Part shown: piece after piece, positions 1-64,000 of the stretch | Numbering within the stretch: the stretch's first letter is position 1 | Layout: each line of letters begins with the position of its first letter | Source of the DNA: Alphaproteobacteria bacterium | Lineage (GTDB): Bacteria; Pseudomonadota; Alphaproteobacteria; Micropepsales; Micropepsaceae | Direction of reading: 5' to 3' | Length of the DNA stretch: 64,000 nucleotides | Assembly: GCA_947473475.1 (NCBI GenBank) | Contig: CANJBZ010000015.1 | Coordinates: forward strand, 1 to 64,000 | Notes under the pieces: generated by a model | Databases searched by the model: none | Seen by the model: the letters and a program-made list of their open reading frames with translations, nothing else | What the model was told of the DNA's origin: nothing | Program-made: the position numbers and the translations under genes

Positions 1-1161
1 GTAGAGATCGTCGCGCAGATATTCGAGCACGCTCTGCGCGCCCAAACTGCCGCCAAGCGCCAGCCCGTAGAGAACCGGACGCCCGCACGCCACCACATCG
101 GCGCCCAGCGCCAACGCACGGAACACGTCCTGACCGCGGCGGATGCCAGAGTCGAAAATGATCGGTATACGTCCCTTTACCGCATCCGCCACGCGGGGCA
201 GAACGGTGATCGCCGCCGGCACGCCGTCCAGCGCACGTCCGCCGTGGTTGGAGACGTAAACCGCGTCGATGCCGCGCTCGACGGCCTGCATCGCAGTGAC
301 CGGCGACATCACGCCCTTCACGACGACCGGCAAACCCGTCTCCTGCTTGATCCACAGCATGTCGTCCCAGTTCAGGTCGACCTTGCGGCGGCCCATGATC
401 TGCGCCGCCTTCACGGGGTCTTTCTCCTCCAGCGGGGCATTGCCTTTGCCGAGCGAGACCGGAATGCGGAAATCGTTGCGGATATTGTTGTCGCGCGGAT
501 AGGCCAGCGTGGAATCGATGGTCGGCACGATCGCCGAAAATCCCGCCGCTTTGGCCCGCAGGATAAGCTCCCGCGCATAACCCCGGTCAGCGGGGAAATA
601 GAGCTGCATCCATTTCGGGCCGGGATGGGCCTTGGCCACATCCTCCAGCGGCACGTTGGACTGCATCGACAGCATCATCAGCGTGTTGACGGCCGCTGCC
701 GCCTGCGCGGTGCCGATTTCCTTCGACACATGCGCCAGGCCATGGCTGCCCATCGGCGGAATCATGATCGGGAACGGTAGCTTGTGGCCCAGGATGGTCG
801 CCGACAAATCGGGCTTCAGCACGCCCGCCAGAAAATGCGGCTCGATGCCGACGGCCTGCATGGCGCGCAGGTTTTCCGCCTTGGTATATTCCGCGCCCGA
901 ACCGCCGAAGATGTAGCCATATCCGCCCTTGGGAAGAATTTTCTCGGCTTCGATTTCCAACTCGGCGGTGTTGACGATTTTGAGCTTCTTCACCTCTTTG
1001 CCGCCTTCGTAGACGACCTTCTCATCGCCCGGACGCACGCTGCCGCCGCGTTCCTGTCCCGGACCTGCCGGGGCTTGAGCGCGCGCAGGCGTCGCGGCGG
1101 CTGCGACCGCTGTTGCGGCCAGAGCACCGGTGAACAGAAAGTCGCGCCGTTGCACGTCCAT
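1..1161 (-). CDS. Tat-exported FMN-dependent alpha-hydroxy-acid dehydrogenase (lactate oxidase-like), 3' end cut by the window
   Basis: 387 codons are open from the ATG at 1161 to the window edge with no stop, so the C-terminus lies outside. The N-terminus reads MDVQRRDFLFTGALAATA, a twin-arginine signal with a hydrophobic stretch and an Ala-rich cleavage region ending near residue 29. The family signature SNHGGRALDGVP is present; in this family its His is the catalytic base and its Arg binds the substrate carboxylate. IIFDSGIRRGQDVFRALALGA is the usual phosphate-binding C-terminal block. The family oxidises L-lactate, glycolate, mandelate or similar 2-hydroxy acids. Export is unusual, because most relatives are cytoplasmic or membrane-associated. 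The substrate is not predictable. It probably follows the secreted unknown at 1225-1785 and the TetR gene in one unit. Confidence 0.9.
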   Translation of the reverse strand, partial: MDVQRRDFLFTGALAATAVAAAATPARAQAPAGPGQERGGSVRPGDEKVVYEGGKEVKKLKIVNTAELEIEAEKILPKGGYGYIFGGSGAEYTKAENLRAMQAVGIEPHFLAGVLKPDLSATILGHKLPFPIMIPPMGSHGLAHVSKEIGTAQAAAAVNTLMMLSMQSNVPLEDVAKAHPGPKWMQLYFPADRGYARELILRAKAAGFSAIVPTIDSTLAYPRDNNIRNDFRIPVSLGKGNAPLEEKDPVKAAQIMGRRKVDLNWDDMLWIKQETGLPVVVKGVMSPVTAMQAVERGIDAVYVSNHGGRALDGVPAAITVLPRVADAVKGRIPIIFDSGIRRGQDVFRALALGADVVACGRPVLYGLALGGSLGAQSVLEYLRDDLY

Positions 1162-1224
1162 GAAATCCTCCCAGATCGTGACCGGAAGCACCGGCCCTCT
1201 ATTGTGTTTAGCCGAACGCCGCCG

Positions 1225-1785
1225 TCAGGGCGCGTCGGAAATCGTCACCTTCAGGTCGTGGAAGAAGCTTGCGATTTCCGTCGCCGCGTCGAAATCGGCC
1301 GGATAGGCGAAATCGTACTGAACCACCCATTTGCCCGCGACATTGCAGTAATAATACTGGTCAGAGCGCAACGGCGCACTCGCCACACCGCCGGCAAAGT
1401 CGTACCGCGCGGCAATGCCCATCGCGGAAGGGAATCCCTCTATCGCCGGCGCTTCAGGCGGGTCCAAAGGCTGCACGTTGCCGCGCCTGCGCAGCAGCGC
1501 CTCGCGGCCCGCAGCGATGTAATCCTTGCAGAAATTCGGCTCATCCGGCGGCAGGAACACGATGAAGGTCGCGGAGATGCGCCCGTCGGGCCCGGCGTAA
1601 CCATACGCGGCGCTGGCGGCGCCCTCGCCGCCTCGGCTTTCGCGGAAGCGCGTGAAATCGCCGATCTGCTCCGGCAGCACCATGCCGGACGCGGGATGCA
1701 CGAACGGACCACTGACATGCGTGGTTTGCGCAAAAGCCGGCAAAGCGGCGAGTGAGCACAGAAGAAATAGACCGCTTCGGATCAC
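1225..1785 (-). CDS. secreted protein of unknown function
   Basis: I place the start at the GTG at 1785, because a purine-rich GGGTGAGGG lies just upstream and the product then begins with a clean signal peptide (VIRSGLFLLCSLAALPAFAQ). A TTG 19 codons upstream (1842) is also open but would bury that signal. The mature part, about 165 residues, has two Cys (NFCKDY and YYYCNVAG) that could form a periplasmic disulfide. I recognise no family. It lies 63 bases upstream of the exported FMN dehydrogenase and just after the TetR gene, all on the same strand, so co-transcription is likely. A periplasmic accessory role is only an inference. Confidence 0.75.
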   Translation of the reverse strand: MIRSGLFLLCSLAALPAFAQTTHVSGPFVHPASGMVLPEQIGDFTRFRESRGGEGAASAAYGYAGPDGRISATFIVFLPPDEPNFCKDYIAAGREALLRRRGNVQPLDPPEAPAIEGFPSAMGIAARYDFAGGVASAPLRSDQYYYCNVAGKWVVQYDFAYPADFDAATEIASFFHDLKVTISDAP

Positions 1786-1838
1786 GCCCTCACCCCATCG
1801 GCCCAAGGTCCCAGGCGCAATCCTAGCCGAAATTCGGC

Positions 1839-2453
1839 TCAAGAAAACGCTGCGAATCGCTTCTCCAGCCGTTCGAGCAGAGCTTCTTCTTCAAAACCCA
1901 GGGTCTTGAGCCGGCCCGCGCGGGCAAGCACGGCCAGCCCGGTCACGGCGGCGGTCAGCAACACGACATCGGCTTGATCGTCCCGGCTGTTCGGGGTTCG
2001 CCCGGCCGCCTCTGCAAAGGCGGTCAGCGCGGCAATCAGCTTGCCGTTGAACAATCTTTCCGCTTCCGTGGGGGCTTCGCCAGAGTGAAGGGTCGCAGCC
2101 GCTGCCGGAAGTGCCCCGCTGTTGCGCATGAGGTCCAGCGCGGTTTTGGCTGCAAACTGCAACGCGCCCGGCCCGCCTGCCCGGGCGAGCGATCCCTCTT
2201 TCAGCGAGCGCGCCAGCCCGCCCAAATCTTCGGCGGCCAGCGCCAGAACCAGTTCGGCGCGGTTACGGAAATATTCGTAGACGGAGGCGGGTGCGTACCC
2301 GGCTTCCCCGGCGACCGCGCGCAAGGACAGGGCGCCGGTTCCTTCGCGAGCCGCCACCCGGCGGGCGGCTTCCAGAATGGCAGTGCGGTTGGCCGCTCTT
2401 TGGCGGCTGCGCCGTTCGACCCGGCGGGCAAGGGCTTCGCTCATGGAACCCAT
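1839..2453 (-). CDS. TetR/AcrR family transcriptional regulator
   Basis: The 204-residue protein begins MGSMSEALARR. The region from about residue 20 to 65 is a TetR helix-turn-helix: NRTAILEAARRVAAREG, then LSLRAVAGEAGYAPASVYEYFRNRAEL. The rest is an all-helical ligand-binding domain of variable sequence, so the effector cannot be predicted. The frame stays open to 2735, but the ATG at 2453 (or 2444) is preferred: a GGAGGA lies about 14 bases before the first and the HTH spacing is then normal for the family. It probably controls itself and the two genes downstream (1225-1785, 1-1161). Confidence 0.9.
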   Translation of the reverse strand: MGSMSEALARRVERRSRQRAANRTAILEAARRVAAREGTGALSLRAVAGEAGYAPASVYEYFRNRAELVLALAAEDLGGLARSLKEGSLARAGGPGALQFAAKTALDLMRNSGALPAAAATLHSGEAPTEAERLFNGKLIAALTAFAEAAGRTPNSRDDQADVVLLTAAVTGLAVLARAGRLKTLGFEEEALLERLEKRFAAFS

Positions 2454-2514
2454 GATAAGCGATTCTCTCCTCCGGCTTCGTGGTAAAACAAAACGGCCTT
2501 GGAAATCCGGGGCT

Positions 2515-2937
2515 TTACCGCGGATGCGCCGCGCGGAAATCGGCTGCAGCTTTGTTGTATGCCAGACCGACGCGCTCCTTTTCCTTTTGGTTGGCGTCAC
2601 CCTTTTGTTCGAGCACCCGATAAATAGACGGATCGAGTGTCTCCTGTTTCCCTGCCGCCGCGTTTTGCCGGAGGTCGAAATCATCCAGCAAACACTTCTG
2701 ATAGCTATCGGACGAAGCAATGAACGCCGTAACATCCTTTGCGGCCTGACTCATTTGCGGTGCTGTTGAGACCTTACCATCCGGCACTCCAGGCGCGACA
2801 GGCTCCGGGCAGGGAAATGTCACGGCATTTTCCGTGGAGCTGGATGACGTTCCCGAAGGCTGATTGCCTGCGGGTCCGCAGCTCGCCAAAACGAGCGCGA
2901 GCACTAGGAAAGAAGCCTTGCTCGTGAAGCGGGGCAT
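2515..2937 (-). CDS. small lipoprotein, paralogue of the next gene upstream
   Basis: The 140-residue product starts MPRFTSKASFLVLALVLASCGPAG: a lipoprotein signal with lipobox LASC, so Cys is the predicted lipidated residue. A Ser/Thr-rich linker follows. The folded part shares PEPVAPGVPDGKVST, a central SYQKCLLDDF and a lysine-rich C-terminal helix ending RAAHPR with the neighbouring protein at 2992-3357 (PFEPVVPDGTTST, EYEQCLLAEF, KAAHP). The two are therefore tandem duplicates: this copy is lipid-anchored, the other soluble. The frame is open to 2955, but only from a TTG. No named domain is recognised. Confidence 0.8.
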   Translation of the reverse strand: MPRFTSKASFLVLALVLASCGPAGNQPSGTSSSSTENAVTFPCPEPVAPGVPDGKVSTAPQMSQAAKDVTAFIASSDSYQKCLLDDFDLRQNAAAGKQETLDPSIYRVLEQKGDANQKEKERVGLAYNKAAADFRAAHPR

Positions 2938-2991
2938 GTGACGCGACAACTCCAATAGACGAGATCCACCCGCGTTCCGCGTAGTAGGGGA

Positions 2992-3357
2992 TTAAGGATG
3001 CGCCGCCTTAAATGCCTTGTAGGCATTGTTATATGTGGTGCCGACCCTTTGCTTTTTTGCCTGAAGCGCATCAGCCTTGTCATCCAGGGTTTTTCTCACC
3101 GAAGGATCGAGCCCTTTCTTACTGTCCTTTGCTTCTCGTTCTTTGGCGTTGAACTCTGCCAAGAGGCACTGCTCGTATTCCTGTGTCGCCCGCATGTAGG
3201 AAACGACATCCCTATTGGCCTGCGCGAGGGAAACTTGCGTGGACGTCGTGCCATCGGGAACGACGGGTTCAAACGGCTCCGTGCATCTGCCCTGAGCGAA
3301 AGCCGACGCAGACAGCATGGTGAACGTCGCGGCCACTACAAAACGGCGAGCAAACAT
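2992..3357 (-). CDS. small secreted protein, paralogue of the lipoprotein gene downstream
   Basis: The 121-residue protein has an ordinary signal peptide (MFARRFVVAATFTMLSASAFAQ) and an AAGGAGCG ribosome site before the ATG. The mature region has two Cys: one right after the cleavage site (QGRCTEPF) and one in EYEQCLLAEF. A charged Lys/Glu-rich helix (KEREAKDSKK) follows. It matches the lipoprotein encoded at 2515-2937 over most of its length. The sequence does not tell the function; helical, periplasmic and disulfide-bonded is all that can be inferred. Confidence 0.8.
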   Translation of the reverse strand: MFARRFVVAATFTMLSASAFAQGRCTEPFEPVVPDGTTSTQVSLAQANRDVVSYMRATQEYEQCLLAEFNAKEREAKDSKKGLDPSVRKTLDDKADALQAKKQRVGTTYNNAYKAFKAAHP

Positions 3358-3439
3358 AAGGCGCTCCTTCCCTCAATACCTCAACGGGCCGGAATAGAGC
3401 ATAAAGCGGCTTTGCGCTCCAAGAGTTATTGCCGCAGCG

Positions 3440-4534
3440 TCAGGCAGCAATTGGTTGCAGCGCCACTGCGAACCCCTCAACTGGGATTTTTGTCTCGTCA
3501 CGCGGCGAACATTCGATCAGTCCCATCACCTCAAGACCGCACGCCGGCGCTTCCTGCCGAAGGTAGGTTTCCGAATGGCGGAAACGCCGCTTGGGGCCCA
3601 GTTCATAGGTTTCGCCGTCAGCCCTTTCGACGGTGAAGAAAAAGAAGCCGTCCGCTTTCAGCCGCCGGCGCGCACCGGAAAACACGCGCGTCAAGTCTCC
3701 CAGATAAACAAGTGTGTCAGCCGCGAGAATCAGATCGTAGGCCGGGCCGGGCTCGTGGAGGACCGTCTCAATATCGCCCACGGTGAGCCCGCCGTAGATG
3801 CCGCGGGACCGCGCCGCTTCAATCATCCTGGGCGAAAGGTCGACACCATCGATCTTCGCGGCAAGGTCTTGGAAAGCGGCGCCCGAAAGCCCCGTGCCGC
3901 AACCGAGATCCAAGATCGTCAGCGTCTCCGGCTCCGCGAACATGATCATATCCGCGAGCCCGCGCAGGATGCGCGGCGCGCGATAAGACAGTTCGTCCAG
4001 CATCCGGCGGTCGTAATCGGCTGCGAATTGATCGAACAGATGCCGCACATAGCCGGGGGCCGAGCGGTTGGCCTGACGCATAACCTCAGCAGCGGTAATT
4101 TTCGACGCTGCTTCGGCGGCCAAAGTGGACGTATACGGAATGCCGGCCAAAATCTGTGCAGCCCGTTCCGCCTCTCCCGCTTCCAGCCAGGCCGAGCCCA
4201 GTGCCAGCCGGGCCGCATCGGAGGACGGAACGAGTTCGGCGGCGCGCTGAAACTCGGCGATGGCGGTGGGGAGATGGCCGCATGCCCGCAATGCTTCACC
4301 GAGCGCGACCGCCGCATCCGCAATACCGGGCGCAAGCGACGACGCTTCGCGCGCTACGGCAAGCGCCGCGGCCGTGTCGCCAGCCGCAAGCAGCGCGCGC
4401 GACAGTGCGATGCGTGTGAGAATGCCGTCGCGTCCGCTGGCCGCCGCCTTGCGCAGCAGCGCAACGGCGCGCGCTGATTCGCCCGCTTTGACCAGCGATT
4501 CGGCCTCGGCAATCGGATCGGATTTGGCGATCAT
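3440..4534 (-). CDS. TPR-containing class I SAM-dependent methyltransferase
   Basis: The 364-residue protein has about four TPR-like helical pairs in residues 1-140 (for example ADAAVALGEALRACGHLPTAIAEFQRAAEL). Its Rossmann-type methyltransferase domain has SAM motif I, TILDLGCGTGLSGAAF, near residues 206-221. Asp in KIDGVDLSPRMIEAAR fits the acidic residue that binds the SAM ribose, and LILAADTLVYLGDL is the motif IV region. TPR plus methyltransferase suggests methylation of a protein or of a substrate held by a partner; the target is unknown. It is monocistronic here, between the small secreted pair and the patatin gene. Confidence 0.88.
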   Translation of the reverse strand: MIAKSDPIAEAESLVKAGESARAVALLRKAAASGRDGILTRIALSRALLAAGDTAAALAVAREASSLAPGIADAAVALGEALRACGHLPTAIAEFQRAAELVPSSDAARLALGSAWLEAGEAERAAQILAGIPYTSTLAAEAASKITAAEVMRQANRSAPGYVRHLFDQFAADYDRRMLDELSYRAPRILRGLADMIMFAEPETLTILDLGCGTGLSGAAFQDLAAKIDGVDLSPRMIEAARSRGIYGGLTVGDIETVLHEPGPAYDLILAADTLVYLGDLTRVFSGARRRLKADGFFFFTVERADGETYELGPKRRFRHSETYLRQEAPACGLEVMGLIECSPRDETKIPVEGFAVALQPIAA

Positions 4535-4544
4535 ATTCGCTTTC

Positions 4545-4591
4545 CACGCCCGCGGACGCGGGCGTGCTGGGCGGCCGGGTCAAGCCCGGCC
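4545..4591. repeat. two adjacent GC-rich hairpins (REP-like intergenic element)
   Basis: A 9-base inverted repeat (CACGCCCGC / GCGGGCGTG, 4545-4553 and 4558-4566, loop GGAC) is followed by a 7-base one (GGCCGGG / CCCGGCC, 4573-4579 and 4585-4591). They lie between the end of the patatin gene and the start of the methyltransferase gene. No T-run follows either hairpin, so a repetitive extragenic palindrome is more likely than a rho-independent terminator. Confidence 0.65.
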
Positions 4592-4680
4592 ATGGTGAAT
4601 GTGGTTAGAAACGGTGCACACATCAAATGCAAATGTCGGGACGCCGGAGTGGTTGCGAAGCCGGAAATACATCCAATTCC

Positions 4681-6540
4681 TTAAGCGGGCGACATTGCGC
4701 GCGTTACGGAGAGCGCCGGGCCGGCGGCCCAGGAATCCGACAGTGGCACGCCGTGTTTCTCGATTTCCAGGACCGCATGGGCGTAGCCTTGCGCGATGGC
4801 GCGTTCGAAGAATTTCCAGTCGCGCATGCCGACGCCGTCGAGTGGCGGCTCAAACAGAAAATCGGCGTCCGCGCGCACGGCACGCCGCTGCAAATCGCTG
4901 CCGACAGTTCCCGCCCGCATCAAAATGGAAATGATCGAGGGCGAGCCGCGCATGCGCTGCCCGATAAGCGACCAGATCGAGCGTTCGCCATAGCGGTCAT
5001 CGTCCGCGCGCAGATCGATGGCGCCCGAGACATCGACCGCGACAATCGGGCCGCGCGCCTCGGCGGCCATGACATCGACGGGGAGATTGTTCATCACGCC
5101 GCCATCGACCAGCAGATGGCCGTTTGCCGTGGTCACCGGAGGCAAAATACCGGGTAGCGCCACGCTCGCGCGCAAGGCCCGCCACAGCAGACCCGTGCGA
5201 TGCACATAGTCGCGCCCAGAGGTGAGATCGGAAGAAACGCAGAAAAAGGGCTTGGACAAATCCTCGATGCGAACGTCGCCAAAATGTTTCTGCAGTAAGG
5301 CGCTGACCCGCGCGCCGCGGAAGAGTGCGATCAGCGGGATCGTGAAATCGGACAGAGGCCGGTTGATGACGAAGGCGTCACGCACGCGCTCTTTCAGCTC
5401 GTCGATGTCCCATTCCATCGCCAATCCAGCGGCGATGACGCCGCCCATGCTGGTGCCCGCTACATAATCGAAGGGCACGCCGGCTTCCTTCAACGCCTTC
5501 AGCACGCCGATATGGGCAAAGCCGCGCGCACCGCCGCCCGCCAGCACGATATTGACCGAGCATCCCGCGATAAAGCGCGCCAGGCGTTTCATGTCGGCCG
5601 TATTTCCGGCGCGCAAATGGTGATGCGTTCCGAACAAATCGCGCCTCAGTTCCACATGCTGCGGCACACCCCCGCGCGTCCCGCCCGGGTGCACAAGAAG
5701 CAGTTCCGGCGGGGCAACCATCTCGCGCTTGAAATAGCGCCGTTCAAAGGGATGTAGCGGCACTGCCTCGTCGGAACGCGCGATCAACAACACGCGGTCG
5801 GCCTGCCTCAGACAGAACTGCGTCCAGGTGCTGTCGGGCTGATCGCCCTGATAAAAGATGACATCGTGCTCGGCTTCGATCCGGTAGAACCAGTCCGCGG
5901 ACTGTTCGGACACCGATTTGTCCAGCACCGCCGCTTTGGCTCCCATCTCGATCAGAACCGAGCAGATACTGTGGGTGACCGCTTCTTCGTTCAGATCGCG
6001 TTGGAGCGGAACCACGGCAAAGGTTTTCGGCCGTGTGCGCTGATGGGCGCCGCGCGTGGTTTCGCGCAAACGCCGCACCACGATCTTCAGAAGATTGAGC
6101 ATCGCGCGCGGATAGCGCGTCAGCAGCATTTCGAAGGCTTTGGGCCCCAGCCGCAGCAATTCGGTGTCGCGCAGCGCAACCAGCGTCGCGGAATGCGATT
6201 CGCCTGTCAGCAAAGACATTTCGCCGACGGTTTCGCCGGCGGGTATGGTGGCGACCAGACGTCTGCCGCCCGCCTCCTGCTCTACGAAGACGCCGAGCGA
6301 CCCGGTGACCACCAGGAAAACGGCGCGGTCATTCTCGCCGTCGCGGGTGAGGTGCATACCGCCGGGAATGCCGAACCAGTCCGCTTCCACCAAAAGCCGG
6401 CGGAGCGCCTGATCGCCGACCTCCTCCAGAATACTGAAGGTCTTCAGCCGCTGCAGCAGCGTCTCGGGAAAAACCGATTCGGAATTGCGGAACGGTGCCA
6501 GCAGAGCCGTGTCCAATGCGTGCGCGATGCCTGGCGTCAT
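4681..6540 (-). CDS. patatin-like phospholipase with N-terminal cyclic-nucleotide-binding domain (NTE/RssA type)
   Basis: The 619-residue protein starts at the ATG at 6540, one base after the SDR stop codon, so translation is probably coupled. Residues about 33-155 form a cNMP-binding barrel (GGMHLTRDGENDRAVFLVVTGSLGVFVEQ, then AGETVGEMSLLTGESHSAT). The C-terminal patatin domain has the oxyanion motif GGGARG (335-340), the nucleophile motif GTSMG (Ser364) and a DGGVMNN motif supplying the catalytic Asp. The family hydrolyses phospholipids or lysophospholipids at the membrane; here activity may be tuned by a nucleotide or lipid bound by the N-terminal domain. The frame is open further upstream (to 6747), but that part lies inside the SDR gene. 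Confidence 0.92.
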   Translation of the reverse strand: MTPGIAHALDTALLAPFRNSESVFPETLLQRLKTFSILEEVGDQALRRLLVEADWFGIPGGMHLTRDGENDRAVFLVVTGSLGVFVEQEAGGRRLVATIPAGETVGEMSLLTGESHSATLVALRDTELLRLGPKAFEMLLTRYPRAMLNLLKIVVRRLRETTRGAHQRTRPKTFAVVPLQRDLNEEAVTHSICSVLIEMGAKAAVLDKSVSEQSADWFYRIEAEHDVIFYQGDQPDSTWTQFCLRQADRVLLIARSDEAVPLHPFERRYFKREMVAPPELLLVHPGGTRGGVPQHVELRRDLFGTHHHLRAGNTADMKRLARFIAGCSVNIVLAGGGARGFAHIGVLKALKEAGVPFDYVAGTSMGGVIAAGLAMEWDIDELKERVRDAFVINRPLSDFTIPLIALFRGARVSALLQKHFGDVRIEDLSKPFFCVSSDLTSGRDYVHRTGLLWRALRASVALPGILPPVTTANGHLLVDGGVMNNLPVDVMAAEARGPIVAVDVSGAIDLRADDDRYGERSIWSLIGQRMRGSPSIISILMRAGTVGSDLQRRAVRADADFLFEPPLDGVGMRDWKFFERAIAQGYAHAVLEIEKHGVPLSDSWAAGPALSVTRAMSPA

Positions 6541-6541
6541 T

Positions 6542-7333
6542 TTACCAAGCCGTCCAGCCGCCGTCCGCCGCCAAAACGCTTCCCGTGACGAAGCTTGCGG
6601 CAGGACTCGCCAGGAACAGAATGGGGCCGCATATCTCATTCGCGCTGCCTGTGCGGCCCAGCATCGTGCGCTGCGCCAAGCGTCCGGCAAATGCCGGATC
6701 GTTCGTCGCCACATCGGGCTTTGGAAATGGCCCTGGCGCGACGGCATTCACGCGTATGCCCGATGGACCAAGCTCCGCCGCAAGATGCCGCGTCAACTGC
6801 ACCAAGCCTGCCTTCGCTGCGCCGTAATGGGGCGGACTCATCTGGCCAGATTCGCTGTAGAGCTTCGGGTCGGGACTTACCGCAGCGTACATCGTTGTCA
6901 CGTTCACAACACTGGCGTCGCCACCCTGGCGCGCCGCCTGCGTCAGAGCCTGCCGCGCCGCACGCACCGCTTCGAATGCCGCCGTTACCGCACTGCGATA
7001 GGTGGTGTCGAAATCGGACTCGCTGACATCGGGGAAGGCTTTGGGCGTCATCGTCACAGCGTTGTTGATCAGAATGTCGAGCCGCGGCAGACCGCCGAAA
7101 AACTGCCGTACGGTGGCGAAATCCATCATATCAAAGGCAGCGCATTCCGCGTTGAGTCCCGCCTCCCGCAGCTCGGACGCAAACGCGGCCAGACGGTTTG
7201 CGTTCCGGCCGTTGAGGATCACCGTGGCGCCGGCCCTGCCAAGCGTGAAAGCCATCTCACGGCCAAGATATCCCGCCGCGCCCGACACAAACGCCAACCG
7301 GCCGTCGAGGCGAAAGGGATTATTGGTGGTCAT
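6542..7333 (-). CDS. short-chain dehydrogenase/reductase (SDR)
   Basis: The 263-residue classical SDR has the cofactor motif SGAAGYLG (residues 17-24), the structural motif ILINNAV (88-93) and the catalytic YGAAK (Tyr170, Lys174). The usual catalytic Ser of the NISS motif is replaced by Thr-Thr (VVNVTTMYA), which may still work because Thr can substitute. The start codon overlaps the stop of the aldo/keto reductase gene in an ATGA arrangement (7330-7333), and the patatin gene follows one base after the stop. Three genes therefore form a tightly coupled operon, probably acting on one metabolite. The C-terminus ends in GSVLAADGGWTAW, as in acyl/sugar-type SDRs. The substrate is unknown. Confidence 0.92.
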   Translation of the reverse strand: MTTNNPFRLDGRLAFVSGAAGYLGREMAFTLGRAGATVILNGRNANRLAAFASELREAGLNAECAAFDMMDFATVRQFFGGLPRLDILINNAVTMTPKAFPDVSESDFDTTYRSAVTAAFEAVRAARQALTQAARQGGDASVVNVTTMYAAVSPDPKLYSESGQMSPPHYGAAKAGLVQLTRHLAAELGPSGIRVNAVAPGPFPKPDVATNDPAFAGRLAQRTMLGRTGSANEICGPILFLASPAASFVTGSVLAADGGWTAW

Positions 7334-8259
7334 TGCGGCTTCCATTGGGCGGGATCGAGCAGCCTTTCGAGTACATGCGGGGCGTCTTGTTCGATTCGCA
7401 GGCAGTCTTCCCGCGCCAGCGGCGGGCGGGCGGCCAATCTCAAATTGTCGAAAAGCTGCTCCTGTGTTTCCTGTCCCACGACAATCCCGTCGATCCAGTC
7501 CTGCCCGCGCGCAAAGGCGAAAGCAAGGTCGGTGACGCTTTCGCGGCCGAACATCGTTGCCGTATGCGCCAGCCATTCCATCAGCCGTAGCGGATCCACG
7601 CCGGGAATTGCGGGCCAGACATCGGGCTCGCTGGCGGCCAGTACGCCTTGCAGCAGTATGCTCCGCGCATGAACGGTGACATCGGGGCGAGAGCGAAGCC
7701 GCGCAGCGACTCCGGCCTCACGCCAGCGCCAATCGAGCAGGTTGAAAGGAAGCTGAATGTGCGCGACATCCGGATCGGCCAACGCGCAATGCGCTTCCGC
7801 CGGCGATTGCACGGAAACACCCAGCGTTCGGATCACACCCTTGGCGACATAGTCTTTCAGACGCCGCCAAATGGCCCCGTCGAAGGCGGTCATATGGCTG
7901 GCACGATGCAGCAAAAGACAGTCCAGCCACTCGCGCCCCAGCGCCGCGCGCGATTGCGCCACGCTGGTTTCGACAGCCGCGTTCACCGCAGCCGGGGATG
8001 CGTCCATGGGAAGTTCACTGAGCGGCGCCAGCTTTGTGATCGTTAGGACGTCGCGCCCTTTCAGGGCTTCCCCCAGGCGCTCTTCGGCGTCGCCATAGGC
8101 CCGCGCCGTATCGAAGGCGGCAACGCCGCAGTCTGCCGCGTGACGCAGCAGCCCGATAGCAGCTTGGCGGCCGGGCTTCCCGGTGCGATTGGCGGCGCCG
8201 TAAACGAGCCCCAACTGCGCCGAGCCCATGACCAACGCGGCCGGGTGGCCTGTGCGCAT
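7330..8259 (-). CDS. aldo/keto reductase
   Basis: The 309-residue protein is first in the three-gene operon with the SDR and the patatin phospholipase. The AKR barrel is recognisable: MGSAQLGLVYG at the N-terminus, AAFDTARAYGDAEERLGEAL (the Asp and Tyr of the catalytic tetrad), LTITKLAP (Lys) and LDCLLLHRASH (His). The family reduces aldehydes or ketones with NADPH, often on sugars. The gene starts at the ATG at 8259, divergent from the CAP-domain lipoprotein gene at 8375, so the 115 bases between them hold both promoters. The substrate is unknown. Confidence 0.9.
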   Translation of the reverse strand: MRTGHPAALVMGSAQLGLVYGAANRTGKPGRQAAIGLLRHAADCGVAAFDTARAYGDAEERLGEALKGRDVLTITKLAPLSELPMDASPAAVNAAVETSVAQSRAALGREWLDCLLLHRASHMTAFDGAIWRRLKDYVAKGVIRTLGVSVQSPAEAHCALADPDVAHIQLPFNLLDWRWREAGVAARLRSRPDVTVHARSILLQGVLAASEPDVWPAIPGVDPLRLMEWLAHTATMFGRESVTDLAFAFARGQDWIDGIVVGQETQEQLFDNLRLAARPPLAREDCLRIEQDAPHVLERLLDPAQWKPQ

Positions 8260-8374
8260 CCCTGTTCCTGAGCCCTCGACTTACGCGCCCAATCCTCGCC
8301 GGTCATGGTAAAGGTGGGGTTACTATCTAAGGGTTCTCCTGCGTAGCGGCGCGTTTCTCCAGACTGGATGGCTT

Positions 8375-8911
8375 ATGAAGCGGTTTGCGTACCTGATCTT
8401 CGTGGTCTTGCTGGCGGCGTGCGCCACTACCCCGCCCCAGCCCACGCCTCTGCCGCCGTTTGGGGCTCAAGTGAGCGCCCTGAAGTCGCGAATCCTGGAA
8501 CTCGTCGAGGCAGAGCGCCAGCGCTCCAACGGCGAGGCAAAGCCGCTGATGCTGGATCCCGAACTGATGAACGCCGCACAGCTTCATTCCGAGGAAATGG
8601 CCATGAAGGGCTCCTTCGACACCGACAACCCCAACGGCAATGTCGCCGTGAACATACTGCTGGGGGATCCCAAATTCCGCGGTGTGGTCGGCGAAAATTC
8701 CGCAGCCCAATATTTCACGCCGGGTACGCGGATCGATACGGACGGTTTCGCGCGCGGCTTTCTGGACATTTGGCTGAAAAGCACCGACCACCGGATGAAT
8801 CTGGTTTATCCGCGTTTTGAAAAGACAGGCATCGGCATCGCGGTGGGCGGCAACACGATTTACGCGGCCGAGCTGTTTGCAAGCGATCTGGGCCTGCCCG
8901 AGCCACCGTAA
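8375..8911 (+). CDS. CAP-domain (SCP/PR1-like) lipoprotein
   Basis: The 178-residue protein has a lipoprotein signal (MKRFAYLIFVVLLAACATTPP; lipobox LAAC), then a Pro-rich linker. The CAP domain follows from about residue 35: LKSRILELVEAERQR, then LMLDPELMNAAQLHSEEMA with the His and Glu of the CAP cavity, then GENSAAQYF and LDIWLKSTDHRMNLVYPRFEKTGIGIAVG. Bacterial CAP proteins are envelope proteins of mostly unknown activity. DUF962 gene 8928-9269 starts 16 bases later, so the two may be co-transcribed. Confidence 0.88.
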   Translation: MKRFAYLIFVVLLAACATTPPQPTPLPPFGAQVSALKSRILELVEAERQRSNGEAKPLMLDPELMNAAQLHSEEMAMKGSFDTDNPNGNVAVNILLGDPKFRGVVGENSAAQYFTPGTRIDTDGFARGFLDIWLKSTDHRMNLVYPRFEKTGIGIAVGGNTIYAAELFASDLGLPEPP

Positions 8912-8927
8912 GAAAGGGCCGCTAAGC

Positions 8928-9269
8928 ATGTCCGGCTCCGAAGCGCAGCGCATCGACACCTACTCCGCTTTTTGGCCCTTTTACCTGCAACAGCACGCCA
9001 AACGCGAAACACGGCTTTGGCACATTGCCGGCACGGGCGCAGCCAGCGTGATCCTTGTCGCGGCGATCCTTACCTTCAGCTTCGAGCTTTTCCTTGCCGC
9101 CGTGCTGGTGGGCTACGGCCCCGCCTGGATTTCCCATTTCGTCATCGAAAAGAACCGGCCCGCGACCTTTCGTTACCCGGTCTGGTCGCTGATGTCCGAT
9201 TATCGGATGGCCGCACTTTGGCTCACGGGGCATCTCGACCGAGAGCTCGCCGAGGCTGGCGTTTCATAA
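8928..9269 (+). CDS. DUF962/Mpo1-like membrane protein
   Basis: The 113-residue protein carries the DUF962 pattern: FWPFYLQQHAKRETRLWHIAGT at the N-terminus, a hydrophobic hairpin (ASVILVAAILTFSFELFLAAVLVGYGPAWISHFV), then EKNRPATFRYPVWSLMSDYRM. The conserved His residues and the N-x-P-A-T-F-x-x-P block are family hallmarks. Yeast Mpo1 of this family is an Fe(II)-dependent dioxygenase acting on 2-hydroxy fatty acids; whether the bacterial members do the same is not shown. The gene lies just after the CAP lipoprotein gene. Confidence 0.85.
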   Translation: MSGSEAQRIDTYSAFWPFYLQQHAKRETRLWHIAGTGAASVILVAAILTFSFELFLAAVLVGYGPAWISHFVIEKNRPATFRYPVWSLMSDYRMAALWLTGHLDRELAEAGVS

Positions 9270-9421
9270 ATTGCATCGCGCGGCTGACCCGGAATGAACG
9301 GCGGTATGTGACAATTTCCCCAAAGGTCCCCAGGTTTCCTGCCTCGCGCCATTAACCATACTTTACACCACATATTGCCCTGGCTACTTTCCTTAGAGGG
9401 GCATGCGCCGTCAAAGGCGAA

Positions 9422-10225
9422 ATGAAGCACAAACTTCCTTGGAACGTGACGGGCATTCCGTCGGAAGCACGCGAGATCGTGCGTACGGCGGCGCATCGTG
9501 ATGGCATCACCGTTGGCGAATGGTTGACGCGCCGCATTCTTGCCGAACGCGCTGAACCGCAGGAGGCGGACGCCGCGCCGCGCCAGCGCGCCGAAGCGGA
9601 CTGCGACGCCGTTCACCGCATCGACGATACACTTCATCAGTTTACCAGCCATCTTGAGCAGGGAGAGCGTCTCCAGCGCGAAGCGCAGCAGGCGATGAGC
9701 ACGGCGGCGAGCGATATCAACGCCGCTACCCGCGAGCAGGCGCAGGCCTTTCAGCATTTGACGACTCGCATCGACCGGATCGAGCGGAACGGCGATGCGA
9801 CCGCAACGCGGGACGCCGTGCGCGGCCTGCATCAAGGCCTGTCGCAACTGGCGGAGCAGATCGCCACGAACGCCAATGAATCGACTATCCAGATCGGCGC
9901 ACTGGTGGCGAGCGTTGAATCGCTCGCCGGCAAGCTCGCGGCATCGCGCGAGCTTGCCGATTCCCTGGCGCGTGGGTTGGAAGAGAGAATGACGGCGCTT
10001 GCGGGACGGCTGGAGCGCACCGAAGAGAAGCGTATTGCATCCGTCCAAGACGTTTCCGACAGGCTGAAGTTGGCCGATGAGCGCCTGGAAGAGACGCTCG
10101 GACGCCGTCTCACCGGCATCGAGCGCGTTTGGAAGACATCACCAGCCGCCTGGAGCGTTCCGAAACCCATCGCCACAGCGACATCTCCGTGCAGGAGGCG
10201 CTTCGCAACACAACGGCGCGGATAA
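9422..10225 (+). CDS. PodJ-like protein, N-terminal part (frame breaks near 10128)
   Basis: The N-terminus reads MKHKLPWNVTGIPSEAREIVRTAAHRDGITVGEWLTRRI, a ribbon-helix-helix-like segment found at the start of alphaproteobacterial PodJ/Sel1 polarity proteins. A long coiled coil follows (residues about 50-235, heptads such as LERTEEKRIASVQDVSDRLKLADERLEETL). After GRRLTGIERV the frame runs into the Ser/Pro/Arg-rich string WKTSPAAWSVPKP and soon stops. The overlapping ORF 10129-11379 continues the coiled coil in another frame, so the last 30 or so residues here are probably not native. See the C-terminal entry and the finding. Confidence 0.75.
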   Translation: MKHKLPWNVTGIPSEAREIVRTAAHRDGITVGEWLTRRILAERAEPQEADAAPRQRAEADCDAVHRIDDTLHQFTSHLEQGERLQREAQQAMSTAASDINAATREQAQAFQHLTTRIDRIERNGDATATRDAVRGLHQGLSQLAEQIATNANESTIQIGALVASVESLAGKLAASRELADSLARGLEERMTALAGRLERTEEKRIASVQDVSDRLKLADERLEETLGRRLTGIERVWKTSPAAWSVPKPIATATSPCRRRFATQRRG

Positions 10226-11379
10226 CATCGGCGGAGAAAGAGGCGCGCGAGTCGCTGGGCAAGATGGAAGCCAGCGAGCTTCCGCCCTCCGCGGAAGCCG
10301 TCGTAACCGATCCCAAAGAGCATTCTTCGGGCATTGCTGCCCAACAGGCCAACAAACCGGCCACGCCGCAGGAACAGGCGATTGTGCCCGCCACCGCCGG
10401 TTATCTCGCGCAAGCGCGGCGCGCAGCGCTGGCGGCAACGGAATCGGACTCGGATACATCGCGGCGTTCCCGTCGCATACGCATTCCGTCCGAGGACCGC
10501 GAGCCTGAGCGCAAAGGAGGCACTCGCCGTCCGCTGGCGACCGCCGCCGCAGTCCTGCTCCTCGCCTCTTCGGGCTATTACGTCGTGAGTTGGGAAATTG
10601 GCGCAAAGCCGGTTGCAGTGGTCAAGGCAATGCCGGTTGAGACCGCCGCCCTTCCGAATCCTGTTGCTCAGTACGGCATGGCATCGCTCTCACCGGCGCC
10701 TGGCCCCGCTCCGCTGGCACAGCCTTCAGCGCCGGTCGCCGAACCCACATCGCAGTCCCAACCGGCAGCCACCTCCCTTACCCTGACGGCCAGCCTTGCC
10801 GCCCAAGCCCTTGCCGGCGACATGAAGGCGGCCAGCTCGCTCGGGCTGAAATATGCGGATGGTGATGGCGTCAGCGTGAATGAACCCGAAGCCGTGCGCT
10901 GGCTGACCAAAGCCGCAACGGCCGGAGACCCCATTGCCGCTTACCGGCTTGGGACTTTGTATGAGCGGGGCCGCGGCGTAGCGATCAATCCAAAGCAGGC
11001 GATCCATTGGTATGGCGAAGCGGCTAAATCGGGGAACAGGCGCGCCATGCACAATCTGGCGGCCGCCTATGCCGGCGGCGCCAATGGCGAGAAAAATTTC
11101 AGCGAGGCCGCACGCTGGTTCAAAGCCGCCGCCGAGCTTGGCCTGGCCGATTCGCAGTTCAACATTGCCGTGCTCTACGAACGCGGCCTTGGCGTGAAGC
11201 AATCCTTGAGCGAAGCCTATAAATGGTACGCGATCGCGGCGGCCTTCGGCGATGAGGAGTCCAAGTCGCGTGTCGCGGCGCTAGTCAATCAGCTGCCTCC
11301 GGCAGAGCGCGAAGCCGCGGAAAGGGCTGCCAAGACCTACAAGCCGCAGCCGATCAGCGTCGTCGCCAACGGGAATTGA
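10129..11379 (+). CDS. PodJ-like protein, C-terminal part: coiled coil, transmembrane helix, Sel1 repeats
   Basis: This ORF has no ATG near its start (first codon TTG) and begins in the middle of a coiled coil (EDITSRLERSETHRHS) that continues the upstream ORF. One extra T in the GTTTGG run at 10127-10132 would join the two into a protein of about 650 residues. A low-complexity charged region follows, then one transmembrane helix (PLATAAAVLLLASSGYYVVSW), a Pro/Ala-rich periplasmic linker, and four Sel1/TPR-like repeats (AYRLGTLYERGRGVAINPKQAIHWYGEAAKSG and similar). PodJ-type proteins organise the cell pole in Caulobacter relatives. Whether the break is real or a sequencing error cannot be decided here. 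Confidence 0.8.
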   Translation: MEDITSRLERSETHRHSDISVQEALRNTTARITSAEKEARESLGKMEASELPPSAEAVVTDPKEHSSGIAAQQANKPATPQEQAIVPATAGYLAQARRAALAATESDSDTSRRSRRIRIPSEDREPERKGGTRRPLATAAAVLLLASSGYYVVSWEIGAKPVAVVKAMPVETAALPNPVAQYGMASLSPAPGPAPLAQPSAPVAEPTSQSQPAATSLTLTASLAAQALAGDMKAASSLGLKYADGDGVSVNEPEAVRWLTKAATAGDPIAAYRLGTLYERGRGVAINPKQAIHWYGEAAKSGNRRAMHNLAAAYAGGANGEKNFSEAARWFKAAAELGLADSQFNIAVLYERGLGVKQSLSEAYKWYAIAAAFGDEESKSRVAALVNQLPPAEREAAERAAKTYKPQPISVVANGN

Positions 11380-11468
11380 CGCTTCGCGGTCTTGCCAGGG
11401 AGTGGAATTGGCGAAAATGAGGGTATTCTAATTTTCGCTTTGTGATTTGTGCGAGTTCCGCATCCCGA

Positions 11469-12392
11469 ATGGAAGTTTATCTCCCTGTCGCCGAGCTGTC
11501 GGTCAACTGGGCCATGATTTTGGCCATGGGCGCGGCTGTCGGTTTTTTGTCGGGAATGTTCGGCGTCGGCGGCGGGTTCCTTATGACGCCGCTTCTGGTC
11601 TTTTACGGCATTCCGCCCGCCATCGCCGTGGCGACCCAAGCCAGCCACATCACGGCATCGTCCCTTTCGGGCGCCCTCGCGCAATGGCGGCGTCAGGGCG
11701 TGGACGCCAAAATGGGCGGCCTGCTGCTCGGGGGCGGTTTCCTCGGATCGGCCGTTGGTGTCTATGTGTTCCGCATCCTGCAGCAATCGGGTCAGATTGA
11801 GCTGGTCGTCACCGGCAGCTACGTCATCCTGCTGGGCTCCATTGGCGGGCTGATGCTGAACGAAAGCATCCGGACGATGCGGGCTGCCAAAGCGGGTATG
11901 CCGCCGCCGGCGTCCTCCTCCATCGGCCAACACAGCTGGATCCATGGATTGCCGTTCAAGATGCGATTCCGGCGGTCGCGGCTGTACATCAGTGTCATTC
12001 CGCCCATCGTGCTCGGTTTTCTGGTCGGGATTTTGACCGCCATCATGGGCGTAGGCGGCGGCTTTATCATGGTCCCGGCCATGATCTATTTGCTGCGCAT
12101 GCCGACCAACGTGGTGATCGGCACATCGCAATTTCAGATTCTTTTCGTGACCGCGGCGACGACAATCCTGCACGCCGCGACGGATCAGACCGTCGACATC
12201 GTGCTGGCGTTCCTGCTCGTGGTGGGAGGCGTTCTGGGCGTGCAGCTCGGCGTAAGGGCGGGATCGCAGTTGCGCGGCGAACAGCTCCGGGCGCTGCTGG
12301 CCGTCCTCGTCGTCGGCGTCGCACTAAGACTGCTCATCGGTTTGGTGACCACACCCGACGACATCTACTCCATCGTCACGAGTACCCCATGA
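11469..12392 (+). CDS. TauE/SafE (TSUP) family sulfite/anion exporter
   Basis: The 307-residue membrane protein starts at the ATG at 11469 (MEVYLPVAELSVN); a GTG nine codons upstream is open but gives no better start. About eight hydrophobic helices are visible in two related halves, each with the family glycine motif: GFLSGMFGVGGGFLMTPLL and GILTAIMGVGGGFIMVPAM. TSUP proteins export sulfite, sulfonates or related organic anions. The next gene encodes a TIGR02186-type protein, a pairing common in Alphaproteobacteria that suggests a joint role in anion export or cysteine metabolism. Confidence 0.9.
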   Translation: MEVYLPVAELSVNWAMILAMGAAVGFLSGMFGVGGGFLMTPLLVFYGIPPAIAVATQASHITASSLSGALAQWRRQGVDAKMGGLLLGGGFLGSAVGVYVFRILQQSGQIELVVTGSYVILLGSIGGLMLNESIRTMRAAKAGMPPPASSSIGQHSWIHGLPFKMRFRRSRLYISVIPPIVLGFLVGILTAIMGVGGGFIMVPAMIYLLRMPTNVVIGTSQFQILFVTAATTILHAATDQTVDIVLAFLLVVGGVLGVQLGVRAGSQLRGEQLRALLAVLVVGVALRLLIGLVTTPDDIYSIVTSTP

Positions 12393-12413
12393 TGGGCGGC
12401 CGGTACATTGATT

Positions 12414-12543
12414 GTCATTCCCGGCGTGGTGGCGCGTCAGCGTCACCACGGGAAGTGAATCCGTCTGGAAAAAAGTGGAGCTGGTTCTGGACGAAGTGGA
12501 TGGCCTTCCCTCACCGCGCTTTGCGCGGCTCGCCGGGCATGAC
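12414..12543. repeat. 130-base palindromic repeat element with 13-base terminal inverted repeats
   Basis: The ends GTCATTCCCGGCG (12414-12426) and CGCCGGGCATGAC (12531-12543) are inverted repeats with one mismatch. Inside are smaller hairpins: CGTGGTG/CACCACG near 12424-12450 and CCGCGC-TTT-GCGCGG near 12513-12527. This fits a REP/BIME-like dispersed element. Its right end contains the ATG (12539) that best fits as the start of the TIGR02186-type gene. Confidence 0.7.
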
Positions 12544-13297
12544 ATCGTTTTTTTGTGCTCTGATCGCGTCGTTTATCCTCACCGCCCCCAGCCGCGCCGA
12601 CGATCTCGTCTCCGGTCTTTCCACCGACCTTATCCAAATCACGTCAAACTTCGCGGGCGCCGATATCGTGCTGTTCGGGGCCATCGAGCCCTCCGAGGAA
12701 GCGGGCCCCGCGAAGGATCAGGACCTCGTGATCGTCGTGCGCGGGCCGCAAGCGGACATGACGGTGCGGCGTAAAGAGCGGGTGATGGGGATTTGGGTCA
12801 ACCGCGAACAAGCCGTCTTCACAGGCCTCCCCGGATATTACTTCCTGGCCAGCACGCGGCCGCTCGACGACATTGCCTCGCTTCCGACCTTGCAGCGGTT
12901 TCGCCTCGGCACGGCCAATCTCGAATCCACCTATAAGGGCAGCATGACGGCCGGCAACGCCTTGGCCTTCCGTGCCGCCGCCATCCGCGACCGCAAGCGG
13001 GAGCGGTTGTATTGGGAAAGTCCGGCCGGAATCGAATTCCTGAGCCGCACGCTGTTTCGCGCCCGCATCGCGGTGCCGGCGTCCGTACCGCCGGGCGAGT
13101 ACCGCGCCGAAGCCTATCTTTTTCAGAACGGCACGGTCGTCAGCGCGCAATCCTCACCGCTGTTCATCGACAAAAGCGGCTTCGAGCGGCGCATCTACAA
13201 TTACGCCTACCAAGCTTCGTTCGCATACGGCTTCGCAGCCGTTCTGATGGCGTTTGCGCTGGGCTGGGCCGGCTTCGTCGTCTTCCGTCAGCGCTGA
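12539..13297 (+). CDS. TIGR02186-type membrane-anchored periplasmic protein
   Basis: From the ATG at 12539 the 252-residue product begins with a signal peptide (MTSFFCALIASFILTAPSRADDLV). The soluble body includes ITSNFAGADIVLFGAIE, DLVIVVRGPQADMTVRRKERVMGIWVN and ALAFRAAAIRDRKRERLYWE, which match my memory of TIGR02186. It ends with one transmembrane helix (SFAYGFAAVLMAFALGWAGFVVF) and short cytoplasmic FRQR. It follows the TSUP exporter and probably works with it. The start is odd: it lies inside a palindromic repeat and has no ribosome site. An in-frame ATG at 12500 (MAFPHRALRG...) is an alternative, but part of its N-terminus would be repeat-encoded. Confidence 0.8.
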   Translation: MTSFFCALIASFILTAPSRADDLVSGLSTDLIQITSNFAGADIVLFGAIEPSEEAGPAKDQDLVIVVRGPQADMTVRRKERVMGIWVNREQAVFTGLPGYYFLASTRPLDDIASLPTLQRFRLGTANLESTYKGSMTAGNALAFRAAAIRDRKRERLYWESPAGIEFLSRTLFRARIAVPASVPPGEYRAEAYLFQNGTVVSAQSSPLFIDKSGFERRIYNYAYQASFAYGFAAVLMAFALGWAGFVVFRQR

Positions 13298-13337
13298 ACT
13301 CCGCCGCAGGGGCCGGAGGTTGACGTTTCGGGCGTAT

Positions 13338-13355
13338 TGTACATATTCTTGTACA
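13338..13355. promoter_or_regulatory. YefM-type operator: two TGTACA palindromes
   Basis: TGTACA occurs at 13338-13343 and again at 13350-13355, 12 bases centre to centre, 14 bases before the antitoxin ATG and partly beside its AAAGGAGA ribosome site. In E. coli, YefM recognises paired palindromes with a TGTACA core, so this is very probably the autoregulatory operator. Confidence 0.82.
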
Positions 13356-13368
13356 AAGGAGACATCTC

Positions 13369-13647
13369 ATGCCCGTCGTGACCTACAGTTACGCCCGACA
13401 GAACCTCGCAAAACTTATGGACGAGACGGAACGCGATCGCGCTCCGATCTATATCTCCCGGCAGAAGAAGCGCGGCGCCGCTGTTTTGATGTCTCTTGAA
13501 GATTACGAGGCAATGGAAACGACGATGCATCTTCTTAGCAGCCCCAAAAACGCGAAGCTGCTGCGGCAAGGGATTGCAGAACTGGATGCAGGCAAGGGCG
13601 TGAAGCGAGACATCGTCCCTGTCGCGAAGCGCAGTCGCGTAAAATGA
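13369..13647 (+). CDS. yefM: YefM/Phd-family antitoxin
   Basis: The 92-residue protein has the Phd/YefM fold at the N-terminus: VTYSYARQNLAKLMDETERDRAPIYISRQKKRGAAVLMSLEDYEAMETTMHLL. In this family that part dimerises and binds operator DNA. The C-terminal half (NAKLLRQGIAELDAGKG) is the segment that normally wraps the toxin. The toxin gene overlaps by four bases (ATGA), the usual coupling. A strong AAAGGAGA ribosome site precedes the ATG, and the TGTACA pair upstream is the likely operator. Confidence 0.93.
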   Translation: MPVVTYSYARQNLAKLMDETERDRAPIYISRQKKRGAAVLMSLEDYEAMETTMHLLSSPKNAKLLRQGIAELDAGKGVKRDIVPVAKRSRVK

Positions 13648-13913
13648 ATATCGTTTGGGCCTCGGCAGCCTGGACGGATTATGTTGCCTGGCAAAATCAG
13701 GACGAGCGTATCACCGGGAAAATCAACGATCTCGTCGCGGACATTCGGCGGAATTCGTTCACCGGGATCGGAAAGCCGGAACCTCTCAAAGGAAGCCTGG
13801 CCGGATGGTGGTCCCGGCGGATCACGGACGAACACAGGTTGGTGTACCGCGTCGTCGGCAAACGCGGCGATAACCAGCAGTTAGAGATATTGCAGTGCCG
13901 CTTCCATTATTGA
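13644..13913 (+). CDS. yoeB: YoeB-family mRNA interferase toxin
   Basis: The 89-residue RelE-superfamily toxin matches YoeB along its length: NIVWASAAWTDYVAWQNQD at the start, KINDLVADIRRNSFTGIGKPEPLKGSLAGWWSRRITDEHRLVYRV in the middle and a C-terminus of CRFHY. The Glu, Arg, His and Tyr residues of the YoeB catalytic site are all present (the E in GKPEPLKG, R in SRRITDEHRLVYRV, and the final His-Tyr), so the toxin looks functional. YoeB cleaves ribosome-bound mRNA. The start overlaps the antitoxin stop. Confidence 0.93.
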   Translation: MNIVWASAAWTDYVAWQNQDERITGKINDLVADIRRNSFTGIGKPEPLKGSLAGWWSRRITDEHRLVYRVVGKRGDNQQLEILQCRFHY

Positions 13914-13922
13914 GCGCCGCGA

Positions 13923-15098
13923 TTATCCCGTGAACGCCTGAATACCCGTCTGCGCACGACCCAGCACCAGCGCGTGGATGTCGTGCGTGCCTTCATAGGT
14001 GTTCACGGCTTCCAAATTTAGCACGTGCCGGATGACGTGGTATTCGTCCGACACGCCATTACCGCCATGCATGTCGCGGGCGACGCGCGCGATGTCGAGC
14101 GCCTTGCCGCAATTGTTGCGCTTCATCAGCGAAATGGCTTCCGGTGCGAGCTCGCCCTTGTCGGCCAATCGGCCGAGCCGCAAGGCGCCCAAAAGCCCCA
14201 GCGTGATCTCGGTCTGCATATCGGCGAGCTTCTTCTGCACAAGTTGGGTGGCCGCCAAAGGCCGTCCGAACTGCGTGCGGTCGAGCGCGTATTGCCGGGC
14301 CGCATGCCAGCAGAACTCGGCCGCGCCCATCGCGCCCCAGACAATGCCGAAGCGCGCTTTGTTGAGACAGCCGAAGGGGCCGGCAAGGCCCTTGATGTTC
14401 GGAAACATGTTCGCTTCCGGCACGAAGCAGTCTTCGAGCACGATCCCGCCGGTCGGCGAAGCGCGCAGGGAGAATTTGCCGTCGATCGACGGTGTGGAGA
14501 ATCCTTTTGCCCCGCGCTCCACGATGAAGCCGCGGATGCGGTCGTCTTCCGCCTTAGCCCACACGACCGCGATATCCGCGTGCGGCGAATTGGTGATCCA
14601 TGTCTTGGCGCCGTTGAGGTGATAGCCGCCCGGCGCTTTGGTCGCCCGCGTCTTCATCGAGCCGGGGTCCGAGCCATGGTCCGGCTCGGTCAGACCGAAA
14701 CAGCCGATCAACTCGGCCAGGGCCAGCTTGGGGAGATATTTCTTCTTCTGCTCCGGCGTGCCGTAGGCATTGATAGGATGCATTACGAGCGCGCTCTGCA
14801 CGCTCATCAAGGAGCGATACCCGGAATCGACCCGTTCCACTTCCCGAGCGATCAAGCCGTAGGAGACGTTGTTCAGGCCCGCGCCGCCCAATTCTTCAGG
14901 CAGTGTCGCGCCCAAGAATCCCATGCGGCCCATCGCCTGCATGGTCGCACGGTCGAAGCGCTCGTGGCGGAAATCGTCGCGGATGAGCGGCATGAGTTCG
15001 CTTTGGCAGAAGCGCCGGGCGGAATCGCGCACCATGCGCTCTTCTTCGGAAAGCTCCTGCTCGATCAGCAGCGGATCGGTCCAGTCGAATTCAGCCAT
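13923..15098 (-). CDS. gcdH: glutaryl-CoA dehydrogenase
   Basis: The 391-residue acyl-CoA dehydrogenase starts [32 protein letters not shown]. Features point to the glutaryl-CoA subfamily: [41 protein letters not shown] (FAD/substrate), and the C-terminal [24 protein letters not shown] with the catalytic base Glu369. The enzyme converts glutaryl-CoA to crotonyl-CoA and CO2 in lysine, tryptophan and aromatic breakdown, passing electrons to ETF. An alpha/beta hydrolase gene lies 33 bases upstream on the same strand, so the two probably form an operon. The frame is open to 15119, but the ATG at 15098 fits the family. Confidence 0.95.
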
Positions 15099-15131
15099 TG
15101 TCTTATCCCCCGACACCAATATCGATCACAT

Positions 15132-15887
15132 TCATCCCGCAAAAAACGCCATCGCAGCGTCCTTGTAGGCGCGGTCGCCAACGGTGGAATGATGATTGCG
15201 CTTCGGCACGGCTACCGCCTGTCCGCGGGCAAAAGCGCGCGCCAGCGGTTCGGGCGAACCGGCCCAATCGTCCTGTTCGCCGCATACCACCAACACGTTT
15301 TGCGGCAACAAGTGCAGTTCTTCAGCCGTGAAGCTGTGGCCTGGGCGGCGCATGCAGGCGGCCATCGCCACTAGATCGTCCCCCGCCTTTTCGCAGAAGG
15401 TGCGAAATTCGCGGGCCACCGGATCGGTGATCGTCGATGGATCGCGCGTGGCCAAGCCTTTGGCGATAGTCTCGGACCGCTCGCCGGAGCGGCGGAAATA
15501 CTGCTCGCCCATACCGGCCAAGACCACGCGGCGAACCCGCCCCGGCGCATCGTGCATCAACCGGATGGCGAGCTGCGCGCCCATGGAATAACCCATGAGA
15601 TCGACCTCGGGAATTTCGAGCGCCGCCAATACCGCGATGACATCCTTTGCCATGCGGCCTTCGTCGTAATCCTCGGGATCGTGGGGCTTGCCGGACTCGC
15701 CATGGCCGCGGCAATCGATGGCGATCAGCTTATGCCCCGCCTTTTGGATCGTCTGGTACCAGTTGGTGTTGGCCCAGGTGATATTGCGGTTGGCGCCAAA
15801 GCCGTGAATCAGAACGACAGGCGTGCCCTCGCCCATGCAGTCATAGGCGATGTCGTAACCGTCGGAGGCCGTGACGAAATAGGTCAT
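15132..15887 (-). CDS. alpha/beta-fold hydrolase
   Basis: The 251-residue protein has the HGFGANRNITW oxyanion loop and the nucleophile elbow GYSMG (Ser101). VVCGEQDDWAGSPEP carries the likely acid, and KRNHHSTVGDRAY supplies the His. It has no signal peptide. It resembles the esterase/enol-lactone hydrolase group, but the substrate is not predictable. It precedes glutaryl-CoA dehydrogenase on the same strand, which makes a role in a CoA-linked ring-breakdown or lysine pathway possible but unproven. Confidence 0.88.
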   Translation of the reverse strand: MTYFVTASDGYDIAYDCMGEGTPVVLIHGFGANRNITWANTNWYQTIQKAGHKLIAIDCRGHGESGKPHDPEDYDEGRMAKDVIAVLAALEIPEVDLMGYSMGAQLAIRLMHDAPGRVRRVVLAGMGEQYFRRSGERSETIAKGLATRDPSTITDPVAREFRTFCEKAGDDLVAMAACMRRPGHSFTAEELHLLPQNVLVVCGEQDDWAGSPEPLARAFARGQAVAVPKRNHHSTVGDRAYKDAAMAFFAG

Positions 15888-15964
15888 GGGGCGGCTACGT
15901 CGCGCGTTTAGGCCTGCTTTGCAAGCGGCTTGCGAATGGCCCGAGCAAAGGCCAGCATGGGTCT

Positions 15965-16336
15965 ATGAATCGCTGGCTTTTCATAGGCGCAATCAACGGC
16001 TTCCTGGCCGTCGCGGCCGGGGCATTTGCTGCCCACGGGCTGGAGGGGCGTGTCCCGGCGCGCGGGCTCGAGATATTCCAGACGGGGGCCCACTACCACC
16101 TTGCCCATGCGCTGGCATTGGCGATGGTTTCACTGGTCGCAGGTTCGGGGGCGGCCTGGGCCAGCCGCGCCGGTTGGGCGTTCACCGTGGGAATCGTCCT
16201 GTTTTCGGGCTCGCTCTATTTCCTCGGACTGACCGGGTCACTCGCCCTGGTGCTGCTTACCCCTCTGGGCGGCGTATCGTTCCTTGCAGGCTGGATTTTC
16301 CTGGCGCTGGCCGCGCTCAAGCGCCCTTCAACCTAG
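15965..16336 (+). CDS. DUF423 (YgdD-like) small membrane protein
   Basis: The 123-residue protein has four hydrophobic helices and the DUF423 opening: FIGAINGFLAVAAGAFAAHGLEGR, followed by FQTGAHYHLAHALAL. The central GSLYFLGLTG and TPLGGVSFLAGWIFL blocks are also typical. Function is unknown in all members. It is the first gene of a plus-strand run that continues with the acyltransferase and lutABC, divergent from the alpha/beta hydrolase gene (77 bases apart). Confidence 0.88.
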   Translation: MNRWLFIGAINGFLAVAAGAFAAHGLEGRVPARGLEIFQTGAHYHLAHALALAMVSLVAGSGAAWASRAGWAFTVGIVLFSGSLYFLGLTGSLALVLLTPLGGVSFLAGWIFLALAALKRPST

Positions 16337-16364
16337 GGTCTAAACCTGCGACGTTGCGCCGGTC

Positions 16365-17252
16365 ATGCCGCCATCCAAACACATCGAGAGCTTTTCCTAC
16401 GCGACGGAAGAAGACGCGCACTTCAAGCGACTGCTGATCCGCGCCGTAGAGCGCATGACGGGACAACCCTATCTGAAGCGGCTCTATGATGAACACTGGA
16501 CCAATCCCTTACCCGGCGAAAGCTTTTGGGCGGCGGCCTTGCGGCAGCTTGAGCTAAGGGTGGTTTGCAACGACGAGGCGTTGCAGCGCCTTCCCAAAAC
16601 CGGACCGCTGGTTATCGTCGCCAACCATCCCTTCGGCGTGCTGGACGGGCTGATTATCTCTTACCTGGCGTCCCGCGTGCGGGACGACTTCCTGGTACTG
16701 ACCAACAGCGTTCTGTACCAAGCAGAGGAAATACAATCATATTTGCTGCCGATCGATTTTGCCGAAACCAAGGAGGCGCTGGGGACCAATCTGAAATCCC
16801 GCGCCAAGGCTAAGGCCCGTCTGGTGAAGGGTGGCTGCGTTGTGGTCTTTCCCGCGGGCGGGGCCTCCACCGCGCCCAAGCCCTGGAGCAAACGGGCCGT
16901 CGATGCCGAGTGGAAGAATTTCACCGCCAAGCTGATCGTATCGGCCAAAGCGCCGGTGGCGCCGGTCTACTTCGCCGGACAGAACAGCCGCCTTTTCCAG
17001 ATCGCCAGCCATATCAGCATGACGCTGCGCCTCTCGCTGTTTTTCAAAGAGGTCTATGACAAGATCGGTAGCGAGATTCACATTCGCGTCGGCGAGACGA
17101 TCCCTTATACCGACCTGGAAAAATTGGACCGCAAAGATTTGATGGAACACTTGCGCAAAGCAACCTACGCATTAGACACGGATTTGCCGCAGGGCCCCGT
17201 AAAAGGGCGGCGGCCAAGGCGCTCGCATGTTCGCGCGGCGAAGCCCGCATGA
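16365..17252 (+). CDS. PlsC-like lysophospholipid acyltransferase family protein
   Basis: The 295-residue protein carries an acyltransferase block: LVIVANHPFGVLDGLIISYLASR (NHPFGVLDG at 87-95) and a downstream FPAGGAST motif equivalent to the family's substrate-binding FPxGxxS. It resembles the hemolysin-like acyltransferase group (OlsA/PlsC relatives), which transfers acyl chains to lysophospholipid or ornithine lipids. No transmembrane helix is obvious. Its stop overlaps the start of lutA in an ATGA arrangement (17249-17252), which couples it to the lactate genes; this pairing is unexpected. Confidence 0.85.
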   Translation: MPPSKHIESFSYATEEDAHFKRLLIRAVERMTGQPYLKRLYDEHWTNPLPGESFWAAALRQLELRVVCNDEALQRLPKTGPLVIVANHPFGVLDGLIISYLASRVRDDFLVLTNSVLYQAEEIQSYLLPIDFAETKEALGTNLKSRAKAKARLVKGGCVVVFPAGGASTAPKPWSKRAVDAEWKNFTAKLIVSAKAPVAPVYFAGQNSRLFQIASHISMTLRLSLFFKEVYDKIGSEIHIRVGETIPYTDLEKLDRKDLMEHLRKATYALDTDLPQGPVKGRRPRRSHVRAAKPA

Positions 17253-18010
17253 GCGAGCGTCCGCGCGTTGGCCTGCTTGTCACCTGCCTTGCCGATATGT
17301 TTCGGCCGCAAGTGGGATTTGCAGCGGTGCGCTTGCTGGAGCAGGCGGGCTGCGATGTGGACGTGCCGGAGCAAAGCTGCTGCGGCCAGCCGGCCTATAA
17401 TGCCGGCGACGCGAAGGACGCGGCCGCTCTCGCGCGCAACGTCATCGCCACATTTGAACGTTACGACTACGTTGTCGTGCCCTCGGGGTCGTGCGGCGGA
17501 ATGGTGAAGCAGCACTATCCCAAACTGCTGGCAGACGATTCCAAGTGGGGGCCGCGCGCGGAGGCGCTGGCGGAGAAGACGCATGAGCTGTTCTCCTTTC
17601 TGGTCAATGTGCGTGGGATGAAAAGCGTGCAGGCAACCTGCAGCGCCAATGCGGCCTATCACGATTCCTGTTCGTCGCTGCGGGAGATGGGCGTCGGCCC
17701 AGAACCGCGCATGCTGCTGAAATCCGTGGACGGATTAAGCGTTCACGATCTCGCCGAAAAGGAAACCTGCTGCGGCTTCGGCGGTTTTTTCTCCGTGAAA
17801 TATCCGGAAGTGTCCGCGCGTATGGCCGACGACAAAATTGCCGATGCCAAGAAGACAGGAGCCGACACGCTTTTGGCGGGGGACCTTGGCTGCCTGTTGC
17901 ATCTGGCCGGTCGCATCGCACGCAAGGGAGAGCCGTTGCGCGTGCGCCACGCCGCTGAGGTGCTGGCCGGAATGGCCGATACGCCCGCCATCGGTGAGGA
18001 CGAGACATGA
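17249..18010 (+). CDS. lutA: LutA-like Fe-S protein of the LutABC L-lactate oxidation complex
   Basis: The 253-residue protein has two CCG-type domains: SCCGQPAYNAGD with SCGGMVKQHY, and DSCSSLREMG with TCCGFGGFFSVKYP. These Cys-rich motifs bind Fe-S and define LutA/YkgE. LutABC is the cytoplasmic iron-sulfur lactate dehydrogenase of many bacteria. Its start overlaps the acyltransferase stop, and its own stop overlaps the lutB start (ATGA), so the genes are translationally coupled. Confidence 0.92.
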   Translation: MSERPRVGLLVTCLADMFRPQVGFAAVRLLEQAGCDVDVPEQSCCGQPAYNAGDAKDAAALARNVIATFERYDYVVVPSGSCGGMVKQHYPKLLADDSKWGPRAEALAEKTHELFSFLVNVRGMKSVQATCSANAAYHDSCSSLREMGVGPEPRMLLKSVDGLSVHDLAEKETCCGFGGFFSVKYPEVSARMADDKIADAKKTGADTLLAGDLGCLLHLAGRIARKGEPLRVRHAAEVLAGMADTPAIGEDET

Positions 18011-19422
18011 CCACCGACGCGACTGCTTTTCCGCAAGAGGCCAGAGCCGCGCTGACCAATGCGAGGTTGCAAGGGGCGCTGAACCATCTGAAGGAAGGCT
18101 TTCAGGTCAAGCGGGCCAAGGCCTTTGACGCTTACCCCATTCCGTTCGAGTCCCTGCGCGAACAAGGCCGCGCCATCAAGGAAGCCGCACTCTCGCAGCT
18201 TGACGAACTGTTGCTGCAATTCGAGGCGAAGGTCACCGCCAATGGCGGCAAGGTCCATTGGGCGCGCGATGCGGCGGAAGCGCGCGACGTCATTACCCGC
18301 ATTCTGAAGGAGAGCGGCGCCAAAACGGTCACCAAAGGAAAATCCATGGTGACCGAGGAAATCGAACTCAATCCGCATCTAATCGCCAATGGCCTGACAC
18401 CCGTCGAGACGGATCTTGGCGAATACATCATCCAGCTTCGCAACGAGCGGCCGAGCCACATCGTAGCGCCCGCCTTTCACCTGCGCCGCACCGACGTGGA
18501 AGAAAGCTTCCGCGAGGCGCATCAGGCGCTTCCGTCTTCGCGTGTGCTCGACAACCGGCCCGCGCTGGTGTCCGAAGCGCGCGGCATTTTACGCCGCCAT
18601 TTCGAAGCGGCCGATGCAGGCATTACGGGCGCCAATTTCCTCGTTGCCGAAACCGGCAGCGCCATCATTGTCACCAATGAAGGCAATGGCGATCTGACGC
18701 GCCTTTTGCCGCGCACCCATATTGTGGTGACGGGCATCGAGAAGGTCGTGCCGCGTCTTGAGGACGTGTCCATCCTGCTTCGCTTGCTCACGCGCTCGGC
18801 GACGGGGCAGGAAATTACTTCCTACGTCAGCTTCATGAGTGGGCCGAAACACGCGGACGACGCCGATGGGCCGCAGAATTTTCACGTCGTCCTCGTCGAC
18901 AATGGCCGAAGCGCCTTGCTAGGAAGTCCCGTGCGCGAAGTGCTGCAATGCATTCGCTGCGGCGCCTGCATGAATCACTGCCCGGTTTATGGCGCTATCG
19001 GTGGTCACGCCTATGGCGCGACCTATCCGGGACCCTTGGGAGCCGCGCTCGATCCCGGCCTCGACGGGTTGGCCAAGACGTATCACCTGCCCTTCGCGTC
19101 CAGCTTCTGCGGGCGGTGTGAAACCGTTTGTCCGGTCAAAATTCCCCTAACGAAAATCATGCGCTTTTGGCGCAACGAATCCTTCTCGCGCGGCATTCCA
19201 GCGTCGTCCTTTAACCGCGGTTTGAAGCTCTGGGCCTGGGCTGCGCGGCGTCCCGCGCTATACCGGACATTCGCGTCCCTCGCTGCTCGCGTCATGCGGA
19301 TGATTGCCGGCAAGAGTGGCCGCGTGCGGTCGTTACCGTTCCTCACAGGCTGGTTCATTGTCCGCGATCTCGCAAAACCCGCGTCCGAAAGTTTTCAGTC
19401 GCAATGGCGACGGCGGCCATGA
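18007..19422 (+). CDS. lutB: LutB-like iron-sulfur protein
   Basis: The 471-residue protein has an N-terminal LUD domain (residues about 60-300, with HIVAPAFHLRRTDVEESF and ETGSAIIVTNEGNGDL). Two 4Fe-4S clusters follow, with motifs CIRCGACMNHCPVYG and CGRCETVCPVKIPL. Together this is the LutB/YkgF architecture. It probably passes electrons within the LutABC complex. The coding sequence overlaps lutA at the start (ATGA) and lutC at the end (ATGA). Confidence 0.93.
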   Translation: MTTDATAFPQEARAALTNARLQGALNHLKEGFQVKRAKAFDAYPIPFESLREQGRAIKEAALSQLDELLLQFEAKVTANGGKVHWARDAAEARDVITRILKESGAKTVTKGKSMVTEEIELNPHLIANGLTPVETDLGEYIIQLRNERPSHIVAPAFHLRRTDVEESFREAHQALPSSRVLDNRPALVSEARGILRRHFEAADAGITGANFLVAETGSAIIVTNEGNGDLTRLLPRTHIVVTGIEKVVPRLEDVSILLRLLTRSATGQEITSYVSFMSGPKHADDADGPQNFHVVLVDNGRSALLGSPVREVLQCIRCGACMNHCPVYGAIGGHAYGATYPGPLGAALDPGLDGLAKTYHLPFASSFCGRCETVCPVKIPLTKIMRFWRNESFSRGIPASSFNRGLKLWAWAARRPALYRTFASLAARVMRMIAGKSGRVRSLPFLTGWFIVRDLAKPASESFQSQWRRRP

Positions 19423-20027
19423 GCAGTGCGCGCGATTTCATCCTCGGCAATCTCGCGAAGGGACGCTCGGCGGTTACGCCGGTTCCCGATTATGCGCTGC
19501 CCGGCTGGACCTACGACGTACCGGAACATTTCATCGCCAAAGCCAAACTCAGCGTGGCGGATGTCCACACCATCGCCGCGCCGGACGATGCGCCCGAGGC
19601 CATATTGTCGATTCTTGCGGCGCAGGGATTGCTGCCGCGGCTGCACCTCCCGAAAGTCTCGCCACTGAATGCGCTACCGTGGCATCGCGCGCCGGGCCTT
19701 TCCGTCGTATCCGAGCCGCCCACCGGCGCCGATAGCGCCTTTTCGCGGGCCGATTATGGCATCGCCGAAACGGGCACGCTGGTATTTTTCTCTGCGCCGC
19801 AGAGTGCATCGTCCTGGCATTATCGTCCTGGACGCGAATTCGTGCTGCTGCCCCGCGATAGCATCGTGCCGCGCCTTGAAGACATCATCGCACACGTTCG
19901 GTCGCGGGGCGGCATGCCGGCCACCCTAAACCTTGTAACCGGGCCATCCCGCACGGCCGATATCGAGCAAACCATTGAGCTTGGGGCGCATGGCCCGCGC
20001 GCACTCGACATTCTGATCGTGGGCTGA
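19419..20027 (+). CDS. lutC: LutC-like LUD-domain protein
   Basis: The 202-residue LUD protein starts at the ATG at 19419, which overlaps the lutB stop codon (ATGA); the earlier in-frame ATG at 19404 is less likely. Family motifs include ADYGIAETGTLVFFS, LPRDSIVPRLEDIIAHV and the C-terminal GPSRTADIEQTIELGAHGPRALDILIVG. It completes the LutABC set. No lactate permease or lut-type GntR regulator is seen next to it. Confidence 0.92.
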   Translation: MSSARDFILGNLAKGRSAVTPVPDYALPGWTYDVPEHFIAKAKLSVADVHTIAAPDDAPEAILSILAAQGLLPRLHLPKVSPLNALPWHRAPGLSVVSEPPTGADSAFSRADYGIAETGTLVFFSAPQSASSWHYRPGREFVLLPRDSIVPRLEDIIAHVRSRGGMPATLNLVTGPSRTADIEQTIELGAHGPRALDILIVG

Positions 20028-20196
20028 CGCACAAATTTTCACAATTCGTTAGCGATGTTGGGCACTCAGGCGGTGCCGGATTAAACCGCACGTTAATGTC
20101 ACACGCCTATTCTGCCGCCGAATTCCACGGCTTAGCGGAAGGCAACGACACGCGTGCGGCACGTCCGGTCCCCATCGATAATGTTTTGCAGCGAGC

Positions 20197-21327
<1,131 letters not shown>

Positions 21328-21390
21328 GCCGATTGGCCATCGCCCTCTCATTGGGGTAAGCCTTGCGTGGTTGCCCATGCGCGGTTTAGA

Positions 21391-21490
21391 GCGCAATCCG
21401 GCGAAGTGGACGCCGGTTCGTCGTTAGATTGCGCGCCAAACTAAGAAATCTAGAGCATGATCGGATTCCTTTTGATCGGATCATGCTCTA
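21391..21490. repeat. pair of intergenic palindromes (dispersed-repeat type)
   Basis: The first hairpin has outer arms GCGCAATC / GATTGCGC (21391-21398 and 21427-21434) and inner arms CCGGCG / CGCCGG. The second has perfect 12-base arms TAGAGCATGATC / GATCATGCTCTA (21451-21462 and 21479-21490). Palindromes of this kind recur between genes in many alphaproteobacterial genomes. It sits between the kinase and the MFS gene and may also end kinase transcription, though no T-run follows. Confidence 0.75.
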
Positions 21491-21524
21491 GTAAACAGAG
21501 CCGCCGCGAGATGCCGCAGCCTTC

Positions 21525-22799
21525 ATGTCCGTCGAATCCACGCCAGACGAATCGGCTCTGCCCGCCTGGCTGAGGCCGCTTCCGCGCGTGTTCCGGCACC
21601 GGAACTACCGTCTGTTCTACGCCGGCCAGGGCATTGCCCTGATTGGCGCGTGGATTCAGACGGTGGCGCTTTCCTGGCTCGTATACCGGCTGACCCATTC
21701 GGTGTTTTTGTTGGGGGCCGTCACCTTTGCCACGCAGGCGCCGATTTTCTTCATTGCTCCGTTCGGGGGCGCGATTGCCGACCGTTATGACCGGCGCACC
21801 GTTTTTATGGTCACGCGCGCGCTGTGCATGGTGCAATCGATCGTCCTAACGGCCATGACATATTCCAATTCCATCGGCATCGGCACTATCCTGGTGCTTG
21901 CGCTCATTCTCGGCCTTATCACGGCGGTCGAGACGCCGGTGCGGCAGTCGTTCACCGTCGATATGGTGGGACGCGAAGATTTACGTCAGGCCATCGCCTT
22001 CAACGCGATGCTGTTCAACTTCGCGCGCACGGTCGGGCCTGCGGTGGGCGGGCTGATCGTAGCTTCCTTGGGTGAAGGGCTCTGCTTCCTGCTGAACACA
22101 ATCTCTTACGCCGCCGTTTTGAGCAGCCTGTTTGCGATGAAGACGCGGTCCAAAATCACGAAATCCCATACGCATCCTTGGCACGACCTGAAGGAAGGCT
22201 TTCGCTACCTCATCCACCATCCGCATCTGCGCATGGTGCTCTTCCTTTCGGCCATGTGCTCCTGCTTTGGTACCTCCTACCTCGCGCTGATGCCTGCGTT
22301 TGCACAAGACATCCTGCATGAAGGGGCCGACGGACTCGGTTACCTGATCAGTGCCTTTGGCATCGGCGCCATAGTTGGCGCGATCGTGGTGTCTCGCTTG
22401 CCGGAGCGCCGGCTTGCCCTGATGCCGACCGTGACCGCCGTATTGCTCGGGGCAAGCCTCGTCGCGTTCGCGAACACAAGCACCATATGGCTGGCCTTGC
22501 TTCTCGTTCTGCCCACGGGGTTCGGTTATCTTGGCGTGGCCGTTTCCAGCAACACGCAGGTGCAGACGCTATCGGACGATGCGATGCTCGGACGAACGAT
22601 GTCCTTCTACGCCATGGGGTCCCTTGGAACCCCGCCTTTCGGCGCGCTGCTGCTGGGTTATGTGTCCGATCTCATCGGTGTGCGGGGCGCCTTCATGCTG
22701 AGCGGCGCGATTTGTCTTATCGCTGCCGGGATTTCCCTGATGAGCCTGCGCCGGCGCGGGTTTCTGCAACCGGTTGTCCGCGAAAACGCTCAACCATGA
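21525..22799 (+). CDS. MFS transporter (EntS-like exporter family)
   Basis: The 424-residue protein has twelve predicted membrane helices. It matches the EntS/DUF894 exporter group: VFRHRNYRLFYAGQGIALIGAWIQTVALSWLVY at the N-terminus, the loop motif GGAIADRYDRRTV, then VETPVRQSFTVDMVGREDLRQAIAFNAMLFNFARTVGPAVGG. Members export siderophores, drugs and other small molecules. Its stop overlaps the ATG of the first GT41 gene in an ATGA arrangement, so it is probably co-translated with that five-gene array; what it exports is unknown. Confidence 0.9.
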   Translation: MSVESTPDESALPAWLRPLPRVFRHRNYRLFYAGQGIALIGAWIQTVALSWLVYRLTHSVFLLGAVTFATQAPIFFIAPFGGAIADRYDRRTVFMVTRALCMVQSIVLTAMTYSNSIGIGTILVLALILGLITAVETPVRQSFTVDMVGREDLRQAIAFNAMLFNFARTVGPAVGGLIVASLGEGLCFLLNTISYAAVLSSLFAMKTRSKITKSHTHPWHDLKEGFRYLIHHPHLRMVLFLSAMCSCFGTSYLALMPAFAQDILHEGADGLGYLISAFGIGAIVGAIVVSRLPERRLALMPTVTAVLLGASLVAFANTSTIWLALLLVLPTGFGYLGVAVSSNTQVQTLSDDAMLGRTMSFYAMGSLGTPPFGALLLGYVSDLIGVRGAFMLSGAICLIAAGISLMSLRRRGFLQPVVRENAQP

Positions 22800-25105
22800 T
22801 GGGCGGGGCGCCGGCAGCCGAACTGGTACGCAAGCTGCAGACCGCGGTTGCACTGCATCGCGACGGGCGGCTCGACGAGGCCGAGCGGTTTTATCGCGAG
22901 GTGATCCAGCAAGCCCCCGCGCAGCCCGATGCGCTGCATTTTCTCGGCGTGTTGGAAGGTCAGCGTGGACGACACGACGCGGCCCTTATGCTCATGGAGC
23001 GGGCTATCGCCATAAATCCGCGCCTGACCGCGGCGCTCTACAATCGCGCCAATCTGTTGCGCGAGTTGGGCCGGCGGGAAGACGCCCTGGCAGGATACAG
23101 CGCGGCACTGGCCGTCAAGCCGGACAACGCGGCGGCGCTGAACAATCGCGGCGCCGTTCTGGACGAGCTTGGGCGGCATGAGGATGCCATCGCCGATTTC
23201 GATCGTGTTCTGAGACTGCAGCCCGCCCACGCCGATGCGCATGTGAATCGCGGCAATGCCCTGCAGGCCCTCTCCCGCTTCGATGCGGCTCTGGCTGGTT
23301 ATGAACGCGCGCTCGCATTGGAACCAGGCAATGTCGCGGCGATCTATGGCAAAGCCAATGTGTTGGCCAGCGTTGGACGCGGCAGCGAAGCCCTTGCCGC
23401 CTACGACCGCGCACTCGCCTTGGGCGGCGAAAATGCGGACGTGCTCAGCAACCGCGCAAACCTGCTCGGAAACCTGCATCGGATCGATGCGGCGCTCGAC
23501 AGTTTTGCCCGCGCCATCGCGGCGGCGCCGGACCGCGTTGAACCGTATACCAATCGCGCGGTTGTCCTGATGCACGCATCACGGTTTGAGGAAGCGCGAA
23601 TGGACTACGAGCGCGCTCTGGCGATCAAACCGAACCACGAACCGGCGCTTTATGGACGAGGATCGGCGCTGATCGAACTCAACCGGCACGACGAGGCAAT
23701 CGCGGCTTTGCGCGAACTGGTGCAGCGCAATCCGGATTACCCGTATGCGCAGGGCATGCTGGTGCATGCTCAAAAGACGGCGTGCGATTGGCGTGATCCA
23801 GCCGCGGAAAGCGCGATGGTAGATGCCATCCGCGCCGGCAAACGCGTGGCAAGCCCGCTGACGCTGCTGGCGGCTTCGGACTCGGCGTCGGCGAAGCTTC
23901 TCTGCTCGCAAATTCTGGTGCGCGACAAGTACAGCGGGCCCTACCGCAGTCTCTGGAGCGGCGAGGCATTCCACCATGACCGCATTCGCATCGGCTATCT
24001 TTCGGCGGATTTGCGCGTTCATCCGGTGGCGACTCTGATGGCCGGTGTTTTCGAGCACCATGACCGTTCGCGTTTCGACACCATCGCGTTCTCCTACGGG
24101 GCCGGCGATGGCAGCGCGATGCGCGCGCGGCTCGTGCAATGTTTTACGCGCTTTCACGACATAGGCGGCTTAAGCGACGATGACGCCGCAGCCCTCATCC
24201 GCAAGAGCGAAATCGACATCCTCATCGATCTGACGGGCTTTACGGCGAGCGCCCGCACCGGAATTCTCGCGCTCCGCCCAGCGCCCGTACAGATCAACTA
24301 TCTTGGTTTTGCCGGTACCATGGGCGCACCCTTCGCGGATTATATCCTCGCCGATCGCATCGTGATCCCAGAGGCGCAAAAGCCGACCTACACCGAGAAG
24401 GTGGTTTACTTGCCCGGCTCCTATCTTCCGCACGATAGGACGCGGCGTATCGCCCCGGCGCCGTCCCGGGCCCAAGCCGGACTGCCCGAGGGCGCGTTTG
24501 TGTTCGCCTCCTTCAACAACAGCTTCAAATTGGCCCCTGCCACATTCGACGTCTGGATGCGGCTTCTGAAGGCGGTGGAGGGAAGCGTGCTGTGGCTGTC
24601 CGCGCCAAATCCCGCCGCCATCCGCAACCTGCAGCGGGAAGCGGAAGCCCGAGGCGTCAGCGCGGCCCGGCTGATCTTCGCCGCACGCGTGCCCGCGCCG
24701 GAAGATCACCTCGCACGGCTCGGGCTCGCCGATCTTTTTCTGGACACGCTTCCGTACAATGCTCATACCACCGCCATGGACGCTTTATGGGCCGGACTGC
24801 CGGTGCTCACGGCAATTGGGGAAAGTTTCGCGGGCCGCGTGGCGGCCAGCCTGCTTCATGCAGCCGAATTGCCCGAACTGGTGTGTGAATCGCTGGTTTC
24901 TTATGAGGCCGCGGCGCTGGCGCTGGCACGCAATCCAGGCCAGCTCGCAACTATCAGAGAAAAGCTGGCGGCCAATCGCGCCCGGTGCTCGCTGTTCGAC
25001 ACGGAGCGTTTCACGCGTGGTCTCGAGCGTGCGTACGGCGCGATGTGGCAACGCACCCAGCGCGGCCTGCCGCCCGAAAGCTTTGACGTAGAAGTCCTAC
25101 CATGA
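22796..25105 (+). CDS. TPR - O-GlcNAc-transferase-like (GT41/SPINDLY) protein, copy 1 of 5
   Basis: The start at 22796 (MMGGAPAAELVRKLQ) overlaps the MFS stop and gives 769 residues; the frame is open further upstream inside the MFS gene but that part is not native. About nine TPRs (residues 10-340, repeats such as ALYNRANLLRELGRREDALAGYSAALAVKPDN) lead into the GT41 domain from about residue 393 (RIRIGYLSADLRVHPVATL). The His equivalent to human OGT His498 is at about 409, Lys equivalent to Lys842 at about 578 (FNNSFK), and Asp equivalent to Asp925 at about 662. This predicts a UDP-sugar-dependent transferase acting on proteins; sugar and target are unknown. Confidence 0.93.
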   Translation: MMGGAPAAELVRKLQTAVALHRDGRLDEAERFYREVIQQAPAQPDALHFLGVLEGQRGRHDAALMLMERAIAINPRLTAALYNRANLLRELGRREDALAGYSAALAVKPDNAAALNNRGAVLDELGRHEDAIADFDRVLRLQPAHADAHVNRGNALQALSRFDAALAGYERALALEPGNVAAIYGKANVLASVGRGSEALAAYDRALALGGENADVLSNRANLLGNLHRIDAALDSFARAIAAAPDRVEPYTNRAVVLMHASRFEEARMDYERALAIKPNHEPALYGRGSALIELNRHDEAIAALRELVQRNPDYPYAQGMLVHAQKTACDWRDPAAESAMVDAIRAGKRVASPLTLLAASDSASAKLLCSQILVRDKYSGPYRSLWSGEAFHHDRIRIGYLSADLRVHPVATLMAGVFEHHDRSRFDTIAFSYGAGDGSAMRARLVQCFTRFHDIGGLSDDDAAALIRKSEIDILIDLTGFTASARTGILALRPAPVQINYLGFAGTMGAPFADYILADRIVIPEAQKPTYTEKVVYLPGSYLPHDRTRRIAPAPSRAQAGLPEGAFVFASFNNSFKLAPATFDVWMRLLKAVEGSVLWLSAPNPAAIRNLQREAEARGVSAARLIFAARVPAPEDHLARLGLADLFLDTLPYNAHTTAMDALWAGLPVLTAIGESFAGRVAASLLHAAELPELVCESLVSYEAAALALARNPGQLATIREKLAANRARCSLFDTERFTRGLERAYGAMWQRTQRGLPPESFDVEVLP

Positions 25106-27294
25106 ACGACACGCTCCTGCAGAGCGCCTGGCGGATGCAGCAGGCAGGTCAAACGATGGATGCCGCGCGCATCTATTCCGACATCCTGCGCGCCAATCCG
25201 CGCAATTTCGACGCCTTGTTTCAACTGGCCAATATTCACCTCGGCAACGGGCGCTACGGCGACGCCCAGCAGCTTTACGCGATCGCGGTCAAAGTGAACG
25301 CGGAGCGGCCGGACCTGTTCTACAATCAAGGCTGTGCGTTACAGAACCTTGGGCGCCCGCAAGAGGCGCTCATCGCTTACGCACACGCCTTGGCGCGCAA
25401 TCCCGATTATATGGAAGCACGCAACAATCGCGGCACCGTTTTGCTCGCGATGAAACGCTATTCCGAAGCGCTCACCTGTTTCGACCGCGTGCTGTCCAGC
25501 CGCCCGGATCTTTGGATGGTGCACAACAATCGCGGTACGGCGCTTTTGGGCCTGATGCGGTTCAAGGAAGCGCTGGCCGCGGCGGACGTTGTCTTGGCGC
25601 AAAATCCGCGCGATCCACAGGCCTTGTACAATCGTGGCGCGGCTTTGGTGCTGGCAGGGCGACGCGAAGAATCGCTCGACTGCTTCAACCAGGCGCTGCT
25701 GGCCGATCCTAACCATGCCGATGCGTATACGCACAGAGGCATCGTGCTGGCGATTCTGAACCGGCACGAGGAGGCGCTGGCGAATTATGACCGCGCTCTT
25801 TTCCTAAAGCCCGGCGATATTGAGGTTCTGTACAATCGCGCGACAACGTTCTGGTCGTTGAAGCAATTCGAGGTGGCAATGCGCGACCTCGAACAGGTTC
25901 TGACGATCGACCCTGATTATAAATATGCCCGCGGAACCTTGGTTCAGACGCGCTTGCAGTGCTCCGAATGGCGGGACCTCGCCGAACATGAGGAGAAAAT
26001 CGCCGCCGATCTCGCCGCGGGCAAGCTACGGCTCAATCCGCTGGCGAACGTTACGATTACCGATTCGCCCGCCGCGCTGTTGAAATCCGCACAGCTTTGG
26101 GTCGCGAACGAGTGCCCACCGCAACAGCCCGTCTGGAAGGGCGAACGCTACGATCATCAGCGCATCAGGGTCGCCTATATTTCCAGCGATTTCCGCCGCC
26201 ATGCGGTCGCGCAGCTTTCTGCGGGACTCTTCGAGCACCATGACCGCTCGCGCTTCGAGATTACGGCGCTGTCGGCGCTACCGGGCGATGGCACGCCCAT
26301 TCGGAGCCGCCTGGAAGAAGCGTTCGAGCATTTCATCGATGTCCATGACAGGAGCGATGACGAAATCGCGAAACTGCTGCGTGACATGGAAGTCGATATC
26401 GCCGTCGATTTGAACGGCTTTACACAGCACGCCCGCACCGCCGCATTTGCGCAGCGGCCATGCGGCGTACAGGTGAACTTTCTCGGCTTTCCCGGCACCA
26501 TGGGCGCGCCTTATATGGATTACATCGTCGGCGATCCGACGGTCATTCCGGAAGCGCATTGGCCCTATTTCCAGGAAAAAGTCGCCTATCTGCCACACAG
26601 CTATCTGCCGAACGATTCCGCGCGGGTCATTGCCGGGAAGACCTTCACCCGCACGGCGCAGGGTCTTCCGGAGCAAGGCTTCGTCTTCTGCACGTTCAAC
26701 AATCTGTTCAAGATCCGGCCGGAGATTTTCGACGTTTGGATGCGTCTGCTGCGCGGGATCGATGGCAGCGTTCTATGGCTGCCGGAACTGATCCGCAGCG
26801 CGATGGACAATCTCAGACGCGAGGCCGAGGCGCGCGGCGTTTCGGGCGAGCGGATTTGCTTTGCGCCGTTTGAGCCTTCGCCGGAGGACCATCTGGCGCG
26901 ATTGAAACTGGCGGATTTGTTTTTGGACACGCTGCCGTACAACGCGCATGCGACGAGTTGCGATGCGCTGTGGGCGGGCGTTCCAGCTTTAACTCGGATC
27001 GGTAACAGTTTTGCCGGGCGGGTCGGAGCCAGCCTGCTCAACGCGGTGGGGCTTCCCGAACTCATCGCTCAGACGCAGGATGAATACGAAGCCATCGCGC
27101 TGAAGCTTGCGCGCGAGCCGGCCATGCTGGCGGCGCTGCGTGATAAGCTCGCCCGCAACCGGCTGACCCATCCGCTGTTCGATACCGCCCGCTTCACGCG
27201 AAATCTTGAACGTGCCTTCACGACCATGTGGGAACGTCATCAGAGCGGGCTGGCGCCGGAGCATTTTGCGGTCGCCGACTCTCCGGCGCCATGA
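25102..27294 (+). CDS. TPR - O-GlcNAc-transferase-like (GT41/SPINDLY) protein, copy 2 of 5
   Basis: The start overlaps the stop of copy 1 (ATGA). The 730-residue product has about eight TPRs (residues 5-300) and a GT41 domain from about residue 351. Catalytic-site equivalents are kept: His in SSDFRRHAVAQL (about 367), Lys in FNNLFK (about 537) and Asp in TSCDALWAG. The GT41 middle block (DLNGFTQHARTAAFAQRPCGVQVNFLGFPGTMGAPYMDYI) has the RP-Q-x-x-LG-PGT pattern of OGT. No signal peptide is present, so it should act in the cytoplasm. It is more diverged from copy 1 than copies 1 and 3 are from the family consensus. Confidence 0.92.
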   Translation: MNDTLLQSAWRMQQAGQTMDAARIYSDILRANPRNFDALFQLANIHLGNGRYGDAQQLYAIAVKVNAERPDLFYNQGCALQNLGRPQEALIAYAHALARNPDYMEARNNRGTVLLAMKRYSEALTCFDRVLSSRPDLWMVHNNRGTALLGLMRFKEALAAADVVLAQNPRDPQALYNRGAALVLAGRREESLDCFNQALLADPNHADAYTHRGIVLAILNRHEEALANYDRALFLKPGDIEVLYNRATTFWSLKQFEVAMRDLEQVLTIDPDYKYARGTLVQTRLQCSEWRDLAEHEEKIAADLAAGKLRLNPLANVTITDSPAALLKSAQLWVANECPPQQPVWKGERYDHQRIRVAYISSDFRRHAVAQLSAGLFEHHDRSRFEITALSALPGDGTPIRSRLEEAFEHFIDVHDRSDDEIAKLLRDMEVDIAVDLNGFTQHARTAAFAQRPCGVQVNFLGFPGTMGAPYMDYIVGDPTVIPEAHWPYFQEKVAYLPHSYLPNDSARVIAGKTFTRTAQGLPEQGFVFCTFNNLFKIRPEIFDVWMRLLRGIDGSVLWLPELIRSAMDNLRREAEARGVSGERICFAPFEPSPEDHLARLKLADLFLDTLPYNAHATSCDALWAGVPALTRIGNSFAGRVGASLLNAVGLPELIAQTQDEYEAIALKLAREPAMLAALRDKLARNRLTHPLFDTARFTRNLERAFTTMWERHQSGLAPEHFAVADSPAP

Positions 27295-29378
27295 ACGGGG
27301 CGCTGATCGAGACAGCCCTCTCTTATCAGCGCGCCGGACGGTTCGACGACGCCGAACGGCTCTACCGGCAGATACTTCGCGACAATCCTAAGCACATCGA
27401 TGCCCTGTATCTGCTCGGCTCACTGGCGTTTCAGCGCGGTCGCGCGCAAGAGGCGCTTGACCGGTTCGATGAGGTCTTGCGGGCTCATCCGGGAGTGGCG
27501 GAAGCACTTTCCGCCAAGGGGGCCGTGCTCTCCAGTTTGGGCCGGCATCAGGATGCACTGGCCGCATACGACGCCTCTCTAGCGACGCGGCCCAATCAGC
27601 CGCAGGCCTGGAGCAATCGCGGCAACACTCTGCTGGCGCTCGGCCGGAGTATGGATGCGGTCCAGAGCTATGACCGCGCTCTCGCCCTGCTGCCGGATTA
27701 TCCCCATGCGCTACGCAATCGCGCCTCGGCCTTGGTTGCGCTTGGCCGATTGGATGACGCGCTGACCAGCGTGCAAAGGGCCTTGCAGCTTGCGCCCCCC
27801 TTTGCCGAGGCATGGCAGGACTGCGCCGGCATTTTGGTGCAGCTCGGGCGGCGTGACGAAGCGATTGTCGCCTACGACCGCGCTTTGGCGTTAAGCCCCA
27901 GCGATGCCGCCCTGCTCTATGGCCGGGCCAATGCGCTGTCCATTTTGAAGCGGTATGACGAAGCGATCCGGGACTGTGAAGCGGTTCTGTCAAGCCATCC
28001 CGACTATCCCTACGTCCGCGGCGTTCTAATCCAATCGAAACTGCAAGCCTGCGATTGGGGTGGGCTTGAAGGGCAGACGGAACAGATCTCGCGCGGCATT
28101 GCCGGTGCGCAGCGGGTGATCACGCCCTTCAACCTGAAGGCCTTGTCGGACTCGCCGGCAGAGCATTTGCAATGTGCCCGGAATTGGATCGCGCACGAGA
28201 TTTTGCCCGCGGCGACGCCGTCCGCGCCCCGAGCGGGGAGGACGCACGATCGCATCCGGCTGGCCTATGTCTCGGCTGATTTCACCAACAGCGCGGTGGC
28301 CAGTTTGATGGCCGGTGTCTTCGAGCATCACGACCGAGGCCGGTTCGAAGCGATTGCCGTCTCGTTTGGACCGGAAGACCGTATCCCCATGCGCATGCGG
28401 CTTGAAGCGGCATTCGAGCGATTCATCGATGTGCAAAGAATGAGCGATGCGAAAGTCGCTGCGGCGCTGCGCTCCATGGAAGTCGATATTGCCGTCGATC
28501 TGATGGGCCTGACGGGCCCGTGCCGAACCGGAATTTTTGCACACCGGGCCGCACCCGTTCAGGTGAACTATCTCGGCTTTCCCGGAACCATCGGCGCCCC
28601 GTTCATGGATTACATCGTGGCGGACGCGACCGTCATCCCCGATGGGCAGCACATTCACTACGCGGAGAAGGTGGTCACACTGCCCCATTGCTATCTGCCG
28701 CCCGGCGACAGGCGCGCTATCCCGGAACGTCCGCCCACACGCCAAGAAGCAGGTTTGCCGGCGAGCGGCTTCGTTTTTGCCTCGTTCAACAATGCCTACA
28801 AATTCAATCCGGCAATGTTCGACATCTGGATGAACCTGCTGCGCGCGGTCGAGGGAAGCCTGCTGTGGCTACCGGAAAACAACGCCTATGCCCGGCGCAA
28901 TCTGATCCGCGAGGCAGAACGGCGCGGCGTATCGGGCGAGCGGATTGATTTTGCCCCTTTGCTGCCGGATGCAGGCGCGCACTTGACCCGGCTTTCATGT
29001 GCCGATCTGTTTCTGGATACCTGCCCCTACAATGCCCACACCACATGCATGGATGCGCTATGGGCTGGGCTGCCCGTGGTGACGTTCATGGGCAACAGCT
29101 TTGCCTCGCGCGTGGCGGCAAGCGCGTTGAAAGCGGCCGGCATGGCGGAGCTGATCGCCGAAAGCGCGCAGTCGTACGAGGCGCTCGCCCTGGCACTGGC
29201 GCGCGAACCAGCCCGGCTTCAAGCGATCCGGTCAAAGCTGGCCGGGCAGCGAAGCACGGCGCCGCTCTTCGACACAAAACTTTTCACGCGTGGCCTGGAA
29301 GCCGCTTTTATGACGATGTGGGAGCGGCAACAGAGGGGCGAACCGGCGGCGCCCTTTGTTGTCGCGCCGTGCGCCTAA
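27291..29378 (+). CDS. TPR - O-GlcNAc-transferase-like (GT41/SPINDLY) protein, copy 3 of 5 (active-site variant)
   Basis: It overlaps copy 2 by four bases (ATGA); 695 residues. About seven or eight TPRs (residues 5-275) precede the GT41 domain from about residue 318. Lys in FNNAYK (about 504) and Asp in CMDALWAG are kept, but the motif that reads FxxHxV in the other copies is here SADFTNSAVASL: Ser at about residue 334 replaces the His equivalent to human OGT His498. The fold-defining motifs (NYLGFPGTIGAPFMDYIVAD) are intact. It may have altered or lost activity, or act as a partner of the other copies. An ORF start upstream (27228) lies inside copy 2 and is not used. Confidence 0.9.
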   Translation: MNGALIETALSYQRAGRFDDAERLYRQILRDNPKHIDALYLLGSLAFQRGRAQEALDRFDEVLRAHPGVAEALSAKGAVLSSLGRHQDALAAYDASLATRPNQPQAWSNRGNTLLALGRSMDAVQSYDRALALLPDYPHALRNRASALVALGRLDDALTSVQRALQLAPPFAEAWQDCAGILVQLGRRDEAIVAYDRALALSPSDAALLYGRANALSILKRYDEAIRDCEAVLSSHPDYPYVRGVLIQSKLQACDWGGLEGQTEQISRGIAGAQRVITPFNLKALSDSPAEHLQCARNWIAHEILPAATPSAPRAGRTHDRIRLAYVSADFTNSAVASLMAGVFEHHDRGRFEAIAVSFGPEDRIPMRMRLEAAFERFIDVQRMSDAKVAAALRSMEVDIAVDLMGLTGPCRTGIFAHRAAPVQVNYLGFPGTIGAPFMDYIVADATVIPDGQHIHYAEKVVTLPHCYLPPGDRRAIPERPPTRQEAGLPASGFVFASFNNAYKFNPAMFDIWMNLLRAVEGSLLWLPENNAYARRNLIREAERRGVSGERIDFAPLLPDAGAHLTRLSCADLFLDTCPYNAHTTCMDALWAGLPVVTFMGNSFASRVAASALKAAGMAELIAESAQSYEALALALAREPARLQAIRSKLAGQRSTAPLFDTKLFTRGLEAAFMTMWERQQRGEPAAPFVVAPCA

Positions 29379-29399
29379 TTATGGTTCATTGCGGCCCGC

Positions 29400-32099
29400 A
29401 TGAACGATCATATTTTGCAGAATGCATGGCGGCTGCATCAGGCCGGACAGTTCGACCAGGCAGCCCGGCTCTATAACGAGGTGCTGCGGGCCGACCCGCG
29501 CCATTTGGGCGCGCTGCAAATGCTTGGCTATCTGCATTTCCAGAAGGGCGAGCTTGCCGATGCCGACCGGCTGATGCAGCGGGCCCTGAAACTGAACCCG
29601 AATTCCGTCGATATCCTTTATAACCGCGGCTGCGTGCAGCAGGCGATGGAACGGCCAAAGGATGCGCTTGCGGCCTTCGATCGCGCGCTGGCGCTGAAGC
29701 CCGATTATGCACCGGCGATGGTCAACCGCGGCAACGTGCTGGCGCAACTGGGACGCTTCGCCGACGCGCTGGCGAGCTATGATCTGGCGCTCGTTATGAT
29801 GCCAGCTTCCGGAGAACTGCTTCTCAACCGCGGCAATGCCCTTTTTGAAATGGGCCGCTTTCGCGAAGCCCTGCAAAGTTACGAACAGGCCCTCGCGAAA
29901 GAACCGCAACAGCCGCTTCTGTGGAACAATCGCGGCAACGCGCTGGCGGAACTTGGACGCGCTCAGGACGCGGTCGCGAGCTTCACGCGGGCCATTGCGT
30001 TGGTCCCGAACGATCCGGATTGTTACGTCAGCCGCGCGGGGCAACTTGCAAAACTCGACCGCACGGCGGATGCGCTAAGCGACTACGAGAAGGCGATCGC
30101 CCTCGATCCAGCCCATATCGCGGCCATTCACAGCCGCGGGCGGCTGTTACGGCAGACAAATCGTCTCACGGAGGCGCTGGCGAGCTTCGAGCGGATATTG
30201 GCTATCGAGCCGAAACACGTCGAAGCGGTCGTCGATATCGGTGTCGCGCTGATGGATTTGAAGCGCAACGAAGAAGCGCTCGCCGCCTTCGACAAGGCGT
30301 TGGCGATTCAACCCGGTCATATGGAGGCGCTGATCGACCGCGCCAGTGTGCTGTTGCGGTTGAGGCGCTTCGAGGAGGCGCGCGCCGATGCGAGCCGCGC
30401 ACTAGCAGCAGACGGCAACAGCGCGGCCGCATGGCATAACACAGGCACGGCGCTGTCGGGGCTGAAGCACTATACGGACGCCCTGCCCTACTTTGACAAG
30501 GCCATCGCTCTGGCGCCTGGTAACGCGCCCTCTTGGAGCAATCGCGGCGGCGCTATGATCGCGCTGAAGCAGGAAGAAGCGGCGATCCCTTACATCGACA
30601 AGGCGCTCACCCTCAATCCGCGCGATCCTGAAGCGTGGGTCAACCGGGCGCGCGCTTTTACCGGCGTGAAGCAACTCGGTCCCGCCATTGAAGCGTGCGA
30701 TCGCGCGCTGCAAATCGATCCGGACCACAGCGCGGCGATGCGCGCTGGGATTCATGCGCGCCTGCATGCCTGCGATTGGACGCGGCGCGACGAAGACAAA
30801 CGGCGCATCACAGCGGGGTTGGCCGACGGCGTGCGCATCGTCAATGTGCTGGACCATCGGGCGCTCTGTGAATCCGAAAGCGAAAGCCTGAAAGCCGCGC
30901 GCCTTTGGATAAAGGAAGAGTTCCCCGCATCCATCGCGCCCCTCTGGCGCGGCGAGCGTTACAGCCACGACAAACTCCGCATAGCCTACATCTCCACGGA
31001 TTTTCGCGACCATGCGGTGGCGTTTCTCATTGCCGGCTGTTTCGAGCACCACGACAAGAGCCGTTTCGAAACGACGGCCATCTCGCTGCAGGCCGGCGAC
31101 GGCAGCGAAACCCGCCGTCGTATCGAAACAGCTTTCGACCGCTTCATCGATGTGACGCAGATGAGCGATGCCCAAGCCGGCGCGATGCTACGCGAACAGG
31201 AAATCGACATCGCCATCGACTTGAACGGCTATACAGGCAATGCGCGCACGGGAATTCTGGCGCACCGGCCGGCGCCAGTGCAGGTCAACTATCTGGGTTA
31301 TCCAGGCACGACGGGCGCGCCGTTTATGGACTACATCATCGCCGATCGCATCGTCATCCCGGAAGAGAACCGCGTCCATTACAGCGAGCAGGTCGTCTAT
31401 CTGCCGCATGCCTATCAGGCAAACGACCGCAAACGCCGGATTGCGGAGCATACGCCGACCCGCGCTGAGGCGGGATTACCGGACACAGGATTTGTTTTTG
31501 CCTGCTTCAACCACACGCACAAAATTGGGCCGGAGATGTTTGGTATCTGGGCCCGGCTTCTGCAGCGGATCGAGGGCAGCGTGCTCTGGCTGTTTGAAGA
31601 CAATGCGCTGGCAGCGGCGAATTTAAGGCATCAGGCGGCGGCGCGCGGCATCGCTCCGCAGCGGTTGATCTTTGCGCCGCGCGTGATGCCGCCTGAGCAT
31701 CTGGCGCGCATACAGCTCGCCGATCTTTTCCTCGACACCCTCCCCTACAATGCGCACACCACAGCCAGCGATGCATTTTGGATGGTATTGCCCTTGGTCA
31801 CCTGTCCGGGAAAAACCTTTCCGGCGCGCGTGGCGGCGAGCCTGTTGCACGCTATCGGATTGCCGGAACTCGTGACGCATTCGCTGGAAGAGTATGAGGC
31901 GCTGGCGTCCGCGCTGGCGCGCGATCCGGCCCGTCTGGCCGCAATCCGGGCCAAGCTGCTGCGAAATCGGGATACCGAACCGATGTTCGATACCGCGCGA
32001 TTCACGCGCGATTTGGAATCGGCTTACACCACAATGTGGAAGCGGCAGCAGGCCGGACTGGCGCCCGAAAGTTTTGCGGTACCGGCGGATGCGTGTTGA
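29400..32099 (+). CDS. TPR - O-GlcNAc-transferase-like (GT41/SPINDLY) protein, copy 4 of 5 (longest TPR arm)
   Basis: This copy follows copy 3 after 21 bases. At 899 residues it is the longest: about thirteen TPRs fill residues 1-490, including a near-regular 34-residue series (ALASYDLALVMMPASGELLLNRGNALFEMGRFREAL and so on). The GT41 domain starts near residue 522. Catalytic-site equivalents are present: His in STDFRDHAVAFL (about 538), Lys in FNHTHK (about 708) and Asp in TASDAFWM. In the OGT family the TPR superhelix selects the protein substrate, so a different arm length implies a different target or binding mode. Confidence 0.92.
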   Translation: MNDHILQNAWRLHQAGQFDQAARLYNEVLRADPRHLGALQMLGYLHFQKGELADADRLMQRALKLNPNSVDILYNRGCVQQAMERPKDALAAFDRALALKPDYAPAMVNRGNVLAQLGRFADALASYDLALVMMPASGELLLNRGNALFEMGRFREALQSYEQALAKEPQQPLLWNNRGNALAELGRAQDAVASFTRAIALVPNDPDCYVSRAGQLAKLDRTADALSDYEKAIALDPAHIAAIHSRGRLLRQTNRLTEALASFERILAIEPKHVEAVVDIGVALMDLKRNEEALAAFDKALAIQPGHMEALIDRASVLLRLRRFEEARADASRALAADGNSAAAWHNTGTALSGLKHYTDALPYFDKAIALAPGNAPSWSNRGGAMIALKQEEAAIPYIDKALTLNPRDPEAWVNRARAFTGVKQLGPAIEACDRALQIDPDHSAAMRAGIHARLHACDWTRRDEDKRRITAGLADGVRIVNVLDHRALCESESESLKAARLWIKEEFPASIAPLWRGERYSHDKLRIAYISTDFRDHAVAFLIAGCFEHHDKSRFETTAISLQAGDGSETRRRIETAFDRFIDVTQMSDAQAGAMLREQEIDIAIDLNGYTGNARTGILAHRPAPVQVNYLGYPGTTGAPFMDYIIADRIVIPEENRVHYSEQVVYLPHAYQANDRKRRIAEHTPTRAEAGLPDTGFVFACFNHTHKIGPEMFGIWARLLQRIEGSVLWLFEDNALAAANLRHQAAARGIAPQRLIFAPRVMPPEHLARIQLADLFLDTLPYNAHTTASDAFWMVLPLVTCPGKTFPARVAASLLHAIGLPELVTHSLEEYEALASALARDPARLAAIRAKLLRNRDTEPMFDTARFTRDLESAYTTMWKRQQAGLAPESFAVPADAC

Positions 32100-33753
32100 C
32101 GCCCTCACTGCCGCTGCGAAGGCACATTTCGACGCGGGGCGCTTCGAGGATGCGCTGCGCCTGATACAGGCAGCCGCTTCCGCCGAACAGAACTCACCTC
32201 AGCTGTGGAGCAATTGCGGCACTATCCTGGTCGCACTGCACCGTTTTGCCGAGGCGGAGGATAGTTTTTCGCGTGCGCTGTCACTCGCGCCCGATTTCGC
32301 GGGCGCGCTACAGAACCGCGCGCAGGTGCGTATGCGGCTGCACCGCTATCAGGATGCCGCGCGGGATTACGAGGCGCTTCTGGCGCGCAATCCCGGCATA
32401 CCCTTCGCGCAAGGGTCGCTGCTGCGGGCAAAACTGCAAGCCTGCGATTGGGAGGGATTACCTGAACACTGGACGCGGGCCGACGAGGAATTGCGGGCCG
32501 GGAAGCCGGTTTTGACCGCGATAGCCGCGACCGCCTTGTGCGAGACGCCGGAAGATCAGTTGCGGGCCTCGCGCACACTGGCGCAGACGCGATTTCCCCC
32601 GCGCCCACCTCTCTGGAAAGGCGAACGCTATCGCCACGACCGCATCCGTATCGCCTATGTGTCCGCGGATTTCCATGCTCACGCCACCACGATCCTGGCA
32701 GCTGGGCTTTTTGAATCGCACGACCGAGAAAAGTTCGAGACGTTCGCCGTTTCGTTCGGGCCGAACGATCACAGCGCGATGCGTACGCGTGTCGAAAGAG
32801 CGTTCGAGCATTTTTTCAGCGTCGCCGGTAAGAGCGATATGGAAATAGCCCAGCTCCTGCGACAGAACGAAATCGATATCGCGGTCGATCTGAAAGGATT
32901 CACTGACGACTCCCGGCCTGGGATTTTTGCCTCACGGCCTGCGCCGCTGCAGGTGAATTACCTCGGGTTTCCGGCGACGATGGGCGCGCCTTACATCGAC
33001 TATATTATTGCGGACGCGGTCACGATTCCGCCGGAGGACCAGCTGTTTTACAGCGAGAAGGTGGTCTATCTGCCGGATACCTATCAACCCAACGACCGTG
33101 GCAGAGAACATCCCGAAGTGACGACCACCCGTACCGAGGCGGGACTGCCGGAGAATGGTTTCGTCTTCTGCTGCTTCAACAATGTCTACAAGATAACCGC
33201 CACCGTGTTCGACGTCTGGATGCGATTGGTACGCGATGTGCCGGGAAGCGTTTTGTGGCTGCTCGAAGACAACGAAACGGCGATGCGCAATTTGAAACGC
33301 GAAGCAGAGAAGCGCGGCGTTACGCCGGAGCGGCTGATCTTCGCCCCGCGTGTAGCGCCGGACGCGCATCTGGCGCGGCATTGCTTCGCCGATCTGTTTG
33401 TCGATACCGCGCCTTACAATGCGCACACCACCGCCAGCGATGCGCTGTGGATGGGGCTGCCCCTTGTCACCCGCGCCGGGCGGACGTTTCCGTCACGTGT
33501 TGCGGCATCGTTGCTGTACGCGGCCGGGGCGCCCGAATTGGTGACCCATTCCCTGCCCGCGTACGAAACGCTGGCTCTTTCGCTTGCCCGCGAACCGGAA
33601 CGCCTCCGCGCACTGAAGGCGAAATTGGAGAAGGCGCGAGACACCGCGCCGTTGTTCGACACCCTGCGCTACACACGCAATCTCGAACGCGCCTTTGTCA
33701 CGATGTGGGAACGCCAGCAGCGCGGCGAGACGGCGGAAAGTTTCGCGGTATAG
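32089..33753 (+). CDS. TPR - O-GlcNAc-transferase-like (GT41/SPINDLY) protein, copy 5 of 5 (shortest TPR arm)
   Basis: The best start is ATG at 32089 (MRVDALTAAAKAHFDAGRFEDAL), which overlaps the end of copy 4 by 11 bases; the longer frame (from 31894) would sit in the middle of copy 4. The 554-residue product has only three to four TPRs (residues 1-130) before the GT41 domain at about residue 182. His in SADFHAHATTIL (about 198), Lys in FNNVYK (about 368) and Asp in TASDALWMG are kept. It is the last gene of the array; the next gene is on the other strand. Confidence 0.92.
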   Translation: MRVDALTAAAKAHFDAGRFEDALRLIQAAASAEQNSPQLWSNCGTILVALHRFAEAEDSFSRALSLAPDFAGALQNRAQVRMRLHRYQDAARDYEALLARNPGIPFAQGSLLRAKLQACDWEGLPEHWTRADEELRAGKPVLTAIAATALCETPEDQLRASRTLAQTRFPPRPPLWKGERYRHDRIRIAYVSADFHAHATTILAAGLFESHDREKFETFAVSFGPNDHSAMRTRVERAFEHFFSVAGKSDMEIAQLLRQNEIDIAVDLKGFTDDSRPGIFASRPAPLQVNYLGFPATMGAPYIDYIIADAVTIPPEDQLFYSEKVVYLPDTYQPNDRGREHPEVTTTRTEAGLPENGFVFCCFNNVYKITATVFDVWMRLVRDVPGSVLWLLEDNETAMRNLKREAEKRGVTPERLIFAPRVAPDAHLARHCFADLFVDTAPYNAHTTASDALWMGLPLVTRAGRTFPSRVAASLLYAAGAPELVTHSLPAYETLALSLAREPERLRALKAKLEKARDTAPLFDTLRYTRNLERAFVTMWERQQRGETAESFAV

Positions 33754-33819
33754 GCAAGGCCCGCGCCCGCTTCGTGACACACTGTCCCGCAACTACCCAT
33801 GGCTATGGCAGATGTAATC

Positions 33820-33865
33820 ACCTCCCACTTGTGGGGAGGTCGAAATTGATGTGTTAGCCCCGCCG
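33820..33865. repeat. palindromic repeat between convergent genes
   Basis: A hairpin ACCTCCCAC / GTGGGGAGGT (one bulge) spans about 33820-33840, and a G/C-rich second half follows (CCCCGCC...GGGGGAGG, about 33857-33882, which runs up to the M16 gene end). The pattern is a common intergenic repeat of Alphaproteobacteria. It separates the GT41 array from the convergent M16 gene and may help stop transcription; no T-tract follows. Confidence 0.55.
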
Positions 33866-33887
33866 TAAGTACGGGGGAGGATGAAAT

Positions 33888-36620
33888 CTATTGCGGGGGT
33901 GGGCCTTGGCTGATGCGAACCAGATCGTTTGGGCGTATCCATTTCTTGAAGGCGGTCTGAATCTCGACCGGCCCCAACGCGATGTAACGTTGCGCGGCGC
34001 GCGTCGGTTCATCGAAGGGCAAGTCCAAATCCCAGCGTCCGGCGAGGCCGCGCGCGATCCCTGAGATGCTGGACTCACCAAGCGGAATCTGCCGCAGCAT
34101 CAACGCTTTCACGCGCTGCAGCTCTTCGGCGGTCACCGGCTCGTCCTGCATCTTCTTCAGTTCCTGCGCGATGATTCCGCTGGCCTTTGAGACATTTTGC
34201 GGATCGGAGGCGAACTGAATGAAATAGTTCGCGCGCGTGCGTCCGGCGTTCATGTCGGCGCCCACCGAATAGACCAGCCCGGCATTCTTGCGCAGATCGA
34301 TGGAGAGGCGCGTCGAATAGAAACTGCCACCCAGAACCGCATTGCCCAATTGCAGCGCGTAATAATCGGGATGCGCGCGATTGATCGGGATTGTCTGGCC
34401 GAGCACGACCATGTTCTGCACCCGGCTTTCATCCGGCACCGCCACAATCTTGGACCGGTTGTTCGGCACGACCGGCAAGTCGATGGGCGGCTTCTCGCCG
34501 CTCGCGGTCCAGCCGCCGAAATACTTCTCGGCCACTTCGCGCGCACGCTGCGGGGTCACACGTCCCACCATGACGATGGTTGTCAGGTCGGGCCGGAAGG
34601 CCTTGCGGTAATAGTTGACGATGTCTTCGCGTGTCAGAGAAGTTACGCTTTCCGGGGTCGCGTCACGCAGCGAAGGATCCCCCGCGGGGAACAGAGCTTC
34701 CCGCAGATTGCGCTGCATCAGGTAACCGGGGCTTTTCATCTGGGCGGCAACCACCCGCGCCACCTGGCCCCTCACAACGTTCAAAGCTTCCTGCGGAAAG
34801 GCTGGGTGAAGTTCATTATCCGCCAGAAGCTGAACGCCGCGGTCGAGATCGCGCGTCAGTGTTTGCACCGAGAAATCCGTTCCGGCGCTTTCCGATGCGC
34901 CGATGTCGTCCAGCGCCTTCTGGAAGGCAACGCGGTCGAGCGTTTCGCTGCCGTACTCGAACAGCTCGCCCATCACCTGGGAAAGGCCTTCCTTGCCTTG
35001 CGGCACGTTCAATTCGGGCCGCGATTTGATATGGCCGTAGATGGTGACGGTATCGCTCACGTCTTCGGGCTGCACGACAAGGGTCAAACCGTTGGGCAGT
35101 ACACTGACGGTAGGGTGTACGCCGGACGCAGGCACCGAAAGCCGATTCAGCGCGCTTTCGGCCCAATCGGGAAGCTTGGTGCCCTGCGCCTCACCCAGCG
35201 CAATGCTTTCCTGCCCGCCAAACCCGCCCGATGCCACAGGACTGCCCGAGCCGCGCGGGACCAAAACAGCGGTGATGGCGTGATCGATATCCAGATAGCG
35301 GCGGGCAACGCGGTTCACATCCGCCACGGTGACTTTCCGGATACGCTGCAAATCTTCATCCGGCGAACGCAAATTGTAGACCGCAACCGCTTCGGACCAG
35401 ATGGAGGCGAGCCCGTCGATGGAATTTTTCTGAAATTCCGCCTGGCGCTCCTCGGCGATTTTAGCCGCCTCGACCAGCTCCGGGGAAACGCCGTCCGCGA
35501 GGATTTTCTTCAACGTCGTGCGCAGCTCGTTTTCGGCGGCTTTGGCATCCCCATCCGCAGGATAGGAAATCGAGGCATAGGCCATGCCGACTTTCGGCAG
35601 CGGATCGAGCGAGAAGCCCGTTGCGAGCGCCTTGCCCGCCGGAACCAACTCATACAGATCGCCGCGTTCGCTGTTCAGCACGTCAGACAGAACCTCAAGC
35701 GCGGGGAAGTCCGGGCTGTCGAGGCCGGGCATCCGCAGGGCCAGCACGGCCCCCCCATTGGGATTGTCGGTCGGGATGGATATGGGGGCCACGCTCTGCA
35801 ACGGCTTGGGATTGATCGCCGGATGGGTGCCGAGAGTCTTGCGCGGGATCGAGCCGAACAGCGTGCGTATTTTCGCAAGCGTCGCCTGCGGGTCGAGATT
35901 GCCGGCGACAACAAGAATGGCGTTATTCGGGGCGTACCATTTGTCGTAGAAAGTCTTCAGGTCGGCCGCCGTGGTTTTCTCGAAAGACGGGCGCGAGCCC
36001 AGCGCGTCGTGCTCGTAGGGCGTTCCGGCAAACACGATTTCGCGCAGCTTCTGGAACATCACATAATTGGGGCTGGAAAGGTCTTGCGCGACTTCCTGCG
36101 AGATCGCGCCGCGTTCCTGATCCCAGTCCTTGGCATCCGCATTCATGCCCTGCATGCGCGTGGCTTCGATACGCAGAGCGACGTCGATGTCTTCGGACGG
36201 CACCGTGAAGAGATATTGCGTAAGGTTCTCGCGCGTATTGGCGTTGAAGTTTCCGCCCATGATGCTGCCGATCGCGGCCAGCTGATCGGCAGTCAAGCCC
36301 GGACTTCCGCGGAACATCATGTGTTCCAAAGCGTGGGCCGTGCCGGGGAATCCATCCGGTGTGTCGTTGGACCCGACGAGATAATTCACCGATGTCGCCA
36401 CCACCGGCGCAAGCGTATTGCGGACCAGAATGACCCGCAGTCCGTTCGGCAGCGTCGCGCGCAGAATGCCCGGTTCGCTGGCGGTTGCTGCAGCGGCTTG
36501 AGCGGGAGGCGGCGCCGGGTTGATAAATCCGGCAAATCCCAGAGCGGCCAGAGCAACGCCGCCGAATATGAAGCTCGCAAACGCAAGTTTGCTCGCCCTA
36601 GGTGCGCGAGATTTGCCCAT
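33888..36620 (-). CDS. M16 family zinc metalloprotease (two-domain, secreted)
   Basis: The 910-residue protein starts at the ATG at 36620, with AGGAG eight bases upstream. A signal/anchor helix (residues about 11-33) precedes the protease. The inverted zinc motif HALEH (His96, Glu99, His100) and downstream ERGAISQEVAQD, which supplies the third ligand, are intact in the first half. The second half (from about residue 460, GVHPTVSVLPNGLTLVVQPEDVSD) is the related inactive domain. The length is the normal pitrilysin-like two-unit size. It is likely periplasmic and degrades peptides; the physiological substrate is unknown. On the opposite strand there is an 816-codon open frame, a high-GC shadow. 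Confidence 0.92.
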   Translation of the reverse strand: MGKSRAPRASKLAFASFIFGGVALAALGFAGFINPAPPPAQAAAATASEPGILRATLPNGLRVILVRNTLAPVVATSVNYLVGSNDTPDGFPGTAHALEHMMFRGSPGLTADQLAAIGSIMGGNFNANTRENLTQYLFTVPSEDIDVALRIEATRMQGMNADAKDWDQERGAISQEVAQDLSSPNYVMFQKLREIVFAGTPYEHDALGSRPSFEKTTAADLKTFYDKWYAPNNAILVVAGNLDPQATLAKIRTLFGSIPRKTLGTHPAINPKPLQSVAPISIPTDNPNGGAVLALRMPGLDSPDFPALEVLSDVLNSERGDLYELVPAGKALATGFSLDPLPKVGMAYASISYPADGDAKAAENELRTTLKKILADGVSPELVEAAKIAEERQAEFQKNSIDGLASIWSEAVAVYNLRSPDEDLQRIRKVTVADVNRVARRYLDIDHAITAVLVPRGSGSPVASGGFGGQESIALGEAQGTKLPDWAESALNRLSVPASGVHPTVSVLPNGLTLVVQPEDVSDTVTIYGHIKSRPELNVPQGKEGLSQVMGELFEYGSETLDRVAFQKALDDIGASESAGTDFSVQTLTRDLDRGVQLLADNELHPAFPQEALNVVRGQVARVVAAQMKSPGYLMQRNLREALFPAGDPSLRDATPESVTSLTREDIVNYYRKAFRPDLTTIVMVGRVTPQRAREVAEKYFGGWTASGEKPPIDLPVVPNNRSKIVAVPDESRVQNMVVLGQTIPINRAHPDYYALQLGNAVLGGSFYSTRLSIDLRKNAGLVYSVGADMNAGRTRANYFIQFASDPQNVSKASGIIAQELKKMQDEPVTAEELQRVKALMLRQIPLGESSISGIARGLAGRWDLDLPFDEPTRAAQRYIALGPVEIQTAFKKWIRPNDLVRISQGPPPQ

Positions 36621-36744
36621 GAAAATGCTCCTGAAAACGATGGATAGCGGCATGAAACGCCCGGACGGCGAACCCGTCTATCTTAGTTCCGCAAGCGTTA
36701 CATTGTAACGTTTCTTTATGGTCTTCACGTCCGCGTGGGTGAAA

Positions 36745-38673
36745 TCACCTCGGCTGAGACACCACGTCGATGAAGGCCGGCTGGCCCTTCTTCACCACGG
36801 CGATAGCGCGCGCCAGAGCCGGTCCCAAATCGGCCGGCTTGTCCACGGGGCCTTCCGCGTAGACGCCGAAGGAACGGGCGAGCATGGCGAAGTCGATGTT
36901 CGGATCTTCGATTGCCGTGCCGATGCGCGTTTGGTCGATTCCGCGTTCATGCCGCTGGGCCATGAGCTGCACATGCATCCATTCCTGATGGTAGGCGCGG
37001 TTGTTGTGCAGCACGAACAGGATGGGAATGCGGTGATGCGCGGCGGTCCACAGCACGCCCGGCGACATCAGAAAATCGCCATCGCCATTCATGTGAACGG
37101 TGATCCGCCCATGTTCCTTGTTGGCCAGCGCCGCGCCTAAGGCGCCCGGCGCGTTGTAGCCGACGCCGCCGGCGCCCGAGCCGCCGATGGAGTGGTAATG
37201 GCGTTCCATGTTCCACAGGCGGTAAGGCCAGTTGCTCATGTGGTGCGTTTCGGTGGCGAGAGTCCATTCTTCGTGCTCGATGTGGCGCCAAACTTCCGCG
37301 GTCAGCCGCGCGGTGCTGATGGGGCTTGCGTCCCATCCCAGCACGGCCTGCGCGTTAACGGCCTTGATGAATCCTGCGCTCATGTCGCGCAGCTTCTTCG
37401 CCCGCGTCTCGATGGCCGATTTGCGCGCCGGGGTGATTTCTTTTTCCACCGCGCGGATCAGCGAGGGCAATGTGGCTTCCGCATCGCCCGTGATCGTCAG
37501 ATCGGCGGGCGAGTATCGTCCGTACACGGTGAAATTGTTCTTGGGGGCGACATCGGTTGTGCCTAGCGCAATCACCTTCGCGCCGGCCTTTATTTTGGAC
37601 GTGACGGGGTGGCCGATGATGTCGGCCATGGCATTGAGCGTGGCGTACAAATCCATCGGCTCCAAAGCCAAAATCACATCGGCATCGCGGATCGCCGCGC
37701 CGGTCCGCTCGGTGTGGTTCAGCGGATGGCGGTTGGGCATATTCATGCGGAAGCGTTCGTCGACAACCGCCGCGCCCAGCGTCTCGGCAAGCTGCACCAG
37801 CAGCTTGGGTCCGGCTTCGGTGCGCGTATAACGGCTGGTGACGATGACTGGATTTTCAGCGGCGGCCAGCATTTTGGCCGCTTCCGCGACGGCCCCTGTG
37901 TCCCCCATGGATTGCGACCGTGCCCGCAATTTCGGGATGAACAGCTTCTCCCGCGCCGGGATTTCGTCTTCCTGCTGACCGGCGTCGAGAATGGTCAGCA
38001 CCGGACCCATGGGTGCGGTGGTGGCGATATCGTAGGCGCGCACCATGCCTTCGGCGAAGTCTTGCAGGTTCTGCGCCTGATCGTCCCATTTGACGTAATC
38101 GCGCACGATGATCGCCTGATCGTGGGCGCTGTGGGGCCATTCCACGCCGGTACCGGGACGCCGTTCCGTGCCTTGCCCGACGTTACCAGCGAGCACGACA
38201 GCGGGCGCTTGGTCTGCGAAGCAATTGTAGATCGCCATCGCGGCGTGCTGTAGCCCGACCACGCCATGCACCATGGCCGCCATCGGTTTGCCGGCGATCT
38301 TGGCGTAACCGTGCGCCATCGCGACGGAGGCTTCTTCGTGCAGGCAGGTGATGAATTCAGGCTTCTTGTTCTTGCCGTAGTTGACGATGGATTCCTGCAA
38401 ACCCCGGAATGTCGATCCTGGGCAGGACGCGACATAGTCGATGTCCAGCGCCCTCAGGCAGTCGACCATGAAATCCGAGCCGGTCCGGCCCACCGTCAGC
38501 TTGCGCGCATCCGGTGTGACCGGCGCGTTTTCGCGCACGACTGGCGAGGTCGCGGGGACGGCGCTTGTGGTTTCCGCCGCGGATGCCTTGCCCGTAGCAG
38601 CCAGACCAAGGGCTGGGGCGGCAGCGGCGCCTGCCAGAAACTGGCGGCGGGGGATTTTCGGAGTTTTCGACAT
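36745..38673 (-). CDS. Tat-exported thiamine-pyrophosphate-dependent enzyme (acetolactate-synthase-like)
   Basis: The 642-residue protein begins with a twin-arginine signal (KIPRRQFLAGAAAAPALGLAATGKASA). The body is a three-domain TPP enzyme: N-terminal catalytic part with the activating Glu in CLHEEASVAMAHGYAK, central Rossmann-like domain, and C-terminal TPP/Mg motif GDGDFLMSPGVLW ending in NNRAYHQE. Family members include acetolactate synthase, benzoylformate decarboxylase and related carboligases. Export is unusual, since TPP enzymes are normally cytoplasmic and Tat export would imply folding with cofactor first. The reaction cannot be assigned. It is divergent from the NHL-repeat gene. 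Confidence 0.9.
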   Translation of the reverse strand: MSKTPKIPRRQFLAGAAAAPALGLAATGKASAAETTSAVPATSPVVRENAPVTPDARKLTVGRTGSDFMVDCLRALDIDYVASCPGSTFRGLQESIVNYGKNKKPEFITCLHEEASVAMAHGYAKIAGKPMAAMVHGVVGLQHAAMAIYNCFADQAPAVVLAGNVGQGTERRPGTGVEWPHSAHDQAIIVRDYVKWDDQAQNLQDFAEGMVRAYDIATTAPMGPVLTILDAGQQEDEIPAREKLFIPKLRARSQSMGDTGAVAEAAKMLAAAENPVIVTSRYTRTEAGPKLLVQLAETLGAAVVDERFRMNMPNRHPLNHTERTGAAIRDADVILALEPMDLYATLNAMADIIGHPVTSKIKAGAKVIALGTTDVAPKNNFTVYGRYSPADLTITGDAEATLPSLIRAVEKEITPARKSAIETRAKKLRDMSAGFIKAVNAQAVLGWDASPISTARLTAEVWRHIEHEEWTLATETHHMSNWPYRLWNMERHYHSIGGSGAGGVGYNAPGALGAALANKEHGRITVHMNGDGDFLMSPGVLWTAAHHRIPILFVLHNNRAYHQEWMHVQLMAQRHERGIDQTRIGTAIEDPNIDFAMLARSFGVYAEGPVDKPADLGPALARAIAVVKKGQPAFIDVVSQPR

Positions 38674-38786
38674 GGTTTGGCCTCCCTTTATTTGGCGCGC
38701 ACTATGCCACGCACCTAAGCCGGAAGGCAGAGCCCTTAGCGGGGAAGCGCAGCGGTGTTATCGTCGCGCCAAACTGGGAGGACAGC

Positions 38787-39959
38787 ATGAAACGGCACTT
38801 CGTTAAGGGGGTAATGTTTGCGGCGGTGGCTTTTGCCGGCGCCCAGCCCGTGATGGCGCAGAACAAGCCGGTGGTGCCGATTTTCAAGGTGGACTCGAAT
38901 TTCCCGACACTACCGGAGCATATGCTGCTTGGCGGCGTCGGCGGTGCGACGGCTGATTCCCACGGCAATGTCTGGGCCTTCCATCGTCCGCATACCCTCG
39001 AAGAAGGCAATGCCACCGAGAACGGCTGGGGCCCGGCGCCGCCTGTCGTCGAGTTCAGCCCCACCGGAAAATATCTGCAAGGCTGGGGCGGGATCAGCAA
39101 GGACGGCCAATATCAATGGTTCAACCGCGGCGGCCTGCATGCGGCCTTTGCCGAATGTCCGTCTTGCACGTCCGAACGGCGGCTGAACGGCGATGGCCGT
39201 CCCGGCAGCGGCGAGCACGGCATCGCCATCGACGCACAGGACAATGTCTGGCTGACCGGCAATGGCGACGGCGATGGGCAGGTGCTGAAATTTACAAAGG
39301 ACGGAAAATTCCTGCTGCAAATCGGCAAGGGCGGCGTTGAGGTTGATTCCAACAACACCACGCATTTGAGTCGTCCCGCAGGCATCACCGTCTACGACAA
39401 GACCAATGAGGTGTTCGTCGCGGACGGCTATGGCAACCGGCGCGTTATCGTGTTCGACGCCAAGACCGGCGCGTATAAACGTCATTGGGGCGCTTACGGC
39501 AACAAGCCGGACGACAAGGCCTCCAAGGGGCGGCAGGCAACCGGCATGGGACCGGCGCAGTTCAACACGCCGCACGGAATCGAAGTTTCGCGCGACGGCA
39601 TCGTTTATGTGACCGACCGCGCCAATAACCGCCTGCAGGCCTTCACGCTGGAAGGCAAGTTCATCAAAGAAGGCTTCATCAAACGCGTGTCCAAGGGCAC
39701 GGGCACGGCCTTCGGGGTTGGACTATCCGCCGATCCGGAGCAGCGGTTTTTGTACATCGCCGATGGCTCGAACGAGCGCATCGCAATTCTGGATCGCCAA
39801 TCGCTACAGGAAATCGGCCACATCGGCGGCCCCGGCCGCAAAGCGGGCGAGTTCTTCCACCTGCACAGCCTGGACGTCGATCCGCAAGGCAACATCATCA
39901 CCGGCGAGTCGCAGGGCTACCGCGTCCAGAAATTCGTCTTCAAAGGCCTTTCAAAATAA
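38787..39959 (+). CDS. secreted NHL-repeat six-bladed beta-propeller protein
   Basis: The 390-residue protein has a signal peptide (residues 1-25, MKRHFVKGVMFAAVAFAG) and GGGAGGA ribosome site. Repeated NHL-type blades follow: GSGEHGIAIDAQDNVWLTGNGDG, LSRPAGITVYDKTNEVFVADGYGNRRVIVFD, FNTPHGIEVSRDGIVYVTDRANNRLQAF and FFHLHSLDVDPQGNIITGE. The family includes peptidylglycine alpha-hydroxyglycine lyase-like and SMP-30-like folds. Catalytic identity is not clear. It is divergent from the Tat TPP enzyme, only 113 bases away, so the two are likely co-regulated. Confidence 0.88.
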   Translation: MKRHFVKGVMFAAVAFAGAQPVMAQNKPVVPIFKVDSNFPTLPEHMLLGGVGGATADSHGNVWAFHRPHTLEEGNATENGWGPAPPVVEFSPTGKYLQGWGGISKDGQYQWFNRGGLHAAFAECPSCTSERRLNGDGRPGSGEHGIAIDAQDNVWLTGNGDGDGQVLKFTKDGKFLLQIGKGGVEVDSNNTTHLSRPAGITVYDKTNEVFVADGYGNRRVIVFDAKTGAYKRHWGAYGNKPDDKASKGRQATGMGPAQFNTPHGIEVSRDGIVYVTDRANNRLQAFTLEGKFIKEGFIKRVSKGTGTAFGVGLSADPEQRFLYIADGSNERIAILDRQSLQEIGHIGGPGRKAGEFFHLHSLDVDPQGNIITGESQGYRVQKFVFKGLSK

Positions 39960-39999
39960 CCCCTCTCCCCTTTTCGGGGAGATGGTCAGGGTGAGGGGG
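39960..39999. repeat. CCCCTCTCCCC-type intergenic palindrome
   Basis: An inner hairpin CTCCCC / GGGGAG (39965-39970 and 39976-39981) sits in an outer CCCCTC / GGTGAGGGG pair. This is a common repeat of high-GC Proteobacteria. It lies right after the NHL-repeat gene and could end its transcript. Confidence 0.65.
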
Positions 40000-40044
40000 C
40001 GGTTTCAACGCGCCTCAGTCATCGACGAACAACGGAGTATCGCG

Positions 40045-40410
40045 ATGCAATGGGTTTTCAGAATTCTCGCAGTGCTCTTTTGTGTCTCCGCGCTGTCCGC
40101 GCAAGCCGCCGACACAGCGCCGACCGGTGCGTGGCGCACAACCGGCAGCTGTTTCTTGCTGGCGTTCATCCTGACCGATGGCGGCCGCGCGCAGACGGTC
40201 TACGGGACCGGCGAAGAGGACGAGAACGCCGCCTGGGCTTGGGATGGCAGCACCCTGAAGATCACATCGAAGATGTTCGACCTGGACACCTTTACGGCGC
40301 ATGTATCCGACGACCGCCTGGAAGCCGATTATGTCTGGCACGATCTGGACAATGACAAACTGAACCACCAAGCGTGCGAATTCGAACGTTTCACACCGTT
40401 TGGCATTTAG
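40045..40410 (+). CDS. secreted protein of unknown function
   Basis: The 121-residue protein starts MQWVFRILAVLFCVSALSAQAADTAPTG, a standard signal peptide. The mature region has two Cys (GSCFLLAF and HQACEFERF), probably a periplasmic disulfide, and short beta-strands. It lies 11 bases before the first KPSW-family gene, so the two should be co-transcribed. No family was recognised. An ORF beginning further upstream (39718) is only the frame running through the preceding gene. Confidence 0.72.
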   Translation: MQWVFRILAVLFCVSALSAQAADTAPTGAWRTTGSCFLLAFILTDGGRAQTVYGTGEEDENAAWAWDGSTLKITSKMFDLDTFTAHVSDDRLEADYVWHDLDNDKLNHQACEFERFTPFGI

Positions 40411-40421
40411 AGGAGCGGGAC

Positions 40422-41312
40422 ATGAGTCGGTTCATTCTTGCGGCGTCCATTGTTCTGGGAATCGGCACCGCTGCTTTGGCAGCCCCCGCGCCGTCGAATA
40501 CGGCGATCCCGGACTTTGCCGGCATCTGGTGGCATCCTTCGCTGCCGGGTCCGGAGCCGCTGGACAATGGCCCGACCGGGCTCAGAAACATCATGCGGCG
40601 TGTCGAAGATGGCGCCAGTGACTACGCGCGGCTCGTGGGCGACTATCGCAATCCCATCCTGAAACCGGACGCGGCGGCAACCGTCAAAAAATTCGGCGAA
40701 ATGTCTCTGGCCGGCGAGGTCTTTCCCAATCCGGCCAACCAATGCTGGCCCGAGCCCGGGCCATTCATCTACAAGAATTTCGGGCTGCAAATCCTGCAGC
40801 GGCCCGATCATCTGCTGATGATCTACGATCAGGATCATGAAATGCGCTATGTGCGCATGAACCAGCCGCATCCAAGAAACCTGAAACCGTCCTGGTACGG
40901 AGATTCTGTCGGCCATTACGAGGGCGATACGCTGGTCATCGACACCGTCGGCATTCGCGCCGACCGGCCGTTCGCCATGCTCGACCTCTACGGCACGCCC
41001 TACACCAAATCGCTGCACATGGTGGAGCGGTATCGTTTGATCGATTACAACCAAGCCAAAGAAGCCATCGACCGCGACTTCAAGGAAAACTTCCACGCCG
41101 CCGCCGGCATCATCGACCGCCTCTATCGCGGCAAGCATTTGCAGGTCTATTACACGGTCGACGACGAAGGTGTTTTCACCACCCCTTGGTCCGCCACGGT
41201 CACCTATGGCCGTGGCGTGACCGATTGGCCGGAAACCGCCTGCGCGGAAAATCCGCACGTTCCTTACGGCGAGGATGAGCACGTTCCAACGGCCGCAAAG
41301 CCGGATTTTTGA
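40422..41312 (+). CDS. secreted 'KPSW' family protein, paralogue A of 4
   Basis: The 296-residue protein has a signal peptide (MSRFILAASIVLGIGTAALA) and an AGGAG site. It shares with the proteins at 44700-45521, 50475-51362 and 54324-55178 the motif CWP early on, the block LKPSWYGDSVGHYEGDTLVIDTVG, a GTPYTKSLHMVER block and a second Cys near the C-terminus (TACAENPH). It ends in AAKPDF, as the relatives end in ARRDF, AKADF and KTPDF. I do not know a named domain or enzyme for this family. Two conserved Cys suggest one disulfide. Copy A is the most diverged. Confidence 0.82.
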   Translation: MSRFILAASIVLGIGTAALAAPAPSNTAIPDFAGIWWHPSLPGPEPLDNGPTGLRNIMRRVEDGASDYARLVGDYRNPILKPDAAATVKKFGEMSLAGEVFPNPANQCWPEPGPFIYKNFGLQILQRPDHLLMIYDQDHEMRYVRMNQPHPRNLKPSWYGDSVGHYEGDTLVIDTVGIRADRPFAMLDLYGTPYTKSLHMVERYRLIDYNQAKEAIDRDFKENFHAAAGIIDRLYRGKHLQVYYTVDDEGVFTTPWSATVTYGRGVTDWPETACAENPHVPYGEDEHVPTAAKPDF

Positions 41313-41329
41313 CGCCCTTATCCGTCGCC

Positions 41330-41403
41330 GCCGGGCGCTACTGGCCCGGCGATCCACGTCCCTGGGGGAGGTGCTAGGTGCGTGGATGACCGGCATAGGC
41401 CGG
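41330..41403. repeat. cluster of three hairpins between convergent genes
   Basis: Three inverted repeats lie in a row: GCCGGGC/GCCCGGC (41330-41336, 41344-41350), ATCCACG/CGTGGAT (41352-41358, 41381-41387) and CCGGC/GCCGG (41390-41394, 41399-41403). They separate the convergent KPSW paralogue A and the FAD oxidase. They look like a repetitive palindromic element; any terminator role is unproven. Confidence 0.6.
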
Positions 41404-41421
41404 CCACGACGAAACGGACAA

Positions 41422-42741
41422 TCAGTCGAGAAGCGCTTCGTAATAGGGTGTTGTGAAGCGCGGGCGCGCCAAGCCGCGCGGAATGCGCACCTCGCCCGGC
41501 TCCAGCCATTGCGTCTGAATGGGCGAAGCGTTGCCGCCGAGTTTTCCGATGGCGAGTTTGTTGTATTCGCGCGCAAACTGCTGCCACAGCGGATTGACGG
41601 GATTGGAACAGAAGGGATCGAACGAGAACGACACGCCCGGCCCGCCCGAATAGAGCCCGTATGGCTTTTTCGTATTCTCCGGCCGCGTGACGAAATAGCA
41701 GGCCCAGCCGTTCGGCGCGAAACCCGTGCGCTCCTGAAACGCTTTCGTAAAGCTGTAGGCTTCCGAAATGACCCGGCGGAATTGCGAGAGATCGTGCTCG
41801 TAATATTGAAAATCGAGCCGGCGCTCTTCGGCGGTTGGCCGCCAATATTCGTTCACAAAATCGGCGCGTGAATAGACCAAGCCTTTCGGCTGTGGCACCG
41901 CGACACCGTCGAAGCCATGCTGGATGGCCAACCGCTTGGCGCGTCGAAATTCCTCGCACGCCGGTTGCGCTGCTTCAGGTGTTGTCGCGCCCAGCCCCGC
42001 TTTGAAGCGGGAATCCGTGAACGCGGCGAGTTGATGCAGGAACACGATGGCCAGCAACGCATCGCAGCGGTCCCGCATCGCGAGCAGGCTCGCCGCCAAT
42101 TCTTCAGCCGACGGATAACCGGCAAGGGCAATGTCCGACCGGCACAGCGTCGCGGGCCGCACTTCGATCTGGCATTCCACCACGATCCCGGAAAGGCCGA
42201 ACGAGCATTTGAAGGCGTAAAACGCATCGCCGTCTTTGACGTCGTCCAGCGTGCGCAGTTCGCCGCGGTCATCGACATAGGTCAGGGCGACAACGTGCGC
42301 CGAGAAATATCCCGGGCCGTCGAGCGAGGATTCTTTGGTATCACCCACGGCGACCGAGCCAACCGTCGCTTCGCCGATCTCCGCCTGAAATGCCACCTCG
42401 AATCCCTGGGCCTGCAGCCACATATTCAGCTTTTTCAGCCGGCAGCCCGCCTGAACGCGCACGATCTGGCGCCCTGTGGCGTCGCGTTCGAGGCCCAAGA
42501 CCTCATCGAGCTTGCAAAGGCACACCATCGTGCCGCCGTCGTTCACAATCGTCGCCGTAACCGACGCCAGCGAGCCGACGGGATTGACCGGCGTCGGAAA
42601 CGCCTCTCGGTCGCGCACGATCGCTTGCACGTCGGCATAGCTGACCGGTTCGGCATAGACGGCCGGTTTCGTCGTGCGGCTCAGGCCCCAATTGCCAACA
42701 ATCTTGCCTTCGCTTTGCAGAAGACCGTGAAACGGCTGCAT
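41422..42741 (-). CDS. FAD-binding (PCMH-type) oxidoreductase
   Basis: The 439-residue protein has a vanillyl-alcohol-oxidase-like FAD domain in residues about 20-200 (VNPVGSLASVTATIVNDGGTMVCLCKLDEVLGL, then QAEIGEATVGSVAVGDTKESSLDGPGYFSAHVVAL). The C-terminal part (PTAEERRLDFQYYEHDLSQFRRVISEAYSFTKAFQERTGFAPNGW) is family-like. Such enzymes oxidise alcohols or lactones with O2 or a cytochrome. No signal peptide is seen. The ATG at 42741 is preferred because the earlier starts (to 42786) lie inside the ABM gene. The ABM gene lies directly upstream on the same strand. Confidence 0.85.
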   Translation of the reverse strand: MQPFHGLLQSEGKIVGNWGLSRTTKPAVYAEPVSYADVQAIVRDREAFPTPVNPVGSLASVTATIVNDGGTMVCLCKLDEVLGLERDATGRQIVRVQAGCRLKKLNMWLQAQGFEVAFQAEIGEATVGSVAVGDTKESSLDGPGYFSAHVVALTYVDDRGELRTLDDVKDGDAFYAFKCSFGLSGIVVECQIEVRPATLCRSDIALAGYPSAEELAASLLAMRDRCDALLAIVFLHQLAAFTDSRFKAGLGATTPEAAQPACEEFRRAKRLAIQHGFDGVAVPQPKGLVYSRADFVNEYWRPTAEERRLDFQYYEHDLSQFRRVISEAYSFTKAFQERTGFAPNGWACYFVTRPENTKKPYGLYSGGPGVSFSFDPFCSNPVNPLWQQFAREYNKLAIGKLGGNASPIQTQWLEPGEVRIPRGLARPRFTTPYYEALLD

Positions 42742-42757
42742 CGTCTTTCTCTTGGCC

Positions 42758-43054
42758 TTAAGCGAGTGCCGCATAGCGGCCAACATCCAGCGGCGCGGCC
42801 AGCAGCGGCACTGCGGCCGCTACCGCTTCGTGGAAATGCGGGGTCTGATTGTGTGCATCCAGCGCGCCGGTGCTGGTCCATTCCTCGACCAGAACAAAAC
42901 GCTCGGGCGCGCTTTGGTCCTGCAGCGCCTCATAGCTGACGCATCCGGTTTCTTTGCGCGAGCAATCCCTTAGCCGCAGCACAATCGCCTTCACCGCTTC
43001 GGCCGCATCCGGCCGAGCGACAATCCGCACTATCACCTGACAAGAATTTTCCAT
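42758..43054 (-). CDS. antibiotic-biosynthesis-monooxygenase (ABM/YgiN-like) domain protein
   Basis: The 98-residue protein is a complete ABM fold: CQVIVRIVARPDAAEAVKAIVLRLRDCSRKETGCVSYEALQDQSAPERFVLVEEWTSTGALDAHNQTPHF. In the family, such dimeric barrels are quinone or haem-active small oxygenases. Conserved family residues (ETGC, EEW, H-x-x-T-x-H-F) are present. The gene is 16 bases upstream of the FAD oxidase and likely in the same operon, which suggests the two handle the same substrate. Confidence 0.88.
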   Translation of the reverse strand: MENSCQVIVRIVARPDAAEAVKAIVLRLRDCSRKETGCVSYEALQDQSAPERFVLVEEWTSTGALDAHNQTPHFHEAVAAAVPLLAAPLDVGRYAALA

Positions 43055-43232
43055 GGTGCCCTCCTCTTATCCCGCCGCTTTTACGGCTGTAGAGGCACCC
43101 CGGATCACAGGCCGCTTAAGCTTTTCTGCTGGCCCTGACCTGCGACTTTCGCGGCCTTGCAAGCCCCTCGGACAATCCCGCATCTTCCGCTCTGGTATTG
43201 CGGATGTGTTACCCGCTCGGGAGGGGGCGTGC

Positions 43233-44213
43233 ATGAACAAATTAACTCTCATCGGCTTGGGCGCCCTGTGCCTCTCGCCGCTGGCTTTTCCTTTGTTTTT
43301 CGACAGCGGGGATGAGTTTCCGTCCTGGGCCTATCCTGTGGAGGCGCAGCAACGGCCGGGCGGCCCGCGGGTTGCGACGCCGAAAGACGATGGCAAGCAG
43401 TTCCGCGTCCCCGACAGCGATGTGGCGCTGACACGCACCCAGATCGACGGCAAAGACGAAGCTCCAGATTGGCACCCGAACGATCATCCGGCGATGCCGG
43501 ACGTGGTGCGCGCGGGCAAACCCGGCGTGCGCGCTTGCGGCTATTGCCACATGCCCAATGGGGCCGGACGGCCGGACAATGCGTCACTCGCGGGGCTGCC
43601 GCAGGATTACATCAAACGCCAGATCGAGAATTTCAAAACCGGTAACCGAAAAGGCTCCAAGTCCGAACGCACCGTGCAAAAGCAGATGATCGAGGTGGCG
43701 AGTAAAGTTTCGCCCGAAGATGCGGAGGCGGCGGCGGCTTATTTCTCGTCCCTGATGCTCGCCTCTTATTTGAAAGTTGAAGAGGCGGACAATGTGCCGA
43801 AAACCGTCGTCGCGGGCGGCATATTGGTCAAAGACCCGGCGGGCGGCACGGAGCCGATCGGCAAGCGCATCATCGAAGTGCCGGAGGATTCCGAGCGCGC
43901 CTCGTTGCGCGATTCCCACACCACTTATGTCGCTTACGTACCGAAGGGCGCTCTAGCCAAGGGCAAGACCATCGTCACGACAGGCGGCGGCAAAACCACG
44001 GCGTGCGCGACATGTCATGGCCCGGACTTGCACGGCGCCGGAGACGTACCGCATATCGCGGGCCGCTCGCCGAGCTATGTGATGCGCCAGCTTTACGACA
44101 TTCAGCATAATGCTCGCACCGGTTCGGTCACGTTCATGCAGCAGGTCGTGCAGAATTTGGAGCCTGACGACATGGTCGCCGTAGCGACCTATGTCGCGAG
44201 CTTGCAGCCGTAA
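43233..44213 (+). CDS. secreted dihaem c-type cytochrome
   Basis: The start is the ATG at 43233 after a GGGAGGGGG ribosome site; the frame is open further upstream without a signal peptide. The 326-residue product has an N-terminal signal/anchor (MNKLTLIGLGALCLSPLAFPLFF). Two haem motifs CGYCH (middle) and CATCH (late) follow. Between the two are IKRQIENFKTGNRKGS and similar cytochrome c553-like helices. It probably takes electrons from dehydrogenases of the island and passes them to the respiratory chain. Confidence 0.88.
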   Translation: MNKLTLIGLGALCLSPLAFPLFFDSGDEFPSWAYPVEAQQRPGGPRVATPKDDGKQFRVPDSDVALTRTQIDGKDEAPDWHPNDHPAMPDVVRAGKPGVRACGYCHMPNGAGRPDNASLAGLPQDYIKRQIENFKTGNRKGSKSERTVQKQMIEVASKVSPEDAEAAAAYFSSLMLASYLKVEEADNVPKTVVAGGILVKDPAGGTEPIGKRIIEVPEDSERASLRDSHTTYVAYVPKGALAKGKTIVTTGGGKTTACATCHGPDLHGAGDVPHIAGRSPSYVMRQLYDIQHNARTGSVTFMQQVVQNLEPDDMVAVATYVASLQP

Positions 44214-44294
44214 CCGTAAATCGCCGCGTCATGGGATGACAAAGGCGCTGTTTCGGCTTCCAATGGAACAGCTTCTCGCACGCAAGGTGTCACC

Positions 44295-44684
44295 ATGATC
44301 GATCACACCGGCTTTTCAGTTTCGGATTATGAACGCGCAAAGGCGTTCTACACGCAGGCTCTGGCGCCCCTCAGCTATAGCCTGCTCAGGGAAGTGCCCG
44401 CCGGCAAGACGGAGCGCGGATTTGCGGCGGCTGGTTTCGGAGCCGCCGGGAAGCCGGATTTTTGGTTTGCCGGCGAGGGGAAACTGGCGCAGCCCCTGCA
44501 CATCGCCATCGTCGCGAAGGACCGCGCAAGTGTAGACGCTTTCTACCACGCCGCCTTAGCAGCCGGCGGCAGAGACAATGGGCCGCCGGGTCTGCGTCCG
44601 CAGTATCATCCGAATTATTACGGCGCGTTCGTGCTCGATCCCGATGGGCACAATATCGAAGCCGTCTGCCATGCGCCGGCGTGA
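44295..44684 (+). CDS. VOC-superfamily (glyoxalase/bleomycin-resistance-like) protein
   Basis: The 129-residue protein is a typical small VOC protein: IDHTGFSVSDYERAKAFYTQALAPLSYSL, a middle strand PLHIAIVAKDRASVDAFYHAALAAGG, and NYYGAFVLDPDGHNIEAVCH. The metal-ligand positions (His near the start, His in PLHIAI, Glu in NIEAVCH) are present. It has no signal peptide. Its reaction is not predictable. It precedes the KPSW paralogue B by 15 bases and may be co-transcribed with it. Confidence 0.86.
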   Translation: MIDHTGFSVSDYERAKAFYTQALAPLSYSLLREVPAGKTERGFAAAGFGAAGKPDFWFAGEGKLAQPLHIAIVAKDRASVDAFYHAALAAGGRDNGPPGLRPQYHPNYYGAFVLDPDGHNIEAVCHAPA

Positions 44685-44699
44685 AAAGGGAGCGCCGCC

Positions 44700-45521
44700 G
44701 TGAGATCTGCATGGACAGTATCGGTGGTTCTCGCGATGGCCGCCGCAACACTCGCCTACGCAGCACCGGCGCCCGCAACATCTACGCCTGATTTTTCCGG
44801 CCTTTTCTTCCGCATAGGCGATCTGTGGTTCGATCCGTCCGACGAGGGCGGCGGCACGCCGGTGCAACGGCTCGATGTCGACAACCCCGACGCGGCCGAA
44901 ATCTGGGCGGGGGATTGGACCAATCCGATCCTGCAACCTTGGGCCCGTGACATCGTCAAAAAGAACGCCGAATCCGAAATGCGTCTTCAGCATGTCTACA
45001 CGGCGGACGATACATGTTGGCCCTCCGGCGTGCCACAAGCGGTCAATCTGCTCGACAACGTGCAGTTTCTGCAAAGCAAGGACCGCGTCACCATTCTGTA
45101 TCAGCGCAATCATCAAGTCCGCCGTATTTGGCTTAACCGGCCACATTCACGAACCGTTAAACCGTCCTGGTACGGAGAATCCGTCGGCCGCTATGAAGAC
45201 GGCGCGCTGGTCGTCGATACGATCGGCCTGAAGACGCACAAGATGTCCGTGGTGGATGCGTTCGGAACGCCGCATACGGAGCAGCTTCACGTCGTTGAAC
45301 GCTATCTGCCGTACACCACGCCGTTCGGCAAACGCATCCATGTCACGGTAGAGGTGAACGATCCCGGCGCCTTCACCGCGCCCTGGAATGGCACGGCCGA
45401 ATATCAGCAGGACAAGGACACCACGCAGATCGATGAATTGGTCTGCGCCGAAAACAACCGCGACTTCGCCGAAGGTTCGACCTTCGGAACGATTCCGCAG
45501 GCCGCACGGCGGGATTTTTAA
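44700..45521 (+). CDS. secreted 'KPSW' family protein, paralogue B of 4
   Basis: The 273-residue protein starts at GTG 44700 with a signal peptide (residues 1-22, ending YAAPAPA). It has the shared CWPSGVPQAVNL, IWLNRPHSRTVKPSWYGESVGRYEDGALVVDT, FGTPHTEQLHVVER and VCAENNRDFAEG motifs and ends AARRDF. Two conserved Cys (CWP and CAE) fit one disulfide. The C-terminal part has a repeated VTVEVNDPGAFTAPW block resembling copies C and D. No function is known to me. Confidence 0.84.
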   Translation: MRSAWTVSVVLAMAAATLAYAAPAPATSTPDFSGLFFRIGDLWFDPSDEGGGTPVQRLDVDNPDAAEIWAGDWTNPILQPWARDIVKKNAESEMRLQHVYTADDTCWPSGVPQAVNLLDNVQFLQSKDRVTILYQRNHQVRRIWLNRPHSRTVKPSWYGESVGRYEDGALVVDTIGLKTHKMSVVDAFGTPHTEQLHVVERYLPYTTPFGKRIHVTVEVNDPGAFTAPWNGTAEYQQDKDTTQIDELVCAENNRDFAEGSTFGTIPQAARRDF

Positions 45522-45680
45522 ATCTCGAAAATCCCTACGCGCCAGAACCTTGATTCAGATCAACGCGCCGCAAAGAAAGAAATCGCGAAGTTTTGAGCGG
45601 CTGCCCTTCTTTGGGCCACATTCTCGCTTATGTCTTTGTCATGGCCGGAGCAAATCCGTGCCGAAAGATGGAGGAAAGTC

Positions 45681-46082
45681 ATGAGAATTAATGCGGTGTG
45701 CATGGGCGTGGCGGCATTGGGTTTGTCCGCGACGGCGGCTCTGGCACACCATTCGTTTGCCATGTTCGATGCGGATAAAACCGTGAAAATCGAAGGCACG
45801 ATTAAGGAATTCCAATGGACCAATCCGCATAGCTGGATTCTGATGACCGTGCCGAATGCGCAAGGCGCTCAGGAACAGTGGGCCATCGAAATGGGCGCGC
45901 CCGGCGGCCTCGCCCGTCAGGGGTGGGTGCCCAAGACGCTGACGCCCGGCATGAAGGTCACGGCGGTCATTCATCCGCTTAAGGATGGTACGCATGGCGG
46001 ACAGTTTATGGCGGTGACGCTTCCCGACGGCAGCACGAAGGGCAATGCGAACGCGGCAGCCGGCGCCAACGCAGGCGGTTAA
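45681..46082 (+). CDS. DUF6152 family secreted protein
   Basis: The 133-residue protein has a signal peptide (residues 1-21) and GGAGGAAAG ribosome site. The mature part begins HHSFAMFDADKTVKIEGTIKEFQWTNPHSWILMTV, the DUF6152 hallmark, and continues AQEQWAIEMGAPGGLARQGWVPKTLTPGMKVTAVIHPLKDGTHGG. It is a small periplasmic beta-barrel of unknown function. The strong hairpin after its stop is a likely terminator. Confidence 0.9.
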   Translation: MRINAVCMGVAALGLSATAALAHHSFAMFDADKTVKIEGTIKEFQWTNPHSWILMTVPNAQGAQEQWAIEMGAPGGLARQGWVPKTLTPGMKVTAVIHPLKDGTHGGQFMAVTLPDGSTKGNANAAAGANAGG

Positions 46083-46097
46083 AGCCGACGGCATGTC

Positions 46098-46138
46098 ATT
46101 CGGGGGAACCGTGATCCGAGCCCACGGCTCCCCCGAAT
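46098..46138 (+). terminator. strong hairpin after the DUF6152 gene
   Basis: A 16-base inverted repeat with one mismatch (ATTCGGGGGAACCGTG at 46098-46113, CACGGCTCCCCCGAAT at 46123-46138) with a 9-base loop, starting 16 bases after the stop codon. Only a short T-run follows (TTT), so it may work as a terminator or as a 3'-end stabiliser. Confidence 0.6.
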
Positions 46139-46245
46139 TTGACGGTTAGTTTCACAGTTCCAGATCGAGCTGCGTGGCGGCCGTATCGGGCTCGCGTCGT
46201 GAGTGTTATTGTCGCCTTCGCCAATGTTTTCCTGGGAGGGTGTTC

Positions 46246-46737
46246 ATGCGCGGAATAGCTCTGTTCGTTGCGGGTCTTGTCGTCGGTGGCGTTGCGGTTC
46301 ATGCCGCGGTTGCCCAAAGCAACCTGACCCCGAATAAGGGCATTACCGGGATGAACCATGTGGGCATCATCGTGCCCGACCTCGACAAAGCCGTTGCATA
46401 TTACACCAAGACGCTCGGCTTTCCCGAAGCCTTCCGTTCCAAGAACGACAAGGGCGAAACGGCACTTGTCTATGTCCAAATCAGCCAGAACACCTTTGTC
46501 GAATTGCAGCCGGCCAACGGTCGGCCGACCGGCATCAGCCATTTTGGCGTTGTCGTCGACAGCACCAAAGACGCCGTCGCCATATTCCGCGGCCGCGGGG
46601 CCACAGTGGCCGACGTGAATGTGAGCCCGACCAAGGCGGTTCTGTCCAACGTCACCGATCCGTTCGGCAACCGCATGGAACTGGCTCAACTGCCGCCCGA
46701 GTCGATGCATTATCAGGCGATGCAGCGCTGGAAATAG
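46246..46737 (+). CDS. secreted VOC-superfamily protein
   Basis: The 163-residue protein starts at the ATG at 46246 after GGGAGGG. It begins with a signal peptide (MRGIALFVAGLVVGGVAVHAAVAQ), which is unusual for a glyoxalase-like fold. The VOC domain follows: ITGMNHVGIIVPDLDKAVAYYTKTLGFPEAF, ALVYVQISQNTFVELQPA, ISHFGVVVDSTKDAVAIFRGRG and VTDPFGNRMELAQL. The His/Glu metal positions (MNHVGI, VELQ, ISHFGV, MELA) look intact, so it may be a periplasmic metal-dependent enzyme. Confidence 0.84.
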   Translation: MRGIALFVAGLVVGGVAVHAAVAQSNLTPNKGITGMNHVGIIVPDLDKAVAYYTKTLGFPEAFRSKNDKGETALVYVQISQNTFVELQPANGRPTGISHFGVVVDSTKDAVAIFRGRGATVADVNVSPTKAVLSNVTDPFGNRMELAQLPPESMHYQAMQRWK

Positions 46738-46867
46738 GCCCGGGCTGTTCAGCTGACGCTGCCGTCACGATAGCGGACTTGAATGCGCAGACCGCGCCTC
46801 ATCTTGCGGAGCCTGTGATTCCCTGCGATAGCGCAGTGTTCGCGTCGCGTGCTCAAGGAGAGACTCT

Positions 46868-47254
46868 GTGAAGGCCACCCAACAAATCGTGTTTGCCGCC
46901 TTTGGCCTCGCCCTGAGCGGGTGCGCCGCAACCAAGCTGGACAACAGCCCGCAAGAGATCGCCCTGTCCGTGATGCCCGCGATGGCAAATTGCGAAGCGT
47001 ATCAGACGGGTATTGCGGTCGGCCGCTACGATGCTACACGCGGCGCCATCACGGTTCCCAAGAGCCCCGGCCGTACGGACATCGTCTGCACCGCGCCGGG
47101 CTACAAGGACAAGCGCGTCAGCATTGCACCCGGCGAGTCGGCGACCGGTTACCACCGGTACCTGACCGATTTTGGCTTTGTGGAATTGCTCCCCTACCCG
47201 GCGACGTTGGACATCGCGCTTGAACCGGTGGGACAGCAGGGCAAGCCCTCCTAA
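46868..47254 (+). CDS. small lipoprotein of unknown function
   Basis: The 128-residue protein starts at GTG (46868). Its lipoprotein signal (residues 1-18) ends in the lipobox LSGC, so Cys19 is likely lipidated. The mature part includes GAITVPKSPGRTDIVCTAPGYKDKRVSIAPGESATGY, which resembles a PEGA-like beta domain. The rest is unassigned. It sits between the secreted VOC gene and the small cytochrome gene on the same strand. Confidence 0.75.
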   Translation: MKATQQIVFAAFGLALSGCAATKLDNSPQEIALSVMPAMANCEAYQTGIAVGRYDATRGAITVPKSPGRTDIVCTAPGYKDKRVSIAPGESATGYHRYLTDFGFVELLPYPATLDIALEPVGQQGKPS

Positions 47255-47323
47255 GCGATTGGCCTGAAGCGCCAGTTGAGCCACATCAAACCTTTGCCGG
47301 CGATAGTGCCTATTCTTGGCCGC

Positions 47324-47677
47324 ATGGTTAGGCATACGATTCTCCCAGCACTTCTCGGTGTGACGCTTCTCTGCACATTTCCGGCCTTCGCGGCGGGAAA
47401 TGTCAGGACTGGGCGAGCGCTGGTGCAGATGAACTGCTCCACGTGCCACGCCGTGGGAAGAACCGGGCGAAGCCCTTACGAACGCGCCCCGCCCTTTCGC
47501 ACCCTGCATGAGAGATACGACGTGTCGGGGCTTGCGGAGGCTTTAGCCGAAGGGATTGTCGTCGGCCATACCGGTGCGCGTCAGATGCCGCGCTTCGTGC
47601 TGGAGCCCGATCAGATCGAAGATGTCATTGCGTATTTGAAATCGTTGGAGCCGCCGCAAACGCCTGCAAAGAAGTGA
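47324..47677 (+). CDS. small secreted monohaem c-type cytochrome
   Basis: The 117-residue protein starts at the ATG at 47324 with a signal peptide (MVRHTILPALLGVTLLCTFPAFA). One haem motif CSTCH lies at about residues 38-42, and a C-terminal Met in ARQMPRFVLEPDQIEDVIAYLKSLEPP is the likely axial ligand. It is a standard small cytochrome c5/c-type electron carrier. Its end overlaps the convergent GH3-like gene end by 53 bases. Confidence 0.87.
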   Translation: MVRHTILPALLGVTLLCTFPAFAAGNVRTGRALVQMNCSTCHAVGRTGRSPYERAPPFRTLHERYDVSGLAEALAEGIVVGHTGARQMPRFVLEPDQIEDVIAYLKSLEPPQTPAKK

Positions 47678-49172
47678 ACAGGTCCTGATTGGCGATCACG
47701 CGCGGCACCTTGTGCTGGCCGCCAAGCTGGCCGCGCGATTTCATCCACGCCTCGAATGTTCCACGTGGGACGGCTTTCAGCAGGGGCGGATCAAGACCGA
47801 AGCCGCCGAAGCGGTGCGCGCGGTAATCGTCGTTGCACTGCGATAGCACAGTGTCGATTTCATCCAGGAAGCGCTTGCTCTGAGCCGCATCGGGAGTGGC
47901 GCCGATGAACTCCACCACGTAGAGGTGGCCACCCCGGCTCCGCGAAGCGTCGGGAAACACCGAGCCGACGGAAAAATCGGCTATGGCTGCGCCAATGGCT
48001 TTGGCGGCCGCACCTACGGCGTCTTCGATTTCCTCGCCGGTGAGATGTTCACCGAAAGCGGACAGCGAATAGGACGTGCGTCCGGTCACCAAAAGGCGCG
48101 GTGGCTTGCGGTCGACGAAACGCACGGTGTCGCCAAGCACATAGCCGAACAGCCCCGCGCAACTCGAAACCACAATGGCGTAATCGACGCCAAGCTCGAT
48201 ATTGCCCACCCAGTGACGGGTTGGTTTGGCGTTGCCCAATTCGCTCAACGGCACGAACTCGAAGAAATTGCCGTTATCCGCGGCGAGCCTCATTCCTTCG
48301 CCGGGGCAGCGATCCGCCGAGGCAATAAAGCCTTCGCTGGCGGCGTACACCTCACGGGTTTCCGCGTGACTGCCTTCGAGCAACGCTTCGAATTGCGGGC
48401 GATAGGGTGCGAAATTCACGCCGCCATGCGTGACCATTTCCAGGTGGGGAAAAAACGCGCGCAAGTTTCGGGGCCGCTCAGGCTGCAACGCGAAAAGACG
48501 CTCGAAGAACAGCAGCACCCAACTGGGCGTGCCGGCGACGGAACGGATATCTTCTTTCAGCACGCCATGAGCCAGAACGTCGATCTTCTTTTCCCAGTCC
48601 GCGATCAGCGCCACTTCGCGCGGTGGATAGACGAACGGGCGGCTCCAGGCGGAAAGCCGCGCCGCGACAATGCCCGATAGATCGCCCGCATAGATGCCAG
48701 GCGCCAATTCGGTCAGGTCGGTGCTGCCGCCCAACATAAAATTCTTTCCGCCCAGAAGTTTCGTATGCGGACGATTGCGCACATGGTGGACGAGCATGTC
48801 CTTGGCGCCGTTGCTGTTGGATTTGTTCATATCGTCCGAGACGGGGATGTATTTCGTGGTCCCACTGGTCGTGCCCGAACTCAGCGCGAAATAAGAAATG
48901 GTCCCCGGCCATGTGCAATCGGTGAGCCGTGGAAAGGTAGGCTGCCAATAATCGCGCCACATATCCTCGTAGCGGCGCAAGGGAACGCGCGCCTGGAAAT
49001 CCGCAACAGTACGGATCGTCGCGAAATCATGATCGCGGCCGAAACGCGTGTTCGCCGCGCAGCGCACCAATTTGAGAAGCTGCTGTTCTTGCGCCTCCAC
49101 CGCGTTTTCGCGGTCCAGCTCAGCGCCGCGCTTGCGGGCATAGAGCTTCAGGAAAGGCGTGCCGTCGATCAT
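47625..49172 (-). CDS. GH3-family acyl-adenylate (acyl-amido synthetase-like) protein
   Basis: The 515-residue protein carries the GH3 signature of adenylate-forming enzymes: SSGTTSGTTKYIPVSDDM near residue 98 for ATP binding, REVYAASEGFIASADRCPGEGMRL and LVTGRTSYSLSAFGEHLTGEEIEDAV. Plant GH3 enzymes conjugate amino acids to hormones; bacterial ones have scarcely been studied and their substrates are unknown. No signal peptide. The C-terminal 53 bases overlap the small cytochrome gene tail to tail, so read-through transcription from either side would give antisense. Confidence 0.88.
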   Translation of the reverse strand: MIDGTPFLKLYARKRGAELDRENAVEAQEQQLLKLVRCAANTRFGRDHDFATIRTVADFQARVPLRRYEDMWRDYWQPTFPRLTDCTWPGTISYFALSSGTTSGTTKYIPVSDDMNKSNSNGAKDMLVHHVRNRPHTKLLGGKNFMLGGSTDLTELAPGIYAGDLSGIVAARLSAWSRPFVYPPREVALIADWEKKIDVLAHGVLKEDIRSVAGTPSWVLLFFERLFALQPERPRNLRAFFPHLEMVTHGGVNFAPYRPQFEALLEGSHAETREVYAASEGFIASADRCPGEGMRLAADNGNFFEFVPLSELGNAKPTRHWVGNIELGVDYAIVVSSCAGLFGYVLGDTVRFVDRKPPRLLVTGRTSYSLSAFGEHLTGEEIEDAVGAAAKAIGAAIADFSVGSVFPDASRSRGGHLYVVEFIGATPDAAQSKRFLDEIDTVLSQCNDDYRAHRFGGFGLDPPLLKAVPRGTFEAWMKSRGQLGGQHKVPRVIANQDLFTSLQAFAAAPTISNTQ

Positions 49173-49229
49173 GGTGTCAGCATCGTCTTATGGGCGAATG
49201 TCCGCCAGACGGTGATCGTCCAATCGGCG

Positions 49230-49610
49230 CTACCGCGTCCCACGTTCGCGCCGCTTGCGATCATCCGGCGCCGAACTGATGGCGGCTTTGGCGAGTTCCA
49301 TCAGCTCGGCCGCGGCGGCATCGGCGGCTTGCGTTTCGATCAAGCGATAGCGTGCGATGATGGTTTTTCCGAGCTCGGTCAATTTCGCGCCGCCCCCCTT
49401 CGCGCCCCCGGTTGCTGTGCTGATGACAGGCGATCCGAACGTATCTTCCACCGCCTGAAGAAGAAGCCAGGCGTGGCGGTAGCTCATGTTCATCGCCGCG
49501 GCAGCGCCGCGGATCGAACCCTGTTCTTCGATCAACTCGAGCAAACGTGCTTTGCCGGGGCCGAATGCTTCGGCGCCTTCAAAATCGATTCGGATGGAAA
49601 GCCGCGTCAT
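49230..49610 (-). CDS. ModE-like molybdate-type transcriptional regulator (DNA-binding domain only)
   Basis: The 126-residue protein starts MTRLSIRIDFEGAEAFGPGKARLLELIEEQGSIRGAAAAMNMSYRHAWLLLQAVEDTFGSPVISTATGGAKGGGAKLTELG, the ModE winged-helix N-terminal domain. The molybdate-binding (MOP) domains of classic ModE are missing, so it is the short form. It is divergent from the ModA-like gene; a perfect palindrome lies between them. The ATG at 49610 is preferred because the extension to 49685 overlaps the palindrome. Confidence 0.87.
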   Translation of the reverse strand: MTRLSIRIDFEGAEAFGPGKARLLELIEEQGSIRGAAAAMNMSYRHAWLLLQAVEDTFGSPVISTATGGAKGGGAKLTELGKTIIARYRLIETQAADAAAAELMELAKAAISSAPDDRKRRERGTR

Positions 49611-49670
49611 AGCGGGATGTTGCAAACCTGAGCACCGTTCGTCCAGAGCACTTGTTGCGCTTTTACACGC

Positions 49671-49692
49671 GTGATATTTCAGCAAATATCAC
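49671..49692. promoter_or_regulatory. perfect palindrome, likely ModE-type operator
   Basis: Two 9-base arms, GTGATATTT (49671-49679) and AAATATCAC (49684-49692), are exact inverted repeats separated by CAGC. It lies between the divergent modE-like (start 49610) and modA-like (start 49705) genes, 12 bases before the latter. A dyad with GATAT...ATATC at its core is compatible with ModE-type sites, but the match to a specific consensus is inference. Confidence 0.65.
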
Positions 49693-49704
49693 AAGAGGTG
49701 TCGT

Positions 49705-50478
49705 ATGTTCCGGCTTTGGCTGAGAGTCGCCATCATAGCGTTGCTCGTCTGCGTGCCCGGGTTTGCCGGCGCCCGCGAAACCGGCGGCATCACGGTGTTT
49801 GCGGCGGCCTCGCTGACCGAGGTCATGCAAGACATCGGCAAGGCCTATGAGGCAGCAAACCACAAGCATGTGGCGTTCTCGTTCGCTGGGTCCATGATTC
49901 TGGCCCGCCAGATCGAGGCAAGCACCGGCGTGGACGTGTTTATCGCCGCCGATAGCGAGTCGATGAACTATCTCGACGGCAAGGGGCTGATCGCCAAAAG
50001 CAGCCGCGTCAATCTGTTGGGCAACCGGCTGGTGCTGATCGCGCCTTCGGGCTCAAAGACCGCGCTCAACATCGGGCCGGGATTTGCTTTGGCCAAGGCG
50101 CTTTTGGGCGGCCGTCTGGCCGTCGCGAATACCGATGCCGTTCCGGCCGGGCGATACGCCAAGGGGGCGCTGACGTCGCTTCGTGTGTGGGACAGCGTTC
50201 AGGGGCGCTTGGCGCAGGGTGAGGACGTTCGAGCAACCCTTGCCTATGTCGCCCGTGGCGAGGCCCCTCTCGGGATTGTTTACGCTACCGACGCGCGGGC
50301 CGAACCCAAGGTAAGGGTGGTTGGCACATTTCCGGAAAACACGCACCCGCCCATCTTCTATCCGGCGGCGCTGACCAAAGAGGCAGCGGCGGACGCCAGC
50401 GCGTTTCTCGCCTACCTGAAAAGTCCCTCAGCCCGCACGATCATGGAACGCGCAGGCTTCGCCGTTCTTGCCCGCTAA
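49705..50478 (+). CDS. modA: ModA-like molybdate-binding periplasmic protein
   Basis: The 257-residue protein has a signal peptide (MFRLWLRVAIIALLVCVPGFAGA). Its ModA fold is recognised by TVFAAASLTEVMQDIGKAYE, VAFSFAGSMILARQIEASTGVDVFIAADSESMNYL, LLGNRLVLIAPSG and NTDAVPAGRYAKGALTSL. It binds molybdate or tungstate for an ABC transporter. No modB or modC follows in the window, since the next gene is convergent. It may work with a transporter elsewhere, or bind another oxyanion. Its stop overlaps the stop of KPSW paralogue C by four bases. Confidence 0.9.
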   Translation: MFRLWLRVAIIALLVCVPGFAGARETGGITVFAAASLTEVMQDIGKAYEAANHKHVAFSFAGSMILARQIEASTGVDVFIAADSESMNYLDGKGLIAKSSRVNLLGNRLVLIAPSGSKTALNIGPGFALAKALLGGRLAVANTDAVPAGRYAKGALTSLRVWDSVQGRLAQGEDVRATLAYVARGEAPLGIVYATDARAEPKVRVVGTFPENTHPPIFYPAALTKEAAADASAFLAYLKSPSARTIMERAGFAVLAR

Positions 50479-51362
50479 AAATCCGCTTTGGCGGCGACGG
50501 GGATCGGCTCCAACTTGTGGCCGAAGGGGTTGGCATCGCCATCCTCGGCGCAGATGGATTCTTCATATGCGAGATTTGTCCGGCGCCATTCCTGACGCAG
50601 CGTCAGCGGCGCGTTGAATGTGTCGGGATCTTCTACCGTGATGATTGCACTTAACTTGTTGCCGTCTTTGGCAATTGTGAAGCGTTCGACCGTGTGAAGC
50701 TTATCGGTGTGCGGCGTGCCGAAATTGTCGATGTTATGGTACGTGCCGCCCTTGATGCCGATGGTGTCGACCACCAGCGTATCGCCGTTTTCGTAGTGGC
50801 CGATAGATTCGCCGAACCAGGTCGGTTTCACATCGGCGGAATGCTTATCGGTGAGCTTTACACGGCGAACGGTATTGTTCCGCTGCCACATGATGATCAC
50901 TTCATTCGGCTTCTGCAGAAAATAGATCGGCTCCAGGAACAGGTTCTGTCCAGGAACGCCACCGGGCCAACAGCGCGATTGCGCGTTGAATCCAAGAGTT
51001 CTTTTGCCGCTCAAAAGATCCTGATTGCGTTCTTCCAACTGCTTAGCAGCCCAGGGTTTGAGCACAGGGTCCTGAGCATTGGTGATCGCGACCTGAAAAT
51101 CGCCGCCAACGAACAGGCCGCCGTTCTGAATCTGGCTGTTATAGGGATATTTCGGATCGGTCAGGATCGGCCCGTGCGCCACGCCGGGAGGAGGCGGCAA
51201 AATGTAATCCCAGAAATTCTCCTGCCACGACATATCGCGCGCCGGCGTGAAGTTCGGAATCGTCTCGTTTGGCGCCGATGACGCGGGCAATGCCGCCGCG
51301 GCCATAAGCCCCGCGAAGGCAGCACACCTCAAAACCGTCCGTGTACGATTAATATTTGACAT
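50475..51362 (-). CDS. secreted 'KPSW' family protein, paralogue C of 4
   Basis: The 295-residue protein starts at ATG 51362, with GGAG seven bases upstream; the longer frame to 51392 overlaps the PQQ dehydrogenase. It has a signal peptide (MSNINRTRTVLRCAAFAGLMAAAALPASS), CWPGGVPGQNLFLEPI, VKPTWFGESIGHYENGDTLVVDTIG, FGTPHTDKLHTVERF and ICAEDGDANPFG, and ends AAKADF. It is the last gene of a minus-strand set (54324-55178 paralogue D, cupin, cytochrome, PQQ dehydrogenase, this gene), so it very likely serves that system. Confidence 0.85.
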   Translation of the reverse strand: MSNINRTRTVLRCAAFAGLMAAAALPASSAPNETIPNFTPARDMSWQENFWDYILPPPPGVAHGPILTDPKYPYNSQIQNGGLFVGGDFQVAITNAQDPVLKPWAAKQLEERNQDLLSGKRTLGFNAQSRCWPGGVPGQNLFLEPIYFLQKPNEVIIMWQRNNTVRRVKLTDKHSADVKPTWFGESIGHYENGDTLVVDTIGIKGGTYHNIDNFGTPHTDKLHTVERFTIAKDGNKLSAIITVEDPDTFNAPLTLRQEWRRTNLAYEESICAEDGDANPFGHKLEPIPVAAKADF

Positions 51363-51375
51363 GGCGACTCCGTTT

Positions 51376-53031
51376 TCAATTCCGCAGCGCAAAGGTCACT
51401 AAGGTATGGCCGGAGATGACCGATACATATTGCTTGCCGTCGACCTGAAAGGTGATCGGCGCCATGACGATAGAACCGCCGAGATTGGTCTTCCACAGCT
51501 CTTTGCCGGTCTTGGCGTCCAAGGCGTAAAAATAGCCTTCCCGGCCGCCCGTGAACAATAGGTCGGAGGCCGTCGTCAACATGCCGGCATCGGTCACGTC
51601 ATATTGCGGGAAGGTCCAGACACGTTTTCCGGTGTGCGGGTCCATGGCGACGGTGGCGCCGCTGCCGACTTCGCTGGTCCAGTTGTTGATCGGCCCGCGC
51701 CGCCCGATGCCGATGGTTGGCGCGCCCGGCGCGGGCGCGACCACCGTGTAGCCGCCAGCCAAGTAATTGCGGCCGGGTTGATATTCCTGTTCCTCTTTGC
51801 GGTAGACGGTCGCGTAATTCTCCCACACCGAGAAATAGAACAGCCCTGTACGCGGACTGTAGGACGGCGGATACCAATTGGTGCCGCCCTGATTGCCCGG
51901 CCAAGTCGGCATCCCCGGCGGCTGCGGCGTTTGAATCGGCCGGCCATTGCTATCGAGACCGCTGGCCCAATTTACTTTCACGAAGGGCTGGCCGAGAAGG
52001 AATTTTCCGGTGACGCGGTCCAGCACATAGAAATAGCCGTTCCGGTTCGCCCACATCATCACCTTTGCGGGCCTGCCCTGCCATTGCATATCGGCAAGAA
52101 CCGGCACTTGCGTCGAGTCGTAGTCGTAACCGTCATTCGGCGTGAATTGGAAATGCCACTTCAGTTTGCCGCTATCGGGATCGAGCGCGACCACAGAGTC
52201 CGCATACAGATTATCGCCCGGACGCTGATCGGGATTCCAATCCGGCCCTGGATTGCCGATACCCCAATAGACGAGATTCAAATCCGGATCGTAGGAGCCG
52301 GTAACCCATACCGAGGCGCCGCCGTTCTTCCAATCATCGCCGTTCCAGGATTCATGGCCGGGCTCGCCGGGGCCTGGAATCGTGTTGAAGCGCCACGCCT
52401 CTTTTCCCGTCTTGACGTCATAGGCCGCGATGAAGCCGCGAATGCCGAACTCGCCGCCGCCCACGCCCACCATGACTTTGTCTTTCATCACCAGTGGGGC
52501 CATGGTGATGGAGTAACCAAGCTTCGGATCGCCGACGGCAATATTCCACAGCGGACGGCCGCTCTTGGCGTCTACGGCAATCAGGTGCGCGTCCAGCGTG
52601 CCCATGTACAAAGTGTCGCCGTGGATCGCGAGGCCGCGATTATTGGCGCCGCAGCACACGCGCGCGTCGGGTGAATTGTTGTAGCGGTAGAGCCAGAACA
52701 GCTTGCCCGTTTTGGCGTCGATGGCCATCACATCGTTGGGCCGTTCGGTGAGATACATGATGCCGTTGACGACCAGCGGATTGGATTCCCAGGCGCCGAA
52801 CACCTGATCCTGCACCACCCATTTCTGTTCGAGGGTCGCCACATTGGCGGGTGTGATCTGGTTGAGCGTGCTGTAGCGCTTGCTGTCGTACCCGCCGCCA
52901 TAGGTGAGCCAGTTCTGCGGTTCGCGCGCGGCATTGATGATGCGGTCCGGGCCAACTTGCGCAGCCGCGGATGACAGACCGCACAAAGCGGCAAAAGCGA
53001 GCACATATCGCACCGAGGCGCGCATCGTCAT
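51376..53031 (-). CDS. PQQ-dependent alcohol dehydrogenase (quinoprotein)
   Basis: The 551-residue protein has a signal peptide (residues 1-25) and the eight-bladed PQQ propeller: tryptophan-docking motifs such as AIDAKTGKLFWLY, AYDVKTGKEAWRF and ALDAKTGKELW. The rare adjacent-Cys disulfide of quinoprotein alcohol dehydrogenases is present (RVCCGANNRG). Active-site motifs GIGNPGPDWN and RPGDNLYADSVVALD are recognisable. It oxidises an alcohol in the periplasm. Calcium versus lanthanide dependence was not assigned. Its start overlaps the dihaem cytochrome stop (ATGA), so that protein is the likely electron acceptor. Confidence 0.93.
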   Translation of the reverse strand: MTMRASVRYVLAFAALCGLSSAAAQVGPDRIINAAREPQNWLTYGGGYDSKRYSTLNQITPANVATLEQKWVVQDQVFGAWESNPLVVNGIMYLTERPNDVMAIDAKTGKLFWLYRYNNSPDARVCCGANNRGLAIHGDTLYMGTLDAHLIAVDAKSGRPLWNIAVGDPKLGYSITMAPLVMKDKVMVGVGGGEFGIRGFIAAYDVKTGKEAWRFNTIPGPGEPGHESWNGDDWKNGGASVWVTGSYDPDLNLVYWGIGNPGPDWNPDQRPGDNLYADSVVALDPDSGKLKWHFQFTPNDGYDYDSTQVPVLADMQWQGRPAKVMMWANRNGYFYVLDRVTGKFLLGQPFVKVNWASGLDSNGRPIQTPQPPGMPTWPGNQGGTNWYPPSYSPRTGLFYFSVWENYATVYRKEEQEYQPGRNYLAGGYTVVAPAPGAPTIGIGRRGPINNWTSEVGSGATVAMDPHTGKRVWTFPQYDVTDAGMLTTASDLLFTGGREGYFYALDAKTGKELWKTNLGGSIVMAPITFQVDGKQYVSVISGHTLVTFALRN

Positions 53032-53807
53032 CCCTTCAGCGACATGAGGTAAGCGACAAGGTCGGCGATGTCCGTGTCCGTCAGCTTGCCGGCGAACGAC
53101 GGCATGGCGGAGGTCTTGACGATTTCGTATTCGCGGATGGCCGATTTTTCGAGCGAGACCAGCCGTTCCTGCTGATCGATAAGCTGCACGGTATAGGTGT
53201 CTTCGTTGATCCGGCGGCCGCGAATGGTGCGCCCGTCGGACGTCAGGATGCAGACTGTCCGGTTGATCGGCAGTATAGCGGCGTTGGGATCGACCAATGA
53301 GCGCTGGATAGCAGCGGGCTGGCGGACCGAACCGATGTCACTGAGGTCGGGCGCCGTACGGGCGCCGTTGCCGTTGACGCGGTGGCACGTGGCGCACCCA
53401 TTGGCGTTGTAAACCGCCAGGCCGTGAGACGCATCGCCCACTTTGAACGGAGCCCCGGTTCGATCGAAACCGGAGCGAATAAATGCCACCAAGCCGTTCA
53501 ATTCCGCGGGCTGAAAGCGAAAGGGCGGCATCCCCGCTGCGGCGACACCATTGGTGATCGTATTGCGGATGTCGTCATCGGAGGAAGCGCGGCGAAATTG
53601 GTTGCGCGGCAGATTCACGCCGTTGATGCCATCGCCGTTCTGGCCGTGGCAGATCGCGCATTGCAGCCCATAGAGCCGGTCGCCCGCCTGAATGTCCGCG
53701 GCGTTGTATTGCCGTCCCTGCCCTTGCGCGGATGCCGACATACTGAGGATGAAGCAGGCAAGCGCAGCCACGCCGATGAAAGCACTGGCTTGACCGAACT
53801 TGCCCAT
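53028..53807 (-). CDS. dihaem c-type cytochrome, partner of the PQQ dehydrogenase
   Basis: The 259-residue protein has a signal peptide (residues 1-28). Two haem sites are CAICH (about residue 50) and CATCH (about residue 140). Likely Met ligands are in AAGMPPFRF and SAMPSFAG. A beta-rich insert (NRTVCILTSDGRTIRGRRINEDTYTVQLI) lies between the second haem and the C-terminal helix. It is the first partner of the PQQ dehydrogenase and is coupled to it by a four-base overlap. Confidence 0.92.
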   Translation of the reverse strand: MGKFGQASAFIGVAALACFILSMSASAQGQGRQYNAADIQAGDRLYGLQCAICHGQNGDGINGVNLPRNQFRRASSDDDIRNTITNGVAAAGMPPFRFQPAELNGLVAFIRSGFDRTGAPFKVGDASHGLAVYNANGCATCHRVNGNGARTAPDLSDIGSVRQPAAIQRSLVDPNAAILPINRTVCILTSDGRTIRGRRINEDTYTVQLIDQQERLVSLEKSAIREYEIVKTSAMPSFAGKLTDTDIADLVAYLMSLKG

Positions 53808-53831
53808 TTCAGCCCTCCCGGCAAAAGGCGA

Positions 53832-54233
53832 TTATTTTTGCCAGTCGTAGAGCGGCTTGCCCTTATCGACGGAATGAACGGTGAAGAGGATCAATTGTCC
53901 CGGACCGATAACCTTGAAGCCGCCATGCACCGCATCGCGCAAATTCAGGATCGGCGCGCCCGTGGCCATCATCGTCGGCTGCTGTCCGGGTATTTGGATC
54001 ATTGCACCCTGCACGACATAACCGGCTTCGACGCCGTGATGCAGATGGCGTGGGAATTCATCGCCCGCGTTGAATGTGCTGACGGAGCTGACGACTTCCA
54101 TGTTCTGTGCGCCGGACAAATCCACGCGGCGAAGTTCTTTACGCTGCGGCAAATCCTGGGCCGTGGCGGCGACGGAGAAAGCAACGGCAAACGCCGTTGC
54201 GGCAAACAACAATCCGGATTGAACCAATTTCAT
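53832..54233 (-). CDS. secreted cupin-domain protein
   Basis: The 133-residue protein has a signal peptide (residues 1-25). The cupin motif is degenerate but visible: FPRHLHHGVEAGYVVQGAMIQIPG for the first His-His-Glu part and HGGFKVIGPGQLILFTVHSVDKG for the second. Exported small cupins in alcohol dehydrogenase clusters are common, but their activity is unknown. It lies 24 bases before the cytochrome gene and after paralogue D, on the same strand. Confidence 0.85.
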   Translation of the reverse strand: MKLVQSGLLFAATAFAVAFSVAATAQDLPQRKELRRVDLSGAQNMEVVSSVSTFNAGDEFPRHLHHGVEAGYVVQGAMIQIPGQQPTMMATGAPILNLRDAVHGGFKVIGPGQLILFTVHSVDKGKPLYDWQK

Positions 54234-54323
54234 GACTGTTTCCCTCTGTGCTCAAACTGTTGCATCGGTATGTAACCGCATGTCATGGCCCGCATTTGCG
54301 GGCCATGACATGCGTGGTGGTTT

Positions 54324-55178
54324 TTAGAAGTCCGGAGTCTTCGCCTCCGGCATGGGATATTCCTGCAGATTGAAAAATGTCTCGAAGGCCGTGTTGTTCT
54401 CGGCGCAGATCGATTCCAGGATCGTGCCGCGGTCGACTTTCTGCCAGCGCACGGTCCCGGACCAGGGCTGATTGAACGTACCCGGATCATCGACCGTGAC
54501 GGTAGCTTCCAGCCCTTTGCCGCCTTCGGTCAGCTTGAACCGCTCCACCACATGCATGTCCTTCGTGTGGGGCGTGCGCCAGTTGTCTACGAAATCGAAT
54601 TCGTGCTTGTCGAGGAAGCCAACTGTGTCCACGACCAGTTCGCCGTTTTCATAATGGCCGACGGACTCGCCGAACCAGGACGGCTTTACAGTGCGCGAAT
54701 GCGGCACGTTCAAATAGATGCGTCGGACTTCCTGCTGGCGCTGCCAGATGATCCACACTTCTTTGGGCGTCTGGACAAAGAAGATCGGCTCGGCAGGGAA
54801 CAGCAATTGCCCCGGCGTCCCGCCCGGCCAACAGCGCGACTGGGATGAGAAGGCGCGGTGGCCGTCCAGCACATCCTTATTGTACTTGCGCATAACCTCT
54901 TTCGCCCACGGCTTGAGGTTCGCATTCTCCGCGTCGGACATGCGCTCCATCACGCCGCGCTGGTTTCCCTCACCCAATTGCGGATAGGCCGGATCGAACG
55001 CGATGGGCGCCACTTTTCCGGGAATAGGCCGGAAATTGATGCCGCCCTGCAACAGCCAGCCCGATTCGATAAAGCTGAAATTCGGGATGGATTTGTCCTG
55101 CGCCCTCGAGCCCGCCACCAGCCCCGCCGTGACGAACGCGGCCAACGCCGCCGCACATAGCAATCGGGTCTTCAACAT
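54324..55178 (-). CDS. secreted 'KPSW' family protein, paralogue D of 4
   Basis: The 284-residue protein has a signal peptide (MLKTRLLCAAALAAFVTAGLVAGSRA) after a strong GGGGGG-rich ribosome site. It carries CWPGGTPGQLLFPAEPIFF, YLNVPHSRTVKPSWFGESVGHYENGELVVDTVG, RTPHTKDMHVVERF and ICAENNTAFETFF, and ends AKTPDF. It starts the minus-strand set with the cupin, cytochrome and PQQ dehydrogenase. Two paralogues of one family flank that set, which suggests they are paired accessory proteins or different binding partners. Confidence 0.85.
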   Translation of the reverse strand: MLKTRLLCAAALAAFVTAGLVAGSRAQDKSIPNFSFIESGWLLQGGINFRPIPGKVAPIAFDPAYPQLGEGNQRGVMERMSDAENANLKPWAKEVMRKYNKDVLDGHRAFSSQSRCWPGGTPGQLLFPAEPIFFVQTPKEVWIIWQRQQEVRRIYLNVPHSRTVKPSWFGESVGHYENGELVVDTVGFLDKHEFDFVDNWRTPHTKDMHVVERFKLTEGGKGLEATVTVDDPGTFNQPWSGTVRWQKVDRGTILESICAENNTAFETFFNLQEYPMPEAKTPDF

Positions 55179-55289
55179 CGCCTATTCCCCCCTTGCCAGT
55201 CTCGCGCGATTCAACGCGCTGCCAGCTTTTGGCATCATAGCAGGCAGAAAGACCCCAAAGAAGCCGCCCCTCAAAGGCAGACCGCCCCC

Positions 55290-56309
55290 TTACGCCATCT
55301 GCTTGCGCATCAGTGCCGCTCCGGCGGCCAGGGCGTTCAGCTTGGCGGCGGCGACGTCGCGCGGCAAGGGAGCAAGCCCGCAATTGCTGCAGCCCAGAAT
55401 GCGGCTGGGACTTGCATATTGCGTGGCGGCTTTGAGCACGGAGGCAACCTCTTCCGGCGTCTCGACGCGGTTGGTCGCAACGTCGATGGCGCCGACCATG
55501 ATCTGCTTGTCGGACAGGAGTGAGATCAAAGACATGGGAACCTTGGACCCGGCGCATTCCAGCGACACCATTTCGATGCGGCTGTTGTTGATGGCCGGAA
55601 ATATCTCCTCATACTGCCGCCATTCGGAGCCAAGGGTCTCTTTCCATTTGATGTTGGCGTCGATGCCATAGCCGTAGCAGATGTGGACGGCGGTCTTGCA
55701 GGTGAGTCCCCTGACCGCTTCTTCCAGCGCCGCGATGCCCCATTCCTTCACATCGTCCATGAAGACATTGAACGCGGGCTCATCGAGTTGAATAACATCC
55801 ACGCCGAGCGCTTCCAGCTCGCGCGCTTCTTCGTTGAGCAGTTTGGCGAACGCCATCGCCAAGTCGGCACGGCGGCCGTAATGAGCGTCCGCAATCGTGT
55901 CGCAAATAGTCATCGGGCCCGGCAGCTCGATCTTCAGCCCACGCCGCGTGTGTGCGCGGGCAAAGCGCATATCGTCGGTGTGCACCGGCCCCTTGCGTTT
56001 GACCACACCGGTGACCGTCGGGACATCGACTTCATAGCGGTTGTTGCGGATTCCCATCCGCGTCTTCTTGGCCCAGTCGATTCCGTCCACGCGCTCCAGA
56101 AAGCCGTGCACGAAATGGATTCGTGACTGCTCGCCGTCGGTGACGATATCGATGCCGGCGTCTTCCTGCTCTTTCAGCCACACCAGAGTGGCGTCGCGTT
56201 TTCCGCTGATCAGCTCCTCGCCTTGCAGACGCCACGGCGCCCACAGCTTCTCCGGTTCGGCCAGCCAGGACGGCTTCGGCAAACTTCCCGCAATCGTCGT
56301 CTGAAACAC
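55290..56309 (-). CDS. MetE C-terminal-like (cobalamin-independent methionine synthase core) protein
   Basis: The 339-residue protein starts at GTG 56309 with a GGGAGG site. It is the catalytic (C-terminal) half of the MetE fold only. Zn ligands are recognisable: His and Cys in AVHICYGYG, Glu in VSLECAGSK and Cys in LGCSNCGLAP. It lacks the N-terminal half of true MetE, so it may use another methyl donor; related proteins act on small thiols or dimethylsulfide-type compounds. Substrate is unknown. Confidence 0.86.
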   Translation of the reverse strand: MFQTTIAGSLPKPSWLAEPEKLWAPWRLQGEELISGKRDATLVWLKEQEDAGIDIVTDGEQSRIHFVHGFLERVDGIDWAKKTRMGIRNNRYEVDVPTVTGVVKRKGPVHTDDMRFARAHTRRGLKIELPGPMTICDTIADAHYGRRADLAMAFAKLLNEEARELEALGVDVIQLDEPAFNVFMDDVKEWGIAALEEAVRGLTCKTAVHICYGYGIDANIKWKETLGSEWRQYEEIFPAINNSRIEMVSLECAGSKVPMSLISLLSDKQIMVGAIDVATNRVETPEEVASVLKAATQYASPSRILGCSNCGLAPLPRDVAAAKLNALAAGAALMRKQMA

Positions 56310-56436
56310 GATAGGCCTCCCGGAATTTTTTGTTCTGAGAGAAGACTAGCGCGAAAGGTGCGGCCCGGCGATGCCCACCCACACGGAGGTGGTCCCAATA
56401 CGCAAACCCGCCGCGAAGCCAGCGCCCAATTAGGCG

Positions 56437-57027
56437 CTACCCGCGATTGCACGGCATGATGCGAACGGGGTCGGGCGGATTGGTGTCGAAGTCCGCCCCC
56501 TTGTCGTCGATGATCGTGATCGATTGCTCGAACTGGATGGCGGCAAAGTCGCCGACCGGCGCGTTCGCCTCGGTGATGACCAAGTGATGGTCCGCCATAT
56601 AGACGGAGGCCCGGTGCTGACGGTTGTTGGGCTGGAAGATGTTCAGCTGGCGTCCGGGGAAACCGGGATCGTACTCGCCGCTCTCCGCAAAGCGCACCTC
56701 GCCGAGTTTGCGCAAGGTCTGCGCCGCAAAGTCGATGCTCGCTTCGTCCACGGCAGAGCCGTTCGGGAAACGCACGACCGTTACGCTGTACCGGCTGCCA
56801 TCGCGTTCGAGATAGAATTGCCGCGCCGGCAGGCTTGCGCCCGTGCGCGTGGCGTATGAAATGTCCCGCATCATCGGCCGCGCGCCGCCGGGGAAGATGA
56901 CCGCAAAGCGGTTCTGGCAGGAGATATAGAACTGCTCCGATGTGTCTTCCGGTTTTTGCTGTCCTTGGGCGGCCGAAGCCAAGCCGAGAAAACCTAAAGC
57001 CGCAACGCACATCACCTGTCTAAACAT
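56437..57027 (-). CDS. secreted protein of unknown function
   Basis: The 196-residue protein has a signal peptide (MFRQVMCVAALGFLGLASAAQG). Two Cys (FYISCQNRF, IMPCNRG) flank the folded part. The middle is beta-rich (RDGSRYSVTVVRFPNGSAVDEAS, HLVITEANAPVGDFAAIQFEQSITII). I recognise no family. It is divergent from the cytochrome-PQQ fusion gene (57157), with the shared promoter region of 129 bases between them. Confidence 0.75.
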   Translation of the reverse strand: MFRQVMCVAALGFLGLASAAQGQQKPEDTSEQFYISCQNRFAVIFPGGARPMMRDISYATRTGASLPARQFYLERDGSRYSVTVVRFPNGSAVDEASIDFAAQTLRKLGEVRFAESGEYDPGFPGRQLNIFQPNNRQHRASVYMADHHLVITEANAPVGDFAAIQFEQSITIIDDKGADFDTNPPDPVRIMPCNRG

Positions 57028-57156
57028 CGTTTTCTCCCCTTGGCCGTCGCACAGAATAGACTAACGGAAAGAAGCGTGGCGGGCCTCAAAAGAATGTGTA
57101 GCATGCCGCCTTTCGCGCAAGACCCGTGCATCGGCACGGCGCAGAGGGAAACGGCG

Positions 57157-58974
57157 ATGACATTGCGAATGGCCATAGGTTTTGTATCCGCCGCGGTGCT
57201 GTTGTCCGCGCCTGTGCTGGCGCAGGAGGGTCCCGCCCTCTTCAACACCTATTGCGCCATCTGCCATGAAGGCAACGCCAACACGCAGGCTCCCAGCCGC
57301 GACGTTCTGGGCCGCATGAGCCCGGAGCAAATCCTGCAAGCGCTCGAAAAGGGCGCCATGAAAGGGCAGGCCGCCGAGCGCAGCCGGGCCCAGCGCCGCG
57401 CGCTTGCCGAATACCTCTCGGGCAAGCCGCTAGGGAACGCGCCGGGATTAATTTCCGCCTCGGCGTCCTGCAGCAATGCCGGCGCCACCACGGCGGCTTC
57501 GCTGACCGTGCCGATGTGGAACGGCTGGGGCGCAGGCCCTTCGAATGCGCGCTTTCAGCCGGCGGACGCCGCCGGCTTGACGGCGGGCGACGTGCCGCGT
57601 CTTAAATTGAAATGGGCATTCGGCCTGCCGGGCGCGAGTTCGGGCGGCACGCAGCCGGTCGTCGCCGGCGGGCGCATGTATGTCGGCGATGCCGAAGGCG
57701 ATCTGTTCGCGCTTGACGCCAAAAGCGGCTGCATCCTATGGCGCACCGAAGTGGAAGCTGGGATTCGCAGCGCCATCGTCCTGGGCGAACGCAGCGGCGG
57801 CGGGCTCACCGCCTATTTCGGCGATCAGGCGGCGAACATGTACGCAGCCGACGCCGCCACGGGAAATATCTTGTGGAAGGTTAGAGTCGACGACCATCCG
57901 CAAGCAGCAATTACCGCCGCATCGGCGCTTTATGCGGGACGGCTTTATGTACCGGTGTCTTCGCGCGAAGAGGCCAAGGTCGCCGACCCGCGCTATCCCT
58001 GCTGCGTCTTTCGCGGCAGCGTTCTCGCGCTCGATGCGGCGACCGGCAAGCGGATTTGGAAAACCTACACCATCGATGAGCTGCCCCGCCCCGGGGCGAA
58101 GAACAGTGCCGGTATAACCATCGTGGGTCCGTCGGGCGCGCCGGTGTGGAACACCCCGACCGTCGATCCGTCGCGCAATGTTCTCTATATCGGAACGGGC
58201 AACAATTACTCGCCGCCTTCGACAGCCAATTCCGATGCTGTGCTGGCGCTGGATTTGGCCTCAGGCAAAATCAAATGGCGCCGCCAGCAAACCGAGAACG
58301 ACATCTGGAACGGGACCTGCCGCAGGCCGGACCGCGAAGCCGCCGCGTGTCCAGACGCGGAAGCGCCCGATGTCGATTTCTCTGTTTCTCCCGTGCTCGT
58401 CAACGCAGGCGGGCGATCCATGCTGGTGGTGGGGAACAAGTCCGGCATGGTCTGGGCCTTCGATCCGGACCAGCAGGGAAAAACCATCTGGCAGCAGCAG
58501 ACCGGCAAGGGCAGCAGCGGCGGCGGCATTTTGTGGGGGCTCGCGGTGGACAGCGAGCGCGTTTATGCGCCGAACGGATTTTTCGATGCGAAAACGCCCG
58601 ATGCTTCCGGCGGAATGGCCGCGTTGAATTTGAGCGACGGCCGCTTGCTTTGGAGCACACCCAATCCCGCATGCGGCGACCGCAAGCTGTGCAAACCGAG
58701 CCACGCCGCTGCCGTCACCGCCATTCCGGGCGCGGTATTCTCCGGCACCATGGACGGCCAGTTCTATGCCTATGCGGCGGACAGCGGGAAAATCCTCTGG
58801 CAGTTCAATTCGGTGCAAGACTTCACAACGGTCAACAGCATCAAAGCCAATGGCGGATCGATGAGCAATGCGGGCGCGACCGTCGTGGGTGGAATGCTGT
58901 ACGTGCAGTCCGGCTATTCGCACCACGGCGCGATCATCCCCGGCAACGTCCTGCTCGCCTTCGCGCCGGAGTAG
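57157..58974 (+). CDS. cytochrome c - PQQ propeller fusion (polyvinyl-alcohol-dehydrogenase-like)
   Basis: The start is the ATG at 57157; the ORF is open further upstream without a signal peptide. The 605-residue protein has a signal peptide (residues 1-23), a small cytochrome domain with CAICH (33-37) and then a PQQ propeller (residues about 110-600) with blades such as ALDAKSGCILWRTEVE, ALDAATGKRIWKTY and ALDLASGKIKWRR. A CCVF pair is present. The order haem-first then propeller matches secondary alcohol/polyvinyl alcohol dehydrogenases. It would oxidise an alcohol and pass electrons through its own haem. Confidence 0.9.
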   Translation: MTLRMAIGFVSAAVLLSAPVLAQEGPALFNTYCAICHEGNANTQAPSRDVLGRMSPEQILQALEKGAMKGQAAERSRAQRRALAEYLSGKPLGNAPGLISASASCSNAGATTAASLTVPMWNGWGAGPSNARFQPADAAGLTAGDVPRLKLKWAFGLPGASSGGTQPVVAGGRMYVGDAEGDLFALDAKSGCILWRTEVEAGIRSAIVLGERSGGGLTAYFGDQAANMYAADAATGNILWKVRVDDHPQAAITAASALYAGRLYVPVSSREEAKVADPRYPCCVFRGSVLALDAATGKRIWKTYTIDELPRPGAKNSAGITIVGPSGAPVWNTPTVDPSRNVLYIGTGNNYSPPSTANSDAVLALDLASGKIKWRRQQTENDIWNGTCRRPDREAAACPDAEAPDVDFSVSPVLVNAGGRSMLVVGNKSGMVWAFDPDQQGKTIWQQQTGKGSSGGGILWGLAVDSERVYAPNGFFDAKTPDASGGMAALNLSDGRLLWSTPNPACGDRKLCKPSHAAAVTAIPGAVFSGTMDGQFYAYAADSGKILWQFNSVQDFTTVNSIKANGGSMSNAGATVVGGMLYVQSGYSHHGAIIPGNVLLAFAPE

Positions 58975-58985
58975 GCGGCGGAACG

Positions 58986-60254
58986 TTACGGTACGTTGCT
59001 CCTCGAGGCGGGCCACGGCGGGCGTCTGTCGTCGAGCACCGTTCGTCCGCCATAGGAATCGGACCGCGCGCGTTCCTCTGCTATGAGGCGCTCAAACGAC
59101 GGCCCGCTGGCGACGCGTTCCAGACGTCTGGCTTCGTCATCGAGCCGCTGAAGCGCCGCGAGTTCCTCCGTTGCGCCGAGCTTCGCTTTCTGAACGGCGG
59201 ATTTCAGTACACGGATGGTTTCGTCGTAAACGCGCAGCGGCACGGGAAAAGGATGGCCGTCCTTGCCGCCATGCGCGAACGAAAACCGCGCCGGATCGTC
59301 GAACCGGCATGGCGTTCCATGGACAACCTCAGCCACCAGGGCGAGCGCCTTCACCGTGCGCGCGCCCACGCCGGGCGTCAGCAACAGTTCGGCGAAGTCC
59401 TTGGGCGCCGCCGCGTTGGCCGCAGCGAGATTGCCATGCAGCCGCCGCATGAAGACATCGTTGGGCCTGACATCGTGATGCGACAGCATAAGAAGGTGGG
59501 GCAGCATCGCTTGCGGATTTCCCAACAAATTCTGCTGTGAATCGCAGCCCTCGATGGCGCTGAATTCCCGCACGATGCCGTCCGGTCCCACCGTTCCGAG
59601 CAGGTCCAATTGTTTGGACCGCGACGCCGATGCCCGGTGATCGGTGAGGTTGATGATGTTGCCTTGTGACGGCCCATCGATGGCGCTGTGCGGCGCATCG
59701 ACAAAATTCTTCAGCCCCTCGGACAGCCAGTGATAGCGGCGCGCCTGTTTGGTATCGGCGTTCATGCCCTGCTGGACGACAACCCAGCGGCCCTCATCGC
59801 TGACGATGAAGCCGTGTAGATAAAGCTGAAACCCATCTTGTAGTGCCGCACTGTCAACCTTTGCGACCAAGCGGCTTGCGGTGGCCAGTGAGGCGCCGTC
59901 GAAACCGGTGCGCTCACCGATCGCCATGAGTTCGTGCGGGGTTTGACGAGAATATTTCCCGCGCCCGCCACACACATGGATACCCAGTTCATTCTCCAGC
60001 GGCGCAAGGCCGCGCTTCAGCGCGCCGATGACACTCGTCGTGATACCGGACGAGTGCCAGTCCATACCCATGACGGCGCCGAACGACTGGAACCAAAAGG
60101 GATGGGACAGCCGCCGCAGTAGTTCGTCGCGCCCGTAATGATGCACGATGGCTTCGCTGACGACCGCGCCCAACCGGGCCATGCGCGTCGCCAGCCACGG
60201 CGGCACCCGCCCGCCATGCAACGGCAAATCGGCGGTGCCGGCCCTTTGCGCCAC
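58986..60254 (-). CDS. DUF763 family protein
   Basis: The 422-residue protein starts at GTG 60254 and has the DUF763 N-terminus: RAGTADLPLHGGRVPPWLATRMARL, followed by RLSHPFWFQSFGAVMGMDWHSSGITTSVIGALKRGL. Further motifs include ELLLTPGVGARTVKALALVAEVVHG, a helix-hairpin-helix-like segment. Members are common in archaea and thermophiles and their function is unknown; a DNA-interacting role is suggested by the HhH-like segment only. It is convergent with the cytochrome-PQQ gene, 11 bases apart. Confidence 0.87.
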   Translation of the reverse strand: MAQRAGTADLPLHGGRVPPWLATRMARLGAVVSEAIVHHYGRDELLRRLSHPFWFQSFGAVMGMDWHSSGITTSVIGALKRGLAPLENELGIHVCGGRGKYSRQTPHELMAIGERTGFDGASLATASRLVAKVDSAALQDGFQLYLHGFIVSDEGRWVVVQQGMNADTKQARRYHWLSEGLKNFVDAPHSAIDGPSQGNIINLTDHRASASRSKQLDLLGTVGPDGIVREFSAIEGCDSQQNLLGNPQAMLPHLLMLSHHDVRPNDVFMRRLHGNLAAANAAAPKDFAELLLTPGVGARTVKALALVAEVVHGTPCRFDDPARFSFAHGGKDGHPFPVPLRVYDETIRVLKSAVQKAKLGATEELAALQRLDDEARRLERVASGPSFERLIAEERARSDSYGGRTVLDDRRPPWPASRSNVP

Positions 60255-60344
60255 GACTCAGTCCCTGAACTAACGAGGAACAGAATAGGAACGAGAAGCC
60301 TTCGCGTCCAGCCCATGAGCGAAAATTTCTATGTGGCCTGGAGC

Positions 60345-61940
60345 CTAACGGTTCAGCTCTGGCGTCGTGTCGGGCGGTTTGCGGTGATGCGTCGCCTGCT
60401 CGTAGGCGTAGGCCAGACGCAGCAGCACTGGCTCGCTGTACGGACGGCCCAAAAAGGTGATGCCGACGGGCAGACGGTCGCTGGTGAATCCGGACGGCAC
60501 GGTCATGGTGGATACGAAGACCAGGAAGGTGTTGATCGACGGAATCCCTTTCTGGCTGACGAACGGCGGCTTGATGCCGTCCTCAATCTTTGTCGGCTGA
60601 TGTTCGACGGTTTTATGGACGATCGCGTCGAGCCGGTTGTCGGACATCACCTTCATCAGATTTGTCATCAGCCGCGCGCGCGCCTTCAGATATTCGCCGA
60701 ACTTCGCCGGATCGGTCGGCTGAAACGGCGCCGTCCACAGCGTGCGTTTGTTGGCCGGAAACGCCTGCTCCACGAGTGGCGAATTGGCGATGTCCTGCCG
60801 GCCTTTGAACGGACTGTTCGGATTGCGCCCGAGATAAAGACGGAGCGCCTCATCCGAAGCGGTGGTGTCGGCGGCGCGTTTGGCGAGCAAAGGCAGCAGA
60901 TCGGGAATGACAATGGGATCGACAATCGTGGCGCCCGCCGCTTTCAACTCGGCAATGTTCTTCTCGAAAACCGCATCGACCTTTTTGAAGTCATCCGAGC
61001 CGGGCTCGCTCATAAACCCAAACGGCTCGCGCAAGATGCCGATGCGCGCCCCTTTCAGGCCGTCGGCACGTAGGTAGCGGGTATAGCTTCCCTGCTTCTG
61101 TCCGTCGCCGAGCGCGGTCTGTGGGTCTTCGGGATCGTACGCCACCATCACGTCAAGTAGTTGGGCCAAGTCCCGCACATTGCGCGCCATCGGCCCCATC
61201 GCGGCGAAGTCGGTGGGATAGCCGTCCCACATGCCGCTTCTGCTGACCAATCCCGAGGTCGGACGCATGGTGACAAGATCGTTCCACCCGCCGGGACGCC
61301 GGATAGAGGCAAGCGTTTCTTCCCCCAGCGCCAGTGTGGCGAAGTTCGCAGCCAATGCCGCCCCTGAACCGCCCGACGAGCCGCCCGCCGTACGGTCCAA
61401 CCCATAAGGGTTGCGCGTCACGCCGAACATCGAGCCATAGGTGTCGCCGATGGCGAACTCGGACAACGTCGTCTTGCCGATGATGATCGCCCCCGCTTTT
61501 CTAAGCCGGTCCACCACGAAGGCGTCTTTCGTCGGACGGTAATCCCGAAAGATCGTGCTGCCCATCGTCGTGGGCAGAGCGGCGACGTCGATCTCATCTT
61601 TGACGAGAACCGGAATGCCGTGCAGCGGGCCGACCGGGCCGGACGCCCTAAAGGCCGCGTCCAGCTTGTCCGCGTCGGCCAGCGCGTTGGGGTTCAGCGT
61701 GATAATCGAATTTATGTTTGGGCCGCCTTTGTCGTACGCGTTGATGCGATCCAGGTAAGCCTGCACCAATTGGTGCGCCGTTAAGCGTCCGGCTTTATAG
61801 GCGGCGTGAATCTGGTCGATCGTCGTTTCCACAATCGGGAAAGGACGCGCATTCGCCGCGGCTGCCTGGCTCGCCACCGGGTTCAGCAACAGCGAAACCG
61901 ACATAAGGAAGCTGACGAAATAAGTCCGTGAATTGGTCAT
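60345..61940 (-). CDS. secreted amidase-signature (AS) family hydrolase
   Basis: The 531-residue protein has a signal peptide (MTNSRTYFVSFLMSVSLLLNPVASQA), starting at ATG 61940. Catalytic residues of the Ser-cisSer-Lys triad are visible: Lys114 in VLVKDEIDV, cis-Ser188 in TAGGSSGGSG and nucleophile Ser212 in EETLASIRRPGG (Ala for the more common Gly before it). The C-terminal half (SINTFLVFVSTMTVPSGFTSDRLPVGITFLG) is typical. It hydrolyses amides or esters in the envelope; substrate is unknown. Confidence 0.91.
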   Translation of the reverse strand: MTNSRTYFVSFLMSVSLLLNPVASQAAAANARPFPIVETTIDQIHAAYKAGRLTAHQLVQAYLDRINAYDKGGPNINSIITLNPNALADADKLDAAFRASGPVGPLHGIPVLVKDEIDVAALPTTMGSTIFRDYRPTKDAFVVDRLRKAGAIIIGKTTLSEFAIGDTYGSMFGVTRNPYGLDRTAGGSSGGSGAALAANFATLALGEETLASIRRPGGWNDLVTMRPTSGLVSRSGMWDGYPTDFAAMGPMARNVRDLAQLLDVMVAYDPEDPQTALGDGQKQGSYTRYLRADGLKGARIGILREPFGFMSEPGSDDFKKVDAVFEKNIAELKAAGATIVDPIVIPDLLPLLAKRAADTTASDEALRLYLGRNPNSPFKGRQDIANSPLVEQAFPANKRTLWTAPFQPTDPAKFGEYLKARARLMTNLMKVMSDNRLDAIVHKTVEHQPTKIEDGIKPPFVSQKGIPSINTFLVFVSTMTVPSGFTSDRLPVGITFLGRPYSEPVLLRLAYAYEQATHHRKPPDTTPELNR

Positions 61941-62135
61941 AAGCCGCACCTCTCCTGGCAATCATGGGCCATTTCGTGAAGACGATCCATAACGGGATCG
62001 AATACGGCCTGAAGCCGCTTCCCGTCTACAGGGTGAAACAGCGCCCTGATTTTGTGCTATAAGCGACCGTCGGCGGGTCCATTACCAACAACACACCGCC
62101 ACACCAGACTTAGGCTCGGTCACAGGGAGAGTGTG

Positions 62136-63779
62136 ATGTTCAGAACCGGCTTGCTTTGCAGCACAGCGTTGATTGCGTCACTGGCAATGAATGTAGGCGC
62201 CGCGCGCGCGGACGGTTTTGCGGGCCGCATCGAAGGCGTGGTGAAAAGCGCGTCGGGGCAGGCGCTCCCGGGCGCTTATGTCAAACTGACCAATGTCCAG
62301 CGGCGCCTGACCTTTATGGCGGTGACGCAAGCGCAAGGCCATTACGCGCTCGGAAATCTGCCGCCCGGAAATTACAACGTGCAAGGAGTCGGCAACGGCT
62401 TTGAAAGCAAGTACACGCCGGTTTCATTGACGGAAGCTAAGCCTGCAACCGCGGATTTGTCGCTGACGGACAAACAAGGACCGGTCGTCGCGAATGGGTG
62501 GATTCGCACTCCCGGCCGCGTGGCGGGCAACGAACTGGATTCCGAATTGGCCCCACCGAAGCTTCCGGAAGGCCCAGGCAAAGCGATCATCGAAGCCAAA
62601 TGCAATCAGTGCCATTACCTGCATCGGCTGACGCAGGAGAGATGGTCCCACGCCAATTGGGAACAGAAAATCACCTGGATGCGCGAACGCATTAAGGAGC
62701 GCGGCGTGATCGACCTGACCGATCAGGAGCAGAAGACTGTCGTCGATTATCTCGCCAAGAATTACTCGGTCGATGCACCCCGCGCCGCGCCGAACGGCCG
62801 CTTATCCAGGACGCTGCTGAGCGGCGAGGCGGCCAAATATATCGCGGTGGATTTCGCGGGCCCCAATCCCGACGCGGCCTTCCATGACGTGACAATCGAT
62901 GCGCGCGGCGTTGCCTGGCTTAACGAGTTGAATGTTTACGCGCTTGCGAAATTCGATCCCAGGACCTTCACCTTAAGCGAAATCAAACCGCCCGTTCTTG
63001 GCGTGACGCCGGGGACGCTGGCCCATATGGGACCGCCCGCGCGCGGTGCGGGCGATTCCCTCTGGATGGCCGACATCGGCGGAACGCGCCGCTGGCTGGA
63101 GTTCGACACCAAAACGCAGAAGTTCAATTCGGTTCTCGTACCAGCCGATTTCAAAGGCCCGATCAGCGGCAATTTCATGCGCGCGGACCCCAACGGCAAA
63201 ATGGTCTGGACGACCGCCGGCGACCGCATCGTCGGACTGAACATCGAAACCAAGCAGTTCACCGCCTATCCGATCCCGACGAAGAACCCCGGCGCTTACG
63301 GCATGGATGTCGCGGGCGATGGGCGCGTCTGGTTCGCCGAGCGTGAAGCCAACAAGATCGGCCGTCTCGACCCGAAGACCGGCAAGATCGATGAGTTCCC
63401 AACGCCCGGCAAAGACATTCCCCGCCGGATGGGCACAGATTGGGACGGCAATCTGTGGGCCGGCTTCCACGAAACCGGCAAGCTGGTGAAGATCGACCAG
63501 AAGACCGGCAAGATGACATTCTTCGAACCGCCCACGAAAGGCAGCGGCGCTTATATCCCCCGCCCCGATCCCCGGACAAAGATGATCTGGCTGGTGGAGC
63601 AGACAGCCGACAAAATCGCCCGCTTCGATCCCAAGACGGAAACCTGGACGGAATTCGCGCTGCCCATCGCGGAATCCGACGCTCGGCGAATCGAACTGGA
63701 CCCGACCAACCCAAACCGCATCTGGTGGTCCGGCGATACGTCCACCCACATGGGCTACATCGAGCTGGTGAACAATTAA
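62136..63779 (+). CDS. secreted three-domain fusion: CNA-B-like, haem motif and virginiamycin-B-lyase-like propeller
   Basis: The 547-residue protein starts at ATG 62136 after GGGAGA, with a signal peptide (residues 1-25). Residues about 27-110 are a carboxypeptidase-regulatory-like beta domain (GRIEGVVKSASGQALPGAYVKLTN, then GHYALGNLPPGNYNVQ). Residues 156-160 carry one CNQCH haem motif within a cytochrome-like helical part. The rest (about 230-547) is a Vgb/SMP-30-like propeller (GMDVAGDGRVWFAEREANKIGRLDPKTGKIDEF and similar blades). Vgb lyases linearise streptogramin B; here activity is unproven. Confidence 0.88.
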   Translation: MFRTGLLCSTALIASLAMNVGAARADGFAGRIEGVVKSASGQALPGAYVKLTNVQRRLTFMAVTQAQGHYALGNLPPGNYNVQGVGNGFESKYTPVSLTEAKPATADLSLTDKQGPVVANGWIRTPGRVAGNELDSELAPPKLPEGPGKAIIEAKCNQCHYLHRLTQERWSHANWEQKITWMRERIKERGVIDLTDQEQKTVVDYLAKNYSVDAPRAAPNGRLSRTLLSGEAAKYIAVDFAGPNPDAAFHDVTIDARGVAWLNELNVYALAKFDPRTFTLSEIKPPVLGVTPGTLAHMGPPARGAGDSLWMADIGGTRRWLEFDTKTQKFNSVLVPADFKGPISGNFMRADPNGKMVWTTAGDRIVGLNIETKQFTAYPIPTKNPGAYGMDVAGDGRVWFAEREANKIGRLDPKTGKIDEFPTPGKDIPRRMGTDWDGNLWAGFHETGKLVKIDQKTGKMTFFEPPTKGSGAYIPRPDPRTKMIWLVEQTADKIARFDPKTETWTEFALPIAESDARRIELDPTNPNRIWWSGDTSTHMGYIELVNN

Positions 63780-63788
63780 GCGCAAAAA

Positions 63789-63820
63789 AAATGGCGGAGA
63801 GCGTGAGCTCTCCGCCATTT
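63789..63820. terminator. bidirectional rho-independent terminator
   Basis: A perfect 14-base stem (AAATGGCGGAGAGC, 63789-63802; complement 63807-63820) with a GTGA loop lies 10 bases after the propeller gene and 23 bases from the end of the dienelactone-hydrolase gene. On the minus strand it is followed by a run of eight T; on the plus strand by three. It ends both convergent genes. Confidence 0.85.
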
Positions 63821-63842
63821 GCACTTCGCCGAGATGCGAGGC

Positions 63843-64000
63843 TTAGGCCTTCGCGCCGCGGGCGTATTGGTTGAACCACTCGATCGTGCGGGTCCAAGCC
63901 TGTTGCGCCGCTACTTTGTTGTAGCGTTCCGGCGTGGCGTCGTTGAAGAAGCCATGCACGGAGTTCGGATAGATGTGGCCTTCGTAACGGACGTTGTTTT
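63843..64000 (-). CDS. dienelactone hydrolase family protein (C-terminal fragment)
   Basis: Only the C-terminal 51 residues lie in the window, read from the edge to the stop at 63843-63845. The sequence NVRYEGHIYPNSVHGFFND contains the catalytic His of the dienelactone-hydrolase fold, followed by YNKVAAQQAWTRTIEWFNQYA. Members cleave dienelactones or other esters in aromatic breakdown. Its identity rests on this short piece. Confidence 0.85.
   Translation of the reverse strand, partial: NNVRYEGHIYPNSVHGFFNDATPERYNKVAAQQAWTRTIEWFNQYARGAKA

Follow-up and report, generated by a model that had tools for sequence, protein, structure and literature searches.

The window, a 64,000-nucleotide stretch of DNA on contig C15 of an alphaproteobacterial genome, contains five intact genes that lie head to tail on the + strand at 22796-33753, each encoding a TPR part followed by a GT41 domain (ORFs and Pfam). 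Judged by sequence, the products are putative protein glycosyltransferases with the TPR-GT41 makeup of XcOGT, and their coupled arrangement is unusual. We consider it moderately probable that they are five related cytoplasmic protein O-glycosyltransferases, produced in a coupled manner, which use a UDP-sugar as donor and have dedicated acceptors, likely surface proteins. Taken one by one, the enzymes are unremarkable for their family. The open-library papers that we searched for multicopy bacterial GT41 describe no arrays that are coupled, conserved, and in part fused and that mix donor pockets; this absence is weak evidence.

Gene order and domain structure of the array

Copy 1 (22796-25105; PF13844, E value of 1.7e-80) has a TPR part of ~395 aa, and its GT domain begins at ~23981. 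It is followed by copy 2 (25102-27294, 730 aa; 4.7e-82; GT domain from ~26161), copy 3 (27291-29378, 695 aa; 4.6e-78; GT domain from ~28251), copy 4 (29400-32099, 899 aa; 2.2e-86; GT domain from ~30972), and copy 5 (32089-33753, 554 aa; 1.3e-87; GT domain from ~32641). These coordinates include the stop codons. All five copies have N-terminal TPRs upstream of the GT domain (Pfam). The earlier note had placed the proteins in GT41, and a profile search agreed: PF13844 (Glyco_transf_41) matched the C-terminal halves of all five significantly, with E values of 5e-78 to 1e-87 and 263 to 295 bits versus a cutoff of 25.

In the DNA sequence, copies 1 and 2 and copies 2 and 3 are joined by ATGA overlaps, copies 3 and 4 are separated by 21 bases, and copies 4 and 5 overlap by 11 bases. 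The earlier note had reported five coupled genes with these junctions, and the coordinates, the DNA, and Pfam all bore this out. It made no mention of a further ATGA overlap (22796-22799) between the start of copy 1 and the end of an MFS transporter gene (MFS_3; 21525-22799, + strand; PF05977, 1.5e-63). The MFS gene is probably on one transcript with copy 1, and translation of the array genes is probably coupled. The five enzymes are probably made from one transcript. Scans for promoters and terminators in the array found no signal above chance. On its 3′ side the array converges with an M16 peptidase gene (33888-36653, - strand; PF05193/PF00675), and a hairpin, CCTCCCACTTGTGGGGAGG, present as a single copy in the window, lies between the two at 33821-33846. 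The GC content of the array is the same as that of the remaining window, so nothing here points to recent acquisition. The five GT domains share 56 to 60% pairwise identity, so they form a divergent family rather than a repeat created by assembly.

An AlphaFold model of copy 5 (pLDDT of 96.1 and pTM of 0.93) had XcOGT as its best PDB match (2jlb; TM of 0.92, 32% identity) and matched SPY folds with a TM of ~0.8. XcOGT (XCC0866 of Xanthomonas campestris; PDB 2jlb and 2vsy) likewise combines TPRs with a two-lobe GT41 domain and has no intervening domain. However, XcOGT is described as one enzyme, whereas the genome studied here has fifteen such domains, coupled arrays, and TPR parts of very different lengths. 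Within the window, copy 4 has the longest TPR part (~13 repeats) and copy 5 the shortest. Asn is found at the peptide-binding TPR position in 40/97 repeats, as expected of protein-binding TPRs; in SPY, substrate binding depends critically on the Asn ladder (PMC9715652). The TPR superhelix and Asn ladder are shared with human and Drosophila OGT, from which the array proteins differ in having no intervening domain and in being encoded by five genes in one run. When copy 5 was scanned with the HMW1C N-glycosyltransferase model (NF049992), the score was 21.6 bits versus a cutoff of 1000. In the mechanism that we propose, each TPR superhelix, differing in length from copy to copy, would bind an extended segment of the protein that is its own substrate, and the conserved GT-B domain would then transfer a single sugar to Ser or Thr. 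The donor would be a UDP-sugar, though probably not UDP-GlcNAc.

Copy number and history of the GT41 family

The genome (3.87 Mb in 66 contigs) carries 15 intact GT41 domains in 14 ORFs at five places: five domains on C15, five on C2, two on C5, two on C30, and one on C26. A genome search for extra copies thus bore out the expanded family seen in the window. C2 holds a second five-gene array, which ends directly upstream of NADH dehydrogenase subunit genes. Between its copies 1 and 2 lies an internally deleted GT41 remnant (L059:13234-13631), in one frame with one stop, in which an N-terminal TPR (the first ~43 residues of a copy) runs in frame straight into the final ~90 residues; it is a sixth copy minus its middle. 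On C5, a single 1286-aa ORF (L060:4938-8798) holds two complete TPR-GT41 units. The 14 GT domains outside C26 are 50 to 69% identical among themselves, and the C26 domain is an outlier at 41 to 48%.

When the class was sampled evenly, any GT41 match was present in 143 of 387 genomes, and 63% had none. The statement that most bacteria have none or one therefore holds roughly, but several genomes equal or exceed this one: seven candidate-rich genomes, when fully counted, gave 31 to 76 matches versus 31 in our genome, so the expansion is unusual but not unique. Two further kinds of arrangement were observed in metagenome-assembled genomes (MAGs). A Hyphomicrobiales MAG (L084; JAFBAS010000096.1) encodes six GT41 domains that are closely related and spread over four ORFs, representing an independent, more recent expansion, and two Chlorobiaceae MAGs (L097 and L154) have single ORFs of 2030 and 2186 aa with two to three GT41 domains each.

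The earlier note had explained the array by tandem duplication at the site. In a careful tree of 45 GT41 domains, an approximately unbiased (AU) test on a constraint grouping the five window copies rejected them as one clade (p-AU of 0.0043). The copies fall in at least two subgroups, which are also mixed in other loci. Copy 4 forms a clade with G001 C64 copy 2 (support 98/97; one further row lies inside the clade), and copy 3 pairs with G002 C314 copy 2 (99/88); these partners, from other species, sit at the same locus. For copy 1 the partner is L131 of a Hyphomicrobiaceae MAG (96/86). Support is poor for the partners of copies 2 and 5. Synteny gives the same picture. In G001, the same MFS and M16 genes enclose a colinear array of four copies, whose best matches run 2, 3, 4, 5, and copy 2 is the best match of its positional counterpart, G001 C64 copy 4. 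The M16 flank is 72 to 73% identical in G001 and G002. Nonmonophyly and synteny in G001 and G002 together rule out recent tandem duplication. Because flanks and colinear copies are shared with other species of the genus, and in view of the tree, the array predates the species, its members having since been gained, lost, and fused. The C5 locus is also shared, with the order gamma-glutamyltranspeptidase, GT41, histidine kinase common to relatives: the GT41 genes are separate and tandem in G003 and G006, fused in our genome, and apparently fused in G002, whose contig ends inside the gene.

The G001 counterparts are 55 to 57% identical overall (48 to 55% in the TPR part and 58 to 64% in the GT part, by alignment), versus 59 to 75% for five flanking genes, among which the LutC flank, at 59%, is nearly as divergent. 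Divergence that is faster than in most flanks fits enzymes dedicated to different acceptors. We propose that the 15-enzyme family grew before the species of the genus split and that copies have since been kept, lost, or fused while diverging at this pace. The same record could be read as drift, in which the copies are mostly redundant survivors, few of them active or distinct in substrate, and the array is a tolerated expansion. Copy number is indeed patchy, starting at ~2 in the genus and running from 0 to ~11 among close relatives; the C2 array contains a deleted remnant; divergence is fast; and in G004 the M16 gene has no GT41 array beside it. However, the catalytic Lys, Arg, and Asp are kept in all 15 domains, and part of the array has been retained in order in another species. 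We consider drift unlikely.

Catalytic residues and the sugar donor

Active-site residues were read by alignment to the human OGT sequence, for the 15 domains of this genome and 156 domains in total. The conservation of the active-site Lys and Asp, already noticed for the window, was confirmed and extended: the catalytic Lys (human Lys842) is found in 15/15 own domains and in 156/156 aligned, and the Asp925 equivalent is found in 15/15, including all five window copies. An equivalent of the uridine-reading Arg904 is likewise present in 15/15, and no own domain has Lys at the human Leu866 position. Thus, the uridine recognition of a strict O-GlcNAc transferase is in place. Its small Cys917-type residue is not: this position is Tyr in 13/15 own domains and in 5/5 window copies. 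Cys occurs there solely in two neighboring copies of the C2 array, so that Tyr-type and Cys-type donor pockets stand side by side in that array. Copy 2 has Ala at the human Thr921 position and copy 3 has Ser at the human His498 position; these secondary changes count against our preferred explanation.

Cys917 is reported as a residue that admits or excludes the N-acetyl group of the donor (PMC9715652, PMC10027727). XcOGT (Tyr463) and TtOGT also carry Tyr at this position, and their O-GlcNAc activity was weak or not found (PMC9715652); TtOGT, whose pocket is alike, had no activity in vitro (PMC4683255), which also counts against our preferred explanation. Given the Tyr and these papers on the residue, a UDP-sugar smaller than GlcNAc and without an N-acetyl group is the more likely donor. 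Since the Cys917 feature is lacking, we did not class the window copies as O-GlcNAc transferases, and the earlier proposal of O-GlcNAc as the modification is not supported.

Could the copies nevertheless be genuine O-GlcNAc transferases, forming a regulatory system that acts on many cytoplasmic proteins? Human and fly OGT are the closest solved eukaryotic relatives, and Arg904 and Lys842 are kept as in those enzymes, but Tyr in place of Cys917 makes GlcNAc use doubtful, and no neighbor points to regulation. A GH84 O-GlcNAcase gave no match in the genome, which speaks weakly against O-GlcNAc cycling with GH84, as no control genome matched in that search either. We regard such a regulatory system as decidedly unlikely.

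Candidate acceptors

Among called ORFs of ≥150 aa, the window has no Ser/Thr-rich member (highest Ser+Thr content, 14.7%), in agreement with the earlier observation that it encodes no flagellin or other obvious target; the only flagellin matched in the genome is on contig C7. The lack of a substrate gene beside the window array counts against the explanation that we prefer. Elsewhere, the neighbors are more informative. Across 78 named loci, 8 of 16 Ser/Thr-rich ORFs lie within 400 bp of a GT41 gene versus 102 of 692 other ORFs (Fisher p = 0.001), with the eight ORFs coming from 7 of the 78 loci, a cutoff set post hoc, and loci that are not independent. The eight comprise four flagellins (a pair on either side of one gene in Beijerinckia, plus one each from Burkholderia and a MAG), three ALTTAQ proteins, and one protein that matched nothing in Pfam. 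A C26-type GT41 gene adjoins an ALTTAQ-repeat protein in 5 of 61 genomes, all of this family, and ALTTAQ occurs in one other of the 61. In our genome, C26:55164-60507 (L061:5165-10508) encodes a 982-aa ALTTAQ-repeat protein (33% Ser+Thr), then a TPR-GT41 protein, and then an FkbM methyltransferase; a model of an ALTTAQ piece had low confidence (pLDDT of 69.6) and was left aside.

This enrichment makes surface-protein glycosylation the best-supported candidate function of TPR-GT41 proteins. It fits the precedent of FlmG of Caulobacter crescentus, also a soluble alphaproteobacterial TPR-glycosyltransferase protein, whose TPR part binds flagellin (PMC7591256), and the occurrence of GT41 (COG3914) genes with a SPINDLY-family domain in enterobacterial flagellin glycosylation islands, that is, in surface-protein modification loci (PMC4875605). 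By analogy with FlmG and flagellin and with the neighbors in relatives, the likeliest acceptors would be exported or surface proteins modified before export. The modification of many cytoplasmic proteins suggested by the earlier note finds nothing to support it, the informative neighbors being a flagellin or a Ser/Thr-rich ALTTAQ-repeat protein. The locations do differ: the islands lie at the flagellin gene and have one to three glycosyltransferases each, whereas the window array is flanked by an MFS gene and an M16 peptidase gene. If the acceptor were instead a surface polysaccharide, a lipid, or another nonprotein molecule, with the TPRs as a scaffold, the missing link between the window array and a protein substrate would be accounted for. 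We give this idea little credence in view of the TPR Asn ladder, whose counterpart in SPY is critical for substrate binding (PMC9715652), of the characterized GT41 relatives in the cited papers, which act on proteins, and of the flagellin and ALTTAQ neighbors in relatives.

FlmG uses pseudaminic acid and requires NeuB (PMC7591256). NeuB was not found in our genome, while controls gave matches, and a pseudaminic acid donor was ruled out; unlike FlmG, the window array has no flagellin beside it. SPINDLY-type protein O-fucosyltransferases with GDP-fucose are very improbable, since the TPR-GT41 architecture, the SPY-like fold, and Tyr at the SPY Tyr744 position are shared but the guanosine-reading Lys689 (paired in SPINDLY with Ala731) is absent, the uridine-reading Arg is kept, and Asp stands at the human Asp925 position, each in 15/15 (PMC10027727).

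Most of the bacterial OGT-like enzymes known so far come from single genes with no substrate assigned. The genus studied here has retained such genes in coupled arrays at conserved positions, and the presumed sugar-selecting residue varies naturally among them. Such arrays are a ready test set for the choice of acceptors by TPRs and of donors by GT41 domains, and the recurrent pairing of TPR-GT41 genes with flagellins and ALTTAQ-repeat proteins points to specific proteins as candidate substrates of at least some members. It is conceivable, if on the unlikely side, that the arrays are a combinatorial system, a reservoir of glycosyltransferases with differing acceptor-reading superhelices and donor pockets, in which loss, fusion, and fast divergence would reshuffle the sugars on surface proteins, perhaps under phage or grazer pressure.

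Some other neighbors were recorded. The protein encoded at 54327-55178 (- strand) of the window has an N-terminal signal-like stretch, and relatives lie near GT41 in three loci (L070, L165, and L174); it had no Pfam or NCBIfam match, and the family was set aside as a meaningful neighbor. In three genomes of the genus, a TPR plus arginine-methyltransferase-like gene lies beside GT41, a hint of combined modification. Another TPR-fused methyltransferase is encoded at 3443-4534 (- strand) of the window, and further TPR-fused modifying enzymes occur in L060, L062, and L163.
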